Shown here in pieces: positions 1-64,000 of a stretch of DNA of 64,000 nucleotides. Every line of letters begins with the position of its first letter. Position 1 is the first letter of the stretch. Source of the stretch: Streptomyces sp. TRM68367 (lineage in GTDB: Bacteria; Actinomycetota; Actinomycetes; Streptomycetales; Streptomycetaceae); contig NZ_JACTVI010000003.1 of assembly GCF_014495685.1 (NCBI RefSeq), forward strand, positions 124,001-188,000, given 5' to 3'. A program made the translations under genes and the position numbers. The notes under the pieces were generated by a model. The model made no database searches, was not told the origin of the DNA, and was given only the letters and a program-made list of their open reading frames with translations.

Positions 1-295
1 CCCGGTCGGTGACGTCGTGCGCGTCTCCGTCGGCGTACGCGGCGTACCAGGAGCCGTCCTCGTTCTGGTGCCGGGCCAGCCACAGGTAGGCCCGCTCGGC
101 GGCCTCGTGCTCACCGGCCGTGTCCAGCGCCATGGCCGCCTCGACGTGGTCCCACGGGTCGAGGTGGTGGCCCCGGAACCACGGGATCGCCCCGTCCTCC
201 CGCTGCACGGCGAGGATTCCGGCGACGGTCGCGGCGGCCTGCCCGGCGGTGAGGACCCCGGGCAGGACGAGGTGTTCTGTCCGGGGGGTGGTCAC
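1..295 (-). CDS. Squalene-cyclase/prenyltransferase-repeat protein, 5' part only
   Basis: The first 98 codons of a minus-strand gene that runs off the left edge. The GTG start at 295-293 overlaps the TGA of the methyltransferase gene (GTGA), so translation is probably coupled. The visible protein has an alpha-helical repeat with a QW-type motif, QNEDGSWYAAY, near residue 85. This motif is typical of the alpha/alpha-barrel of squalene-hopene cyclases and prenyltransferase beta subunits. Without the catalytic DXDD region an enzyme activity cannot be assigned; a non-catalytic repeat protein is possible. It is the third gene of an overlapping set with a glycosyltransferase and a methyltransferase. 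Confidence 0.65.
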   Translation of the reverse strand, partial: MTTPRTEHLVLPGVLTAGQAAATVAGILAVQREDGAIPWFRGHHLDPWDHVEAAMALDTAGEHEAAERAYLWLARHQNEDGSWYAAYADGDAHDVTDR

Positions 296-1071
296 TTGGC
301 GACCGCCTGCGCTTCGGTCCCGGCTTCGGGCCCGGCTTCGGTCCCGGGAAGACGCGGCAGGTGGGGCTTGGTCGCGTACGCCACGAAGCTCTTGCCGATC
401 AGCGGGTTGAGGGCCTGTTCGGCGATCCTCGTCGCGAGCGGCTTCTGCATGATGTCCCAGACCAGCAGCTTGTGGTACGCCCGCACCGGCAGCGCCTTGT
501 CGTTGTCGACGCCGAACGCGCACTTCAGCCACCAGTACGGCGAGTGCAGCGCGTGCGCGTGATGCGTGCCGTACGGCTTGAGGCCCGCCTCGCGGATCCT
601 GGTCAGCAGTTCGTCCGCCCGGTAGATGCGGATGTGGCCGCCCTCGACCTCGTGGTAGGCGTCGGACAGGGCCCAGCAGACCTTCTCGGGGCCGTAGCGC
701 GGCACGGTGATCGCTATGCGCCCGCCGGGCCTGAGCACCCGGACCATCTCGGCGAGTACGCCCTTGTCGTCCGGTATGTGCTCCATCACCTCGGAGATGA
801 TCACGACGTCGAACGACTCGTCCGGGAAGGGCAGCGCCAGGGCGTCGCCCTCCATCGCCGTGGCGGTGGCTCCCTCGGGTGCCTCCCCGGCCTCTTCCAT
901 CGCCGCGAACCACTTGGCGACCTCGCGGATCTCCTCGGCGTTCTGGTCCAGCGCCACGACCTGGGCGCCGCGCCGGTAACACTCGAACGCGTGCCGCCCG
1001 GCCCCGCAGCCGAGGTCCAGGACACGGTCCCCCGGGGCGAGCGGGAACCGGGAGAAGTCGACGGTCAGCAC
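292..1071 (-). CDS. Class I SAM-dependent methyltransferase
   Basis: A 259-residue protein with the glycine-rich SAM motif VLDLGCGAGRHAFE near residues 19-32, an acidic residue after strand 2 (VALDQNAEE), the motif-II region FDVVIISEVMEHIPD and the post-II segment VLRPGGRIAITVP. This is the Methyltransf_11 arrangement used for small-molecule or lipid methylation. The start lies inside the end of the upstream glycosyltransferase gene (7-bp overlap) and its stop overlaps the start of the cyclase-repeat gene, so the three form one transcriptional unit. The C-terminus is rich in Ala, Glu and Pro and is probably disordered. The substrate is not evident. Confidence 0.85.
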   Translation of the reverse strand: MLTVDFSRFPLAPGDRVLDLGCGAGRHAFECYRRGAQVVALDQNAEEIREVAKWFAAMEEAGEAPEGATATAMEGDALALPFPDESFDVVIISEVMEHIPDDKGVLAEMVRVLRPGGRIAITVPRYGPEKVCWALSDAYHEVEGGHIRIYRADELLTRIREAGLKPYGTHHAHALHSPYWWLKCAFGVDNDKALPVRAYHKLLVWDIMQKPLATRIAEQALNPLIGKSFVAYATKPHLPRLPGTEAGPEAGTEAQAVAK

Positions 1072-2477
1072 GTGGCCCTGCTTTCGGGATAGACGCCTGC
1101 AACAGCTGTGGATGCCTCACTTTGCGAGGCCGCGGAGCGGCCGGGAACAGTCCCGGTGCGGCCGGAACTCCCGCCCGTGGAGCGGGTGATGGCCTCGCGG
1201 TACCGGGCCACCGTGCCCTCGGCGGCGCGAGCCCACGTGAAGCGCTCCAGCACCCGTTCACGCCCCGCACGGCCCAGCCGTACCCGCAGTTCCCCGTCCC
1301 CCAGCAGCCGGCTCAGCCCGGCGGCCAGCGCCCCCGCGTCGCCGGGCGGCACCGCCAGGCACGTCTCCCCGTCCCGCCCGGCGACCTCCGGTATCGCGCC
1401 GCCGGTCGTGGCCAGCAGCGGCGTCTCCGTGGCCATGGCCTCGGCGGCCGGCAGGGAGAAGCCCTCGTACAGGGACGGCACGCAGGCGACCTCGGCCGAG
1501 CGCACCAGGTCGACCAGTTCGGCGTCCGAGACGCCCTTGACGAACTCGACGGCGCCTTCGAGGCCGTACCGCTCCATCGCCCGGGCGACCGGGCCCTGTG
1601 CGGGCCGCTTGCCGACGACGACGAGGTGCGCGTCGGGTTGCTCGGTGCGCACCTTGGCCAGCGCCTCGACGAGGAAGACCAGGCCCTTGAGCGGCACGTC
1701 CGCACTGGACGTGGTCACGATCCGCCCCGGCACCTGCGGCACCGAGGGATCCGGCGCGAACAGGTCGGTGTCGGCGCCGATATGGACGACGTGGATGCGC
1801 TCGGGCCGTACGCCGAGGTGGTCGACGATCTCCTGGCGCGACGTGCCGGAGACGGTGAGCACGGACGGCAGGCGGCGCGCGACCCGCTTCTGCATGCGGG
1901 TGAAGGCGTACCAGCGGCGCACCGAGTACCGCCGCCGGCGGCCCTCCGCCGCGTCCAGCTCCAACTGCCGGTCGACGGTGATGGGGTGGTGGATGGTCGT
2001 CACAAGGGGGGAGCCGATCTCCCCCAACAGCCCGTAGCCCAGCGTCTGGTTGTCGTGGACGACGTCGAAGTCGCCACGCCGGGCGCGCAGATGACGGCGG
2101 GCACGCAGCGAGAAGGTGAGCGGCTCGGGGAAGCCGCCGGTCCACATCGTGGCGACCTCCAGCGCGTCGATCCAGTCGCGGTACTCGTCGCGCTTCGGGG
2201 TGCGGAAGGGGTCCGGCTGACGGTAGAGGTCGAGGCTGGGCAACTCGGTCAGAGCGAGGCCCTCGCACCCCTCGTCGAGGACGGGGTACGGCTGGGCGCC
2301 GATGACCTCGACGCGGTGGCCGAGGCGGGCCAACTCGCGCGACAGGTGCCGTACATAGACGCCTTGTCCCCCGCAGAACGGGTTTCCCTTATAGGTGAGG
2401 AGTGCGATGCGGAGCGGTCGCAAGCCGTCGGCGGCGGGGTCCTCCAGGGCCCCGGCCTCCCTGGCCTCAGCGGTCAC
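1065..2477 (-). CDS. Glycosyltransferase family 4 (GT-B fold)
   Basis: A 470-residue glycosyltransferase. The N-terminal Rossmann domain starts LRIALLTYKGNPFCGGQGVY, with the GGxGxY donor/acceptor loop typical of GT4 retaining enzymes. The C-terminal domain has the nucleotide-sugar signature SLYEGFSLPAAEAMA (the E-x7-E pattern) near residues 340-355. It is the first gene of a minus-strand set with a methyltransferase and a cyclase-like protein, suggesting assembly of a glycosylated and methylated lipid or polymer; that is inference. The start is ATG at 2477. The promoter lies in the 115-bp gap shared with the divergent tetR gene, which holds a KstR-like box, so co-regulation is possible. Confidence 0.88.
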   Translation of the reverse strand: MTAEAREAGALEDPAADGLRPLRIALLTYKGNPFCGGQGVYVRHLSRELARLGHRVEVIGAQPYPVLDEGCEGLALTELPSLDLYRQPDPFRTPKRDEYRDWIDALEVATMWTGGFPEPLTFSLRARRHLRARRGDFDVVHDNQTLGYGLLGEIGSPLVTTIHHPITVDRQLELDAAEGRRRRYSVRRWYAFTRMQKRVARRLPSVLTVSGTSRQEIVDHLGVRPERIHVVHIGADTDLFAPDPSVPQVPGRIVTTSSADVPLKGLVFLVEALAKVRTEQPDAHLVVVGKRPAQGPVARAMERYGLEGAVEFVKGVSDAELVDLVRSAEVACVPSLYEGFSLPAAEAMATETPLLATTGGAIPEVAGRDGETCLAVPPGDAGALAAGLSRLLGDGELRVRLGRAGRERVLERFTWARAAEGTVARYREAITRSTGGSSGRTGTVPGRSAASQSEASTAVAGVYPESRATC

Positions 2478-2531
2478 TCTGGGCCCCCTTCTCCCTGCAC
2501 TGTCCCGCGAGATTACGCCGGGACGCTAATC

Positions 2532-2545
2532 TAGAACAAGTTTCA
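2532..2545. promoter_or_regulatory. KstR-type operator between GT4 gene and tetR
   Basis: TAGAACAAGTTTCA fits the published KstR pattern TnnAACnnGTTnnA at every fixed position and sits in a larger near-palindrome, CTAGAACAAGTTTCAG (2531-2546). It lies 48 bp upstream of the tetR start, as expected for autoregulation. Three related boxes occur near 5569, 8451 and 8581. Confidence 0.7.
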
Positions 2546-2592
2546 GACTTGATCGTTCAGAGGCTCTGAATCTACCGGCAGGTAGGGGTGCT

Positions 2593-3393
2593 GTGAGCAG
2601 TGGATCAGGTGATTCACGCCACGGCGGACGCCATGCCATGCTGTCTGATCACTCACCCTCACCGACTGTCACGGACGGAACCATGCCTGCGGAAGCGAAG
2701 CTGGACAAGGCAGCCAAAGCGGCCAAGGCGGCCAGGCCGGCCAAGACGGAGGCCGGCGGCGCGCGCCCCGCGGCCGCGACCGGCTCCGTGCGCGCCGGAG
2801 GGCCGCCCTCCGCGCCGCTCACCGAGCGACAGGAGGCGCGCCGCCGCCGGATCCTGCACGCGAGCGCGCAGCTGGCCAGCCGGGGCGGTTTCGACGCGGT
2901 GCAGATGCGGGAGGTCGCGGAGACCTCGCAGGTGGCACTGGGCACGCTGTACCGCTACTTCCCGTCCAAGATCCATCTGCTGGTCGCCACCATGCAGGAC
3001 CAACTGGAGCATATGCACGGCACGCTGCGGAAGAAGCCGCCGGCCGGCGAGACGGCGGCGGAGCGGGTCGCGGAGACCCTGATGCGGGCCTTTCGCGCGC
3101 TGCAGCGCGAGCCCCATCTGGCCGATGCGATGGTCCGCGCGCTGACCTTCGCGGACCGCAGCGTCTCGCCCGAGGTCGACCAGGTGTCCCGGCAGACCAC
3201 GGCGATCATCCTGGACGCGATGGGCCTGGACGACCCCACGCCCGACCAGCTGTCCGCGGTGCGCGTCATCGGGCACACCTGGCACTCGGCGCTGATCACC
3301 TGGCTCTCGGGCCGCGCGTCCATCGCCCAGGTCAAGATCGACATCGAGATGGTGTGCCGGCTGATCGATCTGACGGCCCCTGCGGACGCATGA
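2593..3393 (+). CDS. TetR-family regulator, KstR-like
   Basis: A 266-residue TetR regulator. A long Ala/Lys-rich N-terminal extension (about 75 residues) precedes the DNA-binding domain: RRRRILHASAQLASRGGF, then the recognition helix region VALGTLYRYFPSKIHLL. The ligand domain contains FADRSVSPEVDQV and a C-terminal WLSGRAS segment. From memory these resemble mycobacterial KstR, the repressor of cholesterol catabolism that responds to CoA thioesters. The same kind of box lies upstream of this gene and of the aldehyde dehydrogenase, P450 and thiolase genes. The start is uncertain: GTG 2593 is used, but ATG 2638 or 2683 are possible and would remove much of the extension. Confidence 0.85.
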   Translation: MSSGSGDSRHGGRHAMLSDHSPSPTVTDGTMPAEAKLDKAAKAAKAARPAKTEAGGARPAAATGSVRAGGPPSAPLTERQEARRRRILHASAQLASRGGFDAVQMREVAETSQVALGTLYRYFPSKIHLLVATMQDQLEHMHGTLRKKPPAGETAAERVAETLMRAFRALQREPHLADAMVRALTFADRSVSPEVDQVSRQTTAIILDAMGLDDPTPDQLSAVRVIGHTWHSALITWLSGRASIAQVKIDIEMVCRLIDLTAPADA

Positions 3394-3425
3394 AAAGTCC
3401 GCGGACACCCGACGGGTCCGCGGAC
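3394..3425 (-). terminator. Intrinsic terminator after the TPP riboswitch
   Basis: Two copies of the self-complementary 10-mer GTCCGCGGAC (3397-3406 and 3416-3425) flank a 9-nt loop. Read on the minus strand, the hairpin is followed by TTTT, a factor-independent terminator about 21 nt downstream of the riboswitch. It starts directly after the tetR stop codon, so its plus-strand form may also end the tetR transcript. Confidence 0.7.
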
Positions 3426-3446
3426 ACGCGAACGACCTACGAGACG

Positions 3447-3567
3447 GGTTCCCTTCGCCGGCATTGTCCGGATCAGGTTATGGGGGTCGCCTTCCAGTCA
3501 TACACCTCTCAGTGTGTGACCTTCCGGCCTCTCAGCCCGTCCGTCGTAGTCGGCACCAGCGGAAGCC
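3447..3567 (-). ncRNA. TPP (thi-box) riboswitch, orphan
   Basis: On the minus strand this shows the conserved parts of the thiamine pyrophosphate riboswitch in order: a 5' P1 arm GGCTTCC, GGTGCC, the GGGCTGAGAGG core, an extended P3 stem, then AACCTGATCCGG, AATGCCGGCGAAGGGA and a closing GGGAACC arm pairing with the 5' arm (one mismatch). TPP riboswitches normally control thiamine biosynthesis or transport genes. Here a terminator follows, and beyond it the minus strand is antisense to tetR, so no controlled open reading frame is present. It may be a remnant of a lost thiamine gene, or produce a free small RNA or antisense transcript. Confidence 0.8.
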
Positions 3568-3653
3568 GAAACTTCCGGCCAGAGTCGGCCACTCCGGTCG
3601 AACTCCCTCACTCATCTCGTAGGTCTAATTTCATAGTAGTCCGTCCTGCCATG

Positions 3654-3681
3654 CACGGAAGACCTTGTTCCGTGATTTTTT
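3654..3681 (+). terminator. Rho-independent terminator
   Basis: Arms CACGGAA (3654-3660) and TTCCGTG (3668-3674) with a 7-nt loop are followed by ATTTTTT on the plus strand. This is a textbook terminator, rare in such GC-rich DNA. It would stop plus-strand reading from tetR before the convergent ferredoxin gene. Confidence 0.7.
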
Positions 3682-3722
3682 GCCCTAATTTCTCCTCGGT
3701 GCCCCTCAAGCTCCTCCCCGGG

Positions 3723-3956
3723 CTACTCCTCGGGCGGGAACACCGGCTCCCCGCTGCCCAGCAGGGTGATCACGATGGCCTCCACGGGGCAGCTCTCGGC
3801 CGCGGCCAGGACCTTCTCGTTGGCGTCCGTCTCCGGTTCGACCGGGTGGGACTGGCGGCCGGAGTCGAGGCGGAAGCCGTCGGGGGCATGGTGGACGCAC
3901 TGGGCGGAGCCGATGCAGAGGGAGCGGTCGACGTCCACCTGCCAGCGATCACCCAT
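3723..3956 (-). CDS. [3Fe-4S] ferredoxin
   Basis: A 77-residue ferredoxin with cysteines in the pattern CIGSAQC (residues 14-20) and a distal SCP (Cys56). The CX5C...CP spacing is that of actinobacterial P450-type [3Fe-4S] ferredoxins, which pass electrons from a reductase to a cytochrome P450. The start ATG lies 2 bp beyond the stop of the aldehyde dehydrogenase gene, so the two form an operon. The likely partner is the CYP125-like P450 at 7164-8402. No ferredoxin reductase is encoded nearby. Confidence 0.88.
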   Translation of the reverse strand: MGDRWQVDVDRSLCIGSAQCVHHAPDGFRLDSGRQSHPVEPETDANEKVLAAAESCPVEAIVITLLGSGEPVFPPEE

Positions 3957-3958
3957 CC

Positions 3959-5410
3959 CTAGGCCTCCGCCGGCAGATGGATCATCTTGTGCTCCAGGTA
4001 CGCGCCGTACCCCTCGGGCCCGAACTCCCGCCCCAGCCCCGAGTTCTTGTAGCCGCCGAAGGGGCCGAGCATGTCGAGGCTGAAGGTGTTGACCGAGTAC
4101 GTGCCGGTGCGGACCTGCCGGGCGATCTCGATGCCGTGCTCGACGTCGGCGGTCCACACGCTGCCGGACAGCCCGTAGTCGGAGTCGTTGGCGATCTTCA
4201 CGGCCTCGGTCTCGTCGCCGTACGGGAGCAGGCAGATCACCGGGCCGAAGATCTCCTCGCGGGCGATCCGCATGGCGTTGTCGACGTCGCCGAAGAGCGT
4301 GGGCTCGACGTACCACCCCTTGTCCAGCCCCGCCGGACGCCCGCCGCCGGTGAGTATCTTGGCACCCTCCTCCTGGCCGAGCCGGATGTAGTCGAGGTTG
4401 CGCTGCTGCTGCCGGCGGGCGACGAGCGGGCCCACCTGTGTGGCCGGGTCGAGCGGGTCGCCGACGACCAGCGCGCCGGCCGCCTGCGCGAAGGCCTCGG
4501 CGAACTCGTCGTACCGGGACCGCGGCAGCAGGATGCGCGTCTGGGCCACGCACGCCTGCCCGTTGTTCATCCAGGCCGCCGGCGCGATCCCGGCGACCGC
4601 CGTCGCGATGTCCGCGTCCGGCAGGACGACGGCCGCCGACTTGCCGCCCAGCTCCAGGGTGACGCGCGTGAGGCCCCGCGCGGCGACCTCCATGACGCGC
4701 TTGCCGGCCGCGACCGAGCCGGTGAAGGCGACCTTGTCGATGCCGGGGTGCCCGACGAGGTACTCGCTGACCTCCCGGTCTGCGGGCAGGATCGACAGCA
4801 CACCCTCCGGCAGCCCGGCCTCGCGCGCGATCTCGCCGAGGAGGTAGGCGTCGAGGGGCGACTCGGGCGACGGCTTCAGTACGACCGTGCAGCCGGCCAG
4901 CAGCGCGGGGGCGAGCTTGGCGGCGGCGACGAACTGCGGGACGTTCCAGGGGACGACGGCCGCGACCACGCCGACCGGTTCGCGCCGCACGAGGATCCGG
5001 CCGAGGACGCCGGCGCGCTCCTCCTCGTAGGTGAAGTCCCGCGCCACCGTGATCGCCGCGTCCCACACCATCATCGCGCCGAGGGCCTGGGCGAGGACGC
5101 TCCAGGAGTACGGCGATCCGTTCTCGGACGAGATGAGGCGCGCGATCTCCTCGTGCCGGGCGGCGATGCCGTCCTTGATGCGGCTGACGACCTCGATCCG
5201 TTCCTCCAGGCTGGTGCGCGGCCAGGGCCCCTCGTCGAACGCCTTGCGCGCGACGGCGACGGCCCGGTCCACGTCCGCCGGCGAGGCGTGCGGGACGCGG
5301 CCGATGACCTCTTCGGTGTGCGGGGAGATCACCTCGATGACGTCCTTGCCGAGGGGGTCGGTCAACTCCCCGCCGATGAACAGCTGTCCGTGTTCCACGA
5401 GATCGGTCAT
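3959..5410 (-). CDS. NAD(P)-dependent aldehyde dehydrogenase
   Basis: A 483-residue aldehyde dehydrogenase of normal family length. The general-base motif VTLELGGKSAAVV contains the catalytic Glu; the nucleophile motif is NNGQACVAQTRI with the catalytic Cys. The cofactor-binding segment FTGSVAAGKRVME is also present. The ATG at 5410 is chosen over an upstream in-frame start because GGGGAGG precedes it. Downstream it is followed at once by the ferredoxin gene. A KstR-like box lies about 160 bp upstream. A role in oxidising an aldehyde formed by the P450 during side-chain breakdown fits the context but is inference. Confidence 0.9.
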   Translation of the reverse strand: MTDLVEHGQLFIGGELTDPLGKDVIEVISPHTEEVIGRVPHASPADVDRAVAVARKAFDEGPWPRTSLEERIEVVSRIKDGIAARHEEIARLISSENGSPYSWSVLAQALGAMMVWDAAITVARDFTYEEERAGVLGRILVRREPVGVVAAVVPWNVPQFVAAAKLAPALLAGCTVVLKPSPESPLDAYLLGEIAREAGLPEGVLSILPADREVSEYLVGHPGIDKVAFTGSVAAGKRVMEVAARGLTRVTLELGGKSAAVVLPDADIATAVAGIAPAAWMNNGQACVAQTRILLPRSRYDEFAEAFAQAAGALVVGDPLDPATQVGPLVARRQQQRNLDYIRLGQEEGAKILTGGGRPAGLDKGWYVEPTLFGDVDNAMRIAREEIFGPVICLLPYGDETEAVKIANDSDYGLSGSVWTADVEHGIEIARQVRTGTYSVNTFSLDMLGPFGGYKNSGLGREFGPEGYGAYLEHKMIHLPAEA

Positions 5411-5568
5411 GGCCGACTGCCTCCCCGGACTCTCGCCCGTCGTCTCTGACGCTCCATCAGATATGCGGATACGACCCTGATACCAGTTCCCCTCACAGGA
5501 GTCCACGCCCCGCACACCACGGCTCAGCGACCTGGCGTCGACGGGGAACGGATGACTCAGGCACCCAT

Positions 5569-5582
5569 CGAAACCCGTTCTA
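5569..5582. promoter_or_regulatory. KstR-type operator between aldehyde dehydrogenase and hydrolase genes
   Basis: CGAAACCCGTTCTA, read on the other strand TAGAACGGGTTTCG, keeps the AACnnGTT core and one outer base of the KstR pattern. It lies in the divergent promoter region, 53 bp from the hydrolase start and about 160 bp from the dehydrogenase start. Confidence 0.5.
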
Positions 5583-5634
5583 CTTTCCGCCGTCCTTCCC
5601 GTTATAGTGACCGCACGCGGCGATTGGGGAGCCC

Positions 5635-6663
5635 ATGGCGCAGGTGTACGACCACGGCGGCGGCGTGCAGTCCATCGAGGTCCCCATCCCGGACAACCCG
5701 CTGGGCCACACGCTCGTGTACGTCGTGGACACCGACCGGGGTCCGGTGCTGGTGGACACCGGCTGGGACGACCCGTCGTCCTGGCACACGCTGGCTGCGG
5801 GACTGACGGCCTGCGGCACGTCGCCCGACGAGATCCACGGTGTGGTGATCACCCATCACCATCCCGATCACCACGGCCTGTCGGGCCGGGTGCGTGAGGC
5901 GTCCGGGGCGTGGATCGCCATGCACGCGGCGGACACGGCGATCGTACGGCGGACGCGGTCGACCGGCCCCGAGCGCTGGTTCTCGTACATGGCGGCCAAA
6001 CTCACGGCCGTAGGCGCCCCCGAGGGCCACATCGCGCCCCTGCGCAGCCCACGCCCCGGCGCCACGCTCCCCGGCTTCTCCCCCGCCCTCCCCGACCGCG
6101 AGATCGTCCCCGGCGACCTGCTCGACCTGCCGGGCCGCCGCCTGCGGGCGATCTGGACACCGGGGCACACACCGGGCCACGTCTGCCTCCACCTGGAGGA
6201 ACAGCACCCGGCCGGGCGCCCGGGCCACGGCCGCCTCTTCTCCGGCGACCACCTGCTCCCCGAGATCACCCCCCACATCGGCCTCTACGAGGACCCCGAC
6301 GACACCACGGCCGCCGACCCGCTCGGCGACTACCTGGCGTCCCTGGAACGCGTCGCGGCCCTGTCTCCCGCGGAAGTGCTCCCGGCCCACCAACACGCGT
6401 TCACGGACGCCCCCGCCCGCGTCCAGGAGCTGCTGGCCCACCACGAGACCCGCCTGGCCGCGTTGCTGACCCTCCTGTCCGAGCCCCTCACCGCCTGGCA
6501 GCTCGCCGAACGCATGGAGTGGAACCGCCCCTGGCCCCAAATCCCCTACTCCTCCCGCAACATCGCCGTCGCCGAGGCGGAGGCCCACCTGCGCCGCCTG
6601 GTCAAACTGGGACGGGCGGAGGCTGTGCCGGGGAGTGATCCGGTGACGTACGCGGCGGTGTGA
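5635..6663 (+). CDS. Metallo-beta-lactamase-fold hydrolase
   Basis: A 342-residue MBL-fold protein. The metal motif THHHPDHHG lies near residues 72-80, followed by the later ligands GHTPGHVCLH and SGDHLL, so the binuclear site is complete. The C-terminal third (from about residue 270) looks like a winged-helix lid, as in LACTB2 or glyoxalase II-like thioesterases. The start ATG has GGGGAG 4 bases upstream. It is divergent from the aldehyde dehydrogenase gene and shares its KstR-like box. A CoA- or glutathione-thioesterase role is possible but unproven. Confidence 0.85.
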   Translation: MAQVYDHGGGVQSIEVPIPDNPLGHTLVYVVDTDRGPVLVDTGWDDPSSWHTLAAGLTACGTSPDEIHGVVITHHHPDHHGLSGRVREASGAWIAMHAADTAIVRRTRSTGPERWFSYMAAKLTAVGAPEGHIAPLRSPRPGATLPGFSPALPDREIVPGDLLDLPGRRLRAIWTPGHTPGHVCLHLEEQHPAGRPGHGRLFSGDHLLPEITPHIGLYEDPDDTTAADPLGDYLASLERVAALSPAEVLPAHQHAFTDAPARVQELLAHHETRLAALLTLLSEPLTAWQLAERMEWNRPWPQIPYSSRNIAVAEAEAHLRRLVKLGRAEAVPGSDPVTYAAV

Positions 6664-6860
6664 TCCCGGCTAACTCCGCGGCATGTACGAGTGGACCAAC
6701 GCCCGCGCCCCGGGACGCCGAGGCGAGCGGCGCCAAGGACGAGAAGGAGGACGACGGTTCCTCCCCCTTCGGGACCTGGTGGTACGTCGGTGTCTTCCTC
6801 GTCGTCGGCATCGGTATCGGCTTTCTGCTCAGCGGGCGCCACAAGGGGCAGCAGCCGTGA
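6660..6860 (+). pseudogene. Membrane-anchor tail, probable relic of a secreted repeat protein
   Basis: A 66-codon frame with a GTG start overlapping the hydrolase stop. It encodes a Pro/Ala/acidic linker, then WWYVGVFLVVGIGIGFLL (one membrane helix) and a short basic tail. It looks like the C-terminal anchor of a larger extracellular protein rather than a complete gene. In many streptomycetes, from memory, a prenyltransferase-repeat protein with such an anchor precedes the SCO2322-type gene, which is what follows here. It could still be a genuine small membrane protein; the low GC3 contrast does not decide. Confidence 0.4.
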
Positions 6861-7177
6861 TGCGGCGTGCGGTCACGCTGTTTCTGGCCGGGCTCGTGCT
6901 CGTGGCGGGTGCGGGCGCGGGGCAGGCGCAGGCCGCCGGTTACCGGTACTGGTCGTTCTGGGAGCGCGACGGGGACGCGTGGGCGTACGCCACGCAGGGC
7001 CCGTCGACCACCCGGCCCGCCGACGGCGACGTGCAGGTCTTCCGCTTCTCGGTGAGCCAGGACTCGGCCGACGCGCCCCGGCCGCGCGGCACCGCCGACT
7101 TCGCCGCCATCTGTGCCAGGACGCCCGCGCAGGACGGGCACGGGCACACCACGCAGCCGTACATCAACCAGCGCTGA
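6860..7177 (+). CDS. SCO2322-family secreted protein, C-terminally truncated
   Basis: A 105-residue protein with an N-terminal signal peptide (RRAVTLFLAGLVLVAGAGAG, cleavage near QAQA-AG) and the conserved start of SCO2322-family proteins, including YRYWSFWERDGDAWAYATQG and ADFAAIC. As I recall the family, the protein should continue for roughly another 100 residues; here it ends in an unrelated tail, GHTTQPYINQR. The start ATG overlaps the preceding stop by one base. The family normally sits beside an ECF-type transporter, which is absent. It is probably a non-functional remnant. The last 14 bp overlap the convergent P450 gene. Confidence 0.6.
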   Translation: MRRAVTLFLAGLVLVAGAGAGQAQAAGYRYWSFWERDGDAWAYATQGPSTTRPADGDVQVFRFSVSQDSADAPRPRGTADFAAICARTPAQDGHGHTTQPYINQR

Positions 7178-8402
7178 CCTGAAGCTCCTTCACCCCGTTG
7201 ATCCACGCCGAGCGCAGCCGGCGCGGGTCCCCGGTCAGCCGCAGCTCCGGCATCGCGTCCGCGACGGCGTTGAAGATGAGGTCGATCTCCAGCACGGCCA
7301 GGGACTTGCCCAGGCAGTAGTGCGGGCCGCCACCGCCGAAGCCGAGGTGCGGATTCGGGTCACGGGTGATGTCGAAGCCATCCGGGTCGTCGAAGACCTC
7401 GGGGTCGTGGTTGGCGGAGGCGTAGAAGAGTCCCACCCGGTCGCCCTTCCTGATGCGCTGCCCGCCGAGTTCGGTGTCCTGGGTGGCGGTGCGCTGGAAG
7501 GAGTTGACCGGCGTGGCCCAGCGGACGATCTCCTCGGCGGCCGTCCGGGGGCGTTCCCGCTTGTAGAGCTGCCACTGCTCGGGGTGGGTGAGGAAGGCGT
7601 GCATGCCGTGCGTGATGGCGTTGCGGGTGGTCTCGTTGCCCGCGACCGCCAGCATCAGCACGAAGAAGCCGAACTCGTCCGAGGCGAGGTTGCCCTCGTC
7701 CTCGGCGGACACCAGCGTCGTCACGATGTCCTTCGCCGGGCACTGCTTGCGGTCGGCGGCCATGTTCATCGCGTAGGCGATCAGCTCGGTGGCCGACTCC
7801 TGGCCGACCTCCTCGGTGATGGCGTACTCGGGATCGTCGTAGGCGATCATCTTGTTGGACCAGTCGAAGATCTTGGCCCGGTCGTCCTGCGGGATGCCGA
7901 TCAGCTCGGCTATCGCCTGCAGGGGCAGTTCGCAGGCGACCCGGGAGACGAAGTCGAAGGAGCCGCCGCGCTCCGCGAGCGCCCCGCGGACGATCGCGTG
8001 GGCGCGGGCGCGCAGGGTGTCCTCCAGGGCCCGGATGGCGCGCGGGGTGAACACGCGCTGCACGATCTGCCGGACCCGGGTGTGCTCCGGCGGGTCCATG
8101 TTGAGCAGGATCAGCCGCTGGGCGTCGATTGCGTCCCGCTCGATGTGCTCGTTGAACCGGATGATCGCCGTGTTGAGGCACGAGGAGAACAACTCGGGGT
8201 GCGTGGAGACGTACTTGACGTCCGTGTGCCGGGTGACGGCCCAATAGCCGTCGTCGTCGAAGCCTGCCAGGCCGTGCGGCTGCGCGATCCAGCGGACTGG
8301 TTCGGCCCGGCGCAGGTCTGCGTACTCGGGCAGCGGCACGCGGTGGTGCAGCAGATCGGGGTCGGTGAAGTCGAACCCGTCGGGAAGCGCTGGGCAGGGC
8401 AT
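7164..8402 (-). CDS. Cytochrome P450, CYP125-like (steroid side-chain hydroxylase family)
   Basis: A 412-residue soluble P450. Visible motifs are the I-helix AVAGNETTRNAI, the ExxR region AAEEIVRWATP and the heme loop FGGGGPHYCLGKSLA with the cysteine ligand near residue 361. The whole chain, for example DPDGFDITRDPNPHLGFGG and the N-terminal LPDGFDFTDP, closely follows what I recall of M. tuberculosis CYP125, which oxidises the C26/C27 terminal methyl of cholesterol. GGAG precedes the ATG. A KstR-like box lies about 50 bp upstream. Electrons probably come from the ferredoxin at 3723. The native substrate in a streptomycete could be a sterol, hopanoid or other isoprenoid. Confidence 0.9.
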   Translation of the reverse strand: MPCPALPDGFDFTDPDLLHHRVPLPEYADLRRAEPVRWIAQPHGLAGFDDDGYWAVTRHTDVKYVSTHPELFSSCLNTAIIRFNEHIERDAIDAQRLILLNMDPPEHTRVRQIVQRVFTPRAIRALEDTLRARAHAIVRGALAERGGSFDFVSRVACELPLQAIAELIGIPQDDRAKIFDWSNKMIAYDDPEYAITEEVGQESATELIAYAMNMAADRKQCPAKDIVTTLVSAEDEGNLASDEFGFFVLMLAVAGNETTRNAITHGMHAFLTHPEQWQLYKRERPRTAAEEIVRWATPVNSFQRTATQDTELGGQRIRKGDRVGLFYASANHDPEVFDDPDGFDITRDPNPHLGFGGGGPHYCLGKSLAVLEIDLIFNAVADAMPELRLTGDPRRLRSAWINGVKELQVSAG

Positions 8403-8450
8403 GGGCAGCTCCAGCTATCTGACGAACCATCAGCAATTCACCGTGAACGT

Positions 8451-8464
8451 AGTAACGGGTTCTA
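8451..8464. promoter_or_regulatory. KstR-type operator upstream of the P450 gene
   Basis: AGTAACGGGTTCTA, or TAGAACCCGTTACT on the minus strand, matches TnnAACnnGTTnnA except for one outer base. It is 49 bp upstream of the P450 start codon. Confidence 0.55.
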
Positions 8465-8579
8465 CAGGTGGCAAGAGGCACGACACCCCGAATTCCGTGC
8501 GGGATTCGTGCAGATCACGACTTCAGCGGGTGCAGCACCCTTGCGGTGACCCGCGTCACATCAGCAGACTGACTGGTAA

Positions 8580-9833
<1,254 letters not shown>

Positions 9834-9950
9834 CTGGCGCTCCCTGCCGAGGGAAGGAGATTCAGAGCGATCGTGCGGGGCATCGGATCGCCCAGGCCCT
9901 GCGGGGGGACCGGTGTGCCCAACCGTTCGGGGCGCGCGGCTGAGCACGGG

Positions 9951-10133
9951 ATGGTCGTACGGGTGGCGCGGCCGGGCGCGGTGACCGTGCGGGTGGCGTA
10001 CTCGCCGTGGCCGCGGGACGACGGCGGGTGTCTGAGCCGGGAGGGCGAGTTCACGCGGCTGACGGTCACCGCGCCGGGCGAGTACCGGATCAGCTCGGAG
10101 TACGGTCCTTCAGCAGGTCCTTCTCGTTGCTGA
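9951..10133 (+). pseudogene. C-terminal fragment of a membrane or glycosyltransferase protein
   Basis: About 60 codons encode a beta-rich tail: VVRVARPGAVTVRVAYSPW, then LTVTAPGEYRISSEYG. Similar tails end large streptomycete membrane glycosyltransferases, from memory. There is no start, signal or membrane domain in front, and the 3' end runs into the convergent GT87/PAP2 gene. It is probably a deletion remnant. Confidence 0.4.
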
Positions 10134-12138
10134 TCCCGGCGACGGCCGTGACGGTCCGGGCCCGCGGGCCCTGGAGCAGGTAGGTCAGGCCGAAGCCCGC
10201 GCCGACCACCACCGCGCCGCCGGCCGCGTCCAGCACCCAGTGGTTGCCGGTCGTGACGATCGCGGAGAGGGTGAAGAGGGGGTGCAGCAGTCCGAGCGCC
10301 TTCATCCACGCCCTGGGCGCGATGATCGCGATCACCAGACCGCACCACAGCGACCAGCCGAAGTGCAGGGACGGCATCGCGGCGTACTGGTTGGTGAGCG
10401 CCGTGAGCATGCCGTAGTCGGGCTTGGAGAAGTCCTGCACGCCGTGCACGGTGTCGATGATCCCGAGGTGCGGCATCAGGCGGGGCGGGGCCAGCGGGTA
10501 GAGCCAGAAGCCGACGAGGGCGAGGAGGGTGGCGAAGCCGAGGGAGGCGCGGGCCCAGCGGTAGTCGACGGGGCGGCGCCAGCAGAGGATGCCGAGGACG
10601 GCGAGCGGGACGATGAAGTGGAACGACGTGTAGTAGAAGTCGAAGAAGCTCCGCAGCCAGTCGACCTTCACGACGGCGTGGTTGATCGCGTGCTCGATGT
10701 CGAGGTGCAGGACGCGTTCGAGGTCGAGTATCTGCTGCCCGTGCTCCTCGGCGCGGGCCCGGCCGTCCGCGTTGCTGCCGCCGGTCGCCGCGAGCCGGAC
10801 CTTGGAGTAGGCGGCGTAGGTGACCCGGATGAGGAGCAGTTCGAGGAAGAGGTTGGGGCGGGTCAGGACGCGGCGCAGGAAGGGCAGGAGCGGGACGTGT
10901 CTGAAGCGGGCCGGGACCGGTGCGGCGTACTCGGTGGGGATCGGCGACCGGTAGTACGGCGAGGTGCGGGACAGGAACGGTACAGCGGTGGCGGCGGCGA
11001 TCGCGGCGAGCAGGACGACGTTGCCGCGCAGCGGGTACAGCGCGGCCATGTTCGGCAGGATCATCTTCGCCGGCAGGGTCATCACCAGGACGACGGCGAC
11101 CGGCCAGACGAGCCGGTCGGAGGCGCGTGTGCCGACCCGGCCGACGACCGCGAGCAGCACCCACAGCAGCTGGTGCTGCCAGGCGGTGGGCGCCACCACG
11201 ATCGCTGCGCAGCCGGTGATGGCCACGGCGAGCAGCAGCTGCCCGTCGCGGGCGTAGCGCACGGCGCGGCGCAGGCCGAGGACGGCGACGGCCGCGCCGA
11301 GCGCCAGGAACAGGACGATCTCCAGCGGGCCGGTGAGGCCGAGGCGGAGCAGGGCGCCGTGCAGGGACTGGTTGCCGAGGTCGTCGGCCCGGCCGCCGAG
11401 GCCGACGCCCGCCAGGTGGTGCACCCAGTAGGTGTACGAGTCGTGCGGCATCGCGGCCCAGGCCAGCGCGGTGCACGCGGCGAACGTGACGCCGGTGGCG
11501 GCCACGGCACGGCGGCGGCCGGTGAACCACAGCAGCGGCGCGAACAGCAGCAGCGTCGGCTGGAGGGCGGCGGCAACGCCGATCAGGACGCCGCTGGTGC
11601 GCTGGCCGCGGGCGACGAAACAGCCCAGCAGGACGAGCAGGACCGGGATGATGCCGGTCTGGCCGAGCGAGAGGGCGTTGCGCACCGGCAGCGACAGCAT
11701 CAGCAGGCTGATCGCGACCGGCGCGGCGAGCAGGGCCGTACGGCGGCCGACCGGCTGCGGCAGGGCGCGGGCGGCGACCAGGCCGAGGGCGACCACCAGC
11801 AGGAGTGTGCCGAAGGTCCAGCCCCAGCCGAGGGCCTGCTCGGCGGATCTGGTGAGCGGCTTGAGGACCAGGCCGCCGAACGGGGTGCCGGTGAAGCGCG
11901 TCGATTCGTAGAGCGAGCCGTTGACGTGCAGGACGCCGTTCGGTCCGACCCAGGTCTCCAGGTCCGTCAGCCGCTCCCCGCGCGGGGTGCTCAGGACGAC
12001 GGCGACCTGCCGTACGGCGAGGATCACTGCCACCAGCCACAGTCCGAGGCGGGCCGCGCGCAGGCGTGCCCTGGCCGCACCGACGGCCGTCACTCCGAAG
12101 GCCTCCGCCGGCTGCCCACCGTGCTCCGCATTCGCCAC
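10090..12138 (-). CDS. Fused GT87 glycosyltransferase / PAP2 phosphatase-transferase
   Basis: An integral membrane protein of 682 residues. The N-terminal part (to about 420) is a GT87-type polyprenyl-phosphate mannosyltransferase-like membrane domain with many helices. The C-terminal part is a PAP2/inositol-phosphotransferase domain with the catalytic motifs NQYAAMPSLHFGWSLWCG and TTGNHWVLDAAGG (the two essential His). Such fusions are expected to act on lipid-linked sugars or inositol lipids. The GTG at 12138 is preferred because GGGAGG precedes it; an upstream in-frame GTG at 12201 would place two palindromes inside the coding region. Confidence 0.82.
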   Translation of the reverse strand: MANAEHGGQPAEAFGVTAVGAARARLRAARLGLWLVAVILAVRQVAVVLSTPRGERLTDLETWVGPNGVLHVNGSLYESTRFTGTPFGGLVLKPLTRSAEQALGWGWTFGTLLLVVALGLVAARALPQPVGRRTALLAAPVAISLLMLSLPVRNALSLGQTGIIPVLLVLLGCFVARGQRTSGVLIGVAAALQPTLLLFAPLLWFTGRRRAVAATGVTFAACTALAWAAMPHDSYTYWVHHLAGVGLGGRADDLGNQSLHGALLRLGLTGPLEIVLFLALGAAVAVLGLRRAVRYARDGQLLLAVAITGCAAIVVAPTAWQHQLLWVLLAVVGRVGTRASDRLVWPVAVVLVMTLPAKMILPNMAALYPLRGNVVLLAAIAAATAVPFLSRTSPYYRSPIPTEYAAPVPARFRHVPLLPFLRRVLTRPNLFLELLLIRVTYAAYSKVRLAATGGSNADGRARAEEHGQQILDLERVLHLDIEHAINHAVVKVDWLRSFFDFYYTSFHFIVPLAVLGILCWRRPVDYRWARASLGFATLLALVGFWLYPLAPPRLMPHLGIIDTVHGVQDFSKPDYGMLTALTNQYAAMPSLHFGWSLWCGLVIAIIAPRAWMKALGLLHPLFTLSAIVTTGNHWVLDAAGGAVVVGAGFGLTYLLQGPRARTVTAVAGISNEKDLLKDRTPS

Positions 12139-12174
12139 GCCTCGTCGGCCTCCCGCCCCGTTCGACCCATGCGT

Positions 12175-12204
12175 CCCGTGCACGGGGAATTTCCCGTGCA
12201 CGGG
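12175..12204. promoter_or_regulatory. Tandem 12-bp palindromes upstream of the GT87/PAP2 gene
   Basis: The perfect palindrome CCCGTGCACGGG occurs twice (12175-12186, 12193-12204) separated by GAATTT, an 18-bp period that puts both on nearly the same face of the helix. This looks like a double operator. No regulator is assigned. Confidence 0.5.
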
Positions 12205-12475
12205 AATTTCCTGTGCGAACCCTATGAGGCTCGACCCGCCCCCGGGAGAGAGACGCAGGTTACCCCCGCTTCACCTGACGTCCGCTCTTCTTTTATCCCG
12301 ATGACGATAGCCGGGGGGTGGCTGGGATGCCTCTCGGGGACGCGAGACGGATCACAGAGGGGCCTGCCTGTGGCCGCGCCGGGCGCCGCCCGCCGCGCTC
12401 TCACCCGTTCGGCTGAAACACGCCGCCGCGAAGCGGCGGACAGGGAACGATCACCAACTACCTTCGTTAGCGCAC

Positions 12476-12496
12476 CTAGTTAGAACTGCTAACTAG
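12476..12496. promoter_or_regulatory. 8-bp inverted repeat upstream of the O-methyltransferase gene
   Basis: CTAGTTAG-AACTG-CTAACTAG is a perfect inverted repeat 22 bp before the start codon. The position suits a repressor site. A further half-site, CGTTAG, lies just upstream. The 12202-12518 gap otherwise shows only a short GC-rich hairpin near 12423. Confidence 0.5.
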
Positions 12497-12518
12497 CCAT
12501 AGGGAAAGGCACAGATCC

Positions 12519-13190
12519 ATGAGCCAGCCGCAGCCCTGGGCCGACGTCGACGCCTATTTCGCCGGCCACCTCTCGCCCGACGACGAGGCCCTCGAGGCCG
12601 CGCTGCGCGACAGCGACGCCGCCGGGCTTCCGCATGTCAACGTCACCGCTCCGCAGGGCAAGCTGCTCCAGCTGCTCGCCCAGCTCCAGGGCGCCCGCCA
12701 CATCCTGGAGATCGGCACGCTCGGCGGTTACAGCACCATCTGGCTGGCCCGCGCCCTGCCCGCCGACGGCAGGCTGATCTCCCTGGAGTACAGCGCGAAG
12801 CACGCCGAGGTCGCCACGCGCAACATCGCCCGCGCCGGTCTCGACCGGATCGTCGAGGTGCGGGTCGGCCCGGCCCTGGAGTCGCTGCCCAAGCTCGCCG
12901 ACGACAACCCGCCGCCGTTCGACCTGGTCTTCATCGACGCCGACAAGGCCAACAACCCGCACTACGTGGAGTGGGCGCTGCGCCTCACGAGCGCGGGCAG
13001 CCTGATCATCGTCGACAACGTCGTACGCGGCGGCCACGTCGCCGACACCGACAGCACCGACCCGGACATCCGGGGCACCCGCGCCGCCATCGAACTCATC
13101 GGCAGCCATCCCCGACTCAGCGGCACGGCCGTCCAGACGGTGGGGAGCAAGGGGTACGACGGTTTCGCACTGGCACGGGTGCTGGCGTAG
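12519..13190 (+). CDS. SAM-dependent O-methyltransferase (COMT/CCoAOMT type)
   Basis: A 223-residue enzyme of the family-3 O-methyltransferases. The SAM loop is ILEIGTLGGYSTIWLARALP; the metal-binding residues are in FIDADKANNPHYVEWA and IIVDNVVRGG, as in cation-dependent catechol or caffeoyl-CoA methyltransferases. GGGAAAGG precedes the ATG. It is a single gene with its own palindromic operator and is not linked to a biosynthetic cluster. The substrate is unknown; small catechols or flavonoids are usual. Confidence 0.88.
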   Translation: MSQPQPWADVDAYFAGHLSPDDEALEAALRDSDAAGLPHVNVTAPQGKLLQLLAQLQGARHILEIGTLGGYSTIWLARALPADGRLISLEYSAKHAEVATRNIARAGLDRIVEVRVGPALESLPKLADDNPPPFDLVFIDADKANNPHYVEWALRLTSAGSLIIVDNVVRGGHVADTDSTDPDIRGTRAAIELIGSHPRLSGTAVQTVGSKGYDGFALARVLA

Positions 13191-13300
13191 GGGGGTGGAC
13201 CTGCTCACAAGCCGCGGGCACCCCCGGCTCACACCGACCGACATCAGCACCGCATCCGTGAACGCCGGCCACGCCCACGGTCCACCACCGACAACACCGC

Positions 13301-14221
13301 TCAGCCGACCGCGTCCCGCTCGTCCCCCCGCTCCGTCTGGAAGTGGGTCAGGAACGGGCGGGCGGTGCTGAACTCCCGGAACCTGCGGGCCGCTTCGGAG
13401 TGGTAGGCGTCCGCACGCCAGACCAGGCTGAGAACGCGGTGGCACTGCGGTGCGTCGACCCGTACCCAGTCGACCCGCGCGCGCATGCCCAGCTCACGGG
13501 ACATCGCGGGTACGAGGCCGATACCGAGCCCGGCGCCGATCAGGTCACCACTGGCGCCCGGCTCGTCGCCCTCGCAGGACAGCACCGGCGTGAGCCCCTC
13601 GGCGGCGAACAGCCGGTCCAGCAGGGCCCGTTGCCAGTACCCGGGGCGCGGCGTGACGAACGGTTCGGCGGCGAGCTCGGCGATGGTGACGCCGTCCCGC
13701 CCCGCCAGCCGGTGCCCCAGCGGCACCGCCAGCAGCACCTCCTCGCGGAACAGCTCCGCGGAGGCGAGGGCGGGCCCGGTCAGCGGCTGGGACGCCAGGC
13801 AGAAGTCCACCTCCCGGCCGCGCAGCCGCCGCTCCATCTCCTGCGCCGTGCACTGGAACAGCCGTACCTCCGCCCGGGGATGGTCCGTACGGAACCCGGC
13901 CAGCAGCCCGGTGAGGGTGAGCAGGGTCTCGGCGGCCACCGAGACCCGGCCAAGGCCCCGGTCCCGGGCGTCGAGCAACGCCCGCTGGGCGTCGTCCAGT
14001 TCGCTCAGCGCGCGTTCCACGTGCCGCAGGAACATCGTGCCGTACTGGTTCAGCCGCACCCGCCGCCCCTCCCGGTCGAACAGGGGCGTGCCCAGCTCGG
14101 CCTCCAGGCGCGCGATGGTGCGGCTGACCGACGGCTGCGCCACCCGCAGCGCCTCGGCGGCCCGGCTGATGTGCTCGAAGCGGGCGACGGTGCGGAAGTA
14201 GCGCAGCTGGAGAAGATCCAT
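13301..14221 (-). CDS. LysR-family transcriptional regulator
   Basis: A 306-residue LysR regulator. The N-terminal winged helix reads LLQLRYFRTVARFEHISRAA, then VAQPSVSRTIARLEAELG. The C-terminal periplasmic-binding-like domain carries the effector site. The ATG at 14221 is preferred over 14257 because it gives the standard LysR N-terminus. It is transcribed away from cydA with a shared 157-bp promoter region, the usual LysR arrangement, so it may control the cyd operon or itself. I see no clear Rex site there. Confidence 0.88.
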   Translation of the reverse strand: MDLLQLRYFRTVARFEHISRAAEALRVAQPSVSRTIARLEAELGTPLFDREGRRVRLNQYGTMFLRHVERALSELDDAQRALLDARDRGLGRVSVAAETLLTLTGLLAGFRTDHPRAEVRLFQCTAQEMERRLRGREVDFCLASQPLTGPALASAELFREEVLLAVPLGHRLAGRDGVTIAELAAEPFVTPRPGYWQRALLDRLFAAEGLTPVLSCEGDEPGASGDLIGAGLGIGLVPAMSRELGMRARVDWVRVDAPQCHRVLSLVWRADAYHSEAARRFREFSTARPFLTHFQTERGDERDAVG

Positions 14222-14378
14222 GCGGTCATCCTGACTCACGTGCGCCGCCGAACTCATGCCTTCCCGGCAATGAAGTCATGGCGGATTTCGTCTTGGACGG
14301 TATAAGCGTCCGGTCCTTACGTTGCTGCTGGAGGTCCACCGGCCTCCGTATCCCCGTGACAGCAAGGAAGGCCGAACC

Positions 14379-15599
14379 ATGGGCGCTTCGGATCTGGCCC
14401 GGCTCCAGTTCGCGGCCACGACCGGGATCCACTGGCTGTTCGTGATCCTCACCCTGGGCCTGGTGCCGCTCGTGGCGCTCCTGCACACCCGTGCCGCGCT
14501 CACCCGCGATCCCGCCAGGCGGGCGGTCCTGGAGCGCACGACCCGCTTCTGGGGACAGCTGTACCTCATCAACTACGCGGTGGGCATCGCCACCGGCCTG
14601 GTGATGGAGTTCCAGTTCGGGCTCAACTGGAGCGGACTGAGCAAGTTCGCCGGGAACGTCTTCGGCGCCCCGCTGGCACTCGAGACCCTCATCGCCTTCT
14701 TCGCGGAGTCCACCTTCCTCGGCATGTGGATCTTCGGCTGGGGCCGGCTGCGCAAGGGCATCCACGTCACGCTGATCTGGCTGGTGGCCCTGACCGCCTA
14801 CGCCTCCGCCTACTGGATCCTCGTCGCCAACGGCTTCCTGCAGCATCCCGTGGGCTACGAACTGCGCGACGGCACCGCCTACCTGACCGACTTCGGCGCA
14901 CTGCTGACCAACCCCAGCGCGCTCCTCGCCCTCGCCCACATCACGCTGGCCGCGCTGACGACGGGCGGTGTCTTCGTCGCCGGGATCAGCGCCTTCCACT
15001 TCGCCCGGGGCACCGAGGAGACCGACCTGTTCCGCGGGTCGCTGCGGCTCGGAGTCTGGGTGAGCATGCTCGCGTCGTTCTTCGTCATCATCGTCGGCGA
15101 CCTCCAGTTCCCGCTGCTGGAGCGGACCCAGCCCGCGAAGCTGGCCGCCCTGGACAGCAGTGACGCGCCCTGGCACGTCTGGCTGCGGATCTCGATGGAC
15201 GCGATGACGATCATCGGCAACACCGTGTCCACCATCACGCTGATCGCCGTCGTCCTGCTGTGGAAGGACTGGCTGGTGCGCCGGCGCCCCCTCGCGTACC
15301 TGATGACGGCGGTGATCCCGTTCCCCTTCATCGCCTCCGTGGGCGGCTGGGTGTTCCGCGAGGTCGGCCGCCAACCGTGGCTGGTGTACGGAGAGTTGAA
15401 GGTCGAGGACGCGGTCTCGCACGTGAGCGTCACGACCCTGGCCGTCTCCTGCACGGGGTTCGTCGCCCTCTTCGTCGCTCTCGCCGTGACCAACTGGGCC
15501 CTGATCATCCGCTTCGCCCGCCGCGGCCCGCAGGGCGTGCAGCTGGGCGCCGCCCCCGAGGACAGACAGGGCGACAAGCAGCCGGTCCCCGCCTTCTGA
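14379..15599 (+). CDS. cydA: Cytochrome bd oxidase subunit I, CydA-like without a Q loop
   Basis: A 406-residue membrane subunit of the bd oxidase. Heme ligands are visible: His18 (GIHWLFV), His187 (LALAHITL), Met273 (RISMDAM) and Glu328 next to GRQPW (330-334). The proton-channel acids Glu102 and Glu110 (LETLIAFFAES) are also kept. Unlike E. coli CydA (522 residues), the Q loop is almost absent: after GDLQFPLLERTQPAKLAA the chain returns to membrane in about 15 residues, and the quinol-binding GDES/Glu pattern is lost. AAGGAAGG precedes the ATG. It is the first gene of cydAB-cydDC. Confidence 0.88.
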   Translation: MGASDLARLQFAATTGIHWLFVILTLGLVPLVALLHTRAALTRDPARRAVLERTTRFWGQLYLINYAVGIATGLVMEFQFGLNWSGLSKFAGNVFGAPLALETLIAFFAESTFLGMWIFGWGRLRKGIHVTLIWLVALTAYASAYWILVANGFLQHPVGYELRDGTAYLTDFGALLTNPSALLALAHITLAALTTGGVFVAGISAFHFARGTEETDLFRGSLRLGVWVSMLASFFVIIVGDLQFPLLERTQPAKLAALDSSDAPWHVWLRISMDAMTIIGNTVSTITLIAVVLLWKDWLVRRRPLAYLMTAVIPFPFIASVGGWVFREVGRQPWLVYGELKVEDAVSHVSVTTLAVSCTGFVALFVALAVTNWALIIRFARRGPQGVQLGAAPEDRQGDKQPVPAF

Positions 15600-15645
15600 C
15601 CGGCTCGCGTTCCCACCCGCCCGCGTTCCGAACAGGAGTAACGAG

Positions 15646-16656
15646 ATGGATCTGCAGACCGCGTGGCTGGCGCTCCTGGGCCTGCTGCTGGGCGGCTACT
15701 TCGTCCTCGGCGGCTACGACCTGGGCGTGCAGATGCTGCTGCCGGCCATGGGCCACGACGACACCGCCCGGGGCCCCGCCCTGTCCGCCATGGGCCCGTT
15801 CTTCCTGGGCAACGAGGTGTGGCTGGTCGCCTTCACCGGGGTGCTCTTCGGCGCGTTCCCGCACCTGGAGGGCAGCCTCCTGTCGGGCCTGTACCCGCTG
15901 ATCGTGGCGATCCTCGTCGGCCTGGTCACCGGCAACGCGGCCGTGCAACTGCGCGGCCGGGCGCGCACGGCCGCGGGACGGCGGCGCTGGGACGCCCTGG
16001 TCGTCCTGGGCGGTGCGCTTCCCGCGCTGTGCTGGGGCCTGATCGTGGGCCTGCTGCTGCGCGGCCTGCCCCGGCGGCCCGACGGCAGCTTCCACGTGGG
16101 CACCGGTGACGTGCTGCATCCGTTCGTCCTGTCCTGCGGGGTGGCCATGGCCCTGCTCCTCGCGGCCCACGGCGCCGCGTTCCTGGCCCTGCGCTCCGCC
16201 GCCCCCGAGGCCGCCGCCCGCGCCGCGCACACGGGCAGGACCCTGCTCCGCGCCACCGCCGCGATCGCCGTACTCCCCCTGCTCCTCACCCTGTTCGGCG
16301 CCGGCGCCGCACCGCACAACCCGGTGTCCGCCGCCGTCCTCACGGCCGTGCCGGCCGCCGCCCTCGCCGCAGCGTGGCGGTCACTGTCCCGGGGCCGGAC
16401 CGGCGCCGCCTTCACTGCCACCTGCTGCGCGGCCCTGACGCCGGTGCCACTGCTGGGTTTCGCCCACTACCCCTACGTCCTGGCCTCGCGGTCCGGCGCC
16501 GGCCTGACGGTCGGCCAGGCCGCCGCGGACGACGCCACCCTCACCGTCCTGTCAGCCTTCGGTGTCCTGGTGATCCCGGCGATCCTCGCCTACCAGGCGT
16601 GGAGCTGGTGGGTGTTCCGGGGCCGCACCGGACAGCGGCATCCGACGTACTTCTGA
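15646..16656 (+). CDS. cydB: Cytochrome bd oxidase subunit II
   Basis: A 336-residue membrane protein with about eight helices. The N-terminal FVLGGYDLGVQMLLPAMG is the CydB signature, with the conserved Asp of the heme-proximal channel. FLGNEVWLVAFTGVLFGAFP follows, as in the family. An AGGAG site precedes the ATG, and the gap to cydA is 46 bp. It forms the heterodimer with CydA in the plasma membrane. Confidence 0.9.
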   Translation: MDLQTAWLALLGLLLGGYFVLGGYDLGVQMLLPAMGHDDTARGPALSAMGPFFLGNEVWLVAFTGVLFGAFPHLEGSLLSGLYPLIVAILVGLVTGNAAVQLRGRARTAAGRRRWDALVVLGGALPALCWGLIVGLLLRGLPRRPDGSFHVGTGDVLHPFVLSCGVAMALLLAAHGAAFLALRSAAPEAAARAAHTGRTLLRATAAIAVLPLLLTLFGAGAAPHNPVSAAVLTAVPAAALAAAWRSLSRGRTGAAFTATCCAALTPVPLLGFAHYPYVLASRSGAGLTVGQAAADDATLTVLSAFGVLVIPAILAYQAWSWWVFRGRTGQRHPTYF

Positions 16657-16690
16657 GCCAGTCTGCGGCCGTACGCCCCAAGGAGTTGTC

Positions 16691-19600
16691 ATGAAACCCG
16701 CCGAACGCCGCCTCCTGCGCGAACTCCCCCTCCTCAGAAGGCACTTGGCGGTCTTCACAGGGCTCGCCGCCCTGACCGCTGCGGTGACCGTGGCGCAGGC
16801 CACCCTCTTCGCGACGGTGCTCGCCGACGCCTTCGCCGGACGGGCGGCGACCGGACCGTTGCCCGCGCTGGCCGCCGTCGTAGCGCTGCGGGCCCTGCTG
16901 TCCTGGACGCGCACCGCCCTCGCCCAGCGGACCGCCGCGCGGGCCAAGAGCCTGCTGCGCGGACGCCTGATCGACGCGATCCGCGCCCAGGGCCCGCCGC
17001 GGCTCGCCCGGACCCGGCACGGCGAGCTGACGGCGCTGCTCACACGGGGCCTGGACGCCCTGGACCCATACGTCGTGACCTACCTGCCCACGTTCGCGAC
17101 CACGGCGGTGGTGCCGCTCGTGGTGATCGCCTGGCTCGCGGCCACCGACTGGACGTCAGCCCTGGTCATCCTCCTCACCCTGCCGCTGATCCCCCTCTTC
17201 GGCGCACTGGTCGGGGCGCACACCGCCGCCCGTACCGCCCGGCAGTGGAGCCTGCTCTCCCGGCTCGGCGGCCACTTCCTGGACGCGGTGGCCGGGCTGC
17301 CGACGCTACGGGCCTTCGGCCGGGAACGGCACCAGAGCCGAGTGGTGCGCGAGATGGCCGACGCCCACCGCCGGGCCACGGTGCGGGCCCTGCGGGTGGC
17401 GTTCCTGTCGTCCTGGGTTCTGGAGACGGTCGCCACACTCTCGGTCGCACTGGTCGCCGTCCCCCTGGGCCTGCGCCTCCTCGCCGGCGAGACCGACCTG
17501 CACGCGGCCCTGCTGGTCCTGTTCCTCGCCCCCGAGGCCTACCTGCCCCTGCGCACGGCGGGCGCGGCGTTCCACGACAGCGCGGAGGGGGTCGCGGTGG
17601 CCGAGCGGGTCTTCGCCGTCCTGGACGAAGGGGAGGAGGCCACCGGGGACGGCCGTTCCGCGCCTGGCACCGGAGGCGGTCGGTCGCCGGCCGACGGCTC
17701 CGGGCGGACCGCGGGCGGATCCGCCGACTGTACTGCGGCACCCGCAACCGACGGCGCTGCGACGGCACCCACACCCGGCGGCCTCCGTACGACGGCACCG
17801 GCGCTGACTCTTACGGCACCCGCGCTGACCCTCGAGGACGTCACCGTGCGCCACCCGGGGCGCGGGTCGCCCGCGCTGGACCGGCTGCGCCTGCACGTGC
17901 GGCCGGGTGAACGCGTCGCCCTGGTCGGACCCAGCGGTGCGGGCAAGTCGACGCTGCTCGCCCTGCTCCTCGGCTTCGTCCCGCCCGAGTCGGGCCGGAT
18001 CCGGGCCGACGGCACCGACCTCGCCAGCATCTGCCCGGACGACTGGCGCAGCCGAATCGCCTGGGTGCCGCAGCGCCCCCACCTGTTCGCCGCGACCGTG
18101 GCCGACAACATCCGCCTCGGCCGCCCGGACGCCACCGACCTGCAGGTACGTCAGGCCGCGCGGGCAGCCGCAGCCGACAGCTTCATCGAGCAGCTGCCCA
18201 ACGGCTACGCAACCCGCCTCGGCGAACGCGGAGCCGGCCTCTCCGCAGGCCAACGCCAACGAATCGCCCTGGCCCGCGCCTTCCTCAAGGACGCCCCCAT
18301 CCTGCTCCTCGACGAACCCACAGCTCACCTCGACCCCGCCAACGAAGCGACGGTGACAAAGGCCACCGCCCACTTGATGAGAGGCCGCACCACACTCGCC
18401 GTACTCCACCGCCCCGCCCTCCTCCCCCACACCGACCGGATCATCGAGCTACAGGACGGCCGAATCGCCGGGGAACGGGAGACTCGGCCAGCCGGGGAAC
18501 CGGAGGCTCGGATCGCCAGGGCACGGGAGACCCGGATCGTCGAGGCACGGGAGGACCGGATCGCCGACGCGGCCGCCCCGGCCCACGACCTCGCTCTGCC
18601 AACCCCCGACCGGGCGCCACGCGCCCAGGGCTCCGCAGCCGACAACGGCGCGCGGCAAAGCCGCAAGCCGCGCGCCCGCACACAGCACCCCACCCGCCCG
18701 CACCCGACGACAGCGCGCAACCGTGCTCGCAGGCCGCGGGCATGCGTGCCTCCCCCAGTGCCAAAGGGCCTGGGAGGTATCCCCAGGGCGGCACGGGTGG
18801 GCGCGGGCGGCACCCCGCCAGCGCCGGGCTGCGCGATCGCCCCCCGGCCCACACGAGCCGACGGTCACCGGGCAACGCCGGACCACGTGCCCCACCCGAC
18901 CCTCCGCCTCCTGCGCACCCTCACCCCGCACTGGCGCCGCCTACTCCCCGCAACCCTCGCCTCCGCCACCGCCGAACTGTCCGCCACCGCACTGACGGCC
19001 ACCGCCGCCTGGCTGATCGCACGGGCCGCTCAGCAACCGCCCCTCGCCGCCGTAACCCTCGCGATCGTCGCCGTACGGGCCCTGGCCCTCGGCCGCGGCG
19101 CACTGCGCTACACCGAGCGGCTCCTCGGACACGACGCCGCACTACGGGCCGTCGCCGGCTTCCGCACCCGCGTGTACGAGGCACTCGTCCCACTGGCCCC
19201 AGCCGGCCTGCCGGCATTCCGCAGCGGCGACCTGCTCACCCGCCTCGTCGACGACGTGGACGCCGTACAGAACCTGCTGCTGCGCGTACTGCTCCCCGCC
19301 GCCACGGCAACCGTGGTCGCGGGCACGGCGATCGGCCTGGCCGCCACGCTGCTGCCCACGGCCGCTCCCGTCCTCGCGCTGTTCCTCGCCGCGGCGGGGC
19401 TACTGGTGCCGTTCCTGGTGTTCGTCTCCGCCGCCCGACCGGGCGCCGCCGAGACGCAGGCACGGTCAGAGCTCGCCGCCCGCACCGTCGACCTCGTCCG
19501 CGGCGCCGCCGACCTGGCAGTATCCGGCGCCGCCGAACAGGCCCACGCCCGCGCACACGCCACGCACCGCCGCCTCGCCGCACTGGAGCGCCGCACGGCA

Positions 19601-20581
19601 CTCACGACGGGCCTGGCCTCGGCCGCCGTACTGCTCTGCCAGGGCGCGGCCACACTCGCCGTCACCCTGCTCGCCCTGCGCGCCCACACGACCGGCGACC
19701 TGCCCGCCGTGGACCTCACGGTCCTCGCGGTCCTGACCCTGGTCTCCTTCGAGGCCCTCACCCCACTGCCCGCCGCGGCACGACGCCTCGCCGAGGTACG
19801 GGTCAGCGCCCGCCGCCTGGCCGACGTCTTCCGCACCCCGGCACCGGTCACGGAGCCGACAGCCCCCGCCACCCCACCCACCACAGCCACACTCGAAGTG
19901 ACCGGACTGCGCGTACGCCACACCCCCGACGGCCCCTGGGCCCTGGACGGCGCCGACCTCAGCCTGCCGCCCGGCCGGCGCGTCGCTCTCGTCGGCGCGA
20001 GCGGCTCGGGCAAGTCGACCCTGCTCGCGGCGCTCATGCGGTTCGTCGACTACGAGGCCGGAAGCATCCGGATCGGCGGCCGGGAACTACGCGACTGCGC
20101 GGGCGCCGACGTACGCCGGACGATCACCGGCGTGACCCAGGACGCGCACGTCTTCCACACCACCGTCCGCGCCAACCTGCTCCTCGCCCGCCCGGACGCC
20201 ACGGGGCACGACCTGCGCGAGGCGGCCCGGCAGGCCCGCCTGCTCCCCTGGATCGAGTCCCTCCCACAGGGCTGGGAGACGGTCCTCGCGGAGGACGGAG
20301 CCGCCATGTCGGGCGGCCAGCGGCAACGCCTGCTGCTGGCCCGCGCGCTCCTCGCCGACCCGCCCGTCCTGCTCCTGGACGAGCCGACGGAGGGACTCGA
20401 CCCGGACACCGCCGACGCGCTGCTCACCGACATCCTGGACGCCACGCACGGCCGTACGACACTGCTGGTCACCCACCAGCCGGCGGGCCTTGCAGCCGCC
20501 GACGACATCGTCGTACTGGACGAAGGCCGCACCTACCGCCAGTCCCGCGCCGTCACGCCTCGTGGTAGAAGCCGACGTTGA
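16691..20581 (+). CDS. cydDC: Fused CydDC heterodimer-type ABC exporter
   Basis: A 1296-residue fusion of two half-transporters, each a six-helix membrane domain plus an ATPase. ATPase 1 has Walker A GPSGAGKSTLL (about 412), signature LSAGQRQRIALAR and Walker B LLLDEPTAHLD. ATPase 2 has GASGSGKSTLL (about 1102), MSGGQRQRLLLAR and LLLDEPTEGLD. CydDC exports glutathione- or cysteine-type thiols, or handles heme, and is needed to assemble cytochrome bd. The two halves are joined by a linker of about 160 residues (575-735). The linker has RIA/RET-type repeats and a translated dispersed DNA repeat, and is not expected to be needed for transport. Confidence 0.92.
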   Translation: MKPAERRLLRELPLLRRHLAVFTGLAALTAAVTVAQATLFATVLADAFAGRAATGPLPALAAVVALRALLSWTRTALAQRTAARAKSLLRGRLIDAIRAQGPPRLARTRHGELTALLTRGLDALDPYVVTYLPTFATTAVVPLVVIAWLAATDWTSALVILLTLPLIPLFGALVGAHTAARTARQWSLLSRLGGHFLDAVAGLPTLRAFGRERHQSRVVREMADAHRRATVRALRVAFLSSWVLETVATLSVALVAVPLGLRLLAGETDLHAALLVLFLAPEAYLPLRTAGAAFHDSAEGVAVAERVFAVLDEGEEATGDGRSAPGTGGGRSPADGSGRTAGGSADCTAAPATDGAATAPTPGGLRTTAPALTLTAPALTLEDVTVRHPGRGSPALDRLRLHVRPGERVALVGPSGAGKSTLLALLLGFVPPESGRIRADGTDLASICPDDWRSRIAWVPQRPHLFAATVADNIRLGRPDATDLQVRQAARAAAADSFIEQLPNGYATRLGERGAGLSAGQRQRIALARAFLKDAPILLLDEPTAHLDPANEATVTKATAHLMRGRTTLAVLHRPALLPHTDRIIELQDGRIAGERETRPAGEPEARIARARETRIVEAREDRIADAAAPAHDLALPTPDRAPRAQGSAADNGARQSRKPRARTQHPTRPHPTTARNRARRPRACVPPPVPKGLGGIPRAARVGAGGTPPAPGCAIAPRPTRADGHRATPDHVPHPTLRLLRTLTPHWRRLLPATLASATAELSATALTATAAWLIARAAQQPPLAAVTLAIVAVRALALGRGALRYTERLLGHDAALRAVAGFRTRVYEALVPLAPAGLPAFRSGDLLTRLVDDVDAVQNLLLRVLLPAATATVVAGTAIGLAATLLPTAAPVLALFLAAAGLLVPFLVFVSAARPGAAETQARSELAARTVDLVRGAADLAVSGAAEQAHARAHATHRRLAALERRTALTTGLASAAVLLCQGAATLAVTLLALRAHTTGDLPAVDLTVLAVLTLVSFEALTPLPAAARRLAEVRVSARRLADVFRTPAPVTEPTAPATPPTTATLEVTGLRVRHTPDGPWALDGADLSLPPGRRVALVGASGSGKSTLLAALMRFVDYEAGSIRIGGRELRDCAGADVRRTITGVTQDAHVFHTTVRANLLLARPDATGHDLREAARQARLLPWIESLPQGWETVLAEDGAAMSGGQRQRLLLARALLADPPVLLLDEPTEGLDPDTADALLTDILDATHGRTTLLVTHQPAGLAAADDIVVLDEGRTYRQSRAVTPRGRSRR
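18714..18834 (-). repeat. Dispersed repeat (copy A) inside cydDC
   Basis: Read on the minus strand this shares a long near-identical stretch (GCGCCCACCCGTGCCGCCCT, then GGGGxTACCTCCCAGGCCCTT and CACTGGGGGAGGCACG) with copy B at 22360-22475, and a shorter part with copy C at 52793. It is translated in the cydDC linker (as CVPPPVPKGLGG and so on) without breaking the frame. Confidence 0.8.
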
Positions 20582-20945
20582 CGCTGCGCGGTTCGGTGCG
20601 GTCCTGGACGATGATCTCCCCGCTGCCGCCCCTGGGCAGCGGCACGGTGCCGCCGTAGACGATGGGCTGCGCGTACCCCCCGATGGTCAGCCGTACTTCG
20701 GAGGAGGGGTCGGGCTGCGAGCCGCGCAGCCACGACACCTGCCAGGTGCCGTCGGGCCCGCACAGGAACTCCAGGTGGACCCGGGACACGAACAGCCAGT
20801 CGTCCGGCGTCGCGAGCCGGCACACGGACTTGTCCCGGCCCACCCGCAGCACGGCGCCCGGCTCGCTGGGCGCGTCGGCCATGAGCATGCCGGCCGTGGC
20901 ACCCGCCTCCGCCGCGGACACGGTTGCCATGGTGAGTTCGAGCAC
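20553..20945 (-). CDS. FHA-domain protein
   Basis: A 130-residue protein that is almost wholly a forkhead-associated domain: LRVGRDKSVCRLATPDDWLFVSRVHLEF holds the Gly-Arg and Ser-x-x-His phosphothreonine-binding residues. The GTG at 20945 is chosen because AGGAGG lies 7 bp upstream. FHA modules bind Thr-phosphorylated proteins, often made by Ser/Thr kinases. The 3' end overlaps the convergent cydDC end by 29 bp. The partner is unknown. Confidence 0.8.
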   Translation of the reverse strand: MLELTMATVSAAEAGATAGMLMADAPSEPGAVLRVGRDKSVCRLATPDDWLFVSRVHLEFLCGPDGTWQVSWLRGSQPDPSSEVRLTIGGYAQPIVYGGTVPLPRGGSGEIIVQDRTEPRSVNVGFYHEA

Positions 20946-21065
20946 GTGCGCTCCTCCTGAACATCCTGGTACAGACCGGGAACGGCCTTGTACGGCGGCC
21001 GGATTGGCGCACCGCCGCCGCATGATAGATCGCCCGGCTGCACGGCGTCCGGCACAATGGGCCTC

Positions 21066-21488
21066 ATGACCGAGCGAAAGCCACCCGGTGTCCCGTTCGA
21101 GTCCTGGGTGGAAAAGCAGATCCGCGACGCGGAGAACCGCGGTGAGTTCGATCACCTCTCCGGCGCCGGCAAGCCGCTCCCCCGCGACATGGAAGCGGCG
21201 TACGACGAACTGTGGTGGGTCAGGCGCAAGCTGCACCGCGAGGGCGTCTCCGTCCTGCCACCGGGCCTGGCTCTGCGCAAGGAGGCCGAGGACGCGCTCG
21301 CGGCGGCGCTGGCGGCCCCCTCCGAACGGGCCGCCCGCAGGATCATCGAGGACGTGAACACCAAGATCCGCGACATGCTCCTCAAGCCGCCGCCGGGTCC
21401 GCCGCTGGGCCAAAGGCCGTACGACGTCGAGGAGATCGCCCACCAGTGGCGTGAACGCCACCAGCCCGCGGGCGGATCACACGCGTAG
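21066..21488 (+). CDS. DUF1992 (DnaJ-homologue subfamily C28-like) protein
   Basis: A 140-residue protein with the DUF1992 core: FESWVEKQIRDAENRGEFDHL, then GAGKPL and YDELWWVRRKL. Despite the family name there is no J domain or HPD motif. The molecular role is not known. The start ATG at 21066 is the first in the conserved N-terminus. It overlaps the convergent gene 21477-21779 by 12 bp. Confidence 0.85.
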   Translation: MTERKPPGVPFESWVEKQIRDAENRGEFDHLSGAGKPLPRDMEAAYDELWWVRRKLHREGVSVLPPGLALRKEAEDALAAALAAPSERAARRIIEDVNTKIRDMLLKPPPGPPLGQRPYDVEEIAHQWRERHQPAGGSHA

Positions 21489-21779
21489 CAGCCGTTCCAC
21501 CAGAACCCGGTAGTCACGCAGCGCGAGCCGCAGCTGCTCGGTGTCGACGGCGTTCCCTTCCCCCGGTTCCCCCGGCTGCCAGGACATGCGCAGCGTACGA
21601 CGACGCTGTGCCACGGCGTCCGTCAGGCGGCCGGCGACGTCCTCCAGCACGCGGTCGGCCTCCGCCACGGCGTCCCGGGGCCCGTCGACGAACCCGGACA
21701 CCACGTTCTCCAGGCGCAGCGCCAGCTTGTCGCACTCGTCGGGCGGCAGCAGCCGCGGATCAGGCGCACGGTCGGACAT
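21477..21779 (-). CDS. Small conserved protein, paralogue of its neighbour
   Basis: A 100-residue soluble alpha-helical protein of unknown function. Its centre, GFVDGPRDAVAEADRVLEDVA, matches RFVDSPREAVGEADRLLGEVA in the next gene, so the two are likely paralogues sharing a helical motif. It is 6 bp downstream of that gene and probably co-transcribed. Confidence 0.65.
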   Translation of the reverse strand: MSDRAPDPRLLPPDECDKLALRLENVVSGFVDGPRDAVAEADRVLEDVAGRLTDAVAQRRRTLRMSWQPGEPGEGNAVDTEQLRLALRDYRVLVERLLRV

Positions 21780-21785
21780 GGACGA

Positions 21786-22283
21786 TCAACTCTCCTTCGG
21801 ATGCCGCCTGTTGAAGGCGCCCGGCAGGTGCGGACGGGCAGCCGGGGTCCGCCGGTCCCGGTCGTGCCGGGACGGCCGTACCAGCTCCTCGAACAGCGCC
21901 CGCGCCTCCACCATGGCCGCGCGCATCTCCTCCGTGCCCGGTTCGCCCTCCCTGGCCATCCGGTGCACGTGCCGGTACGCGTCCAGATGGCGGGCATGGC
22001 GCACCGACAGCGCGTCGAGCTGCTGCTCGTACCGCTCGCCGTCCGGATAGCCTCGCGCGACGGCGACCTCACCGAGCAGCCGGTCCGCCTCGCCGACGGC
22101 CTCCCGCGGCGAGTCGACGAACCGCTCCTGAACGGCCGTCCACCGCGCCTCGAACCGCGCACGCTCAGCAACCGCCAACGGCCGCTCACGCACCCGCCGC
22201 CGACGCAGCGCCACCCAGAGTCCCACGCCGACGACAACGACCGCCGCGATCACGATCAACGTAATGATCAGCCCTGTGGACAT
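21786..22283 (-). CDS. Single-pass membrane protein with helical cytoplasmic domain
   Basis: A 165-residue protein. An N-terminal membrane helix (IITLIVIAAVVVVGVGLWVAL) is followed by an RRRR stop-transfer and a helical soluble domain with the FVDxPRxAVxEADRLL motif. The function is unknown. ATG 22283 or GTG 22289 may be the start; neither has a strong Shine-Dalgarno site. It is the promoter-proximal gene of a two-gene unit. Confidence 0.7.
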   Translation of the reverse strand: MSTGLIITLIVIAAVVVVGVGLWVALRRRRVRERPLAVAERARFEARWTAVQERFVDSPREAVGEADRLLGEVAVARGYPDGERYEQQLDALSVRHARHLDAYRHVHRMAREGEPGTEEMRAAMVEARALFEELVRPSRHDRDRRTPAARPHLPGAFNRRHPKES

Positions 22284-22359
22284 GAACACCGGGTAGCCCG
22301 AAGCCCGCCGTCAAAACGGCGTCGGCGTCGGTGGGGGCCGGGGGTGGGTGCGCTCACCC

Positions 22360-22475
22360 CCGCCGGCGGGGTGCCGCTGCGCCCACCCGTGCCGCCCTGG
22401 GGGTACCTCCCAGGCCCTTAGCGGTCCTTGCACTGGGGGAGGCACGACTGCCCGAAGCTACGGCAGTTGCGCGCG
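22360..22475 (+). repeat. Dispersed repeat (copy B)
   Basis: The intergenic copy of the element in cydDC: GCGGGGTGCCGC, CGCCCACCCGTGCCGCCCTG and TACCTCCCAGGCCCTT are shared. It carries an extra AGCGGTCCTTGCACT segment also present at the ends of the 58373-58572 element. The rest of the 22290-22682 gap shows no gene. Confidence 0.8.
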
Positions 22476-22682
22476 CCCGCGGCTGTGGCGGCTGAACGGC
22501 CCTGGCCACGTGCTCCTGGACTGGGGCGCCCCGCTGGTGATCGGTGTGACCGTTATGACCTGTTGAACCCGGCCGGAATCGGACATTCCGGGGAGCTTCC
22601 GAGCGAGGCTGTGGAGAAGATCTGGATAATCTCTGAAGTTCTCCGGGTTCTCTGGAGTGCGAGGGGAGGGGCGACGAACGTC

Positions 22683-23810
22683 ATGGAACAGCCGATGGGG
22701 CCCCCGTGCCCGCAGTGCGGGGCACCCCGCAGGCCGGACAACACACCCTCCTGCGCGTGCACCCGCCGCGCGTCGGACGCCCGGCGCGACACCCGCGAGG
22801 CCCAGGCGGCAGCGGCGGAGGACTTCGACGCCCTGCGCATACGGCCGTACGTCGAACTCGACGACGCGTCCGACGCCGCGTGGGACGCACACTTCGAGCC
22901 ATCCGCGGCCCCCGCCCACGCCCCGGCACCCGAAGACACCCCGAAGCCCTCCCCCACCGAGCCCGCCACGGCCGATCTACGCCTGTTCGACGCCTCGGAA
23001 CCGAACGCCTCGGAACCGAACCCCTCGGAGCCGAACCCCTCGGAGTCCGATTCCCCGGAACTGAACCTCTCCGAGCCGAACCCCACCGGGCCGCACGCCA
23101 CCGACCCCGAAGCCACCCGGCTCACCCCCATCACCACCGCACCGAGCGCACCCGCCCCGCCCACTCCCGAATTCGACGAGCCGCCCACCCCACCCCGCCG
23201 ACGCCGACGCGCGGCCCTCCTCGCCGCCTCCGGCGCGGTAGTCGCGGTCGTAGCGGCGTCCGGGTACGCGAGCGGACTGTTCTCCTACGAGAAGCCGTCA
23301 CGGGACACCGCACTGCCCGACGACATACGGGCCAGCGTCCCGGACACAGAGACCACCCCGCCCTCCACACCACCGGCCACGAACACCCCGTCGGCCCCGC
23401 CGCAGGCGCCCGCCTCGCCGACGTCCCCGCCCACCAGCGCGAGCCCGTCTCCCTCGCTGAACCCGTCCACGTCGCCGTCCAGCACCTCCCCGGCTCCGAC
23501 CCGGTCAGCCGTACCGACACCGACCCCGACGGCCCCCGAGGCGACCGGTTCCATGGAGGCGTCCGACCACGGCCGGGAAAGGACCAGCCGGGTCCTGCGC
23601 CGGGGCGACAAGGGACCGGAGGTCACCGAACTCCAGCTGCGCCTACGCCAGTTGTACCTCTACAACGGCGACATCAACGACGAGTTCACCAGCCAGGTCG
23701 AGGACGCGCTGCGCAACTACCAGGAGGCACGGGGAATCCACGGCGACGACCTGGGCGTCTACGGCCAGGAGACCCGCACAAGGCTGGAGTCGGAGACGAG
23801 CGAGCCCTGA
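22683..23810 (+). CDS. Membrane-anchored peptidoglycan-binding protein
   Basis: A 375-residue protein. The N-terminus has a Cys-rich zinc-ribbon-like start (CPQCGAPRRPDNTPSCAC). A disordered region follows with five-residue SEPNx repeats (about residues 100-135). One membrane helix (AALLAASGAVVAVVAASGYA, about 180) is followed by a Pro/Thr/Ser-rich outer linker and a C-terminal PG_binding_1 domain (LRRGDKGPEVTELQLRLRQL). The protein probably spans the membrane once with the binding domain outside. GGGAGGGG lies upstream of ATG 22683. Its partner is unknown. Confidence 0.8.
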   Translation: MEQPMGPPCPQCGAPRRPDNTPSCACTRRASDARRDTREAQAAAAEDFDALRIRPYVELDDASDAAWDAHFEPSAAPAHAPAPEDTPKPSPTEPATADLRLFDASEPNASEPNPSEPNPSESDSPELNLSEPNPTGPHATDPEATRLTPITTAPSAPAPPTPEFDEPPTPPRRRRRAALLAASGAVVAVVAASGYASGLFSYEKPSRDTALPDDIRASVPDTETTPPSTPPATNTPSAPPQAPASPTSPPTSASPSPSLNPSTSPSSTSPAPTRSAVPTPTPTAPEATGSMEASDHGRERTSRVLRRGDKGPEVTELQLRLRQLYLYNGDINDEFTSQVEDALRNYQEARGIHGDDLGVYGQETRTRLESETSEP

Positions 23811-23896
23811 CAGAACCCGTCCGGCGTTGTGAGGACGAGGCCGCAGCCCGAAGGGGGTCCGGGGTCGCAGCCCCCAGCACACCAACACCCGCATCT

Positions 23897-24556
23897 TCAG
23901 CCGACGTACACCCGGAATCCCCCGTCGGCCCCCACTTCCACCCGCACCTGGGTCAGATCCCGCACCACCGCATCCGGCCCATACACCCCGGCCCGCGGCC
24001 CGACCCCCACCACCCGCATCCCCGCGGAGCGCCCCGCCGCGATCCCGGCACCGGAGTCCTCGAACACCACACAGTCGGCCGGCGCGACCCCCAGTTCGGC
24101 CGCACCCTTCAGGAACCCCTCGGGATCCGGCTTGCTCGCGCCCACCGACTCCGCGGTCACCCGCACCGACGGCAGCTCCAGCCCCGCCGCCCCCATCCGC
24201 GCCCTGGACAGCGCGATGTCGGCCGAGGTCACCAGCGCGTGCGGCAGCCCCCGCAGCGAGGCCATGAACTCCGGCGCGCCGGGAACCGCGACGACCCCGT
24301 CCATGTCCGCGGTCTCCTCGGCGAGCATGCGCGCGTTGTCGGCGAGGTTCTGCTCCCTGGGCCGGTCCGGCAGCAGCAGGGCCATCGAGGCGTGGCCCTG
24401 GCGCCCGTGGACGACCTTCATGACCTCGTCCGCGTCGAGCCCATGCCGTTCGGACCAGCGCCGCCAGATGCGTTCGACCACGGCGTCGGAGTTGACCAGG
24501 GTGCCGTCCATGTCCAGCAGGAGGGCGCGGGCGGTGAGCACGGTGGTGGCCGTCAT
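23897..24556 (-). CDS. HAD-superfamily sugar-phosphatase-like hydrolase
   Basis: A 219-residue HAD enzyme of the beta-phosphoglucomutase/YfbT subclass. Motif I is LLLDMDGTLVNS (nucleophile and acid Asp), motif II HALVTSAD, motif III SKPDPEGFLKGA and motif IV VVFEDSGAGI. A helical cap lies between motifs I and II. Substrates in this class are usually sugar phosphates. ATG 24556 has GGAG 8 bp upstream. A longer upstream reading is not used. Confidence 0.85.
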   Translation of the reverse strand: MTATTVLTARALLLDMDGTLVNSDAVVERIWRRWSERHGLDADEVMKVVHGRQGHASMALLLPDRPREQNLADNARMLAEETADMDGVVAVPGAPEFMASLRGLPHALVTSADIALSRARMGAAGLELPSVRVTAESVGASKPDPEGFLKGAAELGVAPADCVVFEDSGAGIAAGRSAGMRVVGVGPRAGVYGPDAVVRDLTQVRVEVGADGGFRVYVG

Positions 24557-24789
24557 CGGCAGCTCCAGGGCGCGGGGAGAAGGGACCCGACGGCCTGCGC
24601 CAGATCCCGGGGGGACAAGGCGGCCCCGCCCGCCGGTCAGGGAAAACGGGCGGAGCCACTTTGTTCCTTCACGGTACAAAATAGTTCCGGCACCCGCCAC
24701 CGCCTTCGGCAACAGTTCACGCACCGTTCAGCTCAAAGGGCCCCCTGCACACACCTCCCCATCGCGCACGGCTCCCTCCGCGCACGACC

Positions 24790-25371
24790 TCACCCACTCA
24801 CGGCCTCCCACAGACTCCACGTCCCGAGCCCCAGCATCAGCAGCGCCGCGATCCGCGTGATCAACTTCAGCGGCACCCGCCTCATCAGCGCCTTTCCGCC
24901 GACGATGCCGATCCCGGCCACCGCCCACAGCGCGAGCACCGCACCCAGGCCGACGGAGAGCGGGTCGTCGTAGCGGGCCGCGAGGTTCGCCGTCATGATC
25001 TGGGTGAGGTCGCCGAACTCGGCGACCAGGATGAGCATGAAGCCCGATCCGGCGACCTTCCAGAAGGACTGGTTCTCGGGCTTGCGGATCTCCTCCCCGC
25101 CCTCATCCTTCTTCATCAGCAGAACTGCCGCGCCGCCGAGGAACAGCACGCCGGTCAGCGCGTGCACGATCTGCTGCGGCAACAGTGTGAGCACGCTGCC
25201 CGCCGCGACGGCGAGCGCGACGTGCAGGGCGAAGGCGGCGGCGACGCCCGCGAAGACGTAGGAGGCGCGGTAGCGGGTGCCCAGGACGAGACCGGCGAGC
25301 GCGGTCTTGTCCGGCAGTTCGGCGAGGAAGACGACGCCGAAGACGACGGCCGTCACGGTGAGGCTGATCAA
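24790..25371 (-). CDS. GDT1/TMEM165 (UPF0016) family cation exporter
   Basis: A 193-residue membrane protein with six predicted helices. It has the two signature motifs of the family, LAELPDKTALAGLV (near residue 15) and VAEFGDLTQIMT (near 120), whose acidic residues bind Mn2+ or Ca2+. The first motif is Glu-x-Pro-Asp rather than Glu-x-Gly-Asp. The family exports Mn2+ in bacteria. A manganese riboswitch in the leader supports Mn2+ as substrate. The start is taken as TTG 25371 after GAGGA; no ATG is in a better place. Confidence 0.85.
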   Translation of the reverse strand: MISLTVTAVVFGVVFLAELPDKTALAGLVLGTRYRASYVFAGVAAAFALHVALAVAAGSVLTLLPQQIVHALTGVLFLGGAAVLLMKKDEGGEEIRKPENQSFWKVAGSGFMLILVAEFGDLTQIMTANLAARYDDPLSVGLGAVLALWAVAGIGIVGGKALMRRVPLKLITRIAALLMLGLGTWSLWEAVSG

Positions 25372-25454
25372 GGGTTCCTCAATCGGTCGGGGCTGCCCCG
25401 CCGAGAGCGCTGGACGTTTCCGCACGACACCTCGGCACGGCAGCACACTCGGCA

Positions 25455-25474
25455 CCCGTGCCGTACGGCACGGG
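25455..25474 (-). promoter_or_regulatory. 20-bp perfect palindrome in the leader of the Mn exporter gene
   Basis: CCCGTGCCGTACGGCACGGG lies just downstream of the manganese riboswitch and 84 bp before the start codon. It may be the hairpin of the expression platform. There is no U-tract, so Rho-dependent or folding control is more likely than a classical terminator. Confidence 0.5.
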
Positions 25475-25489
25475 CGTGCACTGCTTGCC

Positions 25490-25591
25490 GAAGGTCTCGC
25501 TGACAGACCGTGCGTGACGACCTGCCTCCGGGCGCCGGCTCAGACGAGCTGAGCAGTATGTCGACGGTCCGGCGAAGAGCTACTCCCCTTC
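25490..25591 (-). ncRNA. yybP-ykoY manganese riboswitch
   Basis: Minus-strand sequence GAAGGGGAGTAGCT at the 5' end and CAGCGAGACCTTC at the 3' end match the conserved yybP-ykoY core. The P1 helix GAAGG/CCTTC closes a three-way fold around GTCGTCA and an inner GC-rich stem. This class senses Mn2+ and generally turns on Mn2+ exporters. The next gene on the strand is exactly such an exporter. The leader is about 220 nt. Confidence 0.88.
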
Positions 25592-25751
25592 TGCGCGCCC
25601 CATGCTACGCGACCGAAAGTTCGACAATGAACCTTGTCGTGTCATGGACGCGTCATTAGCTTCTAACCGGACGCACACCTCCCCGCAACACCACACGGCG
25701 AGCATTCTCACGCTCGCCCCGCCAACATCCCCACCCCACAAGGGAGTTCGC

Positions 25752-26396
25752 ATGTCGAAGTTCTACGCGCGTCGACGCGTCAGCATACTCGCGGCGCTGA
25801 CCGGGGTCATCGCCTCCGTCGGACTGTTCAACGGCCCGACCGCCTCCGCTGCCCTCCCCACCCCGGTGAGCGCCGCCACCGCCCGCGGCTACCTCTCCGA
25901 GCTCACCGTGGCGAACGAGGACCGCACCGGCTACGACCGCGACCTGTTCCCGCACTGGATCACCCAGTCCGGCGCCTGCAACACCCGCGAGGTCGTCCTC
26001 AAGCGCGACGGCACCAACGTCGAGCAGAACTCCTCCTGCGCCGCCACCAGCGGCAGCTGGTACTCCCCGTACGACGGGGCGACCTGGCGCGCCGCCTCCG
26101 ACGTCGACATCGACCACCTCGTCCCGCTCGCCGAGGCCTGGGACTCCGGCGCCGACAGCTGGACCACCTCCCGCCGCCAGTCCTTCGCCAACGACCTGAC
26201 CCGGCCGCAGCTCATCGCCGTCACGGACAACGTCAACCAGCAGAAGGGCGACCAGGACCCGGCCGAGTGGATGCCCTCACGGTCCGACTACCGGTGCACG
26301 TACGTCCGCGCCTGGGTCCAGGTGAAGTACTACTACGGCCTCTCCGTCGACTCGGCCGAGAAGTCCGCGCTGCGGAACTACCTGTCCAACTGCTGA
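25752..26396 (+). CDS. Secreted HNH-family endonuclease (DUF1524-like)
   Basis: A 214-residue exported protein. The signal peptide is RRRVSILAALTGVIASVG with a cleavage site near ASA-AL. The catalytic region is DVDIDHLVPLAEAWDSG followed by NVNQQKGDQDPAEWMP, the HNH-like fold of the GmrSD/DUF1524 group. A C-terminal YRCTYVRAWVQVKYYYGLS with paired cysteines completes it. AGGGAG precedes ATG 25752. The protein probably degrades DNA outside the cell as a nutrient or weapon. Confidence 0.87.
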   Translation: MSKFYARRRVSILAALTGVIASVGLFNGPTASAALPTPVSAATARGYLSELTVANEDRTGYDRDLFPHWITQSGACNTREVVLKRDGTNVEQNSSCAATSGSWYSPYDGATWRAASDVDIDHLVPLAEAWDSGADSWTTSRRQSFANDLTRPQLIAVTDNVNQQKGDQDPAEWMPSRSDYRCTYVRAWVQVKYYYGLSVDSAEKSALRNYLSNC

Positions 26397-26501
26397 ACCG
26401 GCTGTCGACACGGCGGATCGTGTAGACGGATTTCTGTACCGGAACCTCCCCGCTGACCTCCGTCGTTCCGTACTGTGCGGGGCGACGGAGAGGGGACGAC
26501 C

Positions 26502-28139
26502 ATGGCCGGACTGCGCCTCGGGCCGCTGCTGAGGTACGCCGAAGGCTCGTCCGCGACCGTCTGGGTCGAGGCCAGCCGTCCGTGCACCGCCGAGGTGCGC
26601 TGCGCCGACGGCGCGGGCGGCACGGCCCGCACCTTCCAGGTCGCCGGCCACCACTACGCGCTGGTGCCGGTGACCGGCCTCACTCCGGGCTCGTCGACGA
26701 CGTACGACGTGTTCCTGGACGGCACGCGCGTGTGGCCGCTGCCCGACTCCCGCTTCCCGCCCTCCGTCGTCTGCACGCCGGCCGCGGCGGACGGCGTCCG
26801 CGTGGCCTTCGGCTCCTGCCGCTGGGCCGCGCCGCCCTCCGACGAGAAGGACCCGGTCGGCCCGGACGCCCTGGACACCCTCGCCGCGCACATGGCGGCC
26901 GACCCCGGGGGCGAGCGGCCCGACGTGCTGCTGCTCCTCGGCGACCAGGTGTACGCCGACGAGACCTCCGACGCCACGCGCCGCTGGCTGGCCGCCCGCC
27001 GCGACCTGCGCGAGCCGCCGGGCGACGAGGTCGCTGACTACGAGGAGTACACCCGGCTCTACTACGAGTCCTGGCTCGACCCCGGGGTGCGCTGGCTGCT
27101 GTCCACCGTGCCCAGCTGCATGATCTTCGACGACCACGACGTGATCGACGACTGGAACACCTCGGCCGCCTGGGTCGCCGACATGCGGGCCACGCCCTGG
27201 TGGCGGGAGCGGCTGCTGAGCGGGCTCGTGTCGTACTGGGTGCACCAGCACCTGGGCAACCTCTCGCCGGACGAGCTGGCCTCCGACCCCTTGTACGCGG
27301 CCGTGCGCGAGACCCCGGACGCCACCGACGTGCTGCGCGCCTTCGCCGCCAAGGCCGACGCCGACCCGGCGTCGGTGCGCTGGAGCTACCGGCGCGACTT
27401 CGGCCGCGTACGGCTGCTGATGGTGGATACGCGCGCGGCGCGGGTGCTCGACGAGACCGGCAGGGCGATGCTCGACCCGGCCGAGGCGGAATGGCTGCGC
27501 GAGCAGGTGCTCGAGGCGCGGCACTCGTACGACCACCTCCTGATCGGCACCTCGCTGCCGTGGCTGCTGCCGCATCTGGTGCACGACGCCGAGGGGTGGA
27601 ACGCCGCGCTGTGCCGGGGCGAGAAGGGTGCGCGCTGGGCGCGCTTCGGGGAGGATCTGCGGCGGCGGGCCGATCTGGAGCACTGGGCGGCGTTCCCGGC
27701 GTCCTTCGACGCGCTGGCGCAGCTGATCGCCGAGGCCGGTACGGGGCCCGGGGCGCCGGCGACGGTGTGCGTGCTGTCCGGGGACGTGCACCACGCGTAC
27801 GTGGCCGAGCCGTCCTGGCCGGGCGGCGGGCCGGACGCGCGGGTGTTCCAGCTGACCTGCTCCCCCGTGCACAACGCGATCCACCTGGCGATCCGCCTCG
27901 GTTTCCGGTTCGGCTGGAGTTCCCCGGCGCGGGCCCTGGGGCGCAGGATCGCCGGGCACGGGCGGGTGCCACGGCCGTCGGTCGACTGGCAGCGGACCGG
28001 GGGTCCGTGGTTCGGCAACCAGCTCATGACCCTGACGCTGCGCGGCCGTTCGGCCCGTTTGCGGCTGGATCAGGCACGGGCGGAGCGCGGCGGCGGCGCC
28101 CGGCTGCGGACGGTGACGGAGTCGGACCTGACACCGTGA
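26502..28139 (+). CDS. PhoD-family alkaline phosphatase/phosphodiesterase
   Basis: A 545-residue PhoD-like metallophosphatase. Metal motifs: LLLLGDQVYAD (Asp), CMIFDDHDVIDDW (Asp-Asp-His) and VLSGDVHHAYV (Asp-x-His-His). An N-terminal beta domain (residues 1-90) precedes the catalytic domain. No signal peptide is visible, unlike many PhoD proteins, so it may be cytoplasmic. GGAGAGGGG precedes ATG 26502. The 3' end lies within a 17-bp tandem repeat that contains the stop codon. Confidence 0.88.
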   Translation: MAGLRLGPLLRYAEGSSATVWVEASRPCTAEVRCADGAGGTARTFQVAGHHYALVPVTGLTPGSSTTYDVFLDGTRVWPLPDSRFPPSVVCTPAAADGVRVAFGSCRWAAPPSDEKDPVGPDALDTLAAHMAADPGGERPDVLLLLGDQVYADETSDATRRWLAARRDLREPPGDEVADYEEYTRLYYESWLDPGVRWLLSTVPSCMIFDDHDVIDDWNTSAAWVADMRATPWWRERLLSGLVSYWVHQHLGNLSPDELASDPLYAAVRETPDATDVLRAFAAKADADPASVRWSYRRDFGRVRLLMVDTRAARVLDETGRAMLDPAEAEWLREQVLEARHSYDHLLIGTSLPWLLPHLVHDAEGWNAALCRGEKGARWARFGEDLRRRADLEHWAAFPASFDALAQLIAEAGTGPGAPATVCVLSGDVHHAYVAEPSWPGGGPDARVFQLTCSPVHNAIHLAIRLGFRFGWSSPARALGRRIAGHGRVPRPSVDWQRTGGPWFGNQLMTLTLRGRSARLRLDQARAERGGGARLRTVTESDLTP

Positions 28140-28189
28140 CGGGCCTGACACCGTGACTCGCCTGGCACCGTGACGGGCCTGCCGGTGAC
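28127..28189 (+). repeat. 17-bp tandem repeat at the end of the PhoD gene
   Basis: Four units of CCTGACACCGTGAC plus a 3-bp spacer (GGG, TCG, GGG) occur at 28127, 28144, 28161 and 28178; the third has one change and the last is shortened. The TGA of the PhoD gene is in the first unit. Confidence 0.85.
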
Positions 28190-28474
28190 GCGCCGGGTGC
28201 CCGCGGGTTGCGCGGCTCGGACCGGCGCCGCGGCCGACCCCGTCGACGACCGTCGCACAAAGTCCAGAATCGCCCCGTAATTCACCTGTTTCATCCGTTT
28301 GTTGGGCTTGCTACTCCCGTGACCCGTGATGCTCGTGACGCATCCCACACTGGACCGTAATCCTGCCACCCTGGGCTCGGAACCCCCTTCCGACGACGGC
28401 ATGATGAGGCGGACCCTCCGCTTCCAGCGGGCGGTCTCGCCGCCACGCGCCCCACATGCCCGGGAGTCACGTCG
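28190..28474. other. Intergenic region with no gene recognised
   Basis: The gap between the PhoD and FAD-protein genes is partly AT-richer near 28253-28310, where a promoter for the downstream gene is plausible. No conserved element, terminator or small reading frame is recognised. Confidence 0.5.
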
Positions 28475-30418
28475 TTGTCTGCACCGACCGAGGAATCCGT
28501 ACCGGCCAAGACATCCGCACGGGCGGCGGAGCCTGAACCGGCGGCGGAGTCCGTACCGCTCGCCGTCGCCCTGGTCGGCGCGGGCCCTCGCGGCACCAGT
28601 GTCCTGGAGCGCCTGTGCGCCTCCGCGCCGGAGCTGCTCGCGCCCGATGTCCGGCTGACCGTGCACGTGATCGACCCGGCCCCGCCCGGACCCGGCAGGG
28701 TCTGGCGCACCGCGCAGTCGCCCGAACTGCTGATGAACACCGTGGCCTGCCAGGTGACCCTGTTCACCGACGACAGCGTGGACTGCTCGGGCCCGATCCG
28801 GCCCGGCCCGAGCCTGTACGAGTGGGCGGGCGGCGCGCTGGACCCGGACGAGTACCCGACCCGGTCGCAGTACGGCCGCTACCTGGAGTGGGTGTTCGCG
28901 AAGACCGTCCGGGAGGCGCCGCCCGCCGTGCACGTCGAGACCCACCGGGCACGCGCCGTACGGCTCGACGAGGACCCGGACGGCCGCCAGTCGGTGACGC
29001 TGGACGACGGGCGCACGCTGTCCGGCCTGTCGGCGGTCGTCCTCGCGCAGGGACACCTGCCGGCGTTCGCGGACGCGGAGCAGCAGCACCTGGCCGCGCA
29101 CGCCGGGCGGCACGGCCTGCGCCATCTCCCGCCCGCGAACCCGGCCGACGTCGACCTGTCCGCCGTATCCCCCGGCGAACCGGTCCTGCTGCGTGGCCTT
29201 GGCCTCAACTTCTTCGACCACACGGCCCTGCTGACCACCGGCCGCGGCGGCCGTTTCGTGCGCGAGCGGTCCGGGCTGCGGTACGTCCCCTCCGGCGCGG
29301 AGCCGCGGCTGTACGCGGGCTCGCGACGCGGCATCCCTCATCAGGCCCGCGGCGACAACTCCAAGGGACCGTACGGCCGGCACGTCCCGCGCGTGCTCAC
29401 CCCGGAGGTGATCGCCGGTTTCCGCAAACGCGCGGACTCCGACGAGGCGCCGGACTTCCTGGCGGAGATATGGCCGTTGGTGGCGAAGGAGGTGGAGACG
29501 GTGTACTACACGGCGCTGATCCCGAGCCCGGAGTTCACCGAGCGCTTCCTCGCCGTCCCGCACCGCGACCCCCTGGAGACCCGGCTGCTGGACGAGTACG
29601 GCGTGCCGGAGGCCGGCCGCTGGTGCTGGGAACGCATCTCCCGCCCGTACGCGGGGCGCGCCTTCGCCGATCCGGACGCGTGGCGCGTCTGGCTGCTGTC
29701 GTATCTGCGCGAGGACGCCGAGCAGGCCGCCCTCGGCAATGTGCACGGCCCGCTCAAGTCCGCTCTGGACGTGCTGCGCGATCTGCGCAACGAACTCCGG
29801 CTGATCGTCGACCACGGCGGGCTGACCGGCACCTCGCGCCGGGAGCACCTGGACCGCTGGTACACCCCGCTCAACGCCTTCCTGTCCATCGGCCCGCCCC
29901 GGCGCCGCATCGAGGAGCTCGCGGCCCTGGTGGCGGCGGGCGTGGTGGAGGTGCTCGGGCCGCGTCTTGAGGTGCGGTGCGTGGACGGGGCGTGGCTCGC
30001 GCGCTCCCCGGAGGTGCCGGGCTCGGCGGTACGTGTGACAACTCTCATAGAGGCCCGGCTGCCGGAACCCGATGTCCGGCGCACAGCGGACGATCTTCTC
30101 GCCGGACTGTTGAAAACCGGCCAATGCCGTCCGCACACGGTGGCCGGTTACGTGACGGGCGGGCTGGATGTGACCCAGCGGCCGTATCGTCTGATCGACC
30201 GTGACGGGTGCGCACACCCCCGTCGATTCGCCTTCGGGGTGCCGACGGAAGGGGTGCACTGGGTGACCGCGGCGGGGGCGCGTCCAGGGGTGGATTCGGT
30301 CACGCTCTCGGATGCCGATGCGGTGGCGCGGGCGGCACTGCGGGCGGTTATGCCCGAAACGGAGCCCCACGGAGGCGCTCTCCCCTGGCCAGAAGTTGAA
30401 CTTGCAAGCATTGATTAG
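28475..30418 (+). CDS. FAD/NAD(P)-binding protein (NAD_binding_9 type)
   Basis: A 647-residue flavoprotein. The N-terminal dinucleotide fold is VALVGAGPRGTSVLERL with GxGxxG. A second segment, LMNTVACQVTLF, is typical of the FAD-NAD(P)-binding family found in natural-product and stress loci. The reaction is unknown. The start is TTG 28475 with GGGAG about 8 bp upstream; the first 30 residues are Ala/Glu-rich. The neighbouring plus-strand gene is DoxX, 84 bp away. Confidence 0.78.
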   Translation: MSAPTEESVPAKTSARAAEPEPAAESVPLAVALVGAGPRGTSVLERLCASAPELLAPDVRLTVHVIDPAPPGPGRVWRTAQSPELLMNTVACQVTLFTDDSVDCSGPIRPGPSLYEWAGGALDPDEYPTRSQYGRYLEWVFAKTVREAPPAVHVETHRARAVRLDEDPDGRQSVTLDDGRTLSGLSAVVLAQGHLPAFADAEQQHLAAHAGRHGLRHLPPANPADVDLSAVSPGEPVLLRGLGLNFFDHTALLTTGRGGRFVRERSGLRYVPSGAEPRLYAGSRRGIPHQARGDNSKGPYGRHVPRVLTPEVIAGFRKRADSDEAPDFLAEIWPLVAKEVETVYYTALIPSPEFTERFLAVPHRDPLETRLLDEYGVPEAGRWCWERISRPYAGRAFADPDAWRVWLLSYLREDAEQAALGNVHGPLKSALDVLRDLRNELRLIVDHGGLTGTSRREHLDRWYTPLNAFLSIGPPRRRIEELAALVAAGVVEVLGPRLEVRCVDGAWLARSPEVPGSAVRVTTLIEARLPEPDVRRTADDLLAGLLKTGQCRPHTVAGYVTGGLDVTQRPYRLIDRDGCAHPRRFAFGVPTEGVHWVTAAGARPGVDSVTLSDADAVARAALRAVMPETEPHGGALPWPEVELASID

Positions 30419-30502
30419 CTTTTCCTAACGTGGGTGACCCGCTCGGTTCGGTCCCCGAACCGGTCCGCGGCCCGGACCGTTCACCGAAGGAGTCACCCCC
30501 AC

Positions 30503-30949
30503 ATGACCGCACGCCTCAAGAGCGCTCAGCCGTACGCAATCGGCCTGTTCCGGATCGTTGTCGGCCTGCTCTTCCTCTGCCACGGCGCCGCCAAGCTGTT
30601 CGGCGTCCTCGGCGGCGCGGACGGCAAGGGCGGCACCGTGGAGGCCGGGGCCTGGCCCAGCTGGTACGCGGGCCTGATCGAGCTGGGCGGCGGCAGCCTG
30701 GTGCTGCTCGGCCTCGGTACTCGGATAGCGGCGTTCATCGCCGCCGGCGCCATGGCCTACGCGTACTTCAAGGTCCACCAGCCGCAGGCCCTGTGGCCGA
30801 TGCAGAACCAGGGTGAGGGCGCGGCCATGTTCTGCTGGGCCATGTTCCTGCTGATCTTCACGGGTTCCGGCGCGTTCGGCGTGGACCGGCTGTTCGCGAA
30901 GCGCTCGTCGGCCGAGCGCAGCCGGACCTCGGAGCCGGTGACGACCTGA
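30503..30949 (+). CDS. DoxX-family membrane protein
   Basis: A 148-residue protein with four membrane helices (FRIVVGLLFLCHGAAKLFGV; GGGSLVLLGLGTRIAAF; GAMAYAYFKV; AMFLLIFTGSGAFGVDRL). The HGxxK motif of helix 1 and the WP loop are DoxX signatures. Family members have been linked to thiol/oxidative stress, sometimes with SodA; a decayed SodC-like gene lies directly downstream. GAAGGAG precedes the ATG. A strong terminator follows. Confidence 0.85.
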   Translation: MTARLKSAQPYAIGLFRIVVGLLFLCHGAAKLFGVLGGADGKGGTVEAGAWPSWYAGLIELGGGSLVLLGLGTRIAAFIAAGAMAYAYFKVHQPQALWPMQNQGEGAAMFCWAMFLLIFTGSGAFGVDRLFAKRSSAERSRTSEPVTT

Positions 30950-30961
30950 CCGCACACGCGA

Positions 30962-31001
30962 AACGGCGTCTTCCCTGCCCTTGAGCAGGCAAGACGCCGT
31001 T
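30962..31001 (+). terminator. Strong hairpin terminator after DoxX
   Basis: Arms AACGGCGTCTT (30962-30972) and AAGACGCCGTT (30991-31001) enclose an inner CTGC/GCAG stem. It is followed by CGTTTGCGC and lies 12 bp after the stop codon. Confidence 0.75.
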
Positions 31002-31010
31002 CGTTTGCGC

Positions 31011-31428
31011 GAAGTCCAGCCAGACCTCGTTCCGGGCGTTGACATGCTGCGGGTCGGCGGAGGGCTTGTGCCGGCAGTGCCCGCCGGGGCGGCGGGGTCG
31101 GCGCCGCAGGGCCTGGCGTGCATGTGGACGCCGTACTCGCGTCCTGACTTCAGGCACGTCACGCGAAAGCCGCACGGTCGTGGCCGCACCGGGTCCGGTG
31201 CGCCGGCCGGTCTCGAGCCAAGCGGCGGCCGGGACCAGTTCCGTGTCGCATGTCACCTGTCACCGCCGCGGACGAACCGAAGTCGGCGAGCGCGGCGAAG
31301 CCCGCGTCCGTCCGCGCCGAGTAGCCGTGGACGCCGTCGTCCGGGCCGGCGAGGTCGTCGCTCCCGCGCATCCGGCGCCGGCGGACGCCGGTTCCGCTCG
31401 CGAGCACGGCCGCTGCGACGGCGCCCAC
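31011..31428 (-). pseudogene. Decayed Cu/Zn-superoxide-dismutase-like secreted protein
   Basis: Minus-strand fragments in three frames follow one family in order: DAGFAALADFGSSAAVT, then CDTELVPAAAWLETGRRTGPG, then GREYGVHMHARPCGADPAAP, then KPSADPQHVNARNEVWLDF. HMHARPCG and NEVWLDF are the remains of the SodC-like metal and disulphide region. At least two frameshifts separate the pieces, and the 3' part beyond VWLDF is replaced by the DoxX terminator. The remaining DNA up to 31679 shows no intact gene. Confidence 0.72.
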
Positions 31429-31679
31429 ACAGTTCCCGCCATCATGGCGCGATCTCGGGGGCCCCTCTGCGTTGCTACGGACCTCCGCACGGACCGCCCA
31501 CCGGGAGGCGGCAGCCGGGTGAACATGGCGTGCCGATCACACGAGCCCCTCGTGAATCTCCTGTCACATGCCAGGCGTACGCTGCATGGCTGTCATCGGT
31601 CACTCCTGCCGCTCCCCCCGCGTCATCGCGGCACGGTCTGACCCACCGGGGAAGCCATGGGGAGTCACGGGGAGTTGTG

Positions 31680-32288
31680 GTGCTGGAGAGTCTGGGGTCG
31701 CTGACCGGCAGCCCATGGATCTACGCGGTGGTGGCCGGGTCGGTCCTGCTCGATGTGTTCGTACCGGTCCTGCCGAGCGGCGTGCTGGTGATCACGACCG
31801 CGACGGCGGCGGCCGCGGGTTCGGGCGCGGCGACCGGTCATGTGCCGCACGACGTCCCGGACATCCTGGTGCTGACGGTGTGCGCCGCCACCGCCTCGGT
31901 CCTGGGCGACCTGGTCGCCTTCCGCCTGGCCTGGCGCGGCGGCGCCCGGCTGGACCGGGCCATCTCCCGCTCGCGCCGGCTGACCACCGCGCAGGAACGT
32001 CTCGGCGCAGCCCTGTCCCGCGGCGGCGCCCTGGTCGTGATCGCCCGCTTCGCCCCCGCGGGCCGCTCGGTCGTCTCCCTCGGCGCGGGCGCCGCCCACC
32101 GCCGCGTCCGCGAGTTCCTCCCCTGGTCCGCCCTGGGCGGCCTGACCTGGGCCACGTACAGCGTCGCCCTCGGCTACTTCGGCGCCCACTGGCTGGGCGC
32201 GACGTGGCTGGGAACGGCGGTGTCCGTGGGGGCACTGTTCGGGGCGGGCGCGGGGGCGGCGTTTCTGATGCGACGGCAGCCTGCGTAA
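31680..32288 (+). CDS. DedA-family membrane protein
   Basis: A 202-residue membrane protein of the DedA/SNARE-associated family with helices near residues 9-35, 55-75, 130-155 and 165-195. It has VFVPVLPSGVLVI near residue 25 and IARFAPAGRSVVSLGAGAA with the conserved Arg. Members act in polyprenyl-phosphate or lipid recycling and membrane energetics. GTG 31680 lies 5 bp after GGGGAG; GTG 31677 is an alternative. It is a single gene. Confidence 0.82.
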   Translation: MLESLGSLTGSPWIYAVVAGSVLLDVFVPVLPSGVLVITTATAAAAGSGAATGHVPHDVPDILVLTVCAATASVLGDLVAFRLAWRGGARLDRAISRSRRLTTAQERLGAALSRGGALVVIARFAPAGRSVVSLGAGAAHRRVREFLPWSALGGLTWATYSVALGYFGAHWLGATWLGTAVSVGALFGAGAGAAFLMRRQPA

Positions 32289-32300
32289 CGCCCCCAGGCC

Positions 32301-32531
32301 CTAACCGGCCCGCCGGGCGGTGGCGCCCCGTACCTCCAGGTCAGCCAGCAGGTCGGCCGTGGCCTCAGCGACCGCGTCCACGGCGCGGTCGAAGACCTCA
32401 CGGTTGTGGGCGGCGGGTGCCCGGAACCCCGAGACCTTCCGCACGTACTGCAACGCGGCAGCGCGGATCTCCTCCTCGGTGGCCTCCTCGACGAGCACGG
32501 GCGGACGCAGCGTCTTGATACTCCGGCACAT
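32301..32531 (-). CDS. DUF2277 protein
   Basis: A 76-residue protein that begins MCRSIKTLRPP, the invariant N-terminus of DUF2277, and continues ATEEEIRAAALQYVRKVSGF with conserved basic residues. The role is unknown; a DNA- or nucleotide-binding function has been guessed but not shown. GGGAG precedes the ATG. It is convergent with the DedA gene, 12 bp from its end. Confidence 0.82.
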   Translation of the reverse strand: MCRSIKTLRPPVLVEEATEEEIRAAALQYVRKVSGFRAPAAHNREVFDRAVDAVAEATADLLADLEVRGATARRAG

Positions 32532-32669
32532 GCTCCCAGTCTCGCCCCGTTCGCCGCCCCCGGTCTCCTGAATGGACATACGTACGACCGCGACGCCCGC
32601 CATGATCTTCGCAAGGCGGCCACCGTCCCGGGGCCGACCGACGAAGGAACACCGTACGTTGGCGAACGA

Positions 32670-32860
32670 ACTCACCGTGGCAGCCCTGGGTCCGGGCGGA
32701 GTGGGCGGCCCGCTCGCCGGCCCTGGTCCGCGCTCCGATCCCCCAACTGCCCCGGGGCAGCCGACTGGACATCGTCGAGGCCAACCCACGCTTCGCCGCA
32801 CTCAGCCACACCCGTTCGCATGAACCTCCGAACGAAACTCGCCCCCCAAATTCGAACAGG
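32670..32860 (+). pseudogene. Fragment of a SAM methyltransferase
   Basis: Reading in one frame gives EWAARSPALVRAPIPQLPRG, then SRLDIVEANPRFAALSHTR. This looks like the strand-2 acidic loop of a PEMT- or rRNA-type methyltransferase. The preceding glycine loop is frameshifted (LGPGGVGG in another frame). No start or catalytic part remains. Nothing else is recognised in 32532-32874. Confidence 0.35.
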
Positions 32861-32874
32861 CGTATCATTGCGTC

Positions 32875-33228
32875 GTGGCTACGACCTATGACTTTCCGAG
32901 TGACCTCCTCGCCGGTCAGGAGGAACTGCATCAGGTCCGGGCCGAGCTGTCGGCCCTGCTGAAGCGGCTCCCCTGGTCGGTCGAGCCGTTGGACGGCTTC
33001 AGTGACGACAATGGCTGGCGCAAGGTGGAGCGCCCCGCCTCGCCCGGCTGGACCGCCGACGAACAGGCCGAGATCGAAAAGCTCCGCCAGCGGGAACGCG
33101 AACTCGCCGTGTTCGTCAGCACCCACCGCTACTGGTCGGAACTCCCCGGCCCCGACGGAGTGGGCGCCCGCAGCAGGCTGAAGCACGCCCGGGAGGAGTC
33201 ATCGAAAGGGACCGAGGGGACGTCGTAG
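32875..33228 (+). CDS. Conserved hypothetical protein, probably leaderless
   Basis: A 117-residue charged, helical protein without a membrane segment (for example ELSALLKRLPWSVEPLDG and EKLRQRERELAVFVSTHRYW). I do not recognise the family beyond streptomycete conserved protein. There is no Shine-Dalgarno site, but TATCAT lies 6 bp before the GTG, as expected for a -10 box of a leaderless mRNA. A strong hairpin follows the stop codon. Confidence 0.68.
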   Translation: MATTYDFPSDLLAGQEELHQVRAELSALLKRLPWSVEPLDGFSDDNGWRKVERPASPGWTADEQAEIEKLRQRERELAVFVSTHRYWSELPGPDGVGARSRLKHAREESSKGTEGTS

Positions 33229-33243
33229 AACTTCCGGGCAGAG

Positions 33244-33292
33244 AAGAGGCCTCCCGGGGACGGACCACACAGGTCACGCCGGAAGGCCTCTT
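33244..33292. terminator. Bidirectional hairpin between 33228 and the tRNA gene
   Basis: AAGAGGCCTCCCGG and CCGGAAGGCCTCTT form a 14-bp stem with one mismatch around a 21-nt loop. It ends the upstream gene and probably also the convergent tRNA-Val transcript. Confidence 0.72.
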
Positions 33293-33310
33293 GCTGCTAC
33301 CTATCCTCGG

Positions 33311-33382
<72 letters not shown>

Positions 33383-33624
33383 AGGACGAGTCGACAGCCT
33401 ACATTGCCCGAGGCCCCGTCCCGCAAACCCGTTCCCCGAGGTGGCTCCGGCGGTCGCGGTGCGGTCCCGTCGAGGGCAGTAGCGGTTGCGGCGAGGGCTC
33501 GGTGACCGGGGGTTAACCCCACCTCGAAGCCGGTAGTCGTCCGGATCCCATGGCGGCCTCCGGCTCCGTACGGTCGAAGAGCCTTCGCAGGCCGCCTTGC
33601 TGTCCGTACCAGGGGGTGACCGTC

Positions 33625-34404
33625 ATGTCCCGTGCCACCCGCACCGTTCCCGCCCGCGCGGCCGCCGTCGCCGGCGCTGTCGTGGTCCTCGTCGCGGGTC
33701 TGAGCGCCTGCGGGGCCTCCGCCGGTGACGACAAGGACCCCGAGCACCGGTCCTTCGCCCTGCGGGGCGACACCCTCACCGTCGACTCCGACGACTCCGC
33801 CCTGGAGATCGTCGCCGCGGACACGAACCCGGCTGGCCGGATCGAGGTCACCCGGTGGTTCGAGGGTTCCGTCGTCATCGGTGAGGAACCCAAGGTCACC
33901 TGGTCCTTCAAGGACGACCGGCTGGTACTGCGGATGACGTGCAGCGGAATCGCCGTCGACTGCTCCGCCAGGCACCGCATCGAGGTGCCGCGCGGCATCG
34001 CCGTGAACGTCGAGGACGGCGACGGCAGTGTGCGGGCGCGCGGCTTCCGGGACGCGCTGAACATCCGCACCGGGGAGGGCTCCGTGCGCGTCACCGACAC
34101 CACCGGGCCGCTTCAGGTGCGCACCGGCGACGGGTCCGTGCGCGCGGACGTCTCCTCGCGGCAGGTTGGCACCCAGACCGGCGACGGTTCGATCCGCCTC
34201 CAACTCGGCGCCGTACCCGACCTGGTGGAGTCCCGCACCGGCGACGGCTCGGTGACGATCGCACTGCCCCGGGAGACCTACCGCGTGACGACCAAGACCG
34301 GTGACGGCGCCGTCGATGCGTCCGTGCCCCGGGACGACACCAGCGCCCACGTGGTGAACACCCGCACCGGCGACGGCAAAGTCACGGTCCGCACAGCGAA
34401 CTGA
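33625..34404 (+). CDS. Lipoprotein with DUF4097-type beta-repeat domain
   Basis: A 259-residue lipoprotein. The signal peptide ends in the lipobox LSAC (Cys about 35). The mature part is a right-handed beta-repeat: TGDGSVR-like units (EDGDGSVRARGF, TGEGSVRVTD, TGDGSVRADV, TGDGSIRLQL, TGDGSVTIAL, TGDGAVDASV, TGDGKVTVRT) step about every 20 residues. DUF4097 proteins often accompany envelope-stress regulators. AGGGGG precedes the ATG. Its ligand is unknown. Confidence 0.85.
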   Translation: MSRATRTVPARAAAVAGAVVVLVAGLSACGASAGDDKDPEHRSFALRGDTLTVDSDDSALEIVAADTNPAGRIEVTRWFEGSVVIGEEPKVTWSFKDDRLVLRMTCSGIAVDCSARHRIEVPRGIAVNVEDGDGSVRARGFRDALNIRTGEGSVRVTDTTGPLQVRTGDGSVRADVSSRQVGTQTGDGSIRLQLGAVPDLVESRTGDGSVTIALPRETYRVTTKTGDGAVDASVPRDDTSAHVVNTRTGDGKVTVRTAN

Positions 34405-34478
34405 CCGGCCCGTGTGTTCGTCTTCAACCGGTGGGAGAATGGCACCGGGCAAGGTGGACGACAGCACGGGAGAGGGAT

Positions 34479-35879
34479 GTGACGGCGACACCAGCGCAGC
34501 CGTATACGCCGTTGGTGCCGCGCGCATGCCGCCCGCGCCGCCACCCCCGCCGTGCGCCCGGGCCGGTCCGGGACACGCTCACCCTGTTGGGCCTGCCGCT
34601 GGTCGCCGCGCTCGCGCTGCCCGCCGCGTTCGCCGGGGGCGGCACGCGACGCTGGTTCGGCGGGCGGGCCGAGAGCCAGCGGGCCGAGGCCCAGGCCGCG
34701 AAGGACGCCGCGGCCGCCGCCTTCTACGAGCTCGACACCGCCCAGCGCGACCTGCGCATCTCCATAGAGACGATCACGGCCGTCGACGACTCCCCCTCCG
34801 GCCGGCGCGCGGTCGGCGACTTCGAGGCCCTCGGCCGCCGCATCGACGAGGTCAGCCACCAGTACATCAACGCCGTCGACGCCCACGACCTCGACCGCGA
34901 CGACCTGGAGGCCTCCGCCGCCTCCCGTGCCCGCGCCGAGCTGACCGCCGCCAAGGACGAGCTGGGCCGGGTCAAGCAGGAACTGGACCGGTTCGCCGAC
35001 GGGCTCGGCCCGCTGCTCGGCAAGGCCGAGACCCAGCTGGCCCGGCTCGCGCCCGCGGTCGAACGCGCCCGGCAGTCCCTGCTCGCCGCCAGCAACGCCC
35101 TCGACACCGCGCGTGGCTCGGGCCTGAAGGCCGAGGACCTCGCCTCCCGGCTCGCCGCTCTCTCCCCCGAGCTGACCCGGCTCAACCAGGGCGCCGGCCA
35201 GCACGGCGTGCCCCAGACCCTGGATCGGGCCGAACGCGTCGCACGCGAGGCCGAGGCCATCCGGGCCGAAGCCGAACGGCTCCCCGAACGAGCCGCCGAG
35301 ATCGGCACCCGGCTCGTCTCCCTGCGCACCCGCGCCCAGGCCCTCACCACCCGCGCCGAACAGGTCGAACCGGTGCTGAGCGAACTGCGCCGCCGCTTCA
35401 CCGCCGCCTGCTGGCAGGACCTCCAGCAGGTCCCGGACCAGGCCGCCCAGACCGTACGGCAGGCCGAGCAGAAGCTGGCCGAGGCCCAGGCCGCCCGCGA
35501 CGACCAGCGCTGGCCGGACGCCACCGCCCTGCTGTCGACGGTGCGCGCCCTGCTGAACGCGACCGACGAGGCCGTGTCCGCCGCCGGTGACCGCCTGCGG
35601 CGCCTGAACGCCGTGCTGAAAGACCCCCAGCAGGAGATCGACCGCACCCGCTTCGCCATCCGTGACGCCCAGCGCCTGGCCATGGCCGGCCGCAATACCC
35701 CCGACCCCCGGCACGCCCGCCCCCTCGACGACGCGGTGGCCCGGCTGGACCGCGCCATCGCCATCCTGGAGGGCCGGCACCCCGACTACTGGCACTTCCT
35801 GACGGAAACCGAAGCGGTACGGCAGACGGTGTCCCGCGTGGTATCCCAGATCCGCGAGGAACGCGGCGCCGCGCACTGA
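34479..35879 (+). CDS. Large coiled-coil membrane protein
   Basis: A 466-residue protein. One N-terminal membrane helix (LTLLGLPLVAALALPAAFAG, about 40-60) is followed by about 400 residues of continuous charged, Ala-rich coiled coil (KDELGRVKQELDRF; RAEAERLPERAAEIG). No catalytic motif is visible. A structural or scaffold role at the membrane is likely. GGGAGAGGG precedes GTG 34479. It is the only gene of its transcript; FmdB lies 278 bp downstream. Confidence 0.78.
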   Translation: MTATPAQPYTPLVPRACRPRRHPRRAPGPVRDTLTLLGLPLVAALALPAAFAGGGTRRWFGGRAESQRAEAQAAKDAAAAAFYELDTAQRDLRISIETITAVDDSPSGRRAVGDFEALGRRIDEVSHQYINAVDAHDLDRDDLEASAASRARAELTAAKDELGRVKQELDRFADGLGPLLGKAETQLARLAPAVERARQSLLAASNALDTARGSGLKAEDLASRLAALSPELTRLNQGAGQHGVPQTLDRAERVAREAEAIRAEAERLPERAAEIGTRLVSLRTRAQALTTRAEQVEPVLSELRRRFTAACWQDLQQVPDQAAQTVRQAEQKLAEAQAARDDQRWPDATALLSTVRALLNATDEAVSAAGDRLRRLNAVLKDPQQEIDRTRFAIRDAQRLAMAGRNTPDPRHARPLDDAVARLDRAIAILEGRHPDYWHFLTETEAVRQTVSRVVSQIREERGAAH

Positions 35880-36156
35880 CCACGGTACGGCCCGGACCGA
35901 CCAGGGAAGGGACGGCATGCCGCCCGGGTCAGCGCTGGCGAGGGCGAGGGTGGTGCGCTGGGGTCGCCGAAGGGCGCAGGCACGCAGCCGATGTCCGTGG
36001 GCGGATCCGCTGTTCCCCGACAGGTGCCGAGACACCCGCCATTCGCGACGCGACCGACCCGAAGGGCTCGGCCGCCCCCTGCCGCTGCCCCAGGCCGGAT
36101 ACGACCGAGTCCGCTCACCCCTACGGCAGCCACCGACCACCGGTTAACCTGTGCTC

Positions 36157-36375
36157 ATGCCTCGCTATGAGTACCGCTGCCGGACCTGCGGCGACACCTT
36201 CGAACTGAGCCGTCCCATGGCGCAGTCCTCCGCCCCCGCGAACTGCCCCGCCGGCCACGACGACACGGTGAAGCTCCTGTCGACGGTCGCGGTCGGCGGC
36301 TCCGCTCCGACGCCTGCCGCCTCGCCCCGCGCGACGGGCGGGGGCGGCTGCTGCGGTGGCGGCTGCTGCGGCTGA
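36157..36375 (+). CDS. FmdB-type zinc-ribbon protein
   Basis: A 72-residue protein that begins PRYEYRCRTCGDTFEL, the CxxC zinc ribbon of FmdB/regulatory family proteins, with the second ligand pair replaced by CPAGH. The C-terminus ends in GGGGCCGGGCCG, a Cys/Gly-rich tail that may bind metal. Its role is not known; a DNA-binding regulator or metal chaperone is often suggested. GTG 36151 is an alternative start. Confidence 0.82.
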   Translation: MPRYEYRCRTCGDTFELSRPMAQSSAPANCPAGHDDTVKLLSTVAVGGSAPTPAASPRATGGGGCCGGGCCG

Positions 36376-36479
36376 CACCGGCTCACCTCGGCGTGCGGTC
36401 GGCGCGGGCTGCGGTACGGCGTGGGCTGCGCGTCCCGGAGATCGGCCCGCCCCTGGTGCGACGTGGGCTCCGTCCCGGC

Positions 36480-36620
36480 GATCCGCTCAACTCCCGGTGC
36501 GGGCTGGGCTCAGCTCCGGTGGCAGGACCAGCTCGCAGGCGTGGCGTGGGCACCACTCCCGGGCGTTTCGCTCAACTCCCGGTGGTCCGCTCAGCTCCCG
36601 GCGGTCTCTCAACTCCCCAG
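36480..36620 (+). repeat. Degenerate CTCAACTCCCGG repeats
   Basis: About five imperfect copies of GCTCAACTCCCGGTG-like units occur between the FmdB gene and the truncated kinase (near 36486, 36509, 36571, 36590 and 36607). They occupy the place where the missing 3' part of the kinase would be expected. No gene is seen. Confidence 0.6.
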
Positions 36621-36662
36621 GTAGCGGAGCACCGCCAGCACTCTGCGTGAATAGCCTTCACC

Positions 36663-37568
36663 TCAGACGACGAAATACGCGACGGTCGCCATCGCCCGCT
36701 CCGGCTCCTCCACGAGGTCGTACTCCACCCGCACCGGCACGGACGTCCGCTCCGCGACCGTCTCCAGCGCCGCGTGCAGCCCTGCCTCGTCCAGCGTGGT
36801 CGGATAGATCCGCCAGGCCACCTCACGCAGATCTTCCAGCGCCTGGCGGCTCTCCTCGTGGGCCTGTCTCAGCAGCCGGTCCCGGCGGTCCCCGTCCTGG
36901 CTGCGCCGGGCGCGGCCGAGCAGCATGCCGAGGGCGACCAGGCGCTGCTGTACGCCGTCGTGCAGGTCCCGTTCGATGCGGCGCCGCTCGTCGTGCACCG
37001 CGTCCACCACGGCGGCACGGCTCGCGGACAGTTCCGCGATCCGCCGCTCCAGCTCCTCCTGGTGGCGAGGGCCGAGAAGGCGCCGGGCCAACCGCCCTTC
37101 CAGCTCGGCGACTCCGAACATGCCCTGCACGGCGAGGAACAGCAGGAAGAGCCCGCCGAGGCTGCCGTAGGTGATCGCGCCGGGATTGCGGACGTCGTCC
37201 ACAAGCAGCCAGATGTATATCCAAGACGTGCCGTACCCGAGGCCGATGGCCACCGACAGCATCACGACTCCGCCGAGGAGGCCGAGGGCCCAGCGGCAGG
37301 CCAGGTACCGCAGGGCCGCCATGTCCGTGTACGCGGGTGAGACGCTGACGCGCAGCCACAGTTTCAGGCGGAGCCGCTCGAACTTCGTCAGTCCTCGCGC
37401 ACACGCGAGAAGAAAGCGGAGTATGGCGCGGCGCCCGGCCGGCCAGGCCGCCACGGGCAGCATGGCCAGCCCGGCGAGGACGACGAAGGGCAGCTCGATG
37501 ACGGCCGCGGCGGCTCCCGTGATGAGGCCCACCGCGCACCGCACTCCACGTCGCGCCATGTCTCGCAT
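36663..37568 (-). pseudogene. Sensor histidine kinase truncated before its ATPase domain
   Basis: A 301-residue NarL/HisKA_3 kinase remnant. Four membrane helices are followed by the phosphoacceptor helix DERRRIERDLHDGVQQRLVAL (His in ERDLHDG) and the linker helices. The chain ends at ATVAYFVV with TGA, exactly where the HATPase_c domain (N, G1 and G2 boxes, about 100 residues) should begin. The following DNA is repeats. No response-regulator gene is adjacent. It cannot autophosphorylate as encoded. TTG 37592 or ATG 37559 are alternative starts. Confidence 0.8.
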
Positions 37569-37605
37569 GATCGCGAGGCTATCCGGGCGCAACGACCGTG
37601 CACAC

Positions 37606-37642
37606 TGCGGAAAACCGCAATTCGGATTTGCGGTGAACCGCA
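37606..37642. promoter_or_regulatory. Tandem palindromes TGCGGN4CCGCA
   Basis: TGCGGAAAACCGCA (37606-37619) and TGCGGTGAACCGCA (37629-37642) repeat at 23 bp, and together form a longer inverted repeat, CACTGCGG...CCGCAGTG. They lie between the kinase remnant and the divergent DedA gene. This resembles a two-site operator, perhaps for the lost response regulator. Confidence 0.6.
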
Positions 37643-37700
37643 GTGGATCGTGCGGACTTCCTCAGGGTTTCTTCAGCTGCGATTTTCTAGCGTTGTCGGC

Positions 37701-38678
37701 ATGACAGCCATCGCAGCGCAGGCGCTCAGCGAGTACACGACGACAGCGGGCACAATCGCCGCGGACGCGGTCGCCGCGCACTCGACGGCCGTGACGGCGG
37801 GGATACCGCTCGCGGCCGGGGGCGCCGGCGCGCCGGAGTGGGTCAGCGGGCTCATGGATTCCTGGGGCGCTCCGGGCGCCGGCCTCGCCGTCGCGCTGGA
37901 GAACCTGTTGCCTCCCATCCCGAGCGAGGTGATCCTGCCCCTCGCCGGATTCGCCACGAGCGCGGGCAAGATGAGCCTGCTCGCCGTCCTGCTGTGGACT
38001 ACCGCCGGCTCGGTGATCGGGGCGCTCGCGCTCTACGGGGTCGGTGCGCTGCTCGGCCGGGACCGGACAGTGGCGATCGCTGCCCGGCTGCCGCTGGTGA
38101 AGGTGGCGGACATCGAGAAGACGGAGGCGTGGTTCCTCCGGCACGGCACCAAGGCGGTGTTCTTCGGCCGGATGATCCCGTTCTTCCGCAGCCTGATATC
38201 GGTGCCGGCGGGCGTCGAGCGTATGCGTCTGCCCGTGTTCCTGGGCCTGACCACGCTGGGCAGCGCCATCTGGAACACCGTGTTCGTCCTGGCGGGCCAC
38301 GCGTTGGGCGACAAGTGGCCCGAGGTGACACGGATCGTCTCCACCTACTCCAAGGTGGTCCTCGCCGTGGCCGCGCTGACGGCGCTGGTGTTCATCGTCC
38401 TGCGGATGCTGCGGCCGGGCGACGGACGGCGCAGGCGGGGTCGCGAGCACTCGCGTTCTGAGGACAGTCATGAGGGCATACGCCCGGTCGGCCAGGCCGG
38501 CCCCTCCGACGCGGCCGAAGCACTCCGCTCCGGTGCCGGGTCGCCCGTCGGCCCGGGCTCAGGGAGCCAGGCCGACGGGCCGTACGGGACCGGCGTCAGT
38601 GGGGCGAGTGGACCGTCCGCAGGAGCTCCCGCAGGATCCGCTCACCGGCCAGCGCACCCCGCTCGGGAAGCGCGCTGA
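37701..38678 (+). CDS. DedA-family membrane protein with long C-terminal tail
   Basis: A 325-residue DedA protein. The re-entrant loop LENLLPPIPSEVILPLAGF (about 74) and FFGRMIPFFRSLISVPAG with the conserved Arg-x-Pro and Arg are present. Membrane helices run to about residue 240. Beyond that, an 85-residue Gly/Ser/Pro-rich hydrophilic tail overlaps the convergent HAD gene by 83 bp, so the stop may have been read through by mutation. ATG 37701 has no good Shine-Dalgarno site. Confidence 0.82.
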   Translation: MTAIAAQALSEYTTTAGTIAADAVAAHSTAVTAGIPLAAGGAGAPEWVSGLMDSWGAPGAGLAVALENLLPPIPSEVILPLAGFATSAGKMSLLAVLLWTTAGSVIGALALYGVGALLGRDRTVAIAARLPLVKVADIEKTEAWFLRHGTKAVFFGRMIPFFRSLISVPAGVERMRLPVFLGLTTLGSAIWNTVFVLAGHALGDKWPEVTRIVSTYSKVVLAVAALTALVFIVLRMLRPGDGRRRRGREHSRSEDSHEGIRPVGQAGPSDAAEALRSGAGSPVGPGSGSQADGPYGTGVSGASGPSAGAPAGSAHRPAHPAREAR

Positions 38679-39408
38679 TCGTGGGGGCCGTCCAGCCGGC
38701 GTCGGCGAGCTCGCCGTGGCCGGGGCGCCAGCCCCGGTCCGCCGCGAGCAGCAGGTCGGCGTCAAGGAGGGAGTCACCGGCGGCGAGGGTGAGGTCGGCG
38801 CCGGTGCGGCGGGCGACCTCGCGCAGCGCCGCGCTCTTGGTGAGCGGCTTGGGCACGGCGTAGAGCTTGCGGCCCTGGAGGGACACCGTCCAGCCGCAAT
38901 TCTCCGCCCACACCGCGAGTTCCTTCACCCAGTCCTCGGGCAGCAGTTCCCGCTCGACGACGAGGTAGGCGAAGAGGTCCTCGGCGATCCGGTGCTTGCG
39001 CACCCACACCGGGTCGGCGGTAGCCATCAGGTGCTCTCGCACATCGTCCAGCGGCGCGCACTCGTCGGCGAGGCGTGCGGTCACCTGCGCGTGCCAGTCG
39101 GGGTCGCAGACGCCGTCGACCAGGAGGTGCCCGCCGTTGGCGCAGATCGCGTACGCCGGCGCGGGGCCCGGCAGGTTGATGCGCTGGTACTGCTTGCGGG
39201 TGCGGGTCGTGGCCGGCACGAACACCGCCGTGTCACCAAGGTCGGCGAGGAGCTGGGCCGCCGTCTCCGTCATGTACGACAGCGGCTTGTTCTCGTGGAC
39301 CTCCACGCACAACAGCCGGGGCGCGCGGGCGTCCGGCATGGTCAGTGCCAGGGCAGCAGAGGAGTAGATCAGTGTGCGATCGAGGTCGCTCGCGACGAGT
39401 ACGGGCAT
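38596..39408 (-). CDS. HAD hydrolase of the Ter-associated module
   Basis: A 270-residue HAD phosphatase. Motif I is VLVASDLDRTLIYS with both Asp; motif II lies in VFVPATTRT; the later LTLAAGDSLLDADLLLAADRG supplies motif III/IV acids. The ATG overlaps the stop of the upstream PRTase gene (ATGA), so the two are coupled. In Ter-linked gene sets of this type a HAD enzyme is predicted to dephosphorylate a nucleotide-like intermediate. The substrate is not known. Confidence 0.82.
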   Translation of the reverse strand: MPVLVASDLDRTLIYSSAALALTMPDARAPRLLCVEVHENKPLSYMTETAAQLLADLGDTAVFVPATTRTRKQYQRINLPGPAPAYAICANGGHLLVDGVCDPDWHAQVTARLADECAPLDDVREHLMATADPVWVRKHRIAEDLFAYLVVERELLPEDWVKELAVWAENCGWTVSLQGRKLYAVPKPLTKSAALREVARRTGADLTLAAGDSLLDADLLLAADRGWRPGHGELADAGWTAPTISALPERGALAGERILRELLRTVHSPH

Positions 39409-42161
39409 CAGACCGTCACCGCCTTGCCGTCGGCGCCGGTCGCGCCCCGCGTGTACTTGGGGTGGATGAGTCCGACGCAGGTGTACGGCAGGTCGGCGAC
39501 CTCCTCGACCGGGACGCCCCGCTGCTCGGCCAGCAGGCGGACGTGGTCGAGGTCGCGGCCCGCGCCGGACCGGGCCAGCACCTTCCACGGCACGCGGCGC
39601 AGCATCACCCGGGTGGTCTCACCGACGCCGGGCTTGACGAGGTTGACGTCCTGGATGCCGTACTCCTCGCTGATGCGCTCGACGGCCGCCCAGCCCTCCC
39701 AGGTCGGGGTGCGGTCGGCGCAGAGCAGTTCCTTGGCCTGGGCGTCCGCCGCGTCCGCGACCTCCGAAAAGCGTGCGGACACCGCGTCGAGGAAGGCCAC
39801 CGAGACGTCGGCGCCGGCGAGTTCGCGGTAGAACTTCGCGCCGTGGTAGTCGTGCGGGCCGACCAGGTCGGCGCGCAGCACCGTGCGCGAGATGAGGCCG
39901 GACACCGTGGAGTTGAGGCAGGCGGAGGGGATGAGGAAGTCCTCGCGGGTGCCGTACGTGCGGACGCACGAGCCGGGGTCGGCCAGCACCGCGATCTCCG
40001 GATCGAAGCCGGTGCTGCCGTGGGACTTCTCGAAGTCCTCCACGGCCTGGGCGAGTTCGCGGGTGATGGCGCCCTTGCCGGTCCAGCCGTCGACGAAGAC
40101 GATCTCGGCGGGGTCGTACCGGTCGGTCAGCCAGCGCAGCGCGTTGACGTCGATGCCGCGGCCGCGGACGATGGAGACGGCGTAGTGCGGCAGGTCGAGG
40201 CCGTGGCGGTACTGGGCCCAGCGGCGCATCAGGATGCCTACAGGGGTGCCGGCGCGGGCCAGCGAGACCAGGACCGGGCGCGGGTTGGGGGTCCCCCCGC
40301 TCGAGCGAAGTCGAGAGTGGGGGAACTCGGTGAGGACCGTCTCGGTGACCACGCCGACCGCCTGGGCCAGGCGCGCGGCCGAGGCTTCCAGCGCGCTGTG
40401 GAACAGTTCCTGGTACTGCTCGGTCGGCTGGTACTCCACGGGCAGGGACTCGGCGTAGTGCGCGCCGCCGCCCTGGATCGCCTCCTCCCGCTCCTCGGTC
40501 GGCGCCTCCAGCGTCACGTCCGAGAGGTCCTGGAGCAGCCAGCCGACCTCCTCGGGCGCGTACGAGGAGAAGGCGGGGCCGCGGAGGGGCTCGGGCAGCA
40601 TGGCGGGCCTTTCGGCGGGGACGCGCGGGGGCTCGGGCGCGTACGACGGTACGACCGCGAGCAGGACGTGCGGGGTGTGGGCGGTGAGCTGGGCGAGCAG
40701 GCCGTCGGGCGCGTGCAGGGCGGGGGTGTCGGCGGCCGAGTCGACCACGGCGACGACGGCGTCGAAGCCCTGGCCCGCGACGTTGTAGGCGTAGCGCTCG
40801 CCGGCGCCGTCGGCCGGGTCGTCGTGGGCGGGGAAGACCAGGCGGGTGCGTATCGCGTAGCCGGGATCGTCGACCGCGAGGACGGGCGAGCGGGTGGTGG
40901 TGGAGTAGCGCACCTCGGCGGAGACGACCTGCTCCAGCTCGCGGGCGAGTCTGAGGGGCGCGTACATCAGCTCCTCGAAGCCGAGCACGAGCACGCGCCG
41001 GGCACGTGCGGGCAGCGCTTCGGCGAGCCGGGCGGCCATGGCGGGCAGGGCACCCTCCAGCCGGGCCCGGTGCGCGGGGGTGAACCCGTGCCGCCCGCCG
41101 TCGGGCAGCCCGCGGGGCCAGCGCAGATCGACACGGGTGACACGGCCGGTCGGCTGCTCGGCGGGGACGGCCGGCAGGGTCGCGCTGTCGGGGGAAACGG
41201 CCCAGGAGTCGTCGGGCGGCACGGTGCCGGAGTCTTCGGCAACTGCATCCGTCACACCGCCATCGGTACCCGCCGCCGCGCCCCTGTCGGCAACCGCAGC
41301 CGCCGCACCGCCTTCGGGAAGCGCAGCCGACGCACCGGTGTCGGCAGCCAGCGTGGTCTCGGCCTCGTGGCGGGCCACCAGTGCCTGGCCCTTCTCCAGG
41401 ACGCCTTCCGGCAGTCTGACCGTGCCCGAGGCGGCCGTGACCAGGTCGACGCGGGCGTCGATCTCGCGGGCGAAGTCCGCCAGGCGGTCAGCGTCGGCCG
41501 CCGAGCGCATGTCGACCAGCGCGACCACGACGTATCGCCGGCGGGGATAGCGTGCGTGCAGGTCGCGGATGGTGTTCAGGACGGTGTTGCCGGTGGAGAA
41601 CTCGTCGTCGACCAGGACCAGCGGGCCGTCGCCGGTCAGCAGCGCCGGGTTCTCCGGGAGCAGCAGGTGGGAGGTGGCGTGGGAGTGGGACTCCTCGAAA
41701 CCGCCGGCCTGGGCGACGCCGGGGACCGGGCGGCGGGTGGAGTGCAGGTAGGGGGCGAGGCCGAGGCCGTCGCAGACGGAGTGACCGAGACCGGTGGCGG
41801 TCTCCGCGTAGCCGAGGACGACCGCTTGACGGGCCTGGCGGTCGTCCAGCAGGTCGCGCACGCGGCGGCCGAGGGCGAAGCCATGGCCGTAGACGACGGA
41901 GGGCGACTGCGGGACGTGCTTGCCGAGCACGTTCGAGACCAGCAGGTGGGCCCGCTTGGGGTTGCGGCGCAGCGCGAGCCCCAGCAGCCCGGTCAGCATG
42001 TCGTCACCGACGAGTTCGACGCCGAGCCGCTCGGCGACCCACTCACCGGACCACACGCGGTCGTCGGATGCACCAGTCTGTACCCCCGTCCGCACGTCGT
42101 CGTGCACCTCCTTGTTCACGTCCATGCATTCCTTGGGTCGAAGAAAGTCCTTGCGAAGCAT
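39408..42161 (-). CDS. PRTase-TRSP-StiP fusion of the Ter-associated module
   Basis: A 917-residue fusion. The N-terminal phosphoribosyltransferase domain (60-220) carries the PRPP loop LVLVDDEFSTGNTVLNTI (about 184). A linker with Ala-rich repeats (about 285-335) precedes a TRSP domain named for its motif, YSTTTRSPVLAVDDPGY (about 415-430). The C-terminal StiP-type cysteine-protease-like domain (about 600-850) includes MRRWAQYRHGLDLPHYAVS and VFVDGWTGKGAITREL. These families co-occur with TerD. The start may be ATG 42125 rather than 42161. A dispersed hairpin repeat is inserted in frame near residue 620. Confidence 0.85.
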   Translation of the reverse strand: MLRKDFLRPKECMDVNKEVHDDVRTGVQTGASDDRVWSGEWVAERLGVELVGDDMLTGLLGLALRRNPKRAHLLVSNVLGKHVPQSPSVVYGHGFALGRRVRDLLDDRQARQAVVLGYAETATGLGHSVCDGLGLAPYLHSTRRPVPGVAQAGGFEESHSHATSHLLLPENPALLTGDGPLVLVDDEFSTGNTVLNTIRDLHARYPRRRYVVVALVDMRSAADADRLADFAREIDARVDLVTAASGTVRLPEGVLEKGQALVARHEAETTLAADTGASAALPEGGAAAAVADRGAAAGTDGGVTDAVAEDSGTVPPDDSWAVSPDSATLPAVPAEQPTGRVTRVDLRWPRGLPDGGRHGFTPAHRARLEGALPAMAARLAEALPARARRVLVLGFEELMYAPLRLARELEQVVSAEVRYSTTTRSPVLAVDDPGYAIRTRLVFPAHDDPADGAGERYAYNVAGQGFDAVVAVVDSAADTPALHAPDGLLAQLTAHTPHVLLAVVPSYAPEPPRVPAERPAMLPEPLRGPAFSSYAPEEVGWLLQDLSDVTLEAPTEEREEAIQGGGAHYAESLPVEYQPTEQYQELFHSALEASAARLAQAVGVVTETVLTEFPHSRLRSSGGTPNPRPVLVSLARAGTPVGILMRRWAQYRHGLDLPHYAVSIVRGRGIDVNALRWLTDRYDPAEIVFVDGWTGKGAITRELAQAVEDFEKSHGSTGFDPEIAVLADPGSCVRTYGTREDFLIPSACLNSTVSGLISRTVLRADLVGPHDYHGAKFYRELAGADVSVAFLDAVSARFSEVADAADAQAKELLCADRTPTWEGWAAVERISEEYGIQDVNLVKPGVGETTRVMLRRVPWKVLARSGAGRDLDHVRLLAEQRGVPVEEVADLPYTCVGLIHPKYTRGATGADGKAVTV
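40286..40324. repeat. Dispersed hairpin repeat inside the StiP region
   Basis: GTCCCCCCGCTCGAGCGAAG followed by TCGAGAGTGGGGGA matches GTGCACCCGCTCGAGCGGAG and CCGAGAGTGGGGGA at 58458-58490. The CCCCC/GGGGG arms form a hairpin. On the coding strand it adds about 13 residues, FPHSRLRSSGGTP, before RPVLVSLARAG. Confidence 0.8.
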
Positions 42162-42203
42162 TCTCCGCGCTCCGCGCGCGCTCCGGGCCGGGATTCGCCG
42201 GGG

Positions 42204-43367
42204 TCAGTCGGACAGGCCGGCGGCGAGCAGCTCCACGAAGCCGATGTCCTCGTTCGCCACGCCGAAGGCCTCGGCGCGCAGCAGGGTCCGCTCGGCCCAG
42301 GCGCGGTGCGGCTTCACCTCGTTCATCTTGTTCGTGTACGCCGACCTCACCACGCCCCCGCCGCAGCGTTCGGGCTTGAGGATGTCCTGGGCGTCGCTGA
42401 ACTCCTCGTGGCTGACAACCGACAGGGCGTGCACCGGGAGCACGTGCGAGGGGTGGATGCAGGTCTTGCCCAGCAGGCCGTTGGCATGGTCCAGGGAGAT
42501 CTCCCGCAGCAGCCCGTCCATGGCGTGCTCAATCAGTCTCTTGCGCAGTTCTACGGCCTGCACCTGCAGGAAGGGGCTCTGCCGCAGCTGCGGTTTGAAC
42601 ATGCGCTCCTGGACCCGGAAGTACTCCCACACCGGCCCGGTCACGGTGAAGCCGGTGCCGTCGGCCCGCCCCAGCATGTTCACCACGTCTGCGATGACGG
42701 AGGCGACGATCTGCACGTCGTACGCCGTCATGTCGGGGGCCCGGCGCAGGCCGTACGAGGAACAGAAGTCGGTCACGCCGAGGCGCAGCGCGAGCACGCG
42801 GTCGCGGTACTTGTCGACCGCGCGGAAGATGCCCTCCAGGGTCTCCACGCGCGACTCCCGGTACAGCAGCTCCGGCGACTCCAGCACCGGCATGGCGAAC
42901 AGCCGGCGGCCGCTGTCGGCCTCGGTGGCGGCGACGGACTCCAGGAAGGGGATACCGCGCTCCTCGGTGAACTTGGGCAGCACGAATCCGGACAGCAGCC
43001 GGGCGGTGGGGCCAAGGCGTCGTACCAGGTCGGGGATCTGTTCGGGGATGCGGACCCGGATGAACAGCAGCGGCAGGTCCCCGGGGCGCCCGTCGAGGTC
43101 GGAGAACTGCCGGACGAGGTTCTCCTCGGCCGCGCCGACCTCCGCGTCGTCGATCGAATCCTCCAGACACAGCACCATCGAGACCACGCCGCGTCCTGCC
43201 TGCGTGATGGCGTCGTCGGCGAGCCGGGGGCGGGTGGCGGGGCTGTAGAGCGTGGCGCCCAGGGCCGCGGAGAGCAGCCGGGCCGGGGAGTCCGGAGTGA
43301 ACTCGCACGGCTCTTGGTGAAACAGACGCTTCCGCGCCTCAGGAGCAATGTGCCCGAAGTGACGCAT
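42204..43367 (-). CDS. HpcH/HpaI-aldolase (CitE-like) of the Ter-associated module
   Basis: A 387-residue TIM-barrel protein of the HpcH/HpaI or citrate-lyase beta class. It has the metal-binding Glu in MVLCLEDSIDDAEV, RVRIPEQIPDL, and MPVLESPELLYRES. CIHPSHVLPVHAL near 330 resembles the CoA-site segment of CitE. GGGGGAG precedes the ATG. It is the first gene of HpcH-PRTase-HAD. A carbon-carbon lyase or ligase step on an oxoacid is predicted by family; the substrate is unknown. It is divergent from a TerD gene 217 bp away. Confidence 0.85.
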   Translation of the reverse strand: MRHFGHIAPEARKRLFHQEPCEFTPDSPARLLSAALGATLYSPATRPRLADDAITQAGRGVVSMVLCLEDSIDDAEVGAAEENLVRQFSDLDGRPGDLPLLFIRVRIPEQIPDLVRRLGPTARLLSGFVLPKFTEERGIPFLESVAATEADSGRRLFAMPVLESPELLYRESRVETLEGIFRAVDKYRDRVLALRLGVTDFCSSYGLRRAPDMTAYDVQIVASVIADVVNMLGRADGTGFTVTGPVWEYFRVQERMFKPQLRQSPFLQVQAVELRKRLIEHAMDGLLREISLDHANGLLGKTCIHPSHVLPVHALSVVSHEEFSDAQDILKPERCGGGVVRSAYTNKMNEVKPHRAWAERTLLRAEAFGVANEDIGFVELLAAGLSD

Positions 43368-43584
43368 AAGACTCCCCCGTGGTGTCTGGGCGACCTGTGA
43401 GCTGTTCGAAGGTGACCGGTAATAGTACGTAGGGATCCATGTCTGGGGTTCCCGTCGGGCATGAATTTCAGGTAACGCAGGCAAACACAGCCATTGCGGA
43501 CAGCATCGCGCGACGGCCGTGAACGCGGTCCGGAACCCCGGCCCCGCGTTGTCGTGACCAGGACTGAGAGGGCAGGATGACCGC

Positions 43585-44457
43585 ATGACGCACGCGATGC
43601 TGAAGGGGTCGAACGTCCCGCTGAATGTCACCACGGTACGCGCCGTGCTGCGCTGGACGCCCGGGCAGGGGATTCCGGAGGTCGACGCCTCTGCGCTGCT
43701 CCTCGGCCCCGATGGTCGTGTGCGCTCCGACGAGGACTTCGTCTTCTACAACCAGCCCCGGCACCCCTCCGGGAAGGTGTCGCGGCTCGGCAAGAAGCGG
43801 GCTGCCGAGGGCCCGACCGACACGATCCAGACAGATCTTGCCGGTGTCGAGTCCGGTGTCAGCCGCATTCTGCTGGTCGCGTCGGCGGACGATGTGCCGT
43901 TCGAGCGGGTGCCGGCGCTGAGCATTCTGCTGTACGACGCCGCGGCCGCGGACGGTGAGGCGCTGGCATCCTTCGACATCAAGCCGGAGACGGGGCAGGA
44001 GACGGCGCTGATCTGCGGTGAGCTGTACCGGCGCGGGGAGGGGTGGAAGTTCCGGGCGCTGGGCGAGGGCTACTCGGACGGGCTCAAGGGCCTCGCGGTG
44101 GATTACGGCATCTCGGTGGACGAGTCGGAGGCGGCGGAGGATCCGGCGGCGGGCCAGCCGGACGCATCGACCCAGGTTGCCGGGCAGGTGCAGGCGTCCG
44201 GCCAGGCGCAGCCTGCGCCCGAGGTGTCGCGTCCGCTGCCGCCGGAGCAGCCGACGGGGGTTCCCGCGCAGTCGGCGTACGGCTTTCCGCAGCCGGCCGG
44301 TGAGCCTGCGTACGGTTATCCGCAGGCGCCGAACCCAACGCCGGCCACTGCGGTCAACGCCGCGCAGTCCGGGTACGGCTACCCGCCGCCGGTCGCCGCG
44401 ATCCCGGACCCCGACTTCCGGCTGCCGCCGCAGGGGCCGCAGTTCATAGGTCGCTAG
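43585..44457 (+). CDS. TerD-family protein with Pro/Gln-rich tail
   Basis: A 290-residue protein. Residues 1-178 form a TerD domain (VLRWTPGQGIPEVDASALLL; DEDFVFYNQPRHPSGKV; ETALICGELYRRGEGWKFRA). The Ca2+-binding acidic positions are partly replaced compared with the two short TerD proteins downstream. The C-terminal 110 residues are Pro/Gln/Ala-rich with YGYP-like repeats and are likely disordered or surface-exposed. It is divergent from the HpcH operon. Confidence 0.85.
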   Translation: MTHAMLKGSNVPLNVTTVRAVLRWTPGQGIPEVDASALLLGPDGRVRSDEDFVFYNQPRHPSGKVSRLGKKRAAEGPTDTIQTDLAGVESGVSRILLVASADDVPFERVPALSILLYDAAAADGEALASFDIKPETGQETALICGELYRRGEGWKFRALGEGYSDGLKGLAVDYGISVDESEAAEDPAAGQPDASTQVAGQVQASGQAQPAPEVSRPLPPEQPTGVPAQSAYGFPQPAGEPAYGYPQAPNPTPATAVNAAQSGYGYPPPVAAIPDPDFRLPPQGPQFIGR

Positions 44458-44620
44458 CGAAGGGACGGTGACCTTGCGGGGGGTGAGTGAGGGAGCCCTG
44501 CGTAACAAGGCGCGGGTGATTGATCGCGCAGCCGGGCCGCGCTTGCCGGCGCCCGGCGTTGTGGCTGGCAGCGGATGGGGGGCGTATCGCAGTCGGTCGC
44601 CCCGCGCGTCGCTCAGCCGT

Positions 44621-45358
44621 TCAGCGTTCCGCCTTTGTCTTGTAGCCCCTGCCCCACTGGAGGCCCCAGCCGTAGAGGCGGTCCAGTTCTGCCTGGAAGC
44701 CGTAGACGAACTTGACCTCGCGGCGGACCAGGATTTCGTCCTTCACGTTTTCGATCATTACCACTGCGCAGGAACGTGCCTGGGGGTGGCGTTCGTCGAG
44801 GCCTATCTCGATGCGGGGGCCGTTACTGGGGTACAGCGTGACGATCGCGTGGGCGCGGTCGAACGCGGGGGTCTGGTCGTAGATGTAGACGAAGACCAGC
44901 ATGCGTTTGATGTTCTCGCGGTGGTCGAGGTTGACGTACATCGTCTCGCCCGACGCCGAGCCGAACCGGTCGTCGCCGCTGAGCTTGACGTACGGCGCGC
45001 CGTTGACGTCGCCGAGGTAGCCGCCGAGCGGCTGGACGACGCCCTTGGTGCCGTCCTGGAGCTCGTAGAGGCACCCCAGGTCCAGGTCGACGTTCACCAT
45101 GCTCTGGCTGTGGCCGAGGACCTCCGGCGGCTTGAGCGCCCTGAGCGGGTGCCGCAGCAGACTATCCCGCTGCGATCCGCCGAAGTCGGACGTCCGCATC
45201 CGCCAGGCCAGGTTGATGCGCAGATGCCCGGTGGCCGCACCCTGTTTGGTGAGGGAGACCTGGCTGTGCCGTTTGGTCAGTTCGATGGCGTTGGTGGCCG
45301 CGCTGCCCGAGTCGAAGTCCAACTCACGGCCGCGCCACAGCCCGTCGAAGAAACCCAT
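44621..45358 (-). CDS. TerA/TerD-superfamily protein
   Basis: A 245-residue protein of the tellurium-resistance superfamily. It starts GFFDGLWRGRELDFDSGSAA. It has HLRINLAWRMRTSDF and VNVDLDLGCLYELQDGTKG, then SGDDRFGSASGETMYVNLDH and WGLQWGRGYKTKAER, all typical of the TerA-like branch. Acidic pairs could bind Ca2+. ATG 45358 follows GGGGTGGGA. It is downstream of DUF475 but after a strong hairpin, so it may have its own promoter. Confidence 0.78.
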   Translation of the reverse strand: MGFFDGLWRGRELDFDSGSAATNAIELTKRHSQVSLTKQGAATGHLRINLAWRMRTSDFGGSQRDSLLRHPLRALKPPEVLGHSQSMVNVDLDLGCLYELQDGTKGVVQPLGGYLGDVNGAPYVKLSGDDRFGSASGETMYVNLDHRENIKRMLVFVYIYDQTPAFDRAHAIVTLYPSNGPRIEIGLDERHPQARSCAVVMIENVKDEILVRREVKFVYGFQAELDRLYGWGLQWGRGYKTKAER

Positions 45359-45441
45359 TCCCACCCCACGTGTCACTGGAGAACTGCTGACGACTGCGCG
45401 GACTCGCAGGCCGCCAGGGTTTCACGGCCCTTGGACGACCC

Positions 45442-45481
45442 GCGGGGCGGCACCGAGGAGTCGTCCTCGACGCCGCCCCGC
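45442..45481 (-). terminator. Terminator after the DUF475 gene
   Basis: GCGGGGCGGC (45442-45451) and GCCGCCCCGC (45472-45481) enclose a second stem, CGAGGA/TCCTCG. The combined GC-rich hairpin lies 29 bp after the DUF475 stop and before the next gene. Confidence 0.65.
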
Positions 45482-45509
45482 ACAGAGCGTTCCCGCACCC
45501 GAAGGGTTG

Positions 45510-46658
45510 TCACACCCCGGACGACACCTCAGCCTTGTCGTCCGAGCCCTGCGTTTTTCCCTCGTCCGCCGCAAGCGCCCGGTTGCGGCGCACGGAGGAC
45601 CAGAAGGACCAGCCGATCAGGAAGACACCGACGAGGCCGGTGATGAACTCGCTGATCTGGTACTGGATGGTGACGAGCAGGATCACGGCGAGCGCGCCGA
45701 TCGCGTAGTGCGCGCCGTGCTCCAGGTAGACGTAGTCGTCGAGGGTGCCCTGGCGGACCAGGTAGACCGTGAGCGACCGGACGTACATGGCGCCGATGCC
45801 GAGGCCGAGGGCCATCAGCACGATGTCGTTGGTGATGGCGAAGGCGCCGATCACGCCGTCGAAGGAGAACGACGCGTCCAGGACCTCGAGGTAGAGGAAC
45901 ATGAAGAACGCGGCCTTGCCGGCCAGGGCGACCGCGGAGCGGGGCTTGCCGGCTCGCTCGGCCTGTTCTTCCTCCTCGTGCTCGCGTTCCTCCTCCTCTT
46001 CGAGCTTGTCCTCGAAGTAGCCGGAGAGACCGCCCACGATCATGTAGGTGATCAGGCCGGCGATGCCGGAGAGGAGGACTGTATCCGCCTTGTCGACGTG
46101 TGTGCCGCCGTGCTGGTGGGCGTTGGCCGCGAAGGTCATCGAGGAGATGAGTAGCACGATCAGGGCGATGCAGACCGACAGCATGTCGATCTTGCCGAGC
46201 TTGGCCAGCGGGCGCTCCAGCCACCCGAGCCACTTGATGTCCCGGTCCTCGAAGATGAAGTCCAGGAAGATCATCAGCAGGAACATGCCGCCGAAGGCGG
46301 CGATCGACGGGTGGGCGTCGGTCACCAGTTCCTGGTAGCGGTCCTTGTCGCTGAGCGCGAGGTCGACCGCCTGGATCGGGCCCAGCTGTGCGCTGATGGC
46401 GACGATCACGACGGGGAAGACCAGCCGCATCCCGAAGACAGCGATCAGAATGCCGATGGTGAGGAAGATCTTCTGCCAGAAGGCATTCATCTTCTTCAGG
46501 ATTCCGGCGTTGACCACCGCGTTGTCGAAGGACAGCGAGATCTCAAGGATGGAGAGGATCGCCACAACACCGAACGCGGTCCACCCCCCGAAGAGGACCG
46601 CTGCGACCAGGCCGAGCGCGGTGACCGCGAACGACCACCCAAAGGTTTTCAGAACCAC
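45510..46658 (-). CDS. DUF475 TerC-like membrane protein
   Basis: A 382-residue membrane protein with about nine helices. It has ILEISLSFDNAVVNAGIL near residue 40 and LEVLDASFSFDGVIGAFAI near 255, the acidic helix motifs of the TerC/DUF475 family, which suit metal-ion transport. Between them lies a charged EEEEREHEEEEQ loop (about 225). The GTG at 46658 is 49 bp from the preceding terD gene, so the two are probably one transcript. A role in Mn2+ or other ion handling is inferred. Confidence 0.85.
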   Translation of the reverse strand: MVLKTFGWSFAVTALGLVAAVLFGGWTAFGVVAILSILEISLSFDNAVVNAGILKKMNAFWQKIFLTIGILIAVFGMRLVFPVVIVAISAQLGPIQAVDLALSDKDRYQELVTDAHPSIAAFGGMFLLMIFLDFIFEDRDIKWLGWLERPLAKLGKIDMLSVCIALIVLLISSMTFAANAHQHGGTHVDKADTVLLSGIAGLITYMIVGGLSGYFEDKLEEEEEREHEEEEQAERAGKPRSAVALAGKAAFFMFLYLEVLDASFSFDGVIGAFAITNDIVLMALGLGIGAMYVRSLTVYLVRQGTLDDYVYLEHGAHYAIGALAVILLVTIQYQISEFITGLVGVFLIGWSFWSSVRRNRALAADEGKTQGSDDKAEVSSGV

Positions 46659-46707
46659 TGGCTACCCAATCCCTTGTATACGGGTCTCCCCCGCGCCGTA
46701 CTCGGCT

Positions 46708-47283
46708 TTACGAAACGTTGACTCCGAAGTCTAGAGCGATGCCCCGCAGCCCTGACGCGTACCCCTGGCCCACTGCACGGAACTTCCACTCGCTCTGGTA
46801 GCGGTACACCTCTCCGAAGATCATCGCTGTTTCCGTGGAGGCGTCCTCGCTGAGGTCGTAGCGGGCGAGTTCCTGGCCGTCGGCCTGGTTGACCACGCGA
46901 ATGAAGGCGTTGCTGACCTGGCCGAAGGTCTGGCCGCGCTCGTCGGCCATGTGGATCGAGACCGGAAAGACGATCTTGTCGCACTGGGCAGGCACCTTGG
47001 AGAGGTCGATCAGGACCGACTCGTCGTCGCCGTCGCCCTCACCGGTGAGGTTGTCGCCGGTGTGCTCCACCGAGCCGTCCGGGCTCTTGAGCTGGTTGTA
47101 GAAGATGAACCACTCGTCCCCGAGCACGCGACCGCTGTTGCACATCAGTGCGCTGGCGTCGAGGTCGAAGGGGGCTCCGGTGGTGGAGCGTGCGTCCCAG
47201 CCGAGACCGATCATCACCTGGGTGAGGTTCGGTGCGGCCTTGGACAGGGAGACATTGCCTCCCTTGGCGAGCGTGACGCCCAT
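46708..47283 (-). CDS. terD: TerD stress protein
   Basis: A 191-residue TerD protein. The signature [20 protein letters not shown] (residues 28-47) and [15 protein letters not shown] (about 75) carry the acidic side chains that bind two Ca2+ ions. The C-terminal [20 protein letters not shown] is also typical. GGGGAGGG precedes the ATG. It pairs with the copy at 47555 (same length) and lies upstream of DUF475. Such proteins are needed for tellurite and oxidative stress tolerance and act at or near the membrane. Confidence 0.93.
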
Positions 47284-47303
47284 GATGCTGGTCCCTCCCC
47301 TTA

Positions 47304-47472
47304 GGGTCTGTCTTTTCGGATCACCCCGGGGCCGCGGGGCCTGGCACGCGCATCTGCCCGCGTTGCCGTCGGTCGCCGACGCCCCGCCTTGCAGCTGCAC
47401 GCACCAGATCCCGCTCACCGGCGTTTGCCGGGTCCGCCTCCCGGAGTTTGGCTGTTCCCGGAAGACAGACCC
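47304..47472. mobile_element. MITE-like element between two terD genes
   Basis: A 169-bp segment whose ends are GGGTCTGTCTT and AAGACAGACCC, an 11-bp perfect inverted repeat that extends to 16 matches of 20. This resembles the terminal inverted repeats of small transposons; no transposase is inside. No clear target duplication is visible. It fills most of the terD-terD gap. Confidence 0.55.
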
Positions 47473-47501
47473 GGTGATGCCTCTCTCTGGCTGTCCTGCA
47501 C

Positions 47502-47536
47502 GTCCGGCGCCGCACGTAAACCGTGCGGCGCCGGAC
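47502..47536 (-). terminator. Terminator after the second terD gene
   Basis: GTCCGGCGCCGCAC (47502-47515) and GTGCGGCGCCGGAC (47523-47536) form a perfect 14-bp stem with a 7-nt loop, 18 bp beyond the stop of the terD gene at 47555. Confidence 0.7.
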
Positions 47537-47554
47537 AGGAGACTTTCAGATGGC

Positions 47555-48130
47555 TCAGACGTTCACGCCGAAGTCCTGCGCGATGCCGCGCAGGCCCGAG
47601 GCGTAGCCCTGGCCGATGGCGCGGAACTTCCACTCCGCGCCGTGCCGGTACAGCTCGCCGAAGACCATGGCGGTCTCGGTGGAGGCGTCCTCGCTGAGGT
47701 CGTAGCGGGCGATCTCGGCGCCGCCGGCCTGGTTCACGACGCGGATGAACGCGTTGCGCACCTGGCCGAAGGACTGCTGGCGGTTCTCGGCGTCGTAGAT
47801 CGAGACCGGGAAGACGATCTTCTCGACGTCGGCCGGGACGCCCGCCAGGTTGACCTTGATCTGCTCGTCGTCGCCCTCGCCCTCACCGGTGAGGTTGTCG
47901 CCGGTGTGCTCCACCGAGCCGTCCGGGCTCTTGAGGTTGTTGAAGAAGACGAAGTACTGGTCGCTGGTGACCTTGCCCGCGTTGTTCAGCAGCAGCGCGC
48001 TGGCGTCCAGGTCGAAGTCGGTACCGGTCGTGGTGCGGACGTCCCACCCCAGACCGACGATGACCGCGGTCAGACCCGGCGCCTCCTTGGAAAGCGAAAC
48101 GTTGCCGCCCTTGCTGAGGCTGACTCCCAC
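47555..48130 (-). CDS. terD: TerD stress protein
   Basis: A 191-residue TerD protein, a close paralogue of the gene at 46708. [20 protein letters not shown] and [15 protein letters not shown] provide the Ca2+ sites. The GTG start follows GGAGG by 5 bp. An AhpE-type peroxiredoxin lies upstream on the same strand, 132 bp away, so one stress regulon is likely. The two copies are separated by a MITE-like element and a terminator. Confidence 0.93.
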
Positions 48131-48262
48131 GAGTCCTCCATTGGTGTCCAGGGGCGGGATGCCCCTCCGTGCTCGGATGTCGGATCAACGAGTCGATCCT
48201 AGTGACGGGTTCCCGCCTCTCGCAGGCCCTGGAGCCGAAGAATCACCGGGTGTCGGCCTCGG

Positions 48263-48721
48263 TCACAGGGTGTCGAGCGCCTTCACGTACTCGTTCAGGT
48301 CACGCGCGTCCGGCAGGCCGTTGATCACGGTCCATCGCACGACGCCCTCCTTGTCGAGGATGAAGGTCCCGCGCACGGCGCAACCCTTGTCCTCGTCGAA
48401 GACGCCGTACGCGCGCGAGACGTTGCCGTGCGGCCAGAAGTCCGACAGCAGCGGGTACTCCAGGCCCTCCTGCTCGGCGAAGACGCGCAGGGTGTGGATG
48501 GAGTCGTTGGAGACGGCGAGCACCTGGGTGTCACGGTCGGAGAACTTCGGCAGGTTGTCGCGCAGCTCGCACAGCTCGCCGGTGCACACGCCGGTGAAGG
48601 CGAAGGGGTAGAAGAGCAGCACGACGTTCTTGTGACCGCGGAAGTCGGACAGCTTCACAGTCGCGCCGTGGTTGTCCTTGAGCTCGAAGTCGGGGGCCTT
48701 GTCGCCGACCTGGATCGCCAT
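48263..48721 (-). CDS. Peroxiredoxin, AhpE-like
   Basis: A 152-residue thiol peroxidase. The peroxidatic cysteine lies in [19 protein letters not shown] (Cys about 46) with a second Cys four residues on, unlike typical one-Cys AhpE. The catalytic Arg ([11 protein letters not shown]) and Thr are present. It reduces peroxides using mycoredoxin- or thioredoxin-type reductants. GAAGGGA precedes the ATG. It is within the Ter stress cluster. Confidence 0.9.
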
Positions 48722-48828
48722 GGTCGTGAATGTCCCTTCGGTGGGCTGTTCGGGTGGGAACACCCTACGCAGGGATCATCACAGGCCAGAGGGCGGGCCG
48801 ACTACACCGGCCCGCCCCGGCCCTGCGG

Positions 48829-49266
48829 CTAACGCTTGGACTTGGCGGCCTTGGGCGTCGCCAGCCGGCTGCCGCTCCAGTCCTTGCCCACGCTGACGCT
48901 CTTGGACGCCGTCAGCCCCGCCGTCGTCGCGGCCTCCGAGATGTCGCTCGGTTCCACGTATCCCGATCGCCCGGTCTTCGGCGTGAGGAGCAGGATCGCG
49001 CCGCCCTCCTCGATGTACGTGGTGGCATCCACCAGCGCATCCGTCAGGTCGCCGTCGTCGTCACGGAACCACAGCACAACGGCGTCGGCCACGTCGTCGT
49101 ATTCCTCGTCCATCAGCTCGCCCTCGACGGCGTTCTCGATGGCCTTGCGGAGTTCCTGGTCCACGTCGTCGTCGTAGCCGATCTCCTGGACCACCTGCCC
49201 GGGCTGGAACCCCAGCCTGGCGGCAGGGTTCGTCCGCTCCTCCGCGTGGTCCGCGGTCGCGCTCAC
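48829..49266 (-). CDS. DUF3052 protein
   Basis: A 145-residue soluble protein of the actinobacterial DUF3052 family. LGFQPGQVVQEIGYDDDVDQ and AVVLWFRDDDGDLTDALVDA are conserved, and a C-terminal Lys/Ala tail ends in KAAKSKR. The role is unknown. GTG 49266 has AGGAGG 6 bp upstream, which decides the start. It is divergent from aceE. Confidence 0.85.
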   Translation of the reverse strand: MSATADHAEERTNPAARLGFQPGQVVQEIGYDDDVDQELRKAIENAVEGELMDEEYDDVADAVVLWFRDDDGDLTDALVDATTYIEEGGAILLLTPKTGRSGYVEPSDISEAATTAGLTASKSVSVGKDWSGSRLATPKAAKSKR

Positions 49267-49676
49267 GGGTTGCCTCCTGATCATGTCTTGATGAGTATCT
49301 CAGCCACGCGCGTGCGCGAAGCATTGGCCGTAGTCCACACGGGCGGGGCGGATCGCGCAAGTACCCGGCGATTCAGACCGCCGAAACGGTGACGATCCTG
49401 GCGGTGTCACCGCAACTCCCGGCACACCATCCCGACCCGAGGTGACGTACACCACACCCTTCTGCCCCGTTTGGGCGTTTGGGAACCGTCTACGGGTACG
49501 AGACTCGCATGACTTCCTGGGGTGACCGCCACGCCATCGAGCTGCGGCGGGTCACGATTACCCATCAGTAGAGATGACGTGAGCCGCCCCGAGGTACACG
49601 ATGGGGAGCGGCGCAGGCGCAGCGGCAACCAGCGAAAACGGCCTTCCCATGGCCCTGACGACAGGTAAGGAACAGC
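49267..49676. other. Divergent promoter region between DUF3052 and aceE
   Basis: No gene. An inverted repeat GGTGAC (49388-49393) / GTCACC (49406-49411) and a CGTTTGGGCGTTTGGG duplication near 49465 are the only regular features. A pyruvate-responsive operator could lie here but none is recognised. Confidence 0.45.
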
Positions 49677-52421
<2,745 letters not shown>

Positions 52422-52444
52422 CGCACCGCACCCGGCGCGGCCCA

Positions 52445-52485
52445 GGGGTGGTGTGTTCACGGTGTACCCGCGAACACACCACCCC
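52445..52485 (+). terminator. Terminator of aceE
   Basis: GGGGTGGTGTGTTC (52445-52458) and GAACACACCACCCC (52472-52485) form a perfect 14-bp stem with a 13-nt loop, 24 bp after the stop, followed by TTCACC. Confidence 0.8.
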
Positions 52486-52782
52486 TTCACCGGTGAGCTT
52501 TCGCCACACCCCCAGGTAGCCACAGTCCTCGAACAAAGCGGCAGCCAGCAGGAGATACACCACGACCCGCGCGGGCAGCTTCCGCAGCCGCCGCTGAACC
52601 GCTGAGCACTCGGCAAGCACGGCATCGACCAACTCGAACGGAACGATTCTGGTCAACTCACCCAGGTGCCCCGGAGCGAACACCCCTTCAGTCACCGTGA
52701 CTGCCAGTTCCAGTTCTACCGGGGCTCCGCTTCCTGTGTCAGCAGCAGATCGCAGCCACATTGACACCCCGGCCCAGCCCAT
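52486..52782 (-). pseudogene. IS4-family transposase, N-terminal fragment
   Basis: About 99 codons matching the Nterm_IS4 domain: FAPGHLGELTRIVPFELVDA, then AVQRRLRKLPARVVVYLLLA and LFEDCGYLGVWRKLTGE. The DDE catalytic part is missing and the frame runs into the aceE terminator. It is a remnant of an insertion sequence, not an active element. Confidence 0.82.
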
Positions 52783-52792
52783 AACTTCACGG

Positions 52793-52903
52793 CCTTGCCC
52801 TTAAGGCACTGGGGGAGGCACGCATGCCCGCAGGCTACGACGGCGCGGCGGCCCGCGGCTACGGCGGCTGCGTGTGCCGGCGGCTACGGCGGCTGCGCGT
52901 GCC
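52793..52903 (+). repeat. Dispersed repeat (copy C) and 25-bp tandem repeat
   Basis: CACTGGGGGAGGCACGCATG near 52807 matches copies A and B. Directly after it, GCGGCTACGGCGGCTGCGxG (52855, 52880) repeats with a 25-bp period. The remaining DNA to 53173 holds no recognised gene. Confidence 0.7.
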
Positions 52904-53173
52904 CCCACGCACCCGCAGTCGCCGACAGCGGGAAGGGGACGTGTCGGGGGGTGTCCGCCCGCAGCGGCAGGCGTCAACTAACAGCAACCCCGTAGCCGAC
53001 CACATCACCGGTCCGAGGACGGACACCACCCGGCGCGGCCCCGACCCACAACCCCACCGCAGGCGCTACGCGCACCCCCACCCCACCCGCACAGGCCGCC
53101 GCAGGCATACAACACAAACCGCAGGCGGACCCCCGGTCCATCCTCCGGGGGTCCGTCCCTCACTGGTCTCCCG

Positions 53174-53476
53174 TCAGAACATGCCGTTGCCGGGAGTTGC
53201 GGCTCCGGAGAGCCACACGACTGCGACGAGGGTGTCGATGGCGCCCAGGGTGAGGGCGATCACCGCTGGTACGGGGCGTGCCGACCAGGTGCGGCCCATG
53301 GCCAGCCAGCCGCAGATCATCGCGACGGGGCCAAGGATGATGCCCAGTACGAAGAAGCCGGCGACCGCACAGACGACGCCGATGACTCCGAGCGTCGCGC
53401 GATCCGGCCCGGTCCGTGACCACGTCCGGCCACGTGAGCGGGGGTGCCTGCGCGTTCCGTGTCCGAAGCCCGCCAT
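53174..53476 (-). CDS. Small membrane protein (DUF4190-like)
   Basis: A 100-residue protein with a basic N-terminus and two helices (LGVIGVVCAVAGFFVLGIIL; AVIALTLGAIDTLVAVVWL), plus a central GPVAMICGWLAMGR loop. It resembles DUF4190-type two-helix membrane proteins, from memory. The function is unknown. GGGAG precedes ATG 53476. Confidence 0.6.
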   Translation of the reverse strand: MAGFGHGTRRHPRSRGRTWSRTGPDRATLGVIGVVCAVAGFFVLGIILGPVAMICGWLAMGRTWSARPVPAVIALTLGAIDTLVAVVWLSGAATPGNGMF

Positions 53477-53733
53477 CGTCAACTCCCTGAACCCCTCGGT
53501 CGGTTCGGGTTCGTCCCGGGTTCACGTGGCGAGTACCCCCGTACGAGTGGTCAATCATCCCCGCGCGGAAGAAGAACGCGCTGCTTGCGCGCTGCCCCCT
53601 CCAGCAGCGCGCCACAGCCCAGTCGCCCTCCATGCCCTGCGGAAGACATGACCCACTGACACCTGCGACGCCCGCCGAAGGGGAGGGAACGTCAGCGGAG
53701 TCACCCTGATGAGCGAACTCCGCTGACAGTCCG

Positions 53734-55353
53734 TCAGATGTGGCCGACGCCCGCGCCCGCCTCGGCGTTCGCGCCGCGCTTGGTGAGGAACGCGACCAGC
53801 ACCGCCACCACGGCGACCCCGGCCGCGACCAGCGACGCCATGCTCATGCCGGATATGAACGTGTCGTGCGCGACGTCCGTGACCTTCGCGGCGATCGCGT
53901 CCGGCATCCCCGGCGCCACCGGCGGGACACCCACCTGCACCGCCTCGGACGCCTGATGCTCCTGCGCCGCCGTCAGCGGCGGAAGCCCCGCGTCCGCCCA
54001 GTTGCCGGCCAGGTCGCTGTCGACCTTGGACGCCATCACCGCACCCAGCACCGCCGTACCCAGGCTGCCGCCGATCTGCATCGCCGACTGCTGGAGACCG
54101 CCCGCGACGCCCGACAGCTCCATCGGCGCGTTGCCGACGATGACCTCCGTGGCGCCGACCATGACCGGCGCGAGGCCGAGGCCCAGCAGGGCGAACCACA
54201 GCGACATGACGCCACTGCCGGTGTCCGTCTCCAGTGTGGACATGCCGTACATGGCGATCGCCGTGCACGCCATGCCCCCGGCCAGCGGAATCCGCGGACC
54301 CACCTTGGTGATCACCGCGCCCGCGAGCGGCGAGCCGACGATCATCATGCCGGTGAGCGGCAGCAGGTGCAGACCGGCGTCGATCGGGCTCATGCCGTGC
54401 ACGTTCTGCAGGTAGAACGTGACGAAGAACAGGCCGCCCATGAAGGCGATGGCCATCAGGACCATCAGGACGACACCCGCCGAGAGCGGGATCGAGCGGA
54501 ACAGGCCCAGCGGAATCAGCGGCTCCTTCACCCTCTTCTCCCAGAGGGCGAAGAGCGCGAAGCCGGCGACCGAGACGACGATGAACGCCCACGTCTTGCC
54601 GTCGCCCCAGCCCCACTCAGGGGCCTTGATGAGCGCCCAGAGGAGGCAGAACATCGCGGCGGACAGCAGCGCGATACCCAGGAGGTCGAAGGAGCGCGGG
54701 GCGTTCTCGGCGCGGTGGTCGAGCAGGATCATGACGCCCAGGACGACGGCGAGGATGCCGACCGGCACGTTGATGAAGAACACCGACTGCCAGTTGACGT
54801 GCTCGACGAGGACGCCGCCGAGGATCGGGCCGCCCGCGGTGGAGGCACCGATGACCATGCCCCAGATGCCGATGGCCATGTTCAGCTTCTCGGCCGGGAA
54901 GGTGGCCCGCAGCAGGCCGAGCGCGGCCGGCATGAGCAGCGCGCCGAACAGGCCCTGGAGCACCCGGAAGGTGACGACCAGCGCGATGCTGCTGGACAGG
55001 CCGATCGCCCCCGACGCGGCGGCGAAGCCGACCACGCCGATGAGGAAGGTCTGCCGGTGCCCGAAGCGGTCACCGAGCTTGCCCGCGGTGATCAGGGAGA
55101 CCGCGAGGGCGAGGAAGTATCCGTTGGTGATCCACTGGACCTCGGCGAAGGTGGCGCCCAGGTCCTTCTGGATGGCCGGATTGGCGATGGCCACGATGGT
55201 GCCGTCGAGGGCCACCATCATGACCCCCACTGCGACGGTTATCAGGGTGAGCCAGGGGTGCCCGCGCATCCCCTTGCCCGGCGTCGCGTCCGACGGAGCT
55301 GCCGGCGCCTTGCCCCCCGCCCCCGTCGTGTCGATGGTGGTCTGACTAGTCAT
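53734..55353 (-). CDS. MFS multidrug exporter (DHA2, 14-helix)
   Basis: A 539-residue transporter with 14 membrane helices. Motif A is GKLGDRFGHRQTF (about 98), motif C lies in GPILGGVLVEHVNWQSVFFI, and helix 1 starts MMVALDGTIVAIANPAI with the acidic residue of proton-driven drug exporters. It likely exports drugs or dyes with proton antiport. It is divergent from a TetR gene, its probable repressor. A possible promoter, TTGTCA-N18-TAGTCT, lies 20-55 bp upstream. Confidence 0.92.
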   Translation of the reverse strand: MTSQTTIDTTGAGGKAPAAPSDATPGKGMRGHPWLTLITVAVGVMMVALDGTIVAIANPAIQKDLGATFAEVQWITNGYFLALAVSLITAGKLGDRFGHRQTFLIGVVGFAAASGAIGLSSSIALVVTFRVLQGLFGALLMPAALGLLRATFPAEKLNMAIGIWGMVIGASTAGGPILGGVLVEHVNWQSVFFINVPVGILAVVLGVMILLDHRAENAPRSFDLLGIALLSAAMFCLLWALIKAPEWGWGDGKTWAFIVVSVAGFALFALWEKRVKEPLIPLGLFRSIPLSAGVVLMVLMAIAFMGGLFFVTFYLQNVHGMSPIDAGLHLLPLTGMMIVGSPLAGAVITKVGPRIPLAGGMACTAIAMYGMSTLETDTGSGVMSLWFALLGLGLAPVMVGATEVIVGNAPMELSGVAGGLQQSAMQIGGSLGTAVLGAVMASKVDSDLAGNWADAGLPPLTAAQEHQASEAVQVGVPPVAPGMPDAIAAKVTDVAHDTFISGMSMASLVAAGVAVVAVLVAFLTKRGANAEAGAGVGHI

Positions 55354-55465
55354 GCGTTCGAGACTAAAGACAGTCGCTGACAATTGACAAACCAATTCAC
55401 AAGTCGGTAACTGACACAACACTTTCCCTATAGCCTGAACTGGGAGAACGGTTGGAGGAGGGTCC

Positions 55466-56125
55466 ATGGAAATGGTCGGGACCGTGGGCACGGCCCCGCG
55501 GCCGGGTCTGCGGGAACGCAAGAAGCAGGCCACCCGGGACGCGCTGCTGCACGCCGCGCTCGAACTGTTCACCACGCGCGGGTACGAGCAGACGACCGCG
55601 GACGACATCGCCGAGGCCGTCGGCGTCTCGCAGCGCACCTTCTTCCGCTACTTCGCGAGCAAGGAGGAGACCGCGCTCTTCGTGCCCCGGCTCGCCGAAT
55701 CGCACTTCGTCGAGACCGTACGGACCCGCCCGCCCGGCGAGATCCCGCTGGAGGCGCTGCGCCGCGGGATCCTGGAGGGCTGGGACACCATCAACGAGGT
55801 CATCGAGCAGATCGTGCCGCTCGATCTGCACATGCGCCTGTACCGGGTGATCGAGTCGACACCCGCGCTGCTCGCCGCGCATCTGCGCCGCGCGGCGGAG
55901 CTGGAGGAGCAGCTGGCACGGATCATCGCCGACCGCGAGGGCCTCGATGTGGACGCCGATCCCCGGCCGCGGGTCCTGGTGGCCGTCTTCGGCGGAGTGG
56001 TCCGGGTCACGGAGCGGCTGTGGTCCACCGGGGACGACGACAGCCTCACGGCGCTGCGCGACCTCATGACCATGTACCTCGACCAGGTGGGCCCCGCACT
56101 GGCCGGGGGCTGGCGCACGGACTGA
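55466..56125 (+). CDS. TetR-family repressor, divergent from an MFS pump
   Basis: A 219-residue TetR protein. The DNA-binding helices are RDALLHAALELFTTRGYEQT and VGVSQRTFFRYFASKEE. The C-terminal domain has no recognised ligand motif. GGAGGAGGG precedes ATG 55466. The 112-bp gap to the MFS gene contains AGTCGxT..CTGACA-like direct repeats that may be its operator. Confidence 0.9.
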   Translation: MEMVGTVGTAPRPGLRERKKQATRDALLHAALELFTTRGYEQTTADDIAEAVGVSQRTFFRYFASKEETALFVPRLAESHFVETVRTRPPGEIPLEALRRGILEGWDTINEVIEQIVPLDLHMRLYRVIESTPALLAAHLRRAAELEEQLARIIADREGLDVDADPRPRVLVAVFGGVVRVTERLWSTGDDDSLTALRDLMTMYLDQVGPALAGGWRTD

Positions 56126-56235
56126 CCCGCCCCGGCGCGCCCGCCACAGTCCATCTCCTCGGCAGCGAGACCGAAACGTGATACCAGTCACTTGGCTAAC
56201 GCGAGACCCTCTCGTTCTCCTAGTGTGTCCTCCCA

Positions 56236-57453
56236 GTGACTTCCTTCGACACCTCCCCGCAACTGAACGTCTGGCGTGCACTGCTCGCGCTGGCCGTTGT
56301 GTTCGTGATGCTGGCGACCACCGGCTGGACCGCGCTGCGCACCCACCGGGGGCCGACGCCGCTGCAGGCCTCGCTCTCCGCCTGGGAGCACGGCCGGATC
56401 GACGGGCACCGGCTGCCGGACCCCGCCGTAGGCCCCTCGCGGCTGGCCCTGTTCTTCGCCTCCCTCACCGAGCGGCAGCGCGCGAATCTCGCCCGCAGCT
56501 ATCCGCTCGCGGTCGGCAACATGAACGGCGCCCCGGCCGGCCTGCGCTACCGCGCCAACCGCATCGCGCTCGAACAGGCCCGCCAGATCGAGCTGAAACG
56601 CATGCACGACAGCCGCCTCTCGCCCGACGGACAGCGCGAGGCGGGCCGCCGCATGCACCGCCTCGAGGCGCTGATGGCCCCCGGCCGGCACATCCTCGCC
56701 TTCAACCCGGAGGGGGCGGGCCGGATCGCCGAGGTGATCGGAAACCTGCGCACAGCCGAGCGCGTGTCCGTCGTCGTCCCTGGCGTCGACACCGACCTGC
56801 TCACCTTCCAGCGCACCGACCGCAAGTACACGGCGCCGGTCGGCATGGCCGAGGCCCTGTACGCGGCCGAGCGCACCGTGCGCCCCACGACGCGTACGGC
56901 CGTGATCGCCTGGGCCGACTACACGGCACCCAGCGGGGTGGGCATGGACGCGGCCACGGCGATGCGCGCCGAGAGCGGTGCCGTGCGGCTGAACGCGCTG
57001 GTGCGGGCGCTGCCCGGCGACGCGCCGGTCGCGCTGTTCTGCCACAGCTACGGCTCGGTGGTGTGCGGCATCGCCGCGCACACGCTGCCGGGCCGGGTGA
57101 CCGACATAGCGGTGGCCGGCAGCCCCGGCATGCGTGCGGAGAAGGTCTCCCAGCTGCGCACCTCCGCCCGGGTGTGGGCGATGCGGGACCGCGACGACTG
57201 GATCCAGGACGTGCCGTACCTGGAGGTCGGCGGGCTGGGCCACGGCGCCGACCCGGTGTCCTCCGGGTTCGGGGCGCGGGTGCTGTCGGCCGCGGGCGCG
57301 AAGGGGCACGCCGGATATTTCGAACCAGGTACGGCGAGTCTGCTGAACTTCGCCGAAATCGGAGTCGGCGCATACCGCTCGGTGCACTGCGAACGCGAAG
57401 ACGACGCCTGTCGCGCCGGTTTGTCCGGCGCGGCGGCGGCCGAACGCGCGTAG
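56236..57453 (+). CDS. DUF1023 alpha/beta-hydrolase, secreted or anchored
   Basis: A 405-residue protein. The N-terminal helix LALAVVFVMLATTGWTAL is a signal anchor. The hydrolase domain has VVVPGVDTDLLTF and the nucleophile elbow ALFCHSYGSVVCG (Ser about 272); the later GSPGMRAEKV and the C-terminal His region complete a probable triad. DUF1023 proteins are envelope esterases or lipases. GTG 56236 has no Shine-Dalgarno site; TAGTGT 9 bp upstream may be a -10 box. Confidence 0.8.
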   Translation: MTSFDTSPQLNVWRALLALAVVFVMLATTGWTALRTHRGPTPLQASLSAWEHGRIDGHRLPDPAVGPSRLALFFASLTERQRANLARSYPLAVGNMNGAPAGLRYRANRIALEQARQIELKRMHDSRLSPDGQREAGRRMHRLEALMAPGRHILAFNPEGAGRIAEVIGNLRTAERVSVVVPGVDTDLLTFQRTDRKYTAPVGMAEALYAAERTVRPTTRTAVIAWADYTAPSGVGMDAATAMRAESGAVRLNALVRALPGDAPVALFCHSYGSVVCGIAAHTLPGRVTDIAVAGSPGMRAEKVSQLRTSARVWAMRDRDDWIQDVPYLEVGGLGHGADPVSSGFGARVLSAAGAKGHAGYFEPGTASLLNFAEIGVGAYRSVHCEREDDACRAGLSGAAAAERA

Positions 57454-57519
57454 AAGCGGAGAAACTGCGGTTTGCGCGGGGAGGGGACGAAGAAGCGCGT
57501 GCCGCATACGATGAGCCGC

Positions 57520-58374
57520 ATGGGTGACGTACTGGCCGGATTTCATGCCGCCTGGGAGTTCGGGTCCGACTCCGTGCTCATCCGCTACGAACGGGGGATT
57601 CGAACACCTAAGCTGTTCCAGGCGCTGGGGGAACGCCGTGTCCCCCTGGAGGCGATCGCCGGGGTGACACTGGCGCCCGGCCGACGCGGCACGGTGGTGC
57701 TGCGGGTCGAGCCGCGGGCGGGTGCGGATCCGCTGATGGAGGCGGCGGCCGGGCAACTGAAGGAGAGCAGCGATCCGTACCGGCTGGTGATGCCGGCCGA
57801 GCGGGACACTCTCGCTGAGTATTACGCCGACGAGTTGCGGGCGCGGCTGACGGAGGCCGGGCCGGCGGAGCGGTTTCTGGTGGCGGCGCCGGAGGCACCG
57901 TTGTCGTTCAAGGCGTACGACGGAAAGGCGTCGTTCGACGGGTCGTCCGTGGCGTTCCGGTGGTTCTGGACCGGTGCCTCGTCGACGAAGTGGAAGGCGG
58001 GCGACCAGACGTTCGCGGTCGCCGACCTCAGTGGGGTGGAGTGGCGGTCCCCCGACGTGTTCGAGGGGTGTCTGCGGCTGGTACAGCGTGATGAGCCGAC
58101 GCCGGTGGCACAGGCAGCGCAGGCCGACCATGATCCGGCGTCGGTGGTGTTCGGGCTGGGGTACGGGGCGGTGCACGAGTCGCTGCCGTTCGCTGCGGCG
58201 GTGTTGGAGGCCGTGCGGTCGGCTGCGCCGGCTGCGGCCGTGTCGGCGGGGGTGCGGCAGGATCCCGCCGACATTGCCGAGCGGATTCGTCATCTTGGGG
58301 AGTTGCATCGGGCCGGGTTGGTGACCGATGAGGAGTTCTCTGCGAAGAAGGCGGAGTTGCTGGCAGAGCTTTAG
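57520..58374 (+). CDS. DUF4429 protein with C-terminal SHOCT domain
   Basis: A 284-residue protein. Two DUF4429 units (GDVLAGFHAAWEFGSDSVLI; LSFKAYDGKASFDGSSVAF) resemble a PH-like beta fold, and DIAERIRHLGELHRAGLVTD is a SHOCT motif. The protein is cytosolic or peripheral and of unknown function. ATG 57520 gives the conserved N-terminus; ATG 57511 is possible. The stop codon is shared with the end of a MITE-like element. Confidence 0.8.
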   Translation: MGDVLAGFHAAWEFGSDSVLIRYERGIRTPKLFQALGERRVPLEAIAGVTLAPGRRGTVVLRVEPRAGADPLMEAAAGQLKESSDPYRLVMPAERDTLAEYYADELRARLTEAGPAERFLVAAPEAPLSFKAYDGKASFDGSSVAFRWFWTGASSTKWKAGDQTFAVADLSGVEWRSPDVFEGCLRLVQRDEPTPVAQAAQADHDPASVVFGLGYGAVHESLPFAAAVLEAVRSAAPAAAVSAGVRQDPADIAERIRHLGELHRAGLVTDEEFSAKKAELLAEL

Positions 58375-58572
58375 GGGTCCTTGCACTATGAGCGCCCGAT
58401 TAGGTCGCGTGGTCTGGTGCCGTGCATCGCAAGGCGCCGGAGAGCCCTCGATGGGGGTGCACCCGCTCGAGCGGAGCCGAGAGTGGGGGAGGAGCTACTA
58501 GGGCTTTTCGGCAACGCGGCGAGGTGCGGTGCCAGGCCGCGCGACCCGGGCGGGCATAGTGCAAGGACCCCT
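58373..58572. mobile_element. MITE-like palindromic element
   Basis: A 200-bp element with 18-bp perfect terminal inverted repeats, AGGGGTCCTTGCACTATG (58373-58390) and its complement at 58555-58572. The arms extend inward with some mismatches (for example GGTCGCGTGGTCTGG against GGTCGCGCGGCCTGG), so most of it can fold back. The centre carries the GCTCGAGCGGAG hairpin repeat also found in the StiP gene. No transposase is inside. Its left end is within the stop codon of the DUF4429 gene. Confidence 0.75.
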
Positions 58573-58687
58573 TAGCGGTTGCGTCTGCCTGATTATCGCC
58601 GTTGGCGGGTGCGGGTTGTGGTGGGCTGGTCGCGCACACGCGGCGGAGCCGCATGTCGATACGGCCCCGCGCCCCTGCGGGGCGCTT

Positions 58688-59704
58688 CTACTCCCGCCCC
58701 GCAGATGCGAACCGCATGTCTGCGTACCTGTCTCCTGCGACCTGTGTCGCTATGGGATCCAGCAACGACAGTTCCTCGTCCGTCAGGACGATCCGGGCCG
58801 CCGCTGCGTTTTCCTCCACACGGGTCGGCTTGCGCGTGCCCGGGATCGGGATGACCGGGAGGTTCTGGAGGGTTGCCCGCTGGTGGACCCACGCCAGGGC
58901 TACCTGGCCGAGAGAGGCGCCGTGGGACTCGGCGACGGACCTGATCGGTTCCAGCAACGCGGCGTTCGCGGTGGCGTTGTCGCCGGTGAAGCGGGGCTGC
59001 TGGCGGCGGAAGTCGTCGGGGGTCAGGTCCTTGTCGGCGTTCACGAAGGAGCCGGTGAGGAAGCCGCGGCCGAGCGGGGAGTACGGCACCAGGGCGACGC
59101 CCAGTTCGCGTGCGGCCGGTACGACCTTCGCCTCGATGTCCCGGCTGAACAGCGACCACTCCGACTGCACGGCGGCGATGGGGTGCACGGCGTGCGCGGA
59201 CCGGAGTTCGTCGGCCGTGACCTCGCTCAGGCCGAGGTGCTTGACCTTGCCCTCGCGGACCAGGTCCGCCATGGTGCCGACGGTCTCCTCGATCGGCACG
59301 TTCACATCGCGCCGGTGCATGTAGTAGAGGTCGATCACGTCGACGTCCAGGCGCTGAAGGCTCGCCTCGACGGCCTGGCGTATGTACGGCGGGTCGTTGC
59401 AGATGGTCCGCTTCGTCGGGTCGACGTGATCCAGGGAGAGGGCGAACTTGGTCGCGATGAGGACCTCGTCGCGATGCGCCCTGAGGAACGGCGACAGGAA
59501 CTTCTCGTTCTCGCCGAACCCGTAGACGTCCGCCGTGTCGTACAGCGTGACGCCCAGTTCCAGTGCCCGCTCCAGGGTGGCGCGCGACTCCTTCTCATCC
59601 GCCGGGCCGTAGGCGAAGCTCATGCCCATGCAGCCGAGGCCCTGTACGCCCACCTCGGGGCCGGCCTCGCCCAGTCGTGCGGTGGTGATCCTGCCGTTCG
59701 TCAT
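58688..59704 (-). CDS. Aldo/keto reductase
   Basis: A 338-residue AKR with a TIM barrel. The active-site residues are in DTADVYGFGENEKFL (Asp, Tyr), VLIATKFAL (Lys) and LYYMHRRD (His). The NADPH loop VPIPGTRKPTRVEENAAA lies near 290. It reduces aldehydes or quinones with NADPH. The ATG overlaps the MerR stop (ATGA), so the two are translated together. It is probably induced by a MerR ligand. Confidence 0.93.
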   Translation of the reverse strand: MTNGRITTARLGEAGPEVGVQGLGCMGMSFAYGPADEKESRATLERALELGVTLYDTADVYGFGENEKFLSPFLRAHRDEVLIATKFALSLDHVDPTKRTICNDPPYIRQAVEASLQRLDVDVIDLYYMHRRDVNVPIEETVGTMADLVREGKVKHLGLSEVTADELRSAHAVHPIAAVQSEWSLFSRDIEAKVVPAARELGVALVPYSPLGRGFLTGSFVNADKDLTPDDFRRQQPRFTGDNATANAALLEPIRSVAESHGASLGQVALAWVHQRATLQNLPVIPIPGTRKPTRVEENAAAARIVLTDEELSLLDPIATQVAGDRYADMRFASAGRE

Positions 59705-60165
59705 CGGGACCTCTCCGACGCCAGGGCGCGCCCGGCGTCCGCGTAGAAGCTGATCTTTCGGTCGAGCACGGCGAGCGTGTCCTGGAGTTCGGCGATCCTC
59801 GTCAGCACGTCCTCCCGGGTCGCTTTCAGCAGTTCGAAGCGCTCACCGTAGGTGTGGTCGCCCTCGCGCACGAGTTCCGCGTACCGGACCATGTCCGCGA
59901 CCGGCATGCCGGTCAGGCGGAGCTTGCCGACGAGGGCGAGCCAGTCGAGGTCGCGGTTGCTGTAGCGGCGCTGGCCGGTGTGGGACCGGTCGATGTGCGG
60001 CATCAGCCCGATGCGCTCGTACCAGCGCAGGGTGTGCGCCGTCAGGCCGGTGAGGGCGGCGACCTCGCTGATCGTGTAGCTGTCCTGGCCGTCCGGTCGC
60101 CGGTCGCCCTGCAGCGGTACGGCACAACTGTCTGTCCTGGTGGCCGTTGTCTCCGTCACCGTCAT
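59701..60165 (-). CDS. MerR-family regulator
   Basis: A 154-residue MerR regulator. The winged helix is TISEVAALTGLTAHTLRWYERIG with the Arg-Tyr-Tyr wing YSNRDLDWLALVGKLRLTG. A dimerisation coiled coil follows (LLKATREDVLTRIAELQDTL). The C-terminus lacks cysteines, so an organic effector rather than a metal is likely. ATG 60165 lies 8 bp after the -10 box; GTG 60171 is also possible. It probably controls its own operon with the reductase. Confidence 0.9.
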   Translation of the reverse strand: MTVTETTATRTDSCAVPLQGDRRPDGQDSYTISEVAALTGLTAHTLRWYERIGLMPHIDRSHTGQRRYSNRDLDWLALVGKLRLTGMPVADMVRYAELVREGDHTYGERFELLKATREDVLTRIAELQDTLAVLDRKISFYADAGRALASERSR

Positions 60166-60182
60166 GGTCACAACGCTAGGAC

Positions 60183-60200
60183 CTTGGAGTGCACTCCAAG
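60183..60200 (-). promoter_or_regulatory. MerR-type operator/promoter
   Basis: The perfect 18-bp palindrome CTTGGAGTGCACTCCAAG sits in the spacer of a promoter reading TTGCTT-N19-TAGCGT on the minus strand. The 19-bp spacer is the hallmark of MerR-activated promoters, which need DNA twisting for transcription. Confidence 0.8.
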
Positions 60201-60263
60201 CAAACGAAAGCGGTAAGAAATTGGCGGGACGCGGCGTGATCCGGATGGCTAGCGTACGGGGGC

Positions 60264-60734
60264 ATGAGTCTCGTACGTCGTGCCGTACCCGAGGACGCCG
60301 GGGAAGTGCTGCGTCTGCGTCAGGTGATGATCGATGCGATGGCGGGGGCCGCCGGCGCCGCCGACTGGCACGCGGAGTCCCTGCCCACGCTGACGGCGGA
60401 GCTGGCGGATCCGGACGGGGACTTCGCGGCGTTCGTCGTGGACCATCCGGAACGGCCGGGGGCGCTGGCAGCGCTGGTGGCGGGGACGCTGGAGTACCGG
60501 ATCGGGCGGGCCGGCCATCCGCGGGGGCGGGACGGGTACGTGTTCAGCGTCGCGACGGATCCGGAGGTCCGGCGGCGCGGGTACGCGCGCGCGTGCATGG
60601 AGGAGCTGCTCCGGTGGTTCCGTGACCGGGGCGCCGGCAAGATCGACCTGCACGCGTCCGCCGCGGCGGAGCCGCTGTACGCGTCGCTGGGCTTCGTACG
60701 CAAGCCGGACCCCTCGATGCGGCTGGTGCTGTGA
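60264..60734 (+). CDS. GNAT-family N-acetyltransferase
   Basis: A 156-residue GNAT protein. The acetyl-CoA loop is VATDPEVRRRGYARACMEEL (R/Q-x-x-G-x-G/A) near residue 100, and KIDLHASAAAEPLYASLGF is motif B. The substrate is unknown. The start ATG has no strong Shine-Dalgarno site. Confidence 0.85.
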   Translation: MSLVRRAVPEDAGEVLRLRQVMIDAMAGAAGAADWHAESLPTLTAELADPDGDFAAFVVDHPERPGALAALVAGTLEYRIGRAGHPRGRDGYVFSVATDPEVRRRGYARACMEELLRWFRDRGAGKIDLHASAAAEPLYASLGFVRKPDPSMRLVL

Positions 60735-60753
60735 GCCGCTTAGGCTCGACGGC

Positions 60754-61575
60754 ATGTCCTTGAAGAGCCTCGCGTTGATCGAGAACTGGCCGGTTTCCGC
60801 TGCCGCGGCGGGTGTCGTACGGGCCGACGGGACCGTTGCGGGTACGCAGGGGGCGATCGGGCAGCGCTTTGCGCTGGCGTCGGTCACCAAGCCGCTCGCG
60901 GCGTATGCGGTGCTCGTCGCGTACGAGGAGGGGGCGATCGAGCTCGACGAGCCGGCCGGACCGGAGGGGGCGACGGTACGGCATCTGCTCGCGCACACCT
61001 CGGGGCTGGCGTTCGACGAGCACCGGGTGATGGCGGCGCCCGGGGAGCGGCGGCTGTACTCCAACGCCGGGTTCGAGCAGTTGGCGGACCATGTGGCGAA
61101 GGCCGCGGAGATGCCGTTCGGGGAGTATCTGCGGCAGGCGGTGCTGGAGCCGTTGGGGATGGGGGCGACGTCGCTGGAGGGGTCGGCGGCGAAGGACGGG
61201 GTGTCGACGGTTGAGGATCTGCTGCGGTTCGCGGCGGAGGTTCAGGCGCCGCGGTTGCTGGATCCGCGTACGGTCGGCGAGGCGACGAGTGTGCAGTATC
61301 CCGGGACGAAGGGGGTGCTGCCGGGGTACGGGCACCAGAATCCGAACGACTGGGGGCTCGGGTTCGAGATCCGGGACTCCAAGTCGCCGCACTGGACGGG
61401 GAGTTCGTCGTCACCTCGGACATTCGGCCACTTCGGGCAGTCCGGTACGTTCTTGTGGATCGACCCTGACGCGGGGGCGGCATGTGTGGCGCTGACGGAT
61501 CGGGCGTTCGGGGCCTGGGCGGTTGAGGTGTGGCCGGTACTGACGGATGCGGTGCTGGCCCAGTTGCGGGGCTGA
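60754..61575 (+). CDS. Serine hydrolase of the beta-lactamase/DD-peptidase family
   Basis: A 273-residue family S12 enzyme. SVTK (in ALASVTKPLAAY, about residue 45) is the nucleophile SxxK, YSNAGFEQLA is the YxN box, and FGHFGQSGTF is the HxG-like third box. There is no signal peptide, so it is probably a cytoplasmic esterase or peptidase rather than a secreted beta-lactamase. It is 19 bp downstream of the GNAT gene and may be co-transcribed. Confidence 0.85.
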   Translation: MSLKSLALIENWPVSAAAAGVVRADGTVAGTQGAIGQRFALASVTKPLAAYAVLVAYEEGAIELDEPAGPEGATVRHLLAHTSGLAFDEHRVMAAPGERRLYSNAGFEQLADHVAKAAEMPFGEYLRQAVLEPLGMGATSLEGSAAKDGVSTVEDLLRFAAEVQAPRLLDPRTVGEATSVQYPGTKGVLPGYGHQNPNDWGLGFEIRDSKSPHWTGSSSSPRTFGHFGQSGTFLWIDPDAGAACVALTDRAFGAWAVEVWPVLTDAVLAQLRG

Positions 61576-61645
61576 CGTCGGCTGGTCCGACCCCCGCTGT
61601 CGCCCTTCGGCCTCGTCCTCAAGCGCCGGACGGGCTGATGTGTCG

Positions 61646-62296
61646 TTAGGTCATCTCCCACATCAGGAGTTCCGTCTCCGTCACCCCCACCGCCTCCAGG
61701 TCCTTCGTGGCTGTGAGGCGGGCCGCGTCGCCGGGCCCGAGGGAGGTGGTGTTCAGGTGGAGGGCGCCGCGGACGACGTGGAGGTAGACGTGGGGAGCGT
61801 CAGGGATCGCTGTGCGTTCGCCGGGGGTCAGGCGGCGTACGTGGAGCATCGCGCCCGCTTCGGGGACCGCGTACGGCGTGGAGTCGGCGATGCCGTGGAC
61901 GATCTCGTAGGACGGGGTGCCGCCGGGGTCCAGGGGGGCCAGCCACATCTGCACGAAGGTCAGGGGCGCGCCGGTGTCGTTGCGCTCGACGTGGCGGACC
62001 CCGGAGGCGGAGCTCAGGCGCTGCACGTCGCCGGGGCGTACCCGGGTCTCGTGGCCGGTGGAGTCGCGGTGGGTCAGCTCGCCCTCGACCACCCAGGTCA
62101 CGATCTCGGTGTGGCTGTGCGGGTGTTCGTCGAAGCCGGCGCCGGGAGCGAGCCGCTCCTCGTTGCAGGCGATCACCGCACCGAAGCGGAGGTTGTCGGG
62201 GTCGTAGTGGGGGCCGAAGGAGAAGGCGTGCCACGACTCGATCCCGGCCGCCCGGTCGCCGCCCTGGTAGCGCTCGTCCGCGCGCCGTACGTCCAT
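61646..62296 (-). CDS. Pirin-family protein
   Basis: A 216-residue bicupin. HPHSHTEIVTWVVEGEL carries the metal-binding histidines (His-x-His and Glu) of pirins, and FGPHYDPDNLRFGAV is the preceding conserved loop. Many pirins have quercetin dioxygenase activity or act on redox signalling. The start is taken as ATG 62296; a GTG a few codons upstream is possible. It is convergent with the serine hydrolase gene. Confidence 0.88.
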   Translation of the reverse strand: MDVRRADERYQGGDRAAGIESWHAFSFGPHYDPDNLRFGAVIACNEERLAPGAGFDEHPHSHTEIVTWVVEGELTHRDSTGHETRVRPGDVQRLSSASGVRHVERNDTGAPLTFVQMWLAPLDPGGTPSYEIVHGIADSTPYAVPEAGAMLHVRRLTPGERTAIPDAPHVYLHVVRGALHLNTTSLGPGDAARLTATKDLEAVGVTETELLMWEMT

Positions 62297-62404
62297 CACG
62301 AGCACCACGGTAGCCCTGTCCGGCAGCCGGCCCCGGCGGACGGCACGGGCCCACCAAGGTCCACTGTCCCAAGGACACCGGCCGCGAGGGAGCCGAAGGG
62401 GCGC

Positions 62405-62472
62405 GCCGGTGTCGAGAGGGCGAACGCGCGGAGGCCCGAAGGGTCGAGCACGATCGCCCTCTCGACACCGGC
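62405..62472. promoter_or_regulatory. 19-bp perfect inverted repeat between pirin and fasR
   Basis: GCCGGTGTCGAGAGGGCGA (62405-62423) and its complement at 62454-62472 enclose 30 nt. The two genes are divergent, so it is not a read-through terminator for either. It could be a cruciform-forming operator or the remnant of an inserted repeat. Confidence 0.6.
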
Positions 62473-62554
62473 TGAGGCGCCTCGCAGGCGACCGAGCCAT
62501 CAAGCACAGCCCCGGCGACGCACACCCCCGTCCCGATAAGGCAGTCTTGTCCCC

Positions 62555-63760
62555 GTGCCTGAACCCGAAACCAGCAAGAGCCGAGCCGCAGCGCACGCCG
62601 CCCATCCGCACTCCGCGACGCTGAAGCGGCTGGAGAAGTCGTCCGGATCCCTCGCCGCGCAGGCCATCGCGCGGATGGACGAGACGCTGCCCTGGTACCG
62701 GGCCATGCCGCCGGAGAACCGATCCTGGATCGGGCTGGTCGCACAGGCCGGTATCGCGGCGTTCACGGAGTGGTTCCGGCACCCCGACGCCCCGCAGGCC
62801 ATCTCCACGGACGTGTTCGGCACCGCGCCGCGCGAGCTGACCCGGGCCATCACGCTGCGGCAGACCGTCGAGATGGTGCGCACCACCATCGAGGTCATGG
62901 AGAGCGCGATCGACGAGGTCGCGGCCCCGGGCGACGAGGGCGTGCTGCGCGAGGCGCTGCTCGTGTACGCGCGGGAGATCGCCTTCGCGACCGCCCAGGT
63001 GTACGCCCAGGCCGCCGAGGCACGCGGCGCCTGGGACGCGCGGCTGGAGTCGCTGGTCGTGAACGCCGTGCTGAGCGGGGAGGCAGACGAGGGGGCCGTG
63101 TCCCGGGCCGCCGCCCTCGGATGGAACTCGCCGGAACATGTGTGCGTGGTGCTCGGGACCGCGCCCGACGGTGACAGCGAGCTGACCGTCGAGGCCATCC
63201 GGCGCGCCGCGCGGCACGCCAAGCTCCAGGTGCTCACCGGCGTACTCGGGGACCGGCTCGTGGTCATCGCGGGCGGCAGCGACAACCCGCTGACCGTGGC
63301 CAAGTCGCTGATCGGACCGTTCGCGACGGGGCCGGTCGTGGCGGGCCCGGTGGTGCCGGACCTGCAGGCCGCGACCCGCTCCGCGCAGGCCGCCGCGGCC
63401 GGGCTCAAGGCGTGTTCTGCCTGGCAGGACGCCCCGCGGCCGGTGCTGGCGGACGATCTGCTGCCGGAGCGCGCGATCGCCGGTGACCCCTCGGCCCGTG
63501 AGCAGCTGGTGGAGGAGATCTACAGACCGCTGGAGGATGCGGGGGCCGCGCTCCTGGAGACCCTCAGCGTCTACTTGGAACAGGCGAGCAGCCTGGAGGG
63601 CGCCGCCCGGATGCTGTTCGTCCATCCCAACACCGTGCGCTACCGGCTCCGACGTGTGACTGACGTCACCGGCTGGTCGCCCTCCGACGTACGGTCGGCG
63701 TTCACGCTGCGGATCGCGCTGATCCTGGGGCGTCTGGCCGACGGGGATCTGCAACCTTAG
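62555..63760 (+). CDS. fasR: FasR, PucR/CdaR-type activator of fatty-acid synthesis
   Basis: A 401-residue regulator. The C-terminal helix-turn-helix is of PucR type (SSLEGAARMLFVHPNTVRYR, then LRRVTDVTGW), with a central GGDEF-like/PucR domain (residues 150-280). In S. coelicolor the FasR protein in this position activates the fabD-fabH-acpP-fabF operon. The next gene here is fabD. GTG 62555 has no Shine-Dalgarno site, so translation may be leaderless. Confidence 0.92.
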   Translation: MPEPETSKSRAAAHAAHPHSATLKRLEKSSGSLAAQAIARMDETLPWYRAMPPENRSWIGLVAQAGIAAFTEWFRHPDAPQAISTDVFGTAPRELTRAITLRQTVEMVRTTIEVMESAIDEVAAPGDEGVLREALLVYAREIAFATAQVYAQAAEARGAWDARLESLVVNAVLSGEADEGAVSRAAALGWNSPEHVCVVLGTAPDGDSELTVEAIRRAARHAKLQVLTGVLGDRLVVIAGGSDNPLTVAKSLIGPFATGPVVAGPVVPDLQAATRSAQAAAAGLKACSAWQDAPRPVLADDLLPERAIAGDPSAREQLVEEIYRPLEDAGAALLETLSVYLEQASSLEGAARMLFVHPNTVRYRLRRVTDVTGWSPSDVRSAFTLRIALILGRLADGDLQP

Positions 63761-63772
63761 GCTTGGGCCGTC

Positions 63773-63793
63773 TTTTGTCGGGGGCCCACAAAA
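63773..63793. promoter_or_regulatory. Inverted repeat upstream of fabD
   Basis: TTTTGT-CGGGGGCCC-ACAAAA lies between fasR and fabD, about 67 bp from the fabD start. It is AT-rich at the arms, unlike its surroundings, and is a candidate FasR operator. Confidence 0.55.
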
Positions 63794-63859
63794 CCCCTTC
63801 GTGTTCTTCGTCCCTGTCCCCACGGGCGGCTCCGGCCGTCCACAAGAGAGAGTGTGAGA

Positions 63860-64000
63860 GTGCTCGTACTCGTAGCTCCCGGCCAGGGCGCCCAGGCGCC
63901 CGGCTTCCTGACTCCATGGCTCGAATTCCCCGGTGTCCGCGGCGCCCTCGAGGCGTGGTCCGACGCCGTGGGCCTCGACCTGATCCGTTACGGCACCGAG
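63860..64000 (+). CDS. fabD: Malonyl-CoA:ACP transacylase FabD, 5' part only
   Basis: The first 47 codons: VLVLVAPGQGAQAPGF, then LTPWLEFPGVRGALEAWSDA and VGLDLIRYGTE. The N-terminal GQGAQ loop is the oxyanion-hole region of malonyl transferases. The active-site GHSxG is beyond the window. GTG 63860 is used; GTG 63854 is possible. The position after fasR matches the known order fasR-fabD-fabH-acpP-fabF. Confidence 0.93.
   Translation, partial: MLVLVAPGQGAQAPGFLTPWLEFPGVRGALEAWSDAVGLDLIRYGTE

Follow-up and report, generated by a model that had tools for sequence, protein, structure and literature searches.

A 192-nt RNA with the fold of a TPP aptamer is conserved on the minus strand between a tetR gene and a ferredoxin gene in the 64,000-nucleotide stretch of Streptomyces DNA analyzed here (the window). 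We propose that it is a free-standing non-coding RNA gene derived from a TPP aptamer, with a P3 output that is clamped by P1, tuned by TPP and acts in trans. We put the probability of this reading at about one half. At the level of sequence, comparison of relatives shows a conserved fold, a promoter-like block, independence from the neighboring genes and separability of sensor and output. The features are listed in Table 1.

Table 1. Positions of the RNA, its parts and other features in the window
Feature	Position	Strand	Evidence or remark
Glycosyltransferase gene	1065..2477	-	PF00534; next gene on the strand of the RNA past tetR
tetR	2593..3393	+	PF00440 and PF17925; convergent neighbor, downstream of the RNA
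Terminator-like hairpin with TTTT	3393..3425	-	Folding energy against shuffles
Full-length conserved RNA, 192 nt; P1 closes the TPP-aptamer fold	3434..3625	-	R1 model, 204.8 bits, E 1.5e-54
P1, 3' strand	3434..3449	-	RNAalifold; pairing in 155 distinct copies
P4/P5 half of the TPP core (ACCTGATC ... GCGAAGGGA)	3449..3480	-	RF00059, alignment; missing in 16 core-less copies
P3a arm, length variable	3491..3528	-	Alignment, RNAalifold, core-less copies
CTGAGA (J3/2) of the TPP core	3530..3535	-	Read from the sequence; invariant in the A1 alignment
Insert in P3 (P3 extension)	3542..3594	-	RNAalifold; retained in copies without the TPP core
P1, 5' strand	3610..3625	-	RNAalifold; pairing in 155 distinct copies, compensatory changes
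-10-like hexamer TACTAT	3633..3638	-	Conserved at -13 to -8 from P1 in 155 distinct copies
-35-like block (GGTCTTCC here; consensus GGGGGTTTC-like)	3657..3664	-	Conservation in 155 copies
A-tract, possible UP element	3676..3681	-	Fixed distance from P1, positions -55 to -51 in 155 copies
Ferredoxin gene	3723..3953	-	PF13370; same strand as the RNA, upstream
tRNA gene	33311-33382	-	Gathering-threshold Rfam scan of the window

The fold of the RNA

The RNA lies between the convergent tetR gene and the ferredoxin gene, 98 nt from the latter. A gathering-threshold Rfam scan of the window reported only a tRNA. The thi-box family RF00059 matches 3432-3549 on the minus strand at 35.3 bits (E 2.4e-5 in a 461-base stretch, 1.2e-4 at the scale of the 9.67-Mb genome), under its curated gathering cut-off of 54.3 bits, and standard annotation misses the RNA because of this score. 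None of 18 loci in relatives reaches the cut-off. Among nine loci searched with RF00059, seven were matched at 33.5-54.0 bits, and at E 0.05 no match was found in L112, where the core is present, or in L113, where it is lost. The initial annotation had named a low covariance score as grounds for giving up the aptamer; the score is indeed low, but the insert in P3 accounts for it. The thi-box aptamer read on the minus strand is confirmed by the family match and by the same RNA in 100 of 295 genomes of the genus. The span first assigned to it, 3394-3567, contains a real element but leaves out 58 nt at the 5' end of the RNA.

Alignment of 30 loci revealed a conserved block from 3625 to 3434 with two complementary ends. 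RNAalifold of this alignment gives P1, P2, P3, CTGAGA, P3a and P4/P5, with the extra sequence within P3; an insert between P1 and P2, the first reading of the fold, was dropped on this basis. The Rfam alignment misplaces P3, and the relatives place P1 at both ends of the block. The copy in the window, folded alone, gives a minimum free energy structure of the same layout, P1 to P5, at -88.6 kcal/mol (z -3.97). When the downstream hairpin is included, the RNA and the hairpin form side by side. The P1 strands alone fold at -23.0 kcal/mol and no competing or alternative pairing to P1 was seen in folds of this RNA, which makes a classical P1 switch unlikely.

Pairing was assessed in 155 distinct RNAs taken from 171 loci (93 + 78, from overlapping assemblies). 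Standard pairs fill 1929 of the 2015 cells of the 13-bp P1 (95.7%), compared to 37-45% when the strands are slid. Several pairs have changed on both sides, for example one with A-U in 121 copies and G-C in 26. The exceptions are pair 12, which is C-A in 38 copies, and pair 1, which is unpaired in 31. Over the whole fold, both-side changes occur at 36 of 54 pairs in alignment A2 (93 rows) and 33 of 54 in A3 (78 rows), both of which were fitted to the structure of the R1 model described below and lean towards it. None of 500 shuffles scored as high, and slid versions are 34-49% paired. Covariation in the RNAalifold alignment, in P1 of the distinct copies and in these model-fitted alignments supports the P1, P2, P3, P4 and P5 helices of RF00059. 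The core nucleotides of RF00059, CTGAGA and ACCTGATC ... GCGnAGGGA, are found at the locus in the window and in 137 of the 155 distinct copies (136 by pattern and L118 by inspection, with L106 included though its core is changed). The remaining 18 are 16 core-less copies, the truncated L124 and the degenerate L200.

A protein-coding origin was rejected. An end-to-end open frame is missing in 77 of the 155 distinct RNAs; there is one in 69 and there are two in 9, and single-base indels between the RNAs of relatives also count against coding. The copy in the window has a 27-codon ORF whose ATG, located by eye, is within P1. Most relatives have ACG at this start, which speaks against a conserved peptide; a local peptide is not excluded.

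Distribution among genomes

A BLAST search with window positions 3380-3720 (minus strand) against 295 genomes of the genus gave long matches in many of them, 70-86% identical. The matches span about 82-303 of the query and so begin well upstream of the thi-box. We built a covariance model, R1, from the relatives (194 positions, 54 pairs). With the stricter filters used for the genus count, it gave one match in each of the 100 genomes (65.9-222.7 bits), with the next best at 39.3 bits, and the RNA was absent from the other 195. In the order sample, six of 14 genomes of one family (f3) carry the RNA at 75-115 bits. Two divergent copies (L116 and L117, 107 and 95.8 bits) are found in one genome, G305. 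Among 384 genomes of the class sample there were 12 matches at 1e-10, nine of them in the same genus; the other three are one in G663 (115.9 bits) and two ordinary leaders (54.8 and 48.2 bits) of thiO-like and thiC-like genes. Named genomes were also scanned with a pattern, which gave at least 118 stretches. Among the matches listed, 78 of 80 loci were confirmed, mostly in Streptomyces and also in Kitasatospora, Embleya, Actinacidiphila, Catenulispora, Actinomadura, Actinopolymorpha and one MAG.

A mobile element was considered and rejected, as there is one copy per genome except for the two in G305. Phage sequences gave no match to the RNA, and plasmid records gave one partial match, on a 5.73-Mb Embleya replicon. 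Among 30 genomes without the RNA, 28 have tetR, and the best R1 match at these 28 loci (18.6 bits over 40 nt) was taken as chance. At six of the 28, ferredoxin adjoins tetR without the RNA and the gap is only 39-124 nt, which indicates that the RNA was gained or lost there as a unit.

The initial annotation had raised the possibility that the element is a remnant of a thi riboswitch that has lost its gene. The RF00059 score under the cut-off and the lack of a thi gene nearby are in line with this. The deep covariation makes a remnant strongly disfavored: 155 distinct copies retain the covarying fold, the promoter-like block is conserved in many contexts, and a single copy is kept in 100 of the 295 genomes. 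We give this explanation next to no weight.

Neighboring genes

A crude gene caller assigned neighbors at 165 loci. The nearest called downstream gene is convergent at 135 of these and belongs to many families, including tetR (87), a class-V aminotransferase resembling cysteine desulfurase (16) and a GMC oxidoreductase (6). It is co-directional at 30, and 10 of these form a clade in which it is an SDR/DUF2867 gene. The neighbors on both sides are unclustered at 16 loci. Counted by distinct copies, 82 of 155 have a tetR neighbor, and in 73 the downstream 1.2 kb contains no tetR. With neighbors that vary among loci, the RNA does not look tied to tetR. At L091, L095 and L097-L100, the RNA is located between a VapB-like antitoxin gene and the co-directional SDR/DUF2867 gene.

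No thiO-, thiC- or thiB-like gene was found near the RNA at any of the 171 loci, within a median of about 3 kb on each side (some much shorter). The search recovered its positive controls. At the locus in the window no thiamine gene is found downstream of the RNA. The next gene on the minus strand encodes the glycosyltransferase, and its start (2477) is 957 nt past the RNA end, across the antisense of tetR. This agrees with the early observation that the sequence offers no gene to control.

A riboswitch acting in cis would use P1 and the T-rich sequence past it as a TPP-controlled terminator, and at low TPP transcription would reach the antisense of the convergent neighbor (tetR here) or the glycosyltransferase gene. 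T-rich sequence is found past P1, the gap from the RNA to the convergent gene is short at most tetR loci, and the SDR gene is co-directional in one clade. Cis action is possible in that clade, the only setting where it looks so. We regard it as doubtful for the RNA in general. Neighbors are unrelated and tetR is missing within 1.2 kb in the 73 copies noted above, the P1 of 13-16 bp folds together with the hairpin at the locus with no alternative pairing, and the core-less copies retain both P1 and the neighborhood. P1 is strong, and neither an antiterminator nor a ribosome-binding site competes with it; TPP is therefore not expected to switch a gene downstream. The same 73 copies argue against a conserved function in antisense control of tetR, as had been suggested, though an antisense effect on tetR could occur as a local side effect at this locus.

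The ferredoxin gene, on the same strand and 98 nt away, raises the further possibility of a 3'UTR element of its operon. At many loci, ferredoxin is either missing upstream of the RNA or 500-1400 nt away, and the RNA has a promoter-like block of its own. We consider this very improbable.

The promoter-like block and the 3' end

Three elements ahead of P1 are conserved in the 155 copies: the A-tract at -55 to -51, a GGGGGTTTC-like block at -40 to -32, and a TAnnnT-like hexamer at -13 to -8. Their consensus is the same at the 82 tetR loci and the 73 others. Streptomyces -10 regions are described as TAnnnT (PMC8079986). A sigma-70 consensus scan at the locus in the window gave no promoter upstream of the RNA. 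The P1 strands were also considered as terminal inverted repeats of an element; this was dropped, as conservation extends beyond P1 into the promoter-like block. Read on the plus strand, 3654-3681 (the A-tract with an inverted repeat next to it) resembles a terminator, a hairpin followed by TTTTTT, which could stop tetR transcripts ahead of the ferredoxin gene.

The hairpin with TTTT that had been described as a terminator is real at this locus. Its stem (3397-3425) starts 8 nt past P1 and folds at -28.4 kcal/mol, compared to a shuffle mean of -16.7 (z -4.6; none of 200 shuffles as good), and its T-run (3396-3393) overlaps the tetR stop codon. A simple terminator scan, which needs five T in eight, missed it. 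It is confined to few loci, however: among the 30 aligned, only this one has a hairpin with TTTT, though different hairpins or T-rich tails occur past P1 elsewhere. Some copies, like this one and L112, have a GC hairpin soon past P1. At least four T occur in the first 7 nt past P1 in 44 of 153 copies, compared to 0 and 4 in two control windows, so that T-rich tails mark a minority of copies.

Copies without the TPP core

Sixteen distinct copies lack P4/P5 and CTGAGA, 15 at tetR loci and L149 elsewhere. They keep P1 (198 of 208 pairs), the promoter block and the P3-insert strands. Mean pairwise identity among them is 0.85 and 0.90 in the P1 strands, 0.84 and 0.86 in the P3-insert strands, 0.71 in the insert tip, 0.43 in the CTGAGA region and 0.02 in P4/P5. 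On a tree of tetR DNA (82 rows), the 15 core-less copies need four changes, compared to a mean of 14.0 in 500 shuffles, none of them as low. Two clades among them are well supported. If only the starred branches are counted, one change suffices, so that a single core loss could formally account for the pattern, and the bootstrap had not converged. Outside tetR loci, the core is nearly always kept and the P3 insert varies, which suggests selection on the sensor there. We read the sensor and the second module, the P3 insert, as separable. In the core-less L101 and L103, the P3a arm has grown into repeated GAUC-GGAA-like units. The neighborhood of the core-less L113 contains a partial cobalamin riboswitch match at 1873-1930 (32.3 bits, just above the cut-off).

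Loss of the core in 16 copies would be unexpected if TPP sensing mattered everywhere. The RNA may instead be free-standing but have no part in TPP regulation: a stable, structured molecule with a protein partner bound through P1, the P3 insert and P3a, whose TPP core was inherited as a scaffold and then discarded in some lineages. The promoter block, P1 and P3-insert strands kept by at least 16 core-less copies agree with this, and so do the few places of core loss on the tetR tree. However, the core is kept in 137 of 155 distinct copies, and at the non-tetR loci the sensor appears to be selected while the insert varies. We judge this explanation unlikely.

Proposed mechanism

Among the three options raised initially, a stand-alone small RNA best fits the promoter-like block, the conserved fold and the many unrelated neighbors. 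We suggest that the RNA is transcribed from its own promoter just ahead of P1 and ends just past P1. The 13-16 bp of P1 would clamp its 5' and 3' ends together. TPP would hold both aptamer arms, and hence the extension of the P3 arm, in one orientation. The P3 extension and the clamped P1 would form an output module, tuned by TPP, with a protein or an RNA as its target in trans. Transcription, TPP binding, trans action and the direction of the effect are what we infer from the comparison. More tentatively, the RNA may represent a widespread actinobacterial class in which a TPP aptamer forms the body of a ligand-gated trans-acting RNA. Its P3 output module would be detachable and, in several lineages, would have become independent of TPP by excision of P4/P5. 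Natural versions that lack the sensor would provide a direct way to examine how an aptamer for a metabolite turns into an RNA that acts in trans.

A decoy like EutX, in which the P3-insert motif would recur at another place in the genome, was also considered and none was found. In 61 genomes, the paired motif occurs once each in 10, always at the RNA itself, and no second copy that could be a decoyed target is present. This speaks against a simple decoy. Half of the motif with one mismatch gave 74 and 79 matches, compared to 38 and 38 for the reversed control, which says little.

Comparison with known systems

The RNA shares with RF00059 the P1-P5 layout, CTGAGA and ACCTGATC ... GCGnAGGGA, and its core is the same as that of L001, the thiO riboswitch in this genome. 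It differs from RF00059 in its long P3 insert, its long and sequence-conserved P1, and the promoter-like block just ahead of P1. In addition, no thi gene or ribosome-binding site lies behind it, and the core is dispensable in 16 copies. Of the other two RF00059 matches in the genome, one (L001) precedes a thiO-like gene and the other (L002) a gene for a thiamine-type ABC transporter (both named by eye). The thiC leader (L247) is also a TPP riboswitch, unreported by the whole-genome RF00059 search. These thiO, thiB-like and thiC riboswitches have a homologous aptamer but lead into thi genes, and R1 scores them at 32.2, 19.5 and 17.7 bits, respectively, compared to 204.8 bits for the RNA. The P3a arm of the thiC riboswitch (about 906-1075 of L247) contains two palindromes, GTTTCACATGAAAC and GTTTCACACGAAAC (G000:C124:106542-106589), which we take to be parS-like. 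Fifteen perfect GTTTCACGTGAAAC sites are located on the same contig at 17955-95347.

An S. lividans listing gives two TPP riboswitches, neither of which is this RNA. The open-licence PMC papers searched gave no description of it. No TPP aptamer in a non-coding RNA was found in this literature, which does not prove its absence.

EutX and Rli55 are small RNAs that contain a B12 riboswitch (PMC7602753). As we propose for the RNA here, their aptamer belongs to a non-coding RNA and not an mRNA, and, in the account cited, the riboswitch terminates ahead of a separate ANTAR-binding part (PMC7602753). In the RNA, by comparison, the candidate effector is inside the P3 arm of the aptamer, and no copy of a decoyed motif was found. 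SreA and SreB are SAM riboswitches reported to act in trans (PMC8079631), a precedent for a riboswitch RNA as the trans-acting RNA that we propose here. SreA is described as a terminated operon leader (PMC8079631), whereas the RNA has no operon. The usual view of a riboswitch is that of a leader of the gene under its control, and a conserved TPP aptamer that is a gene of its own would depart from this.
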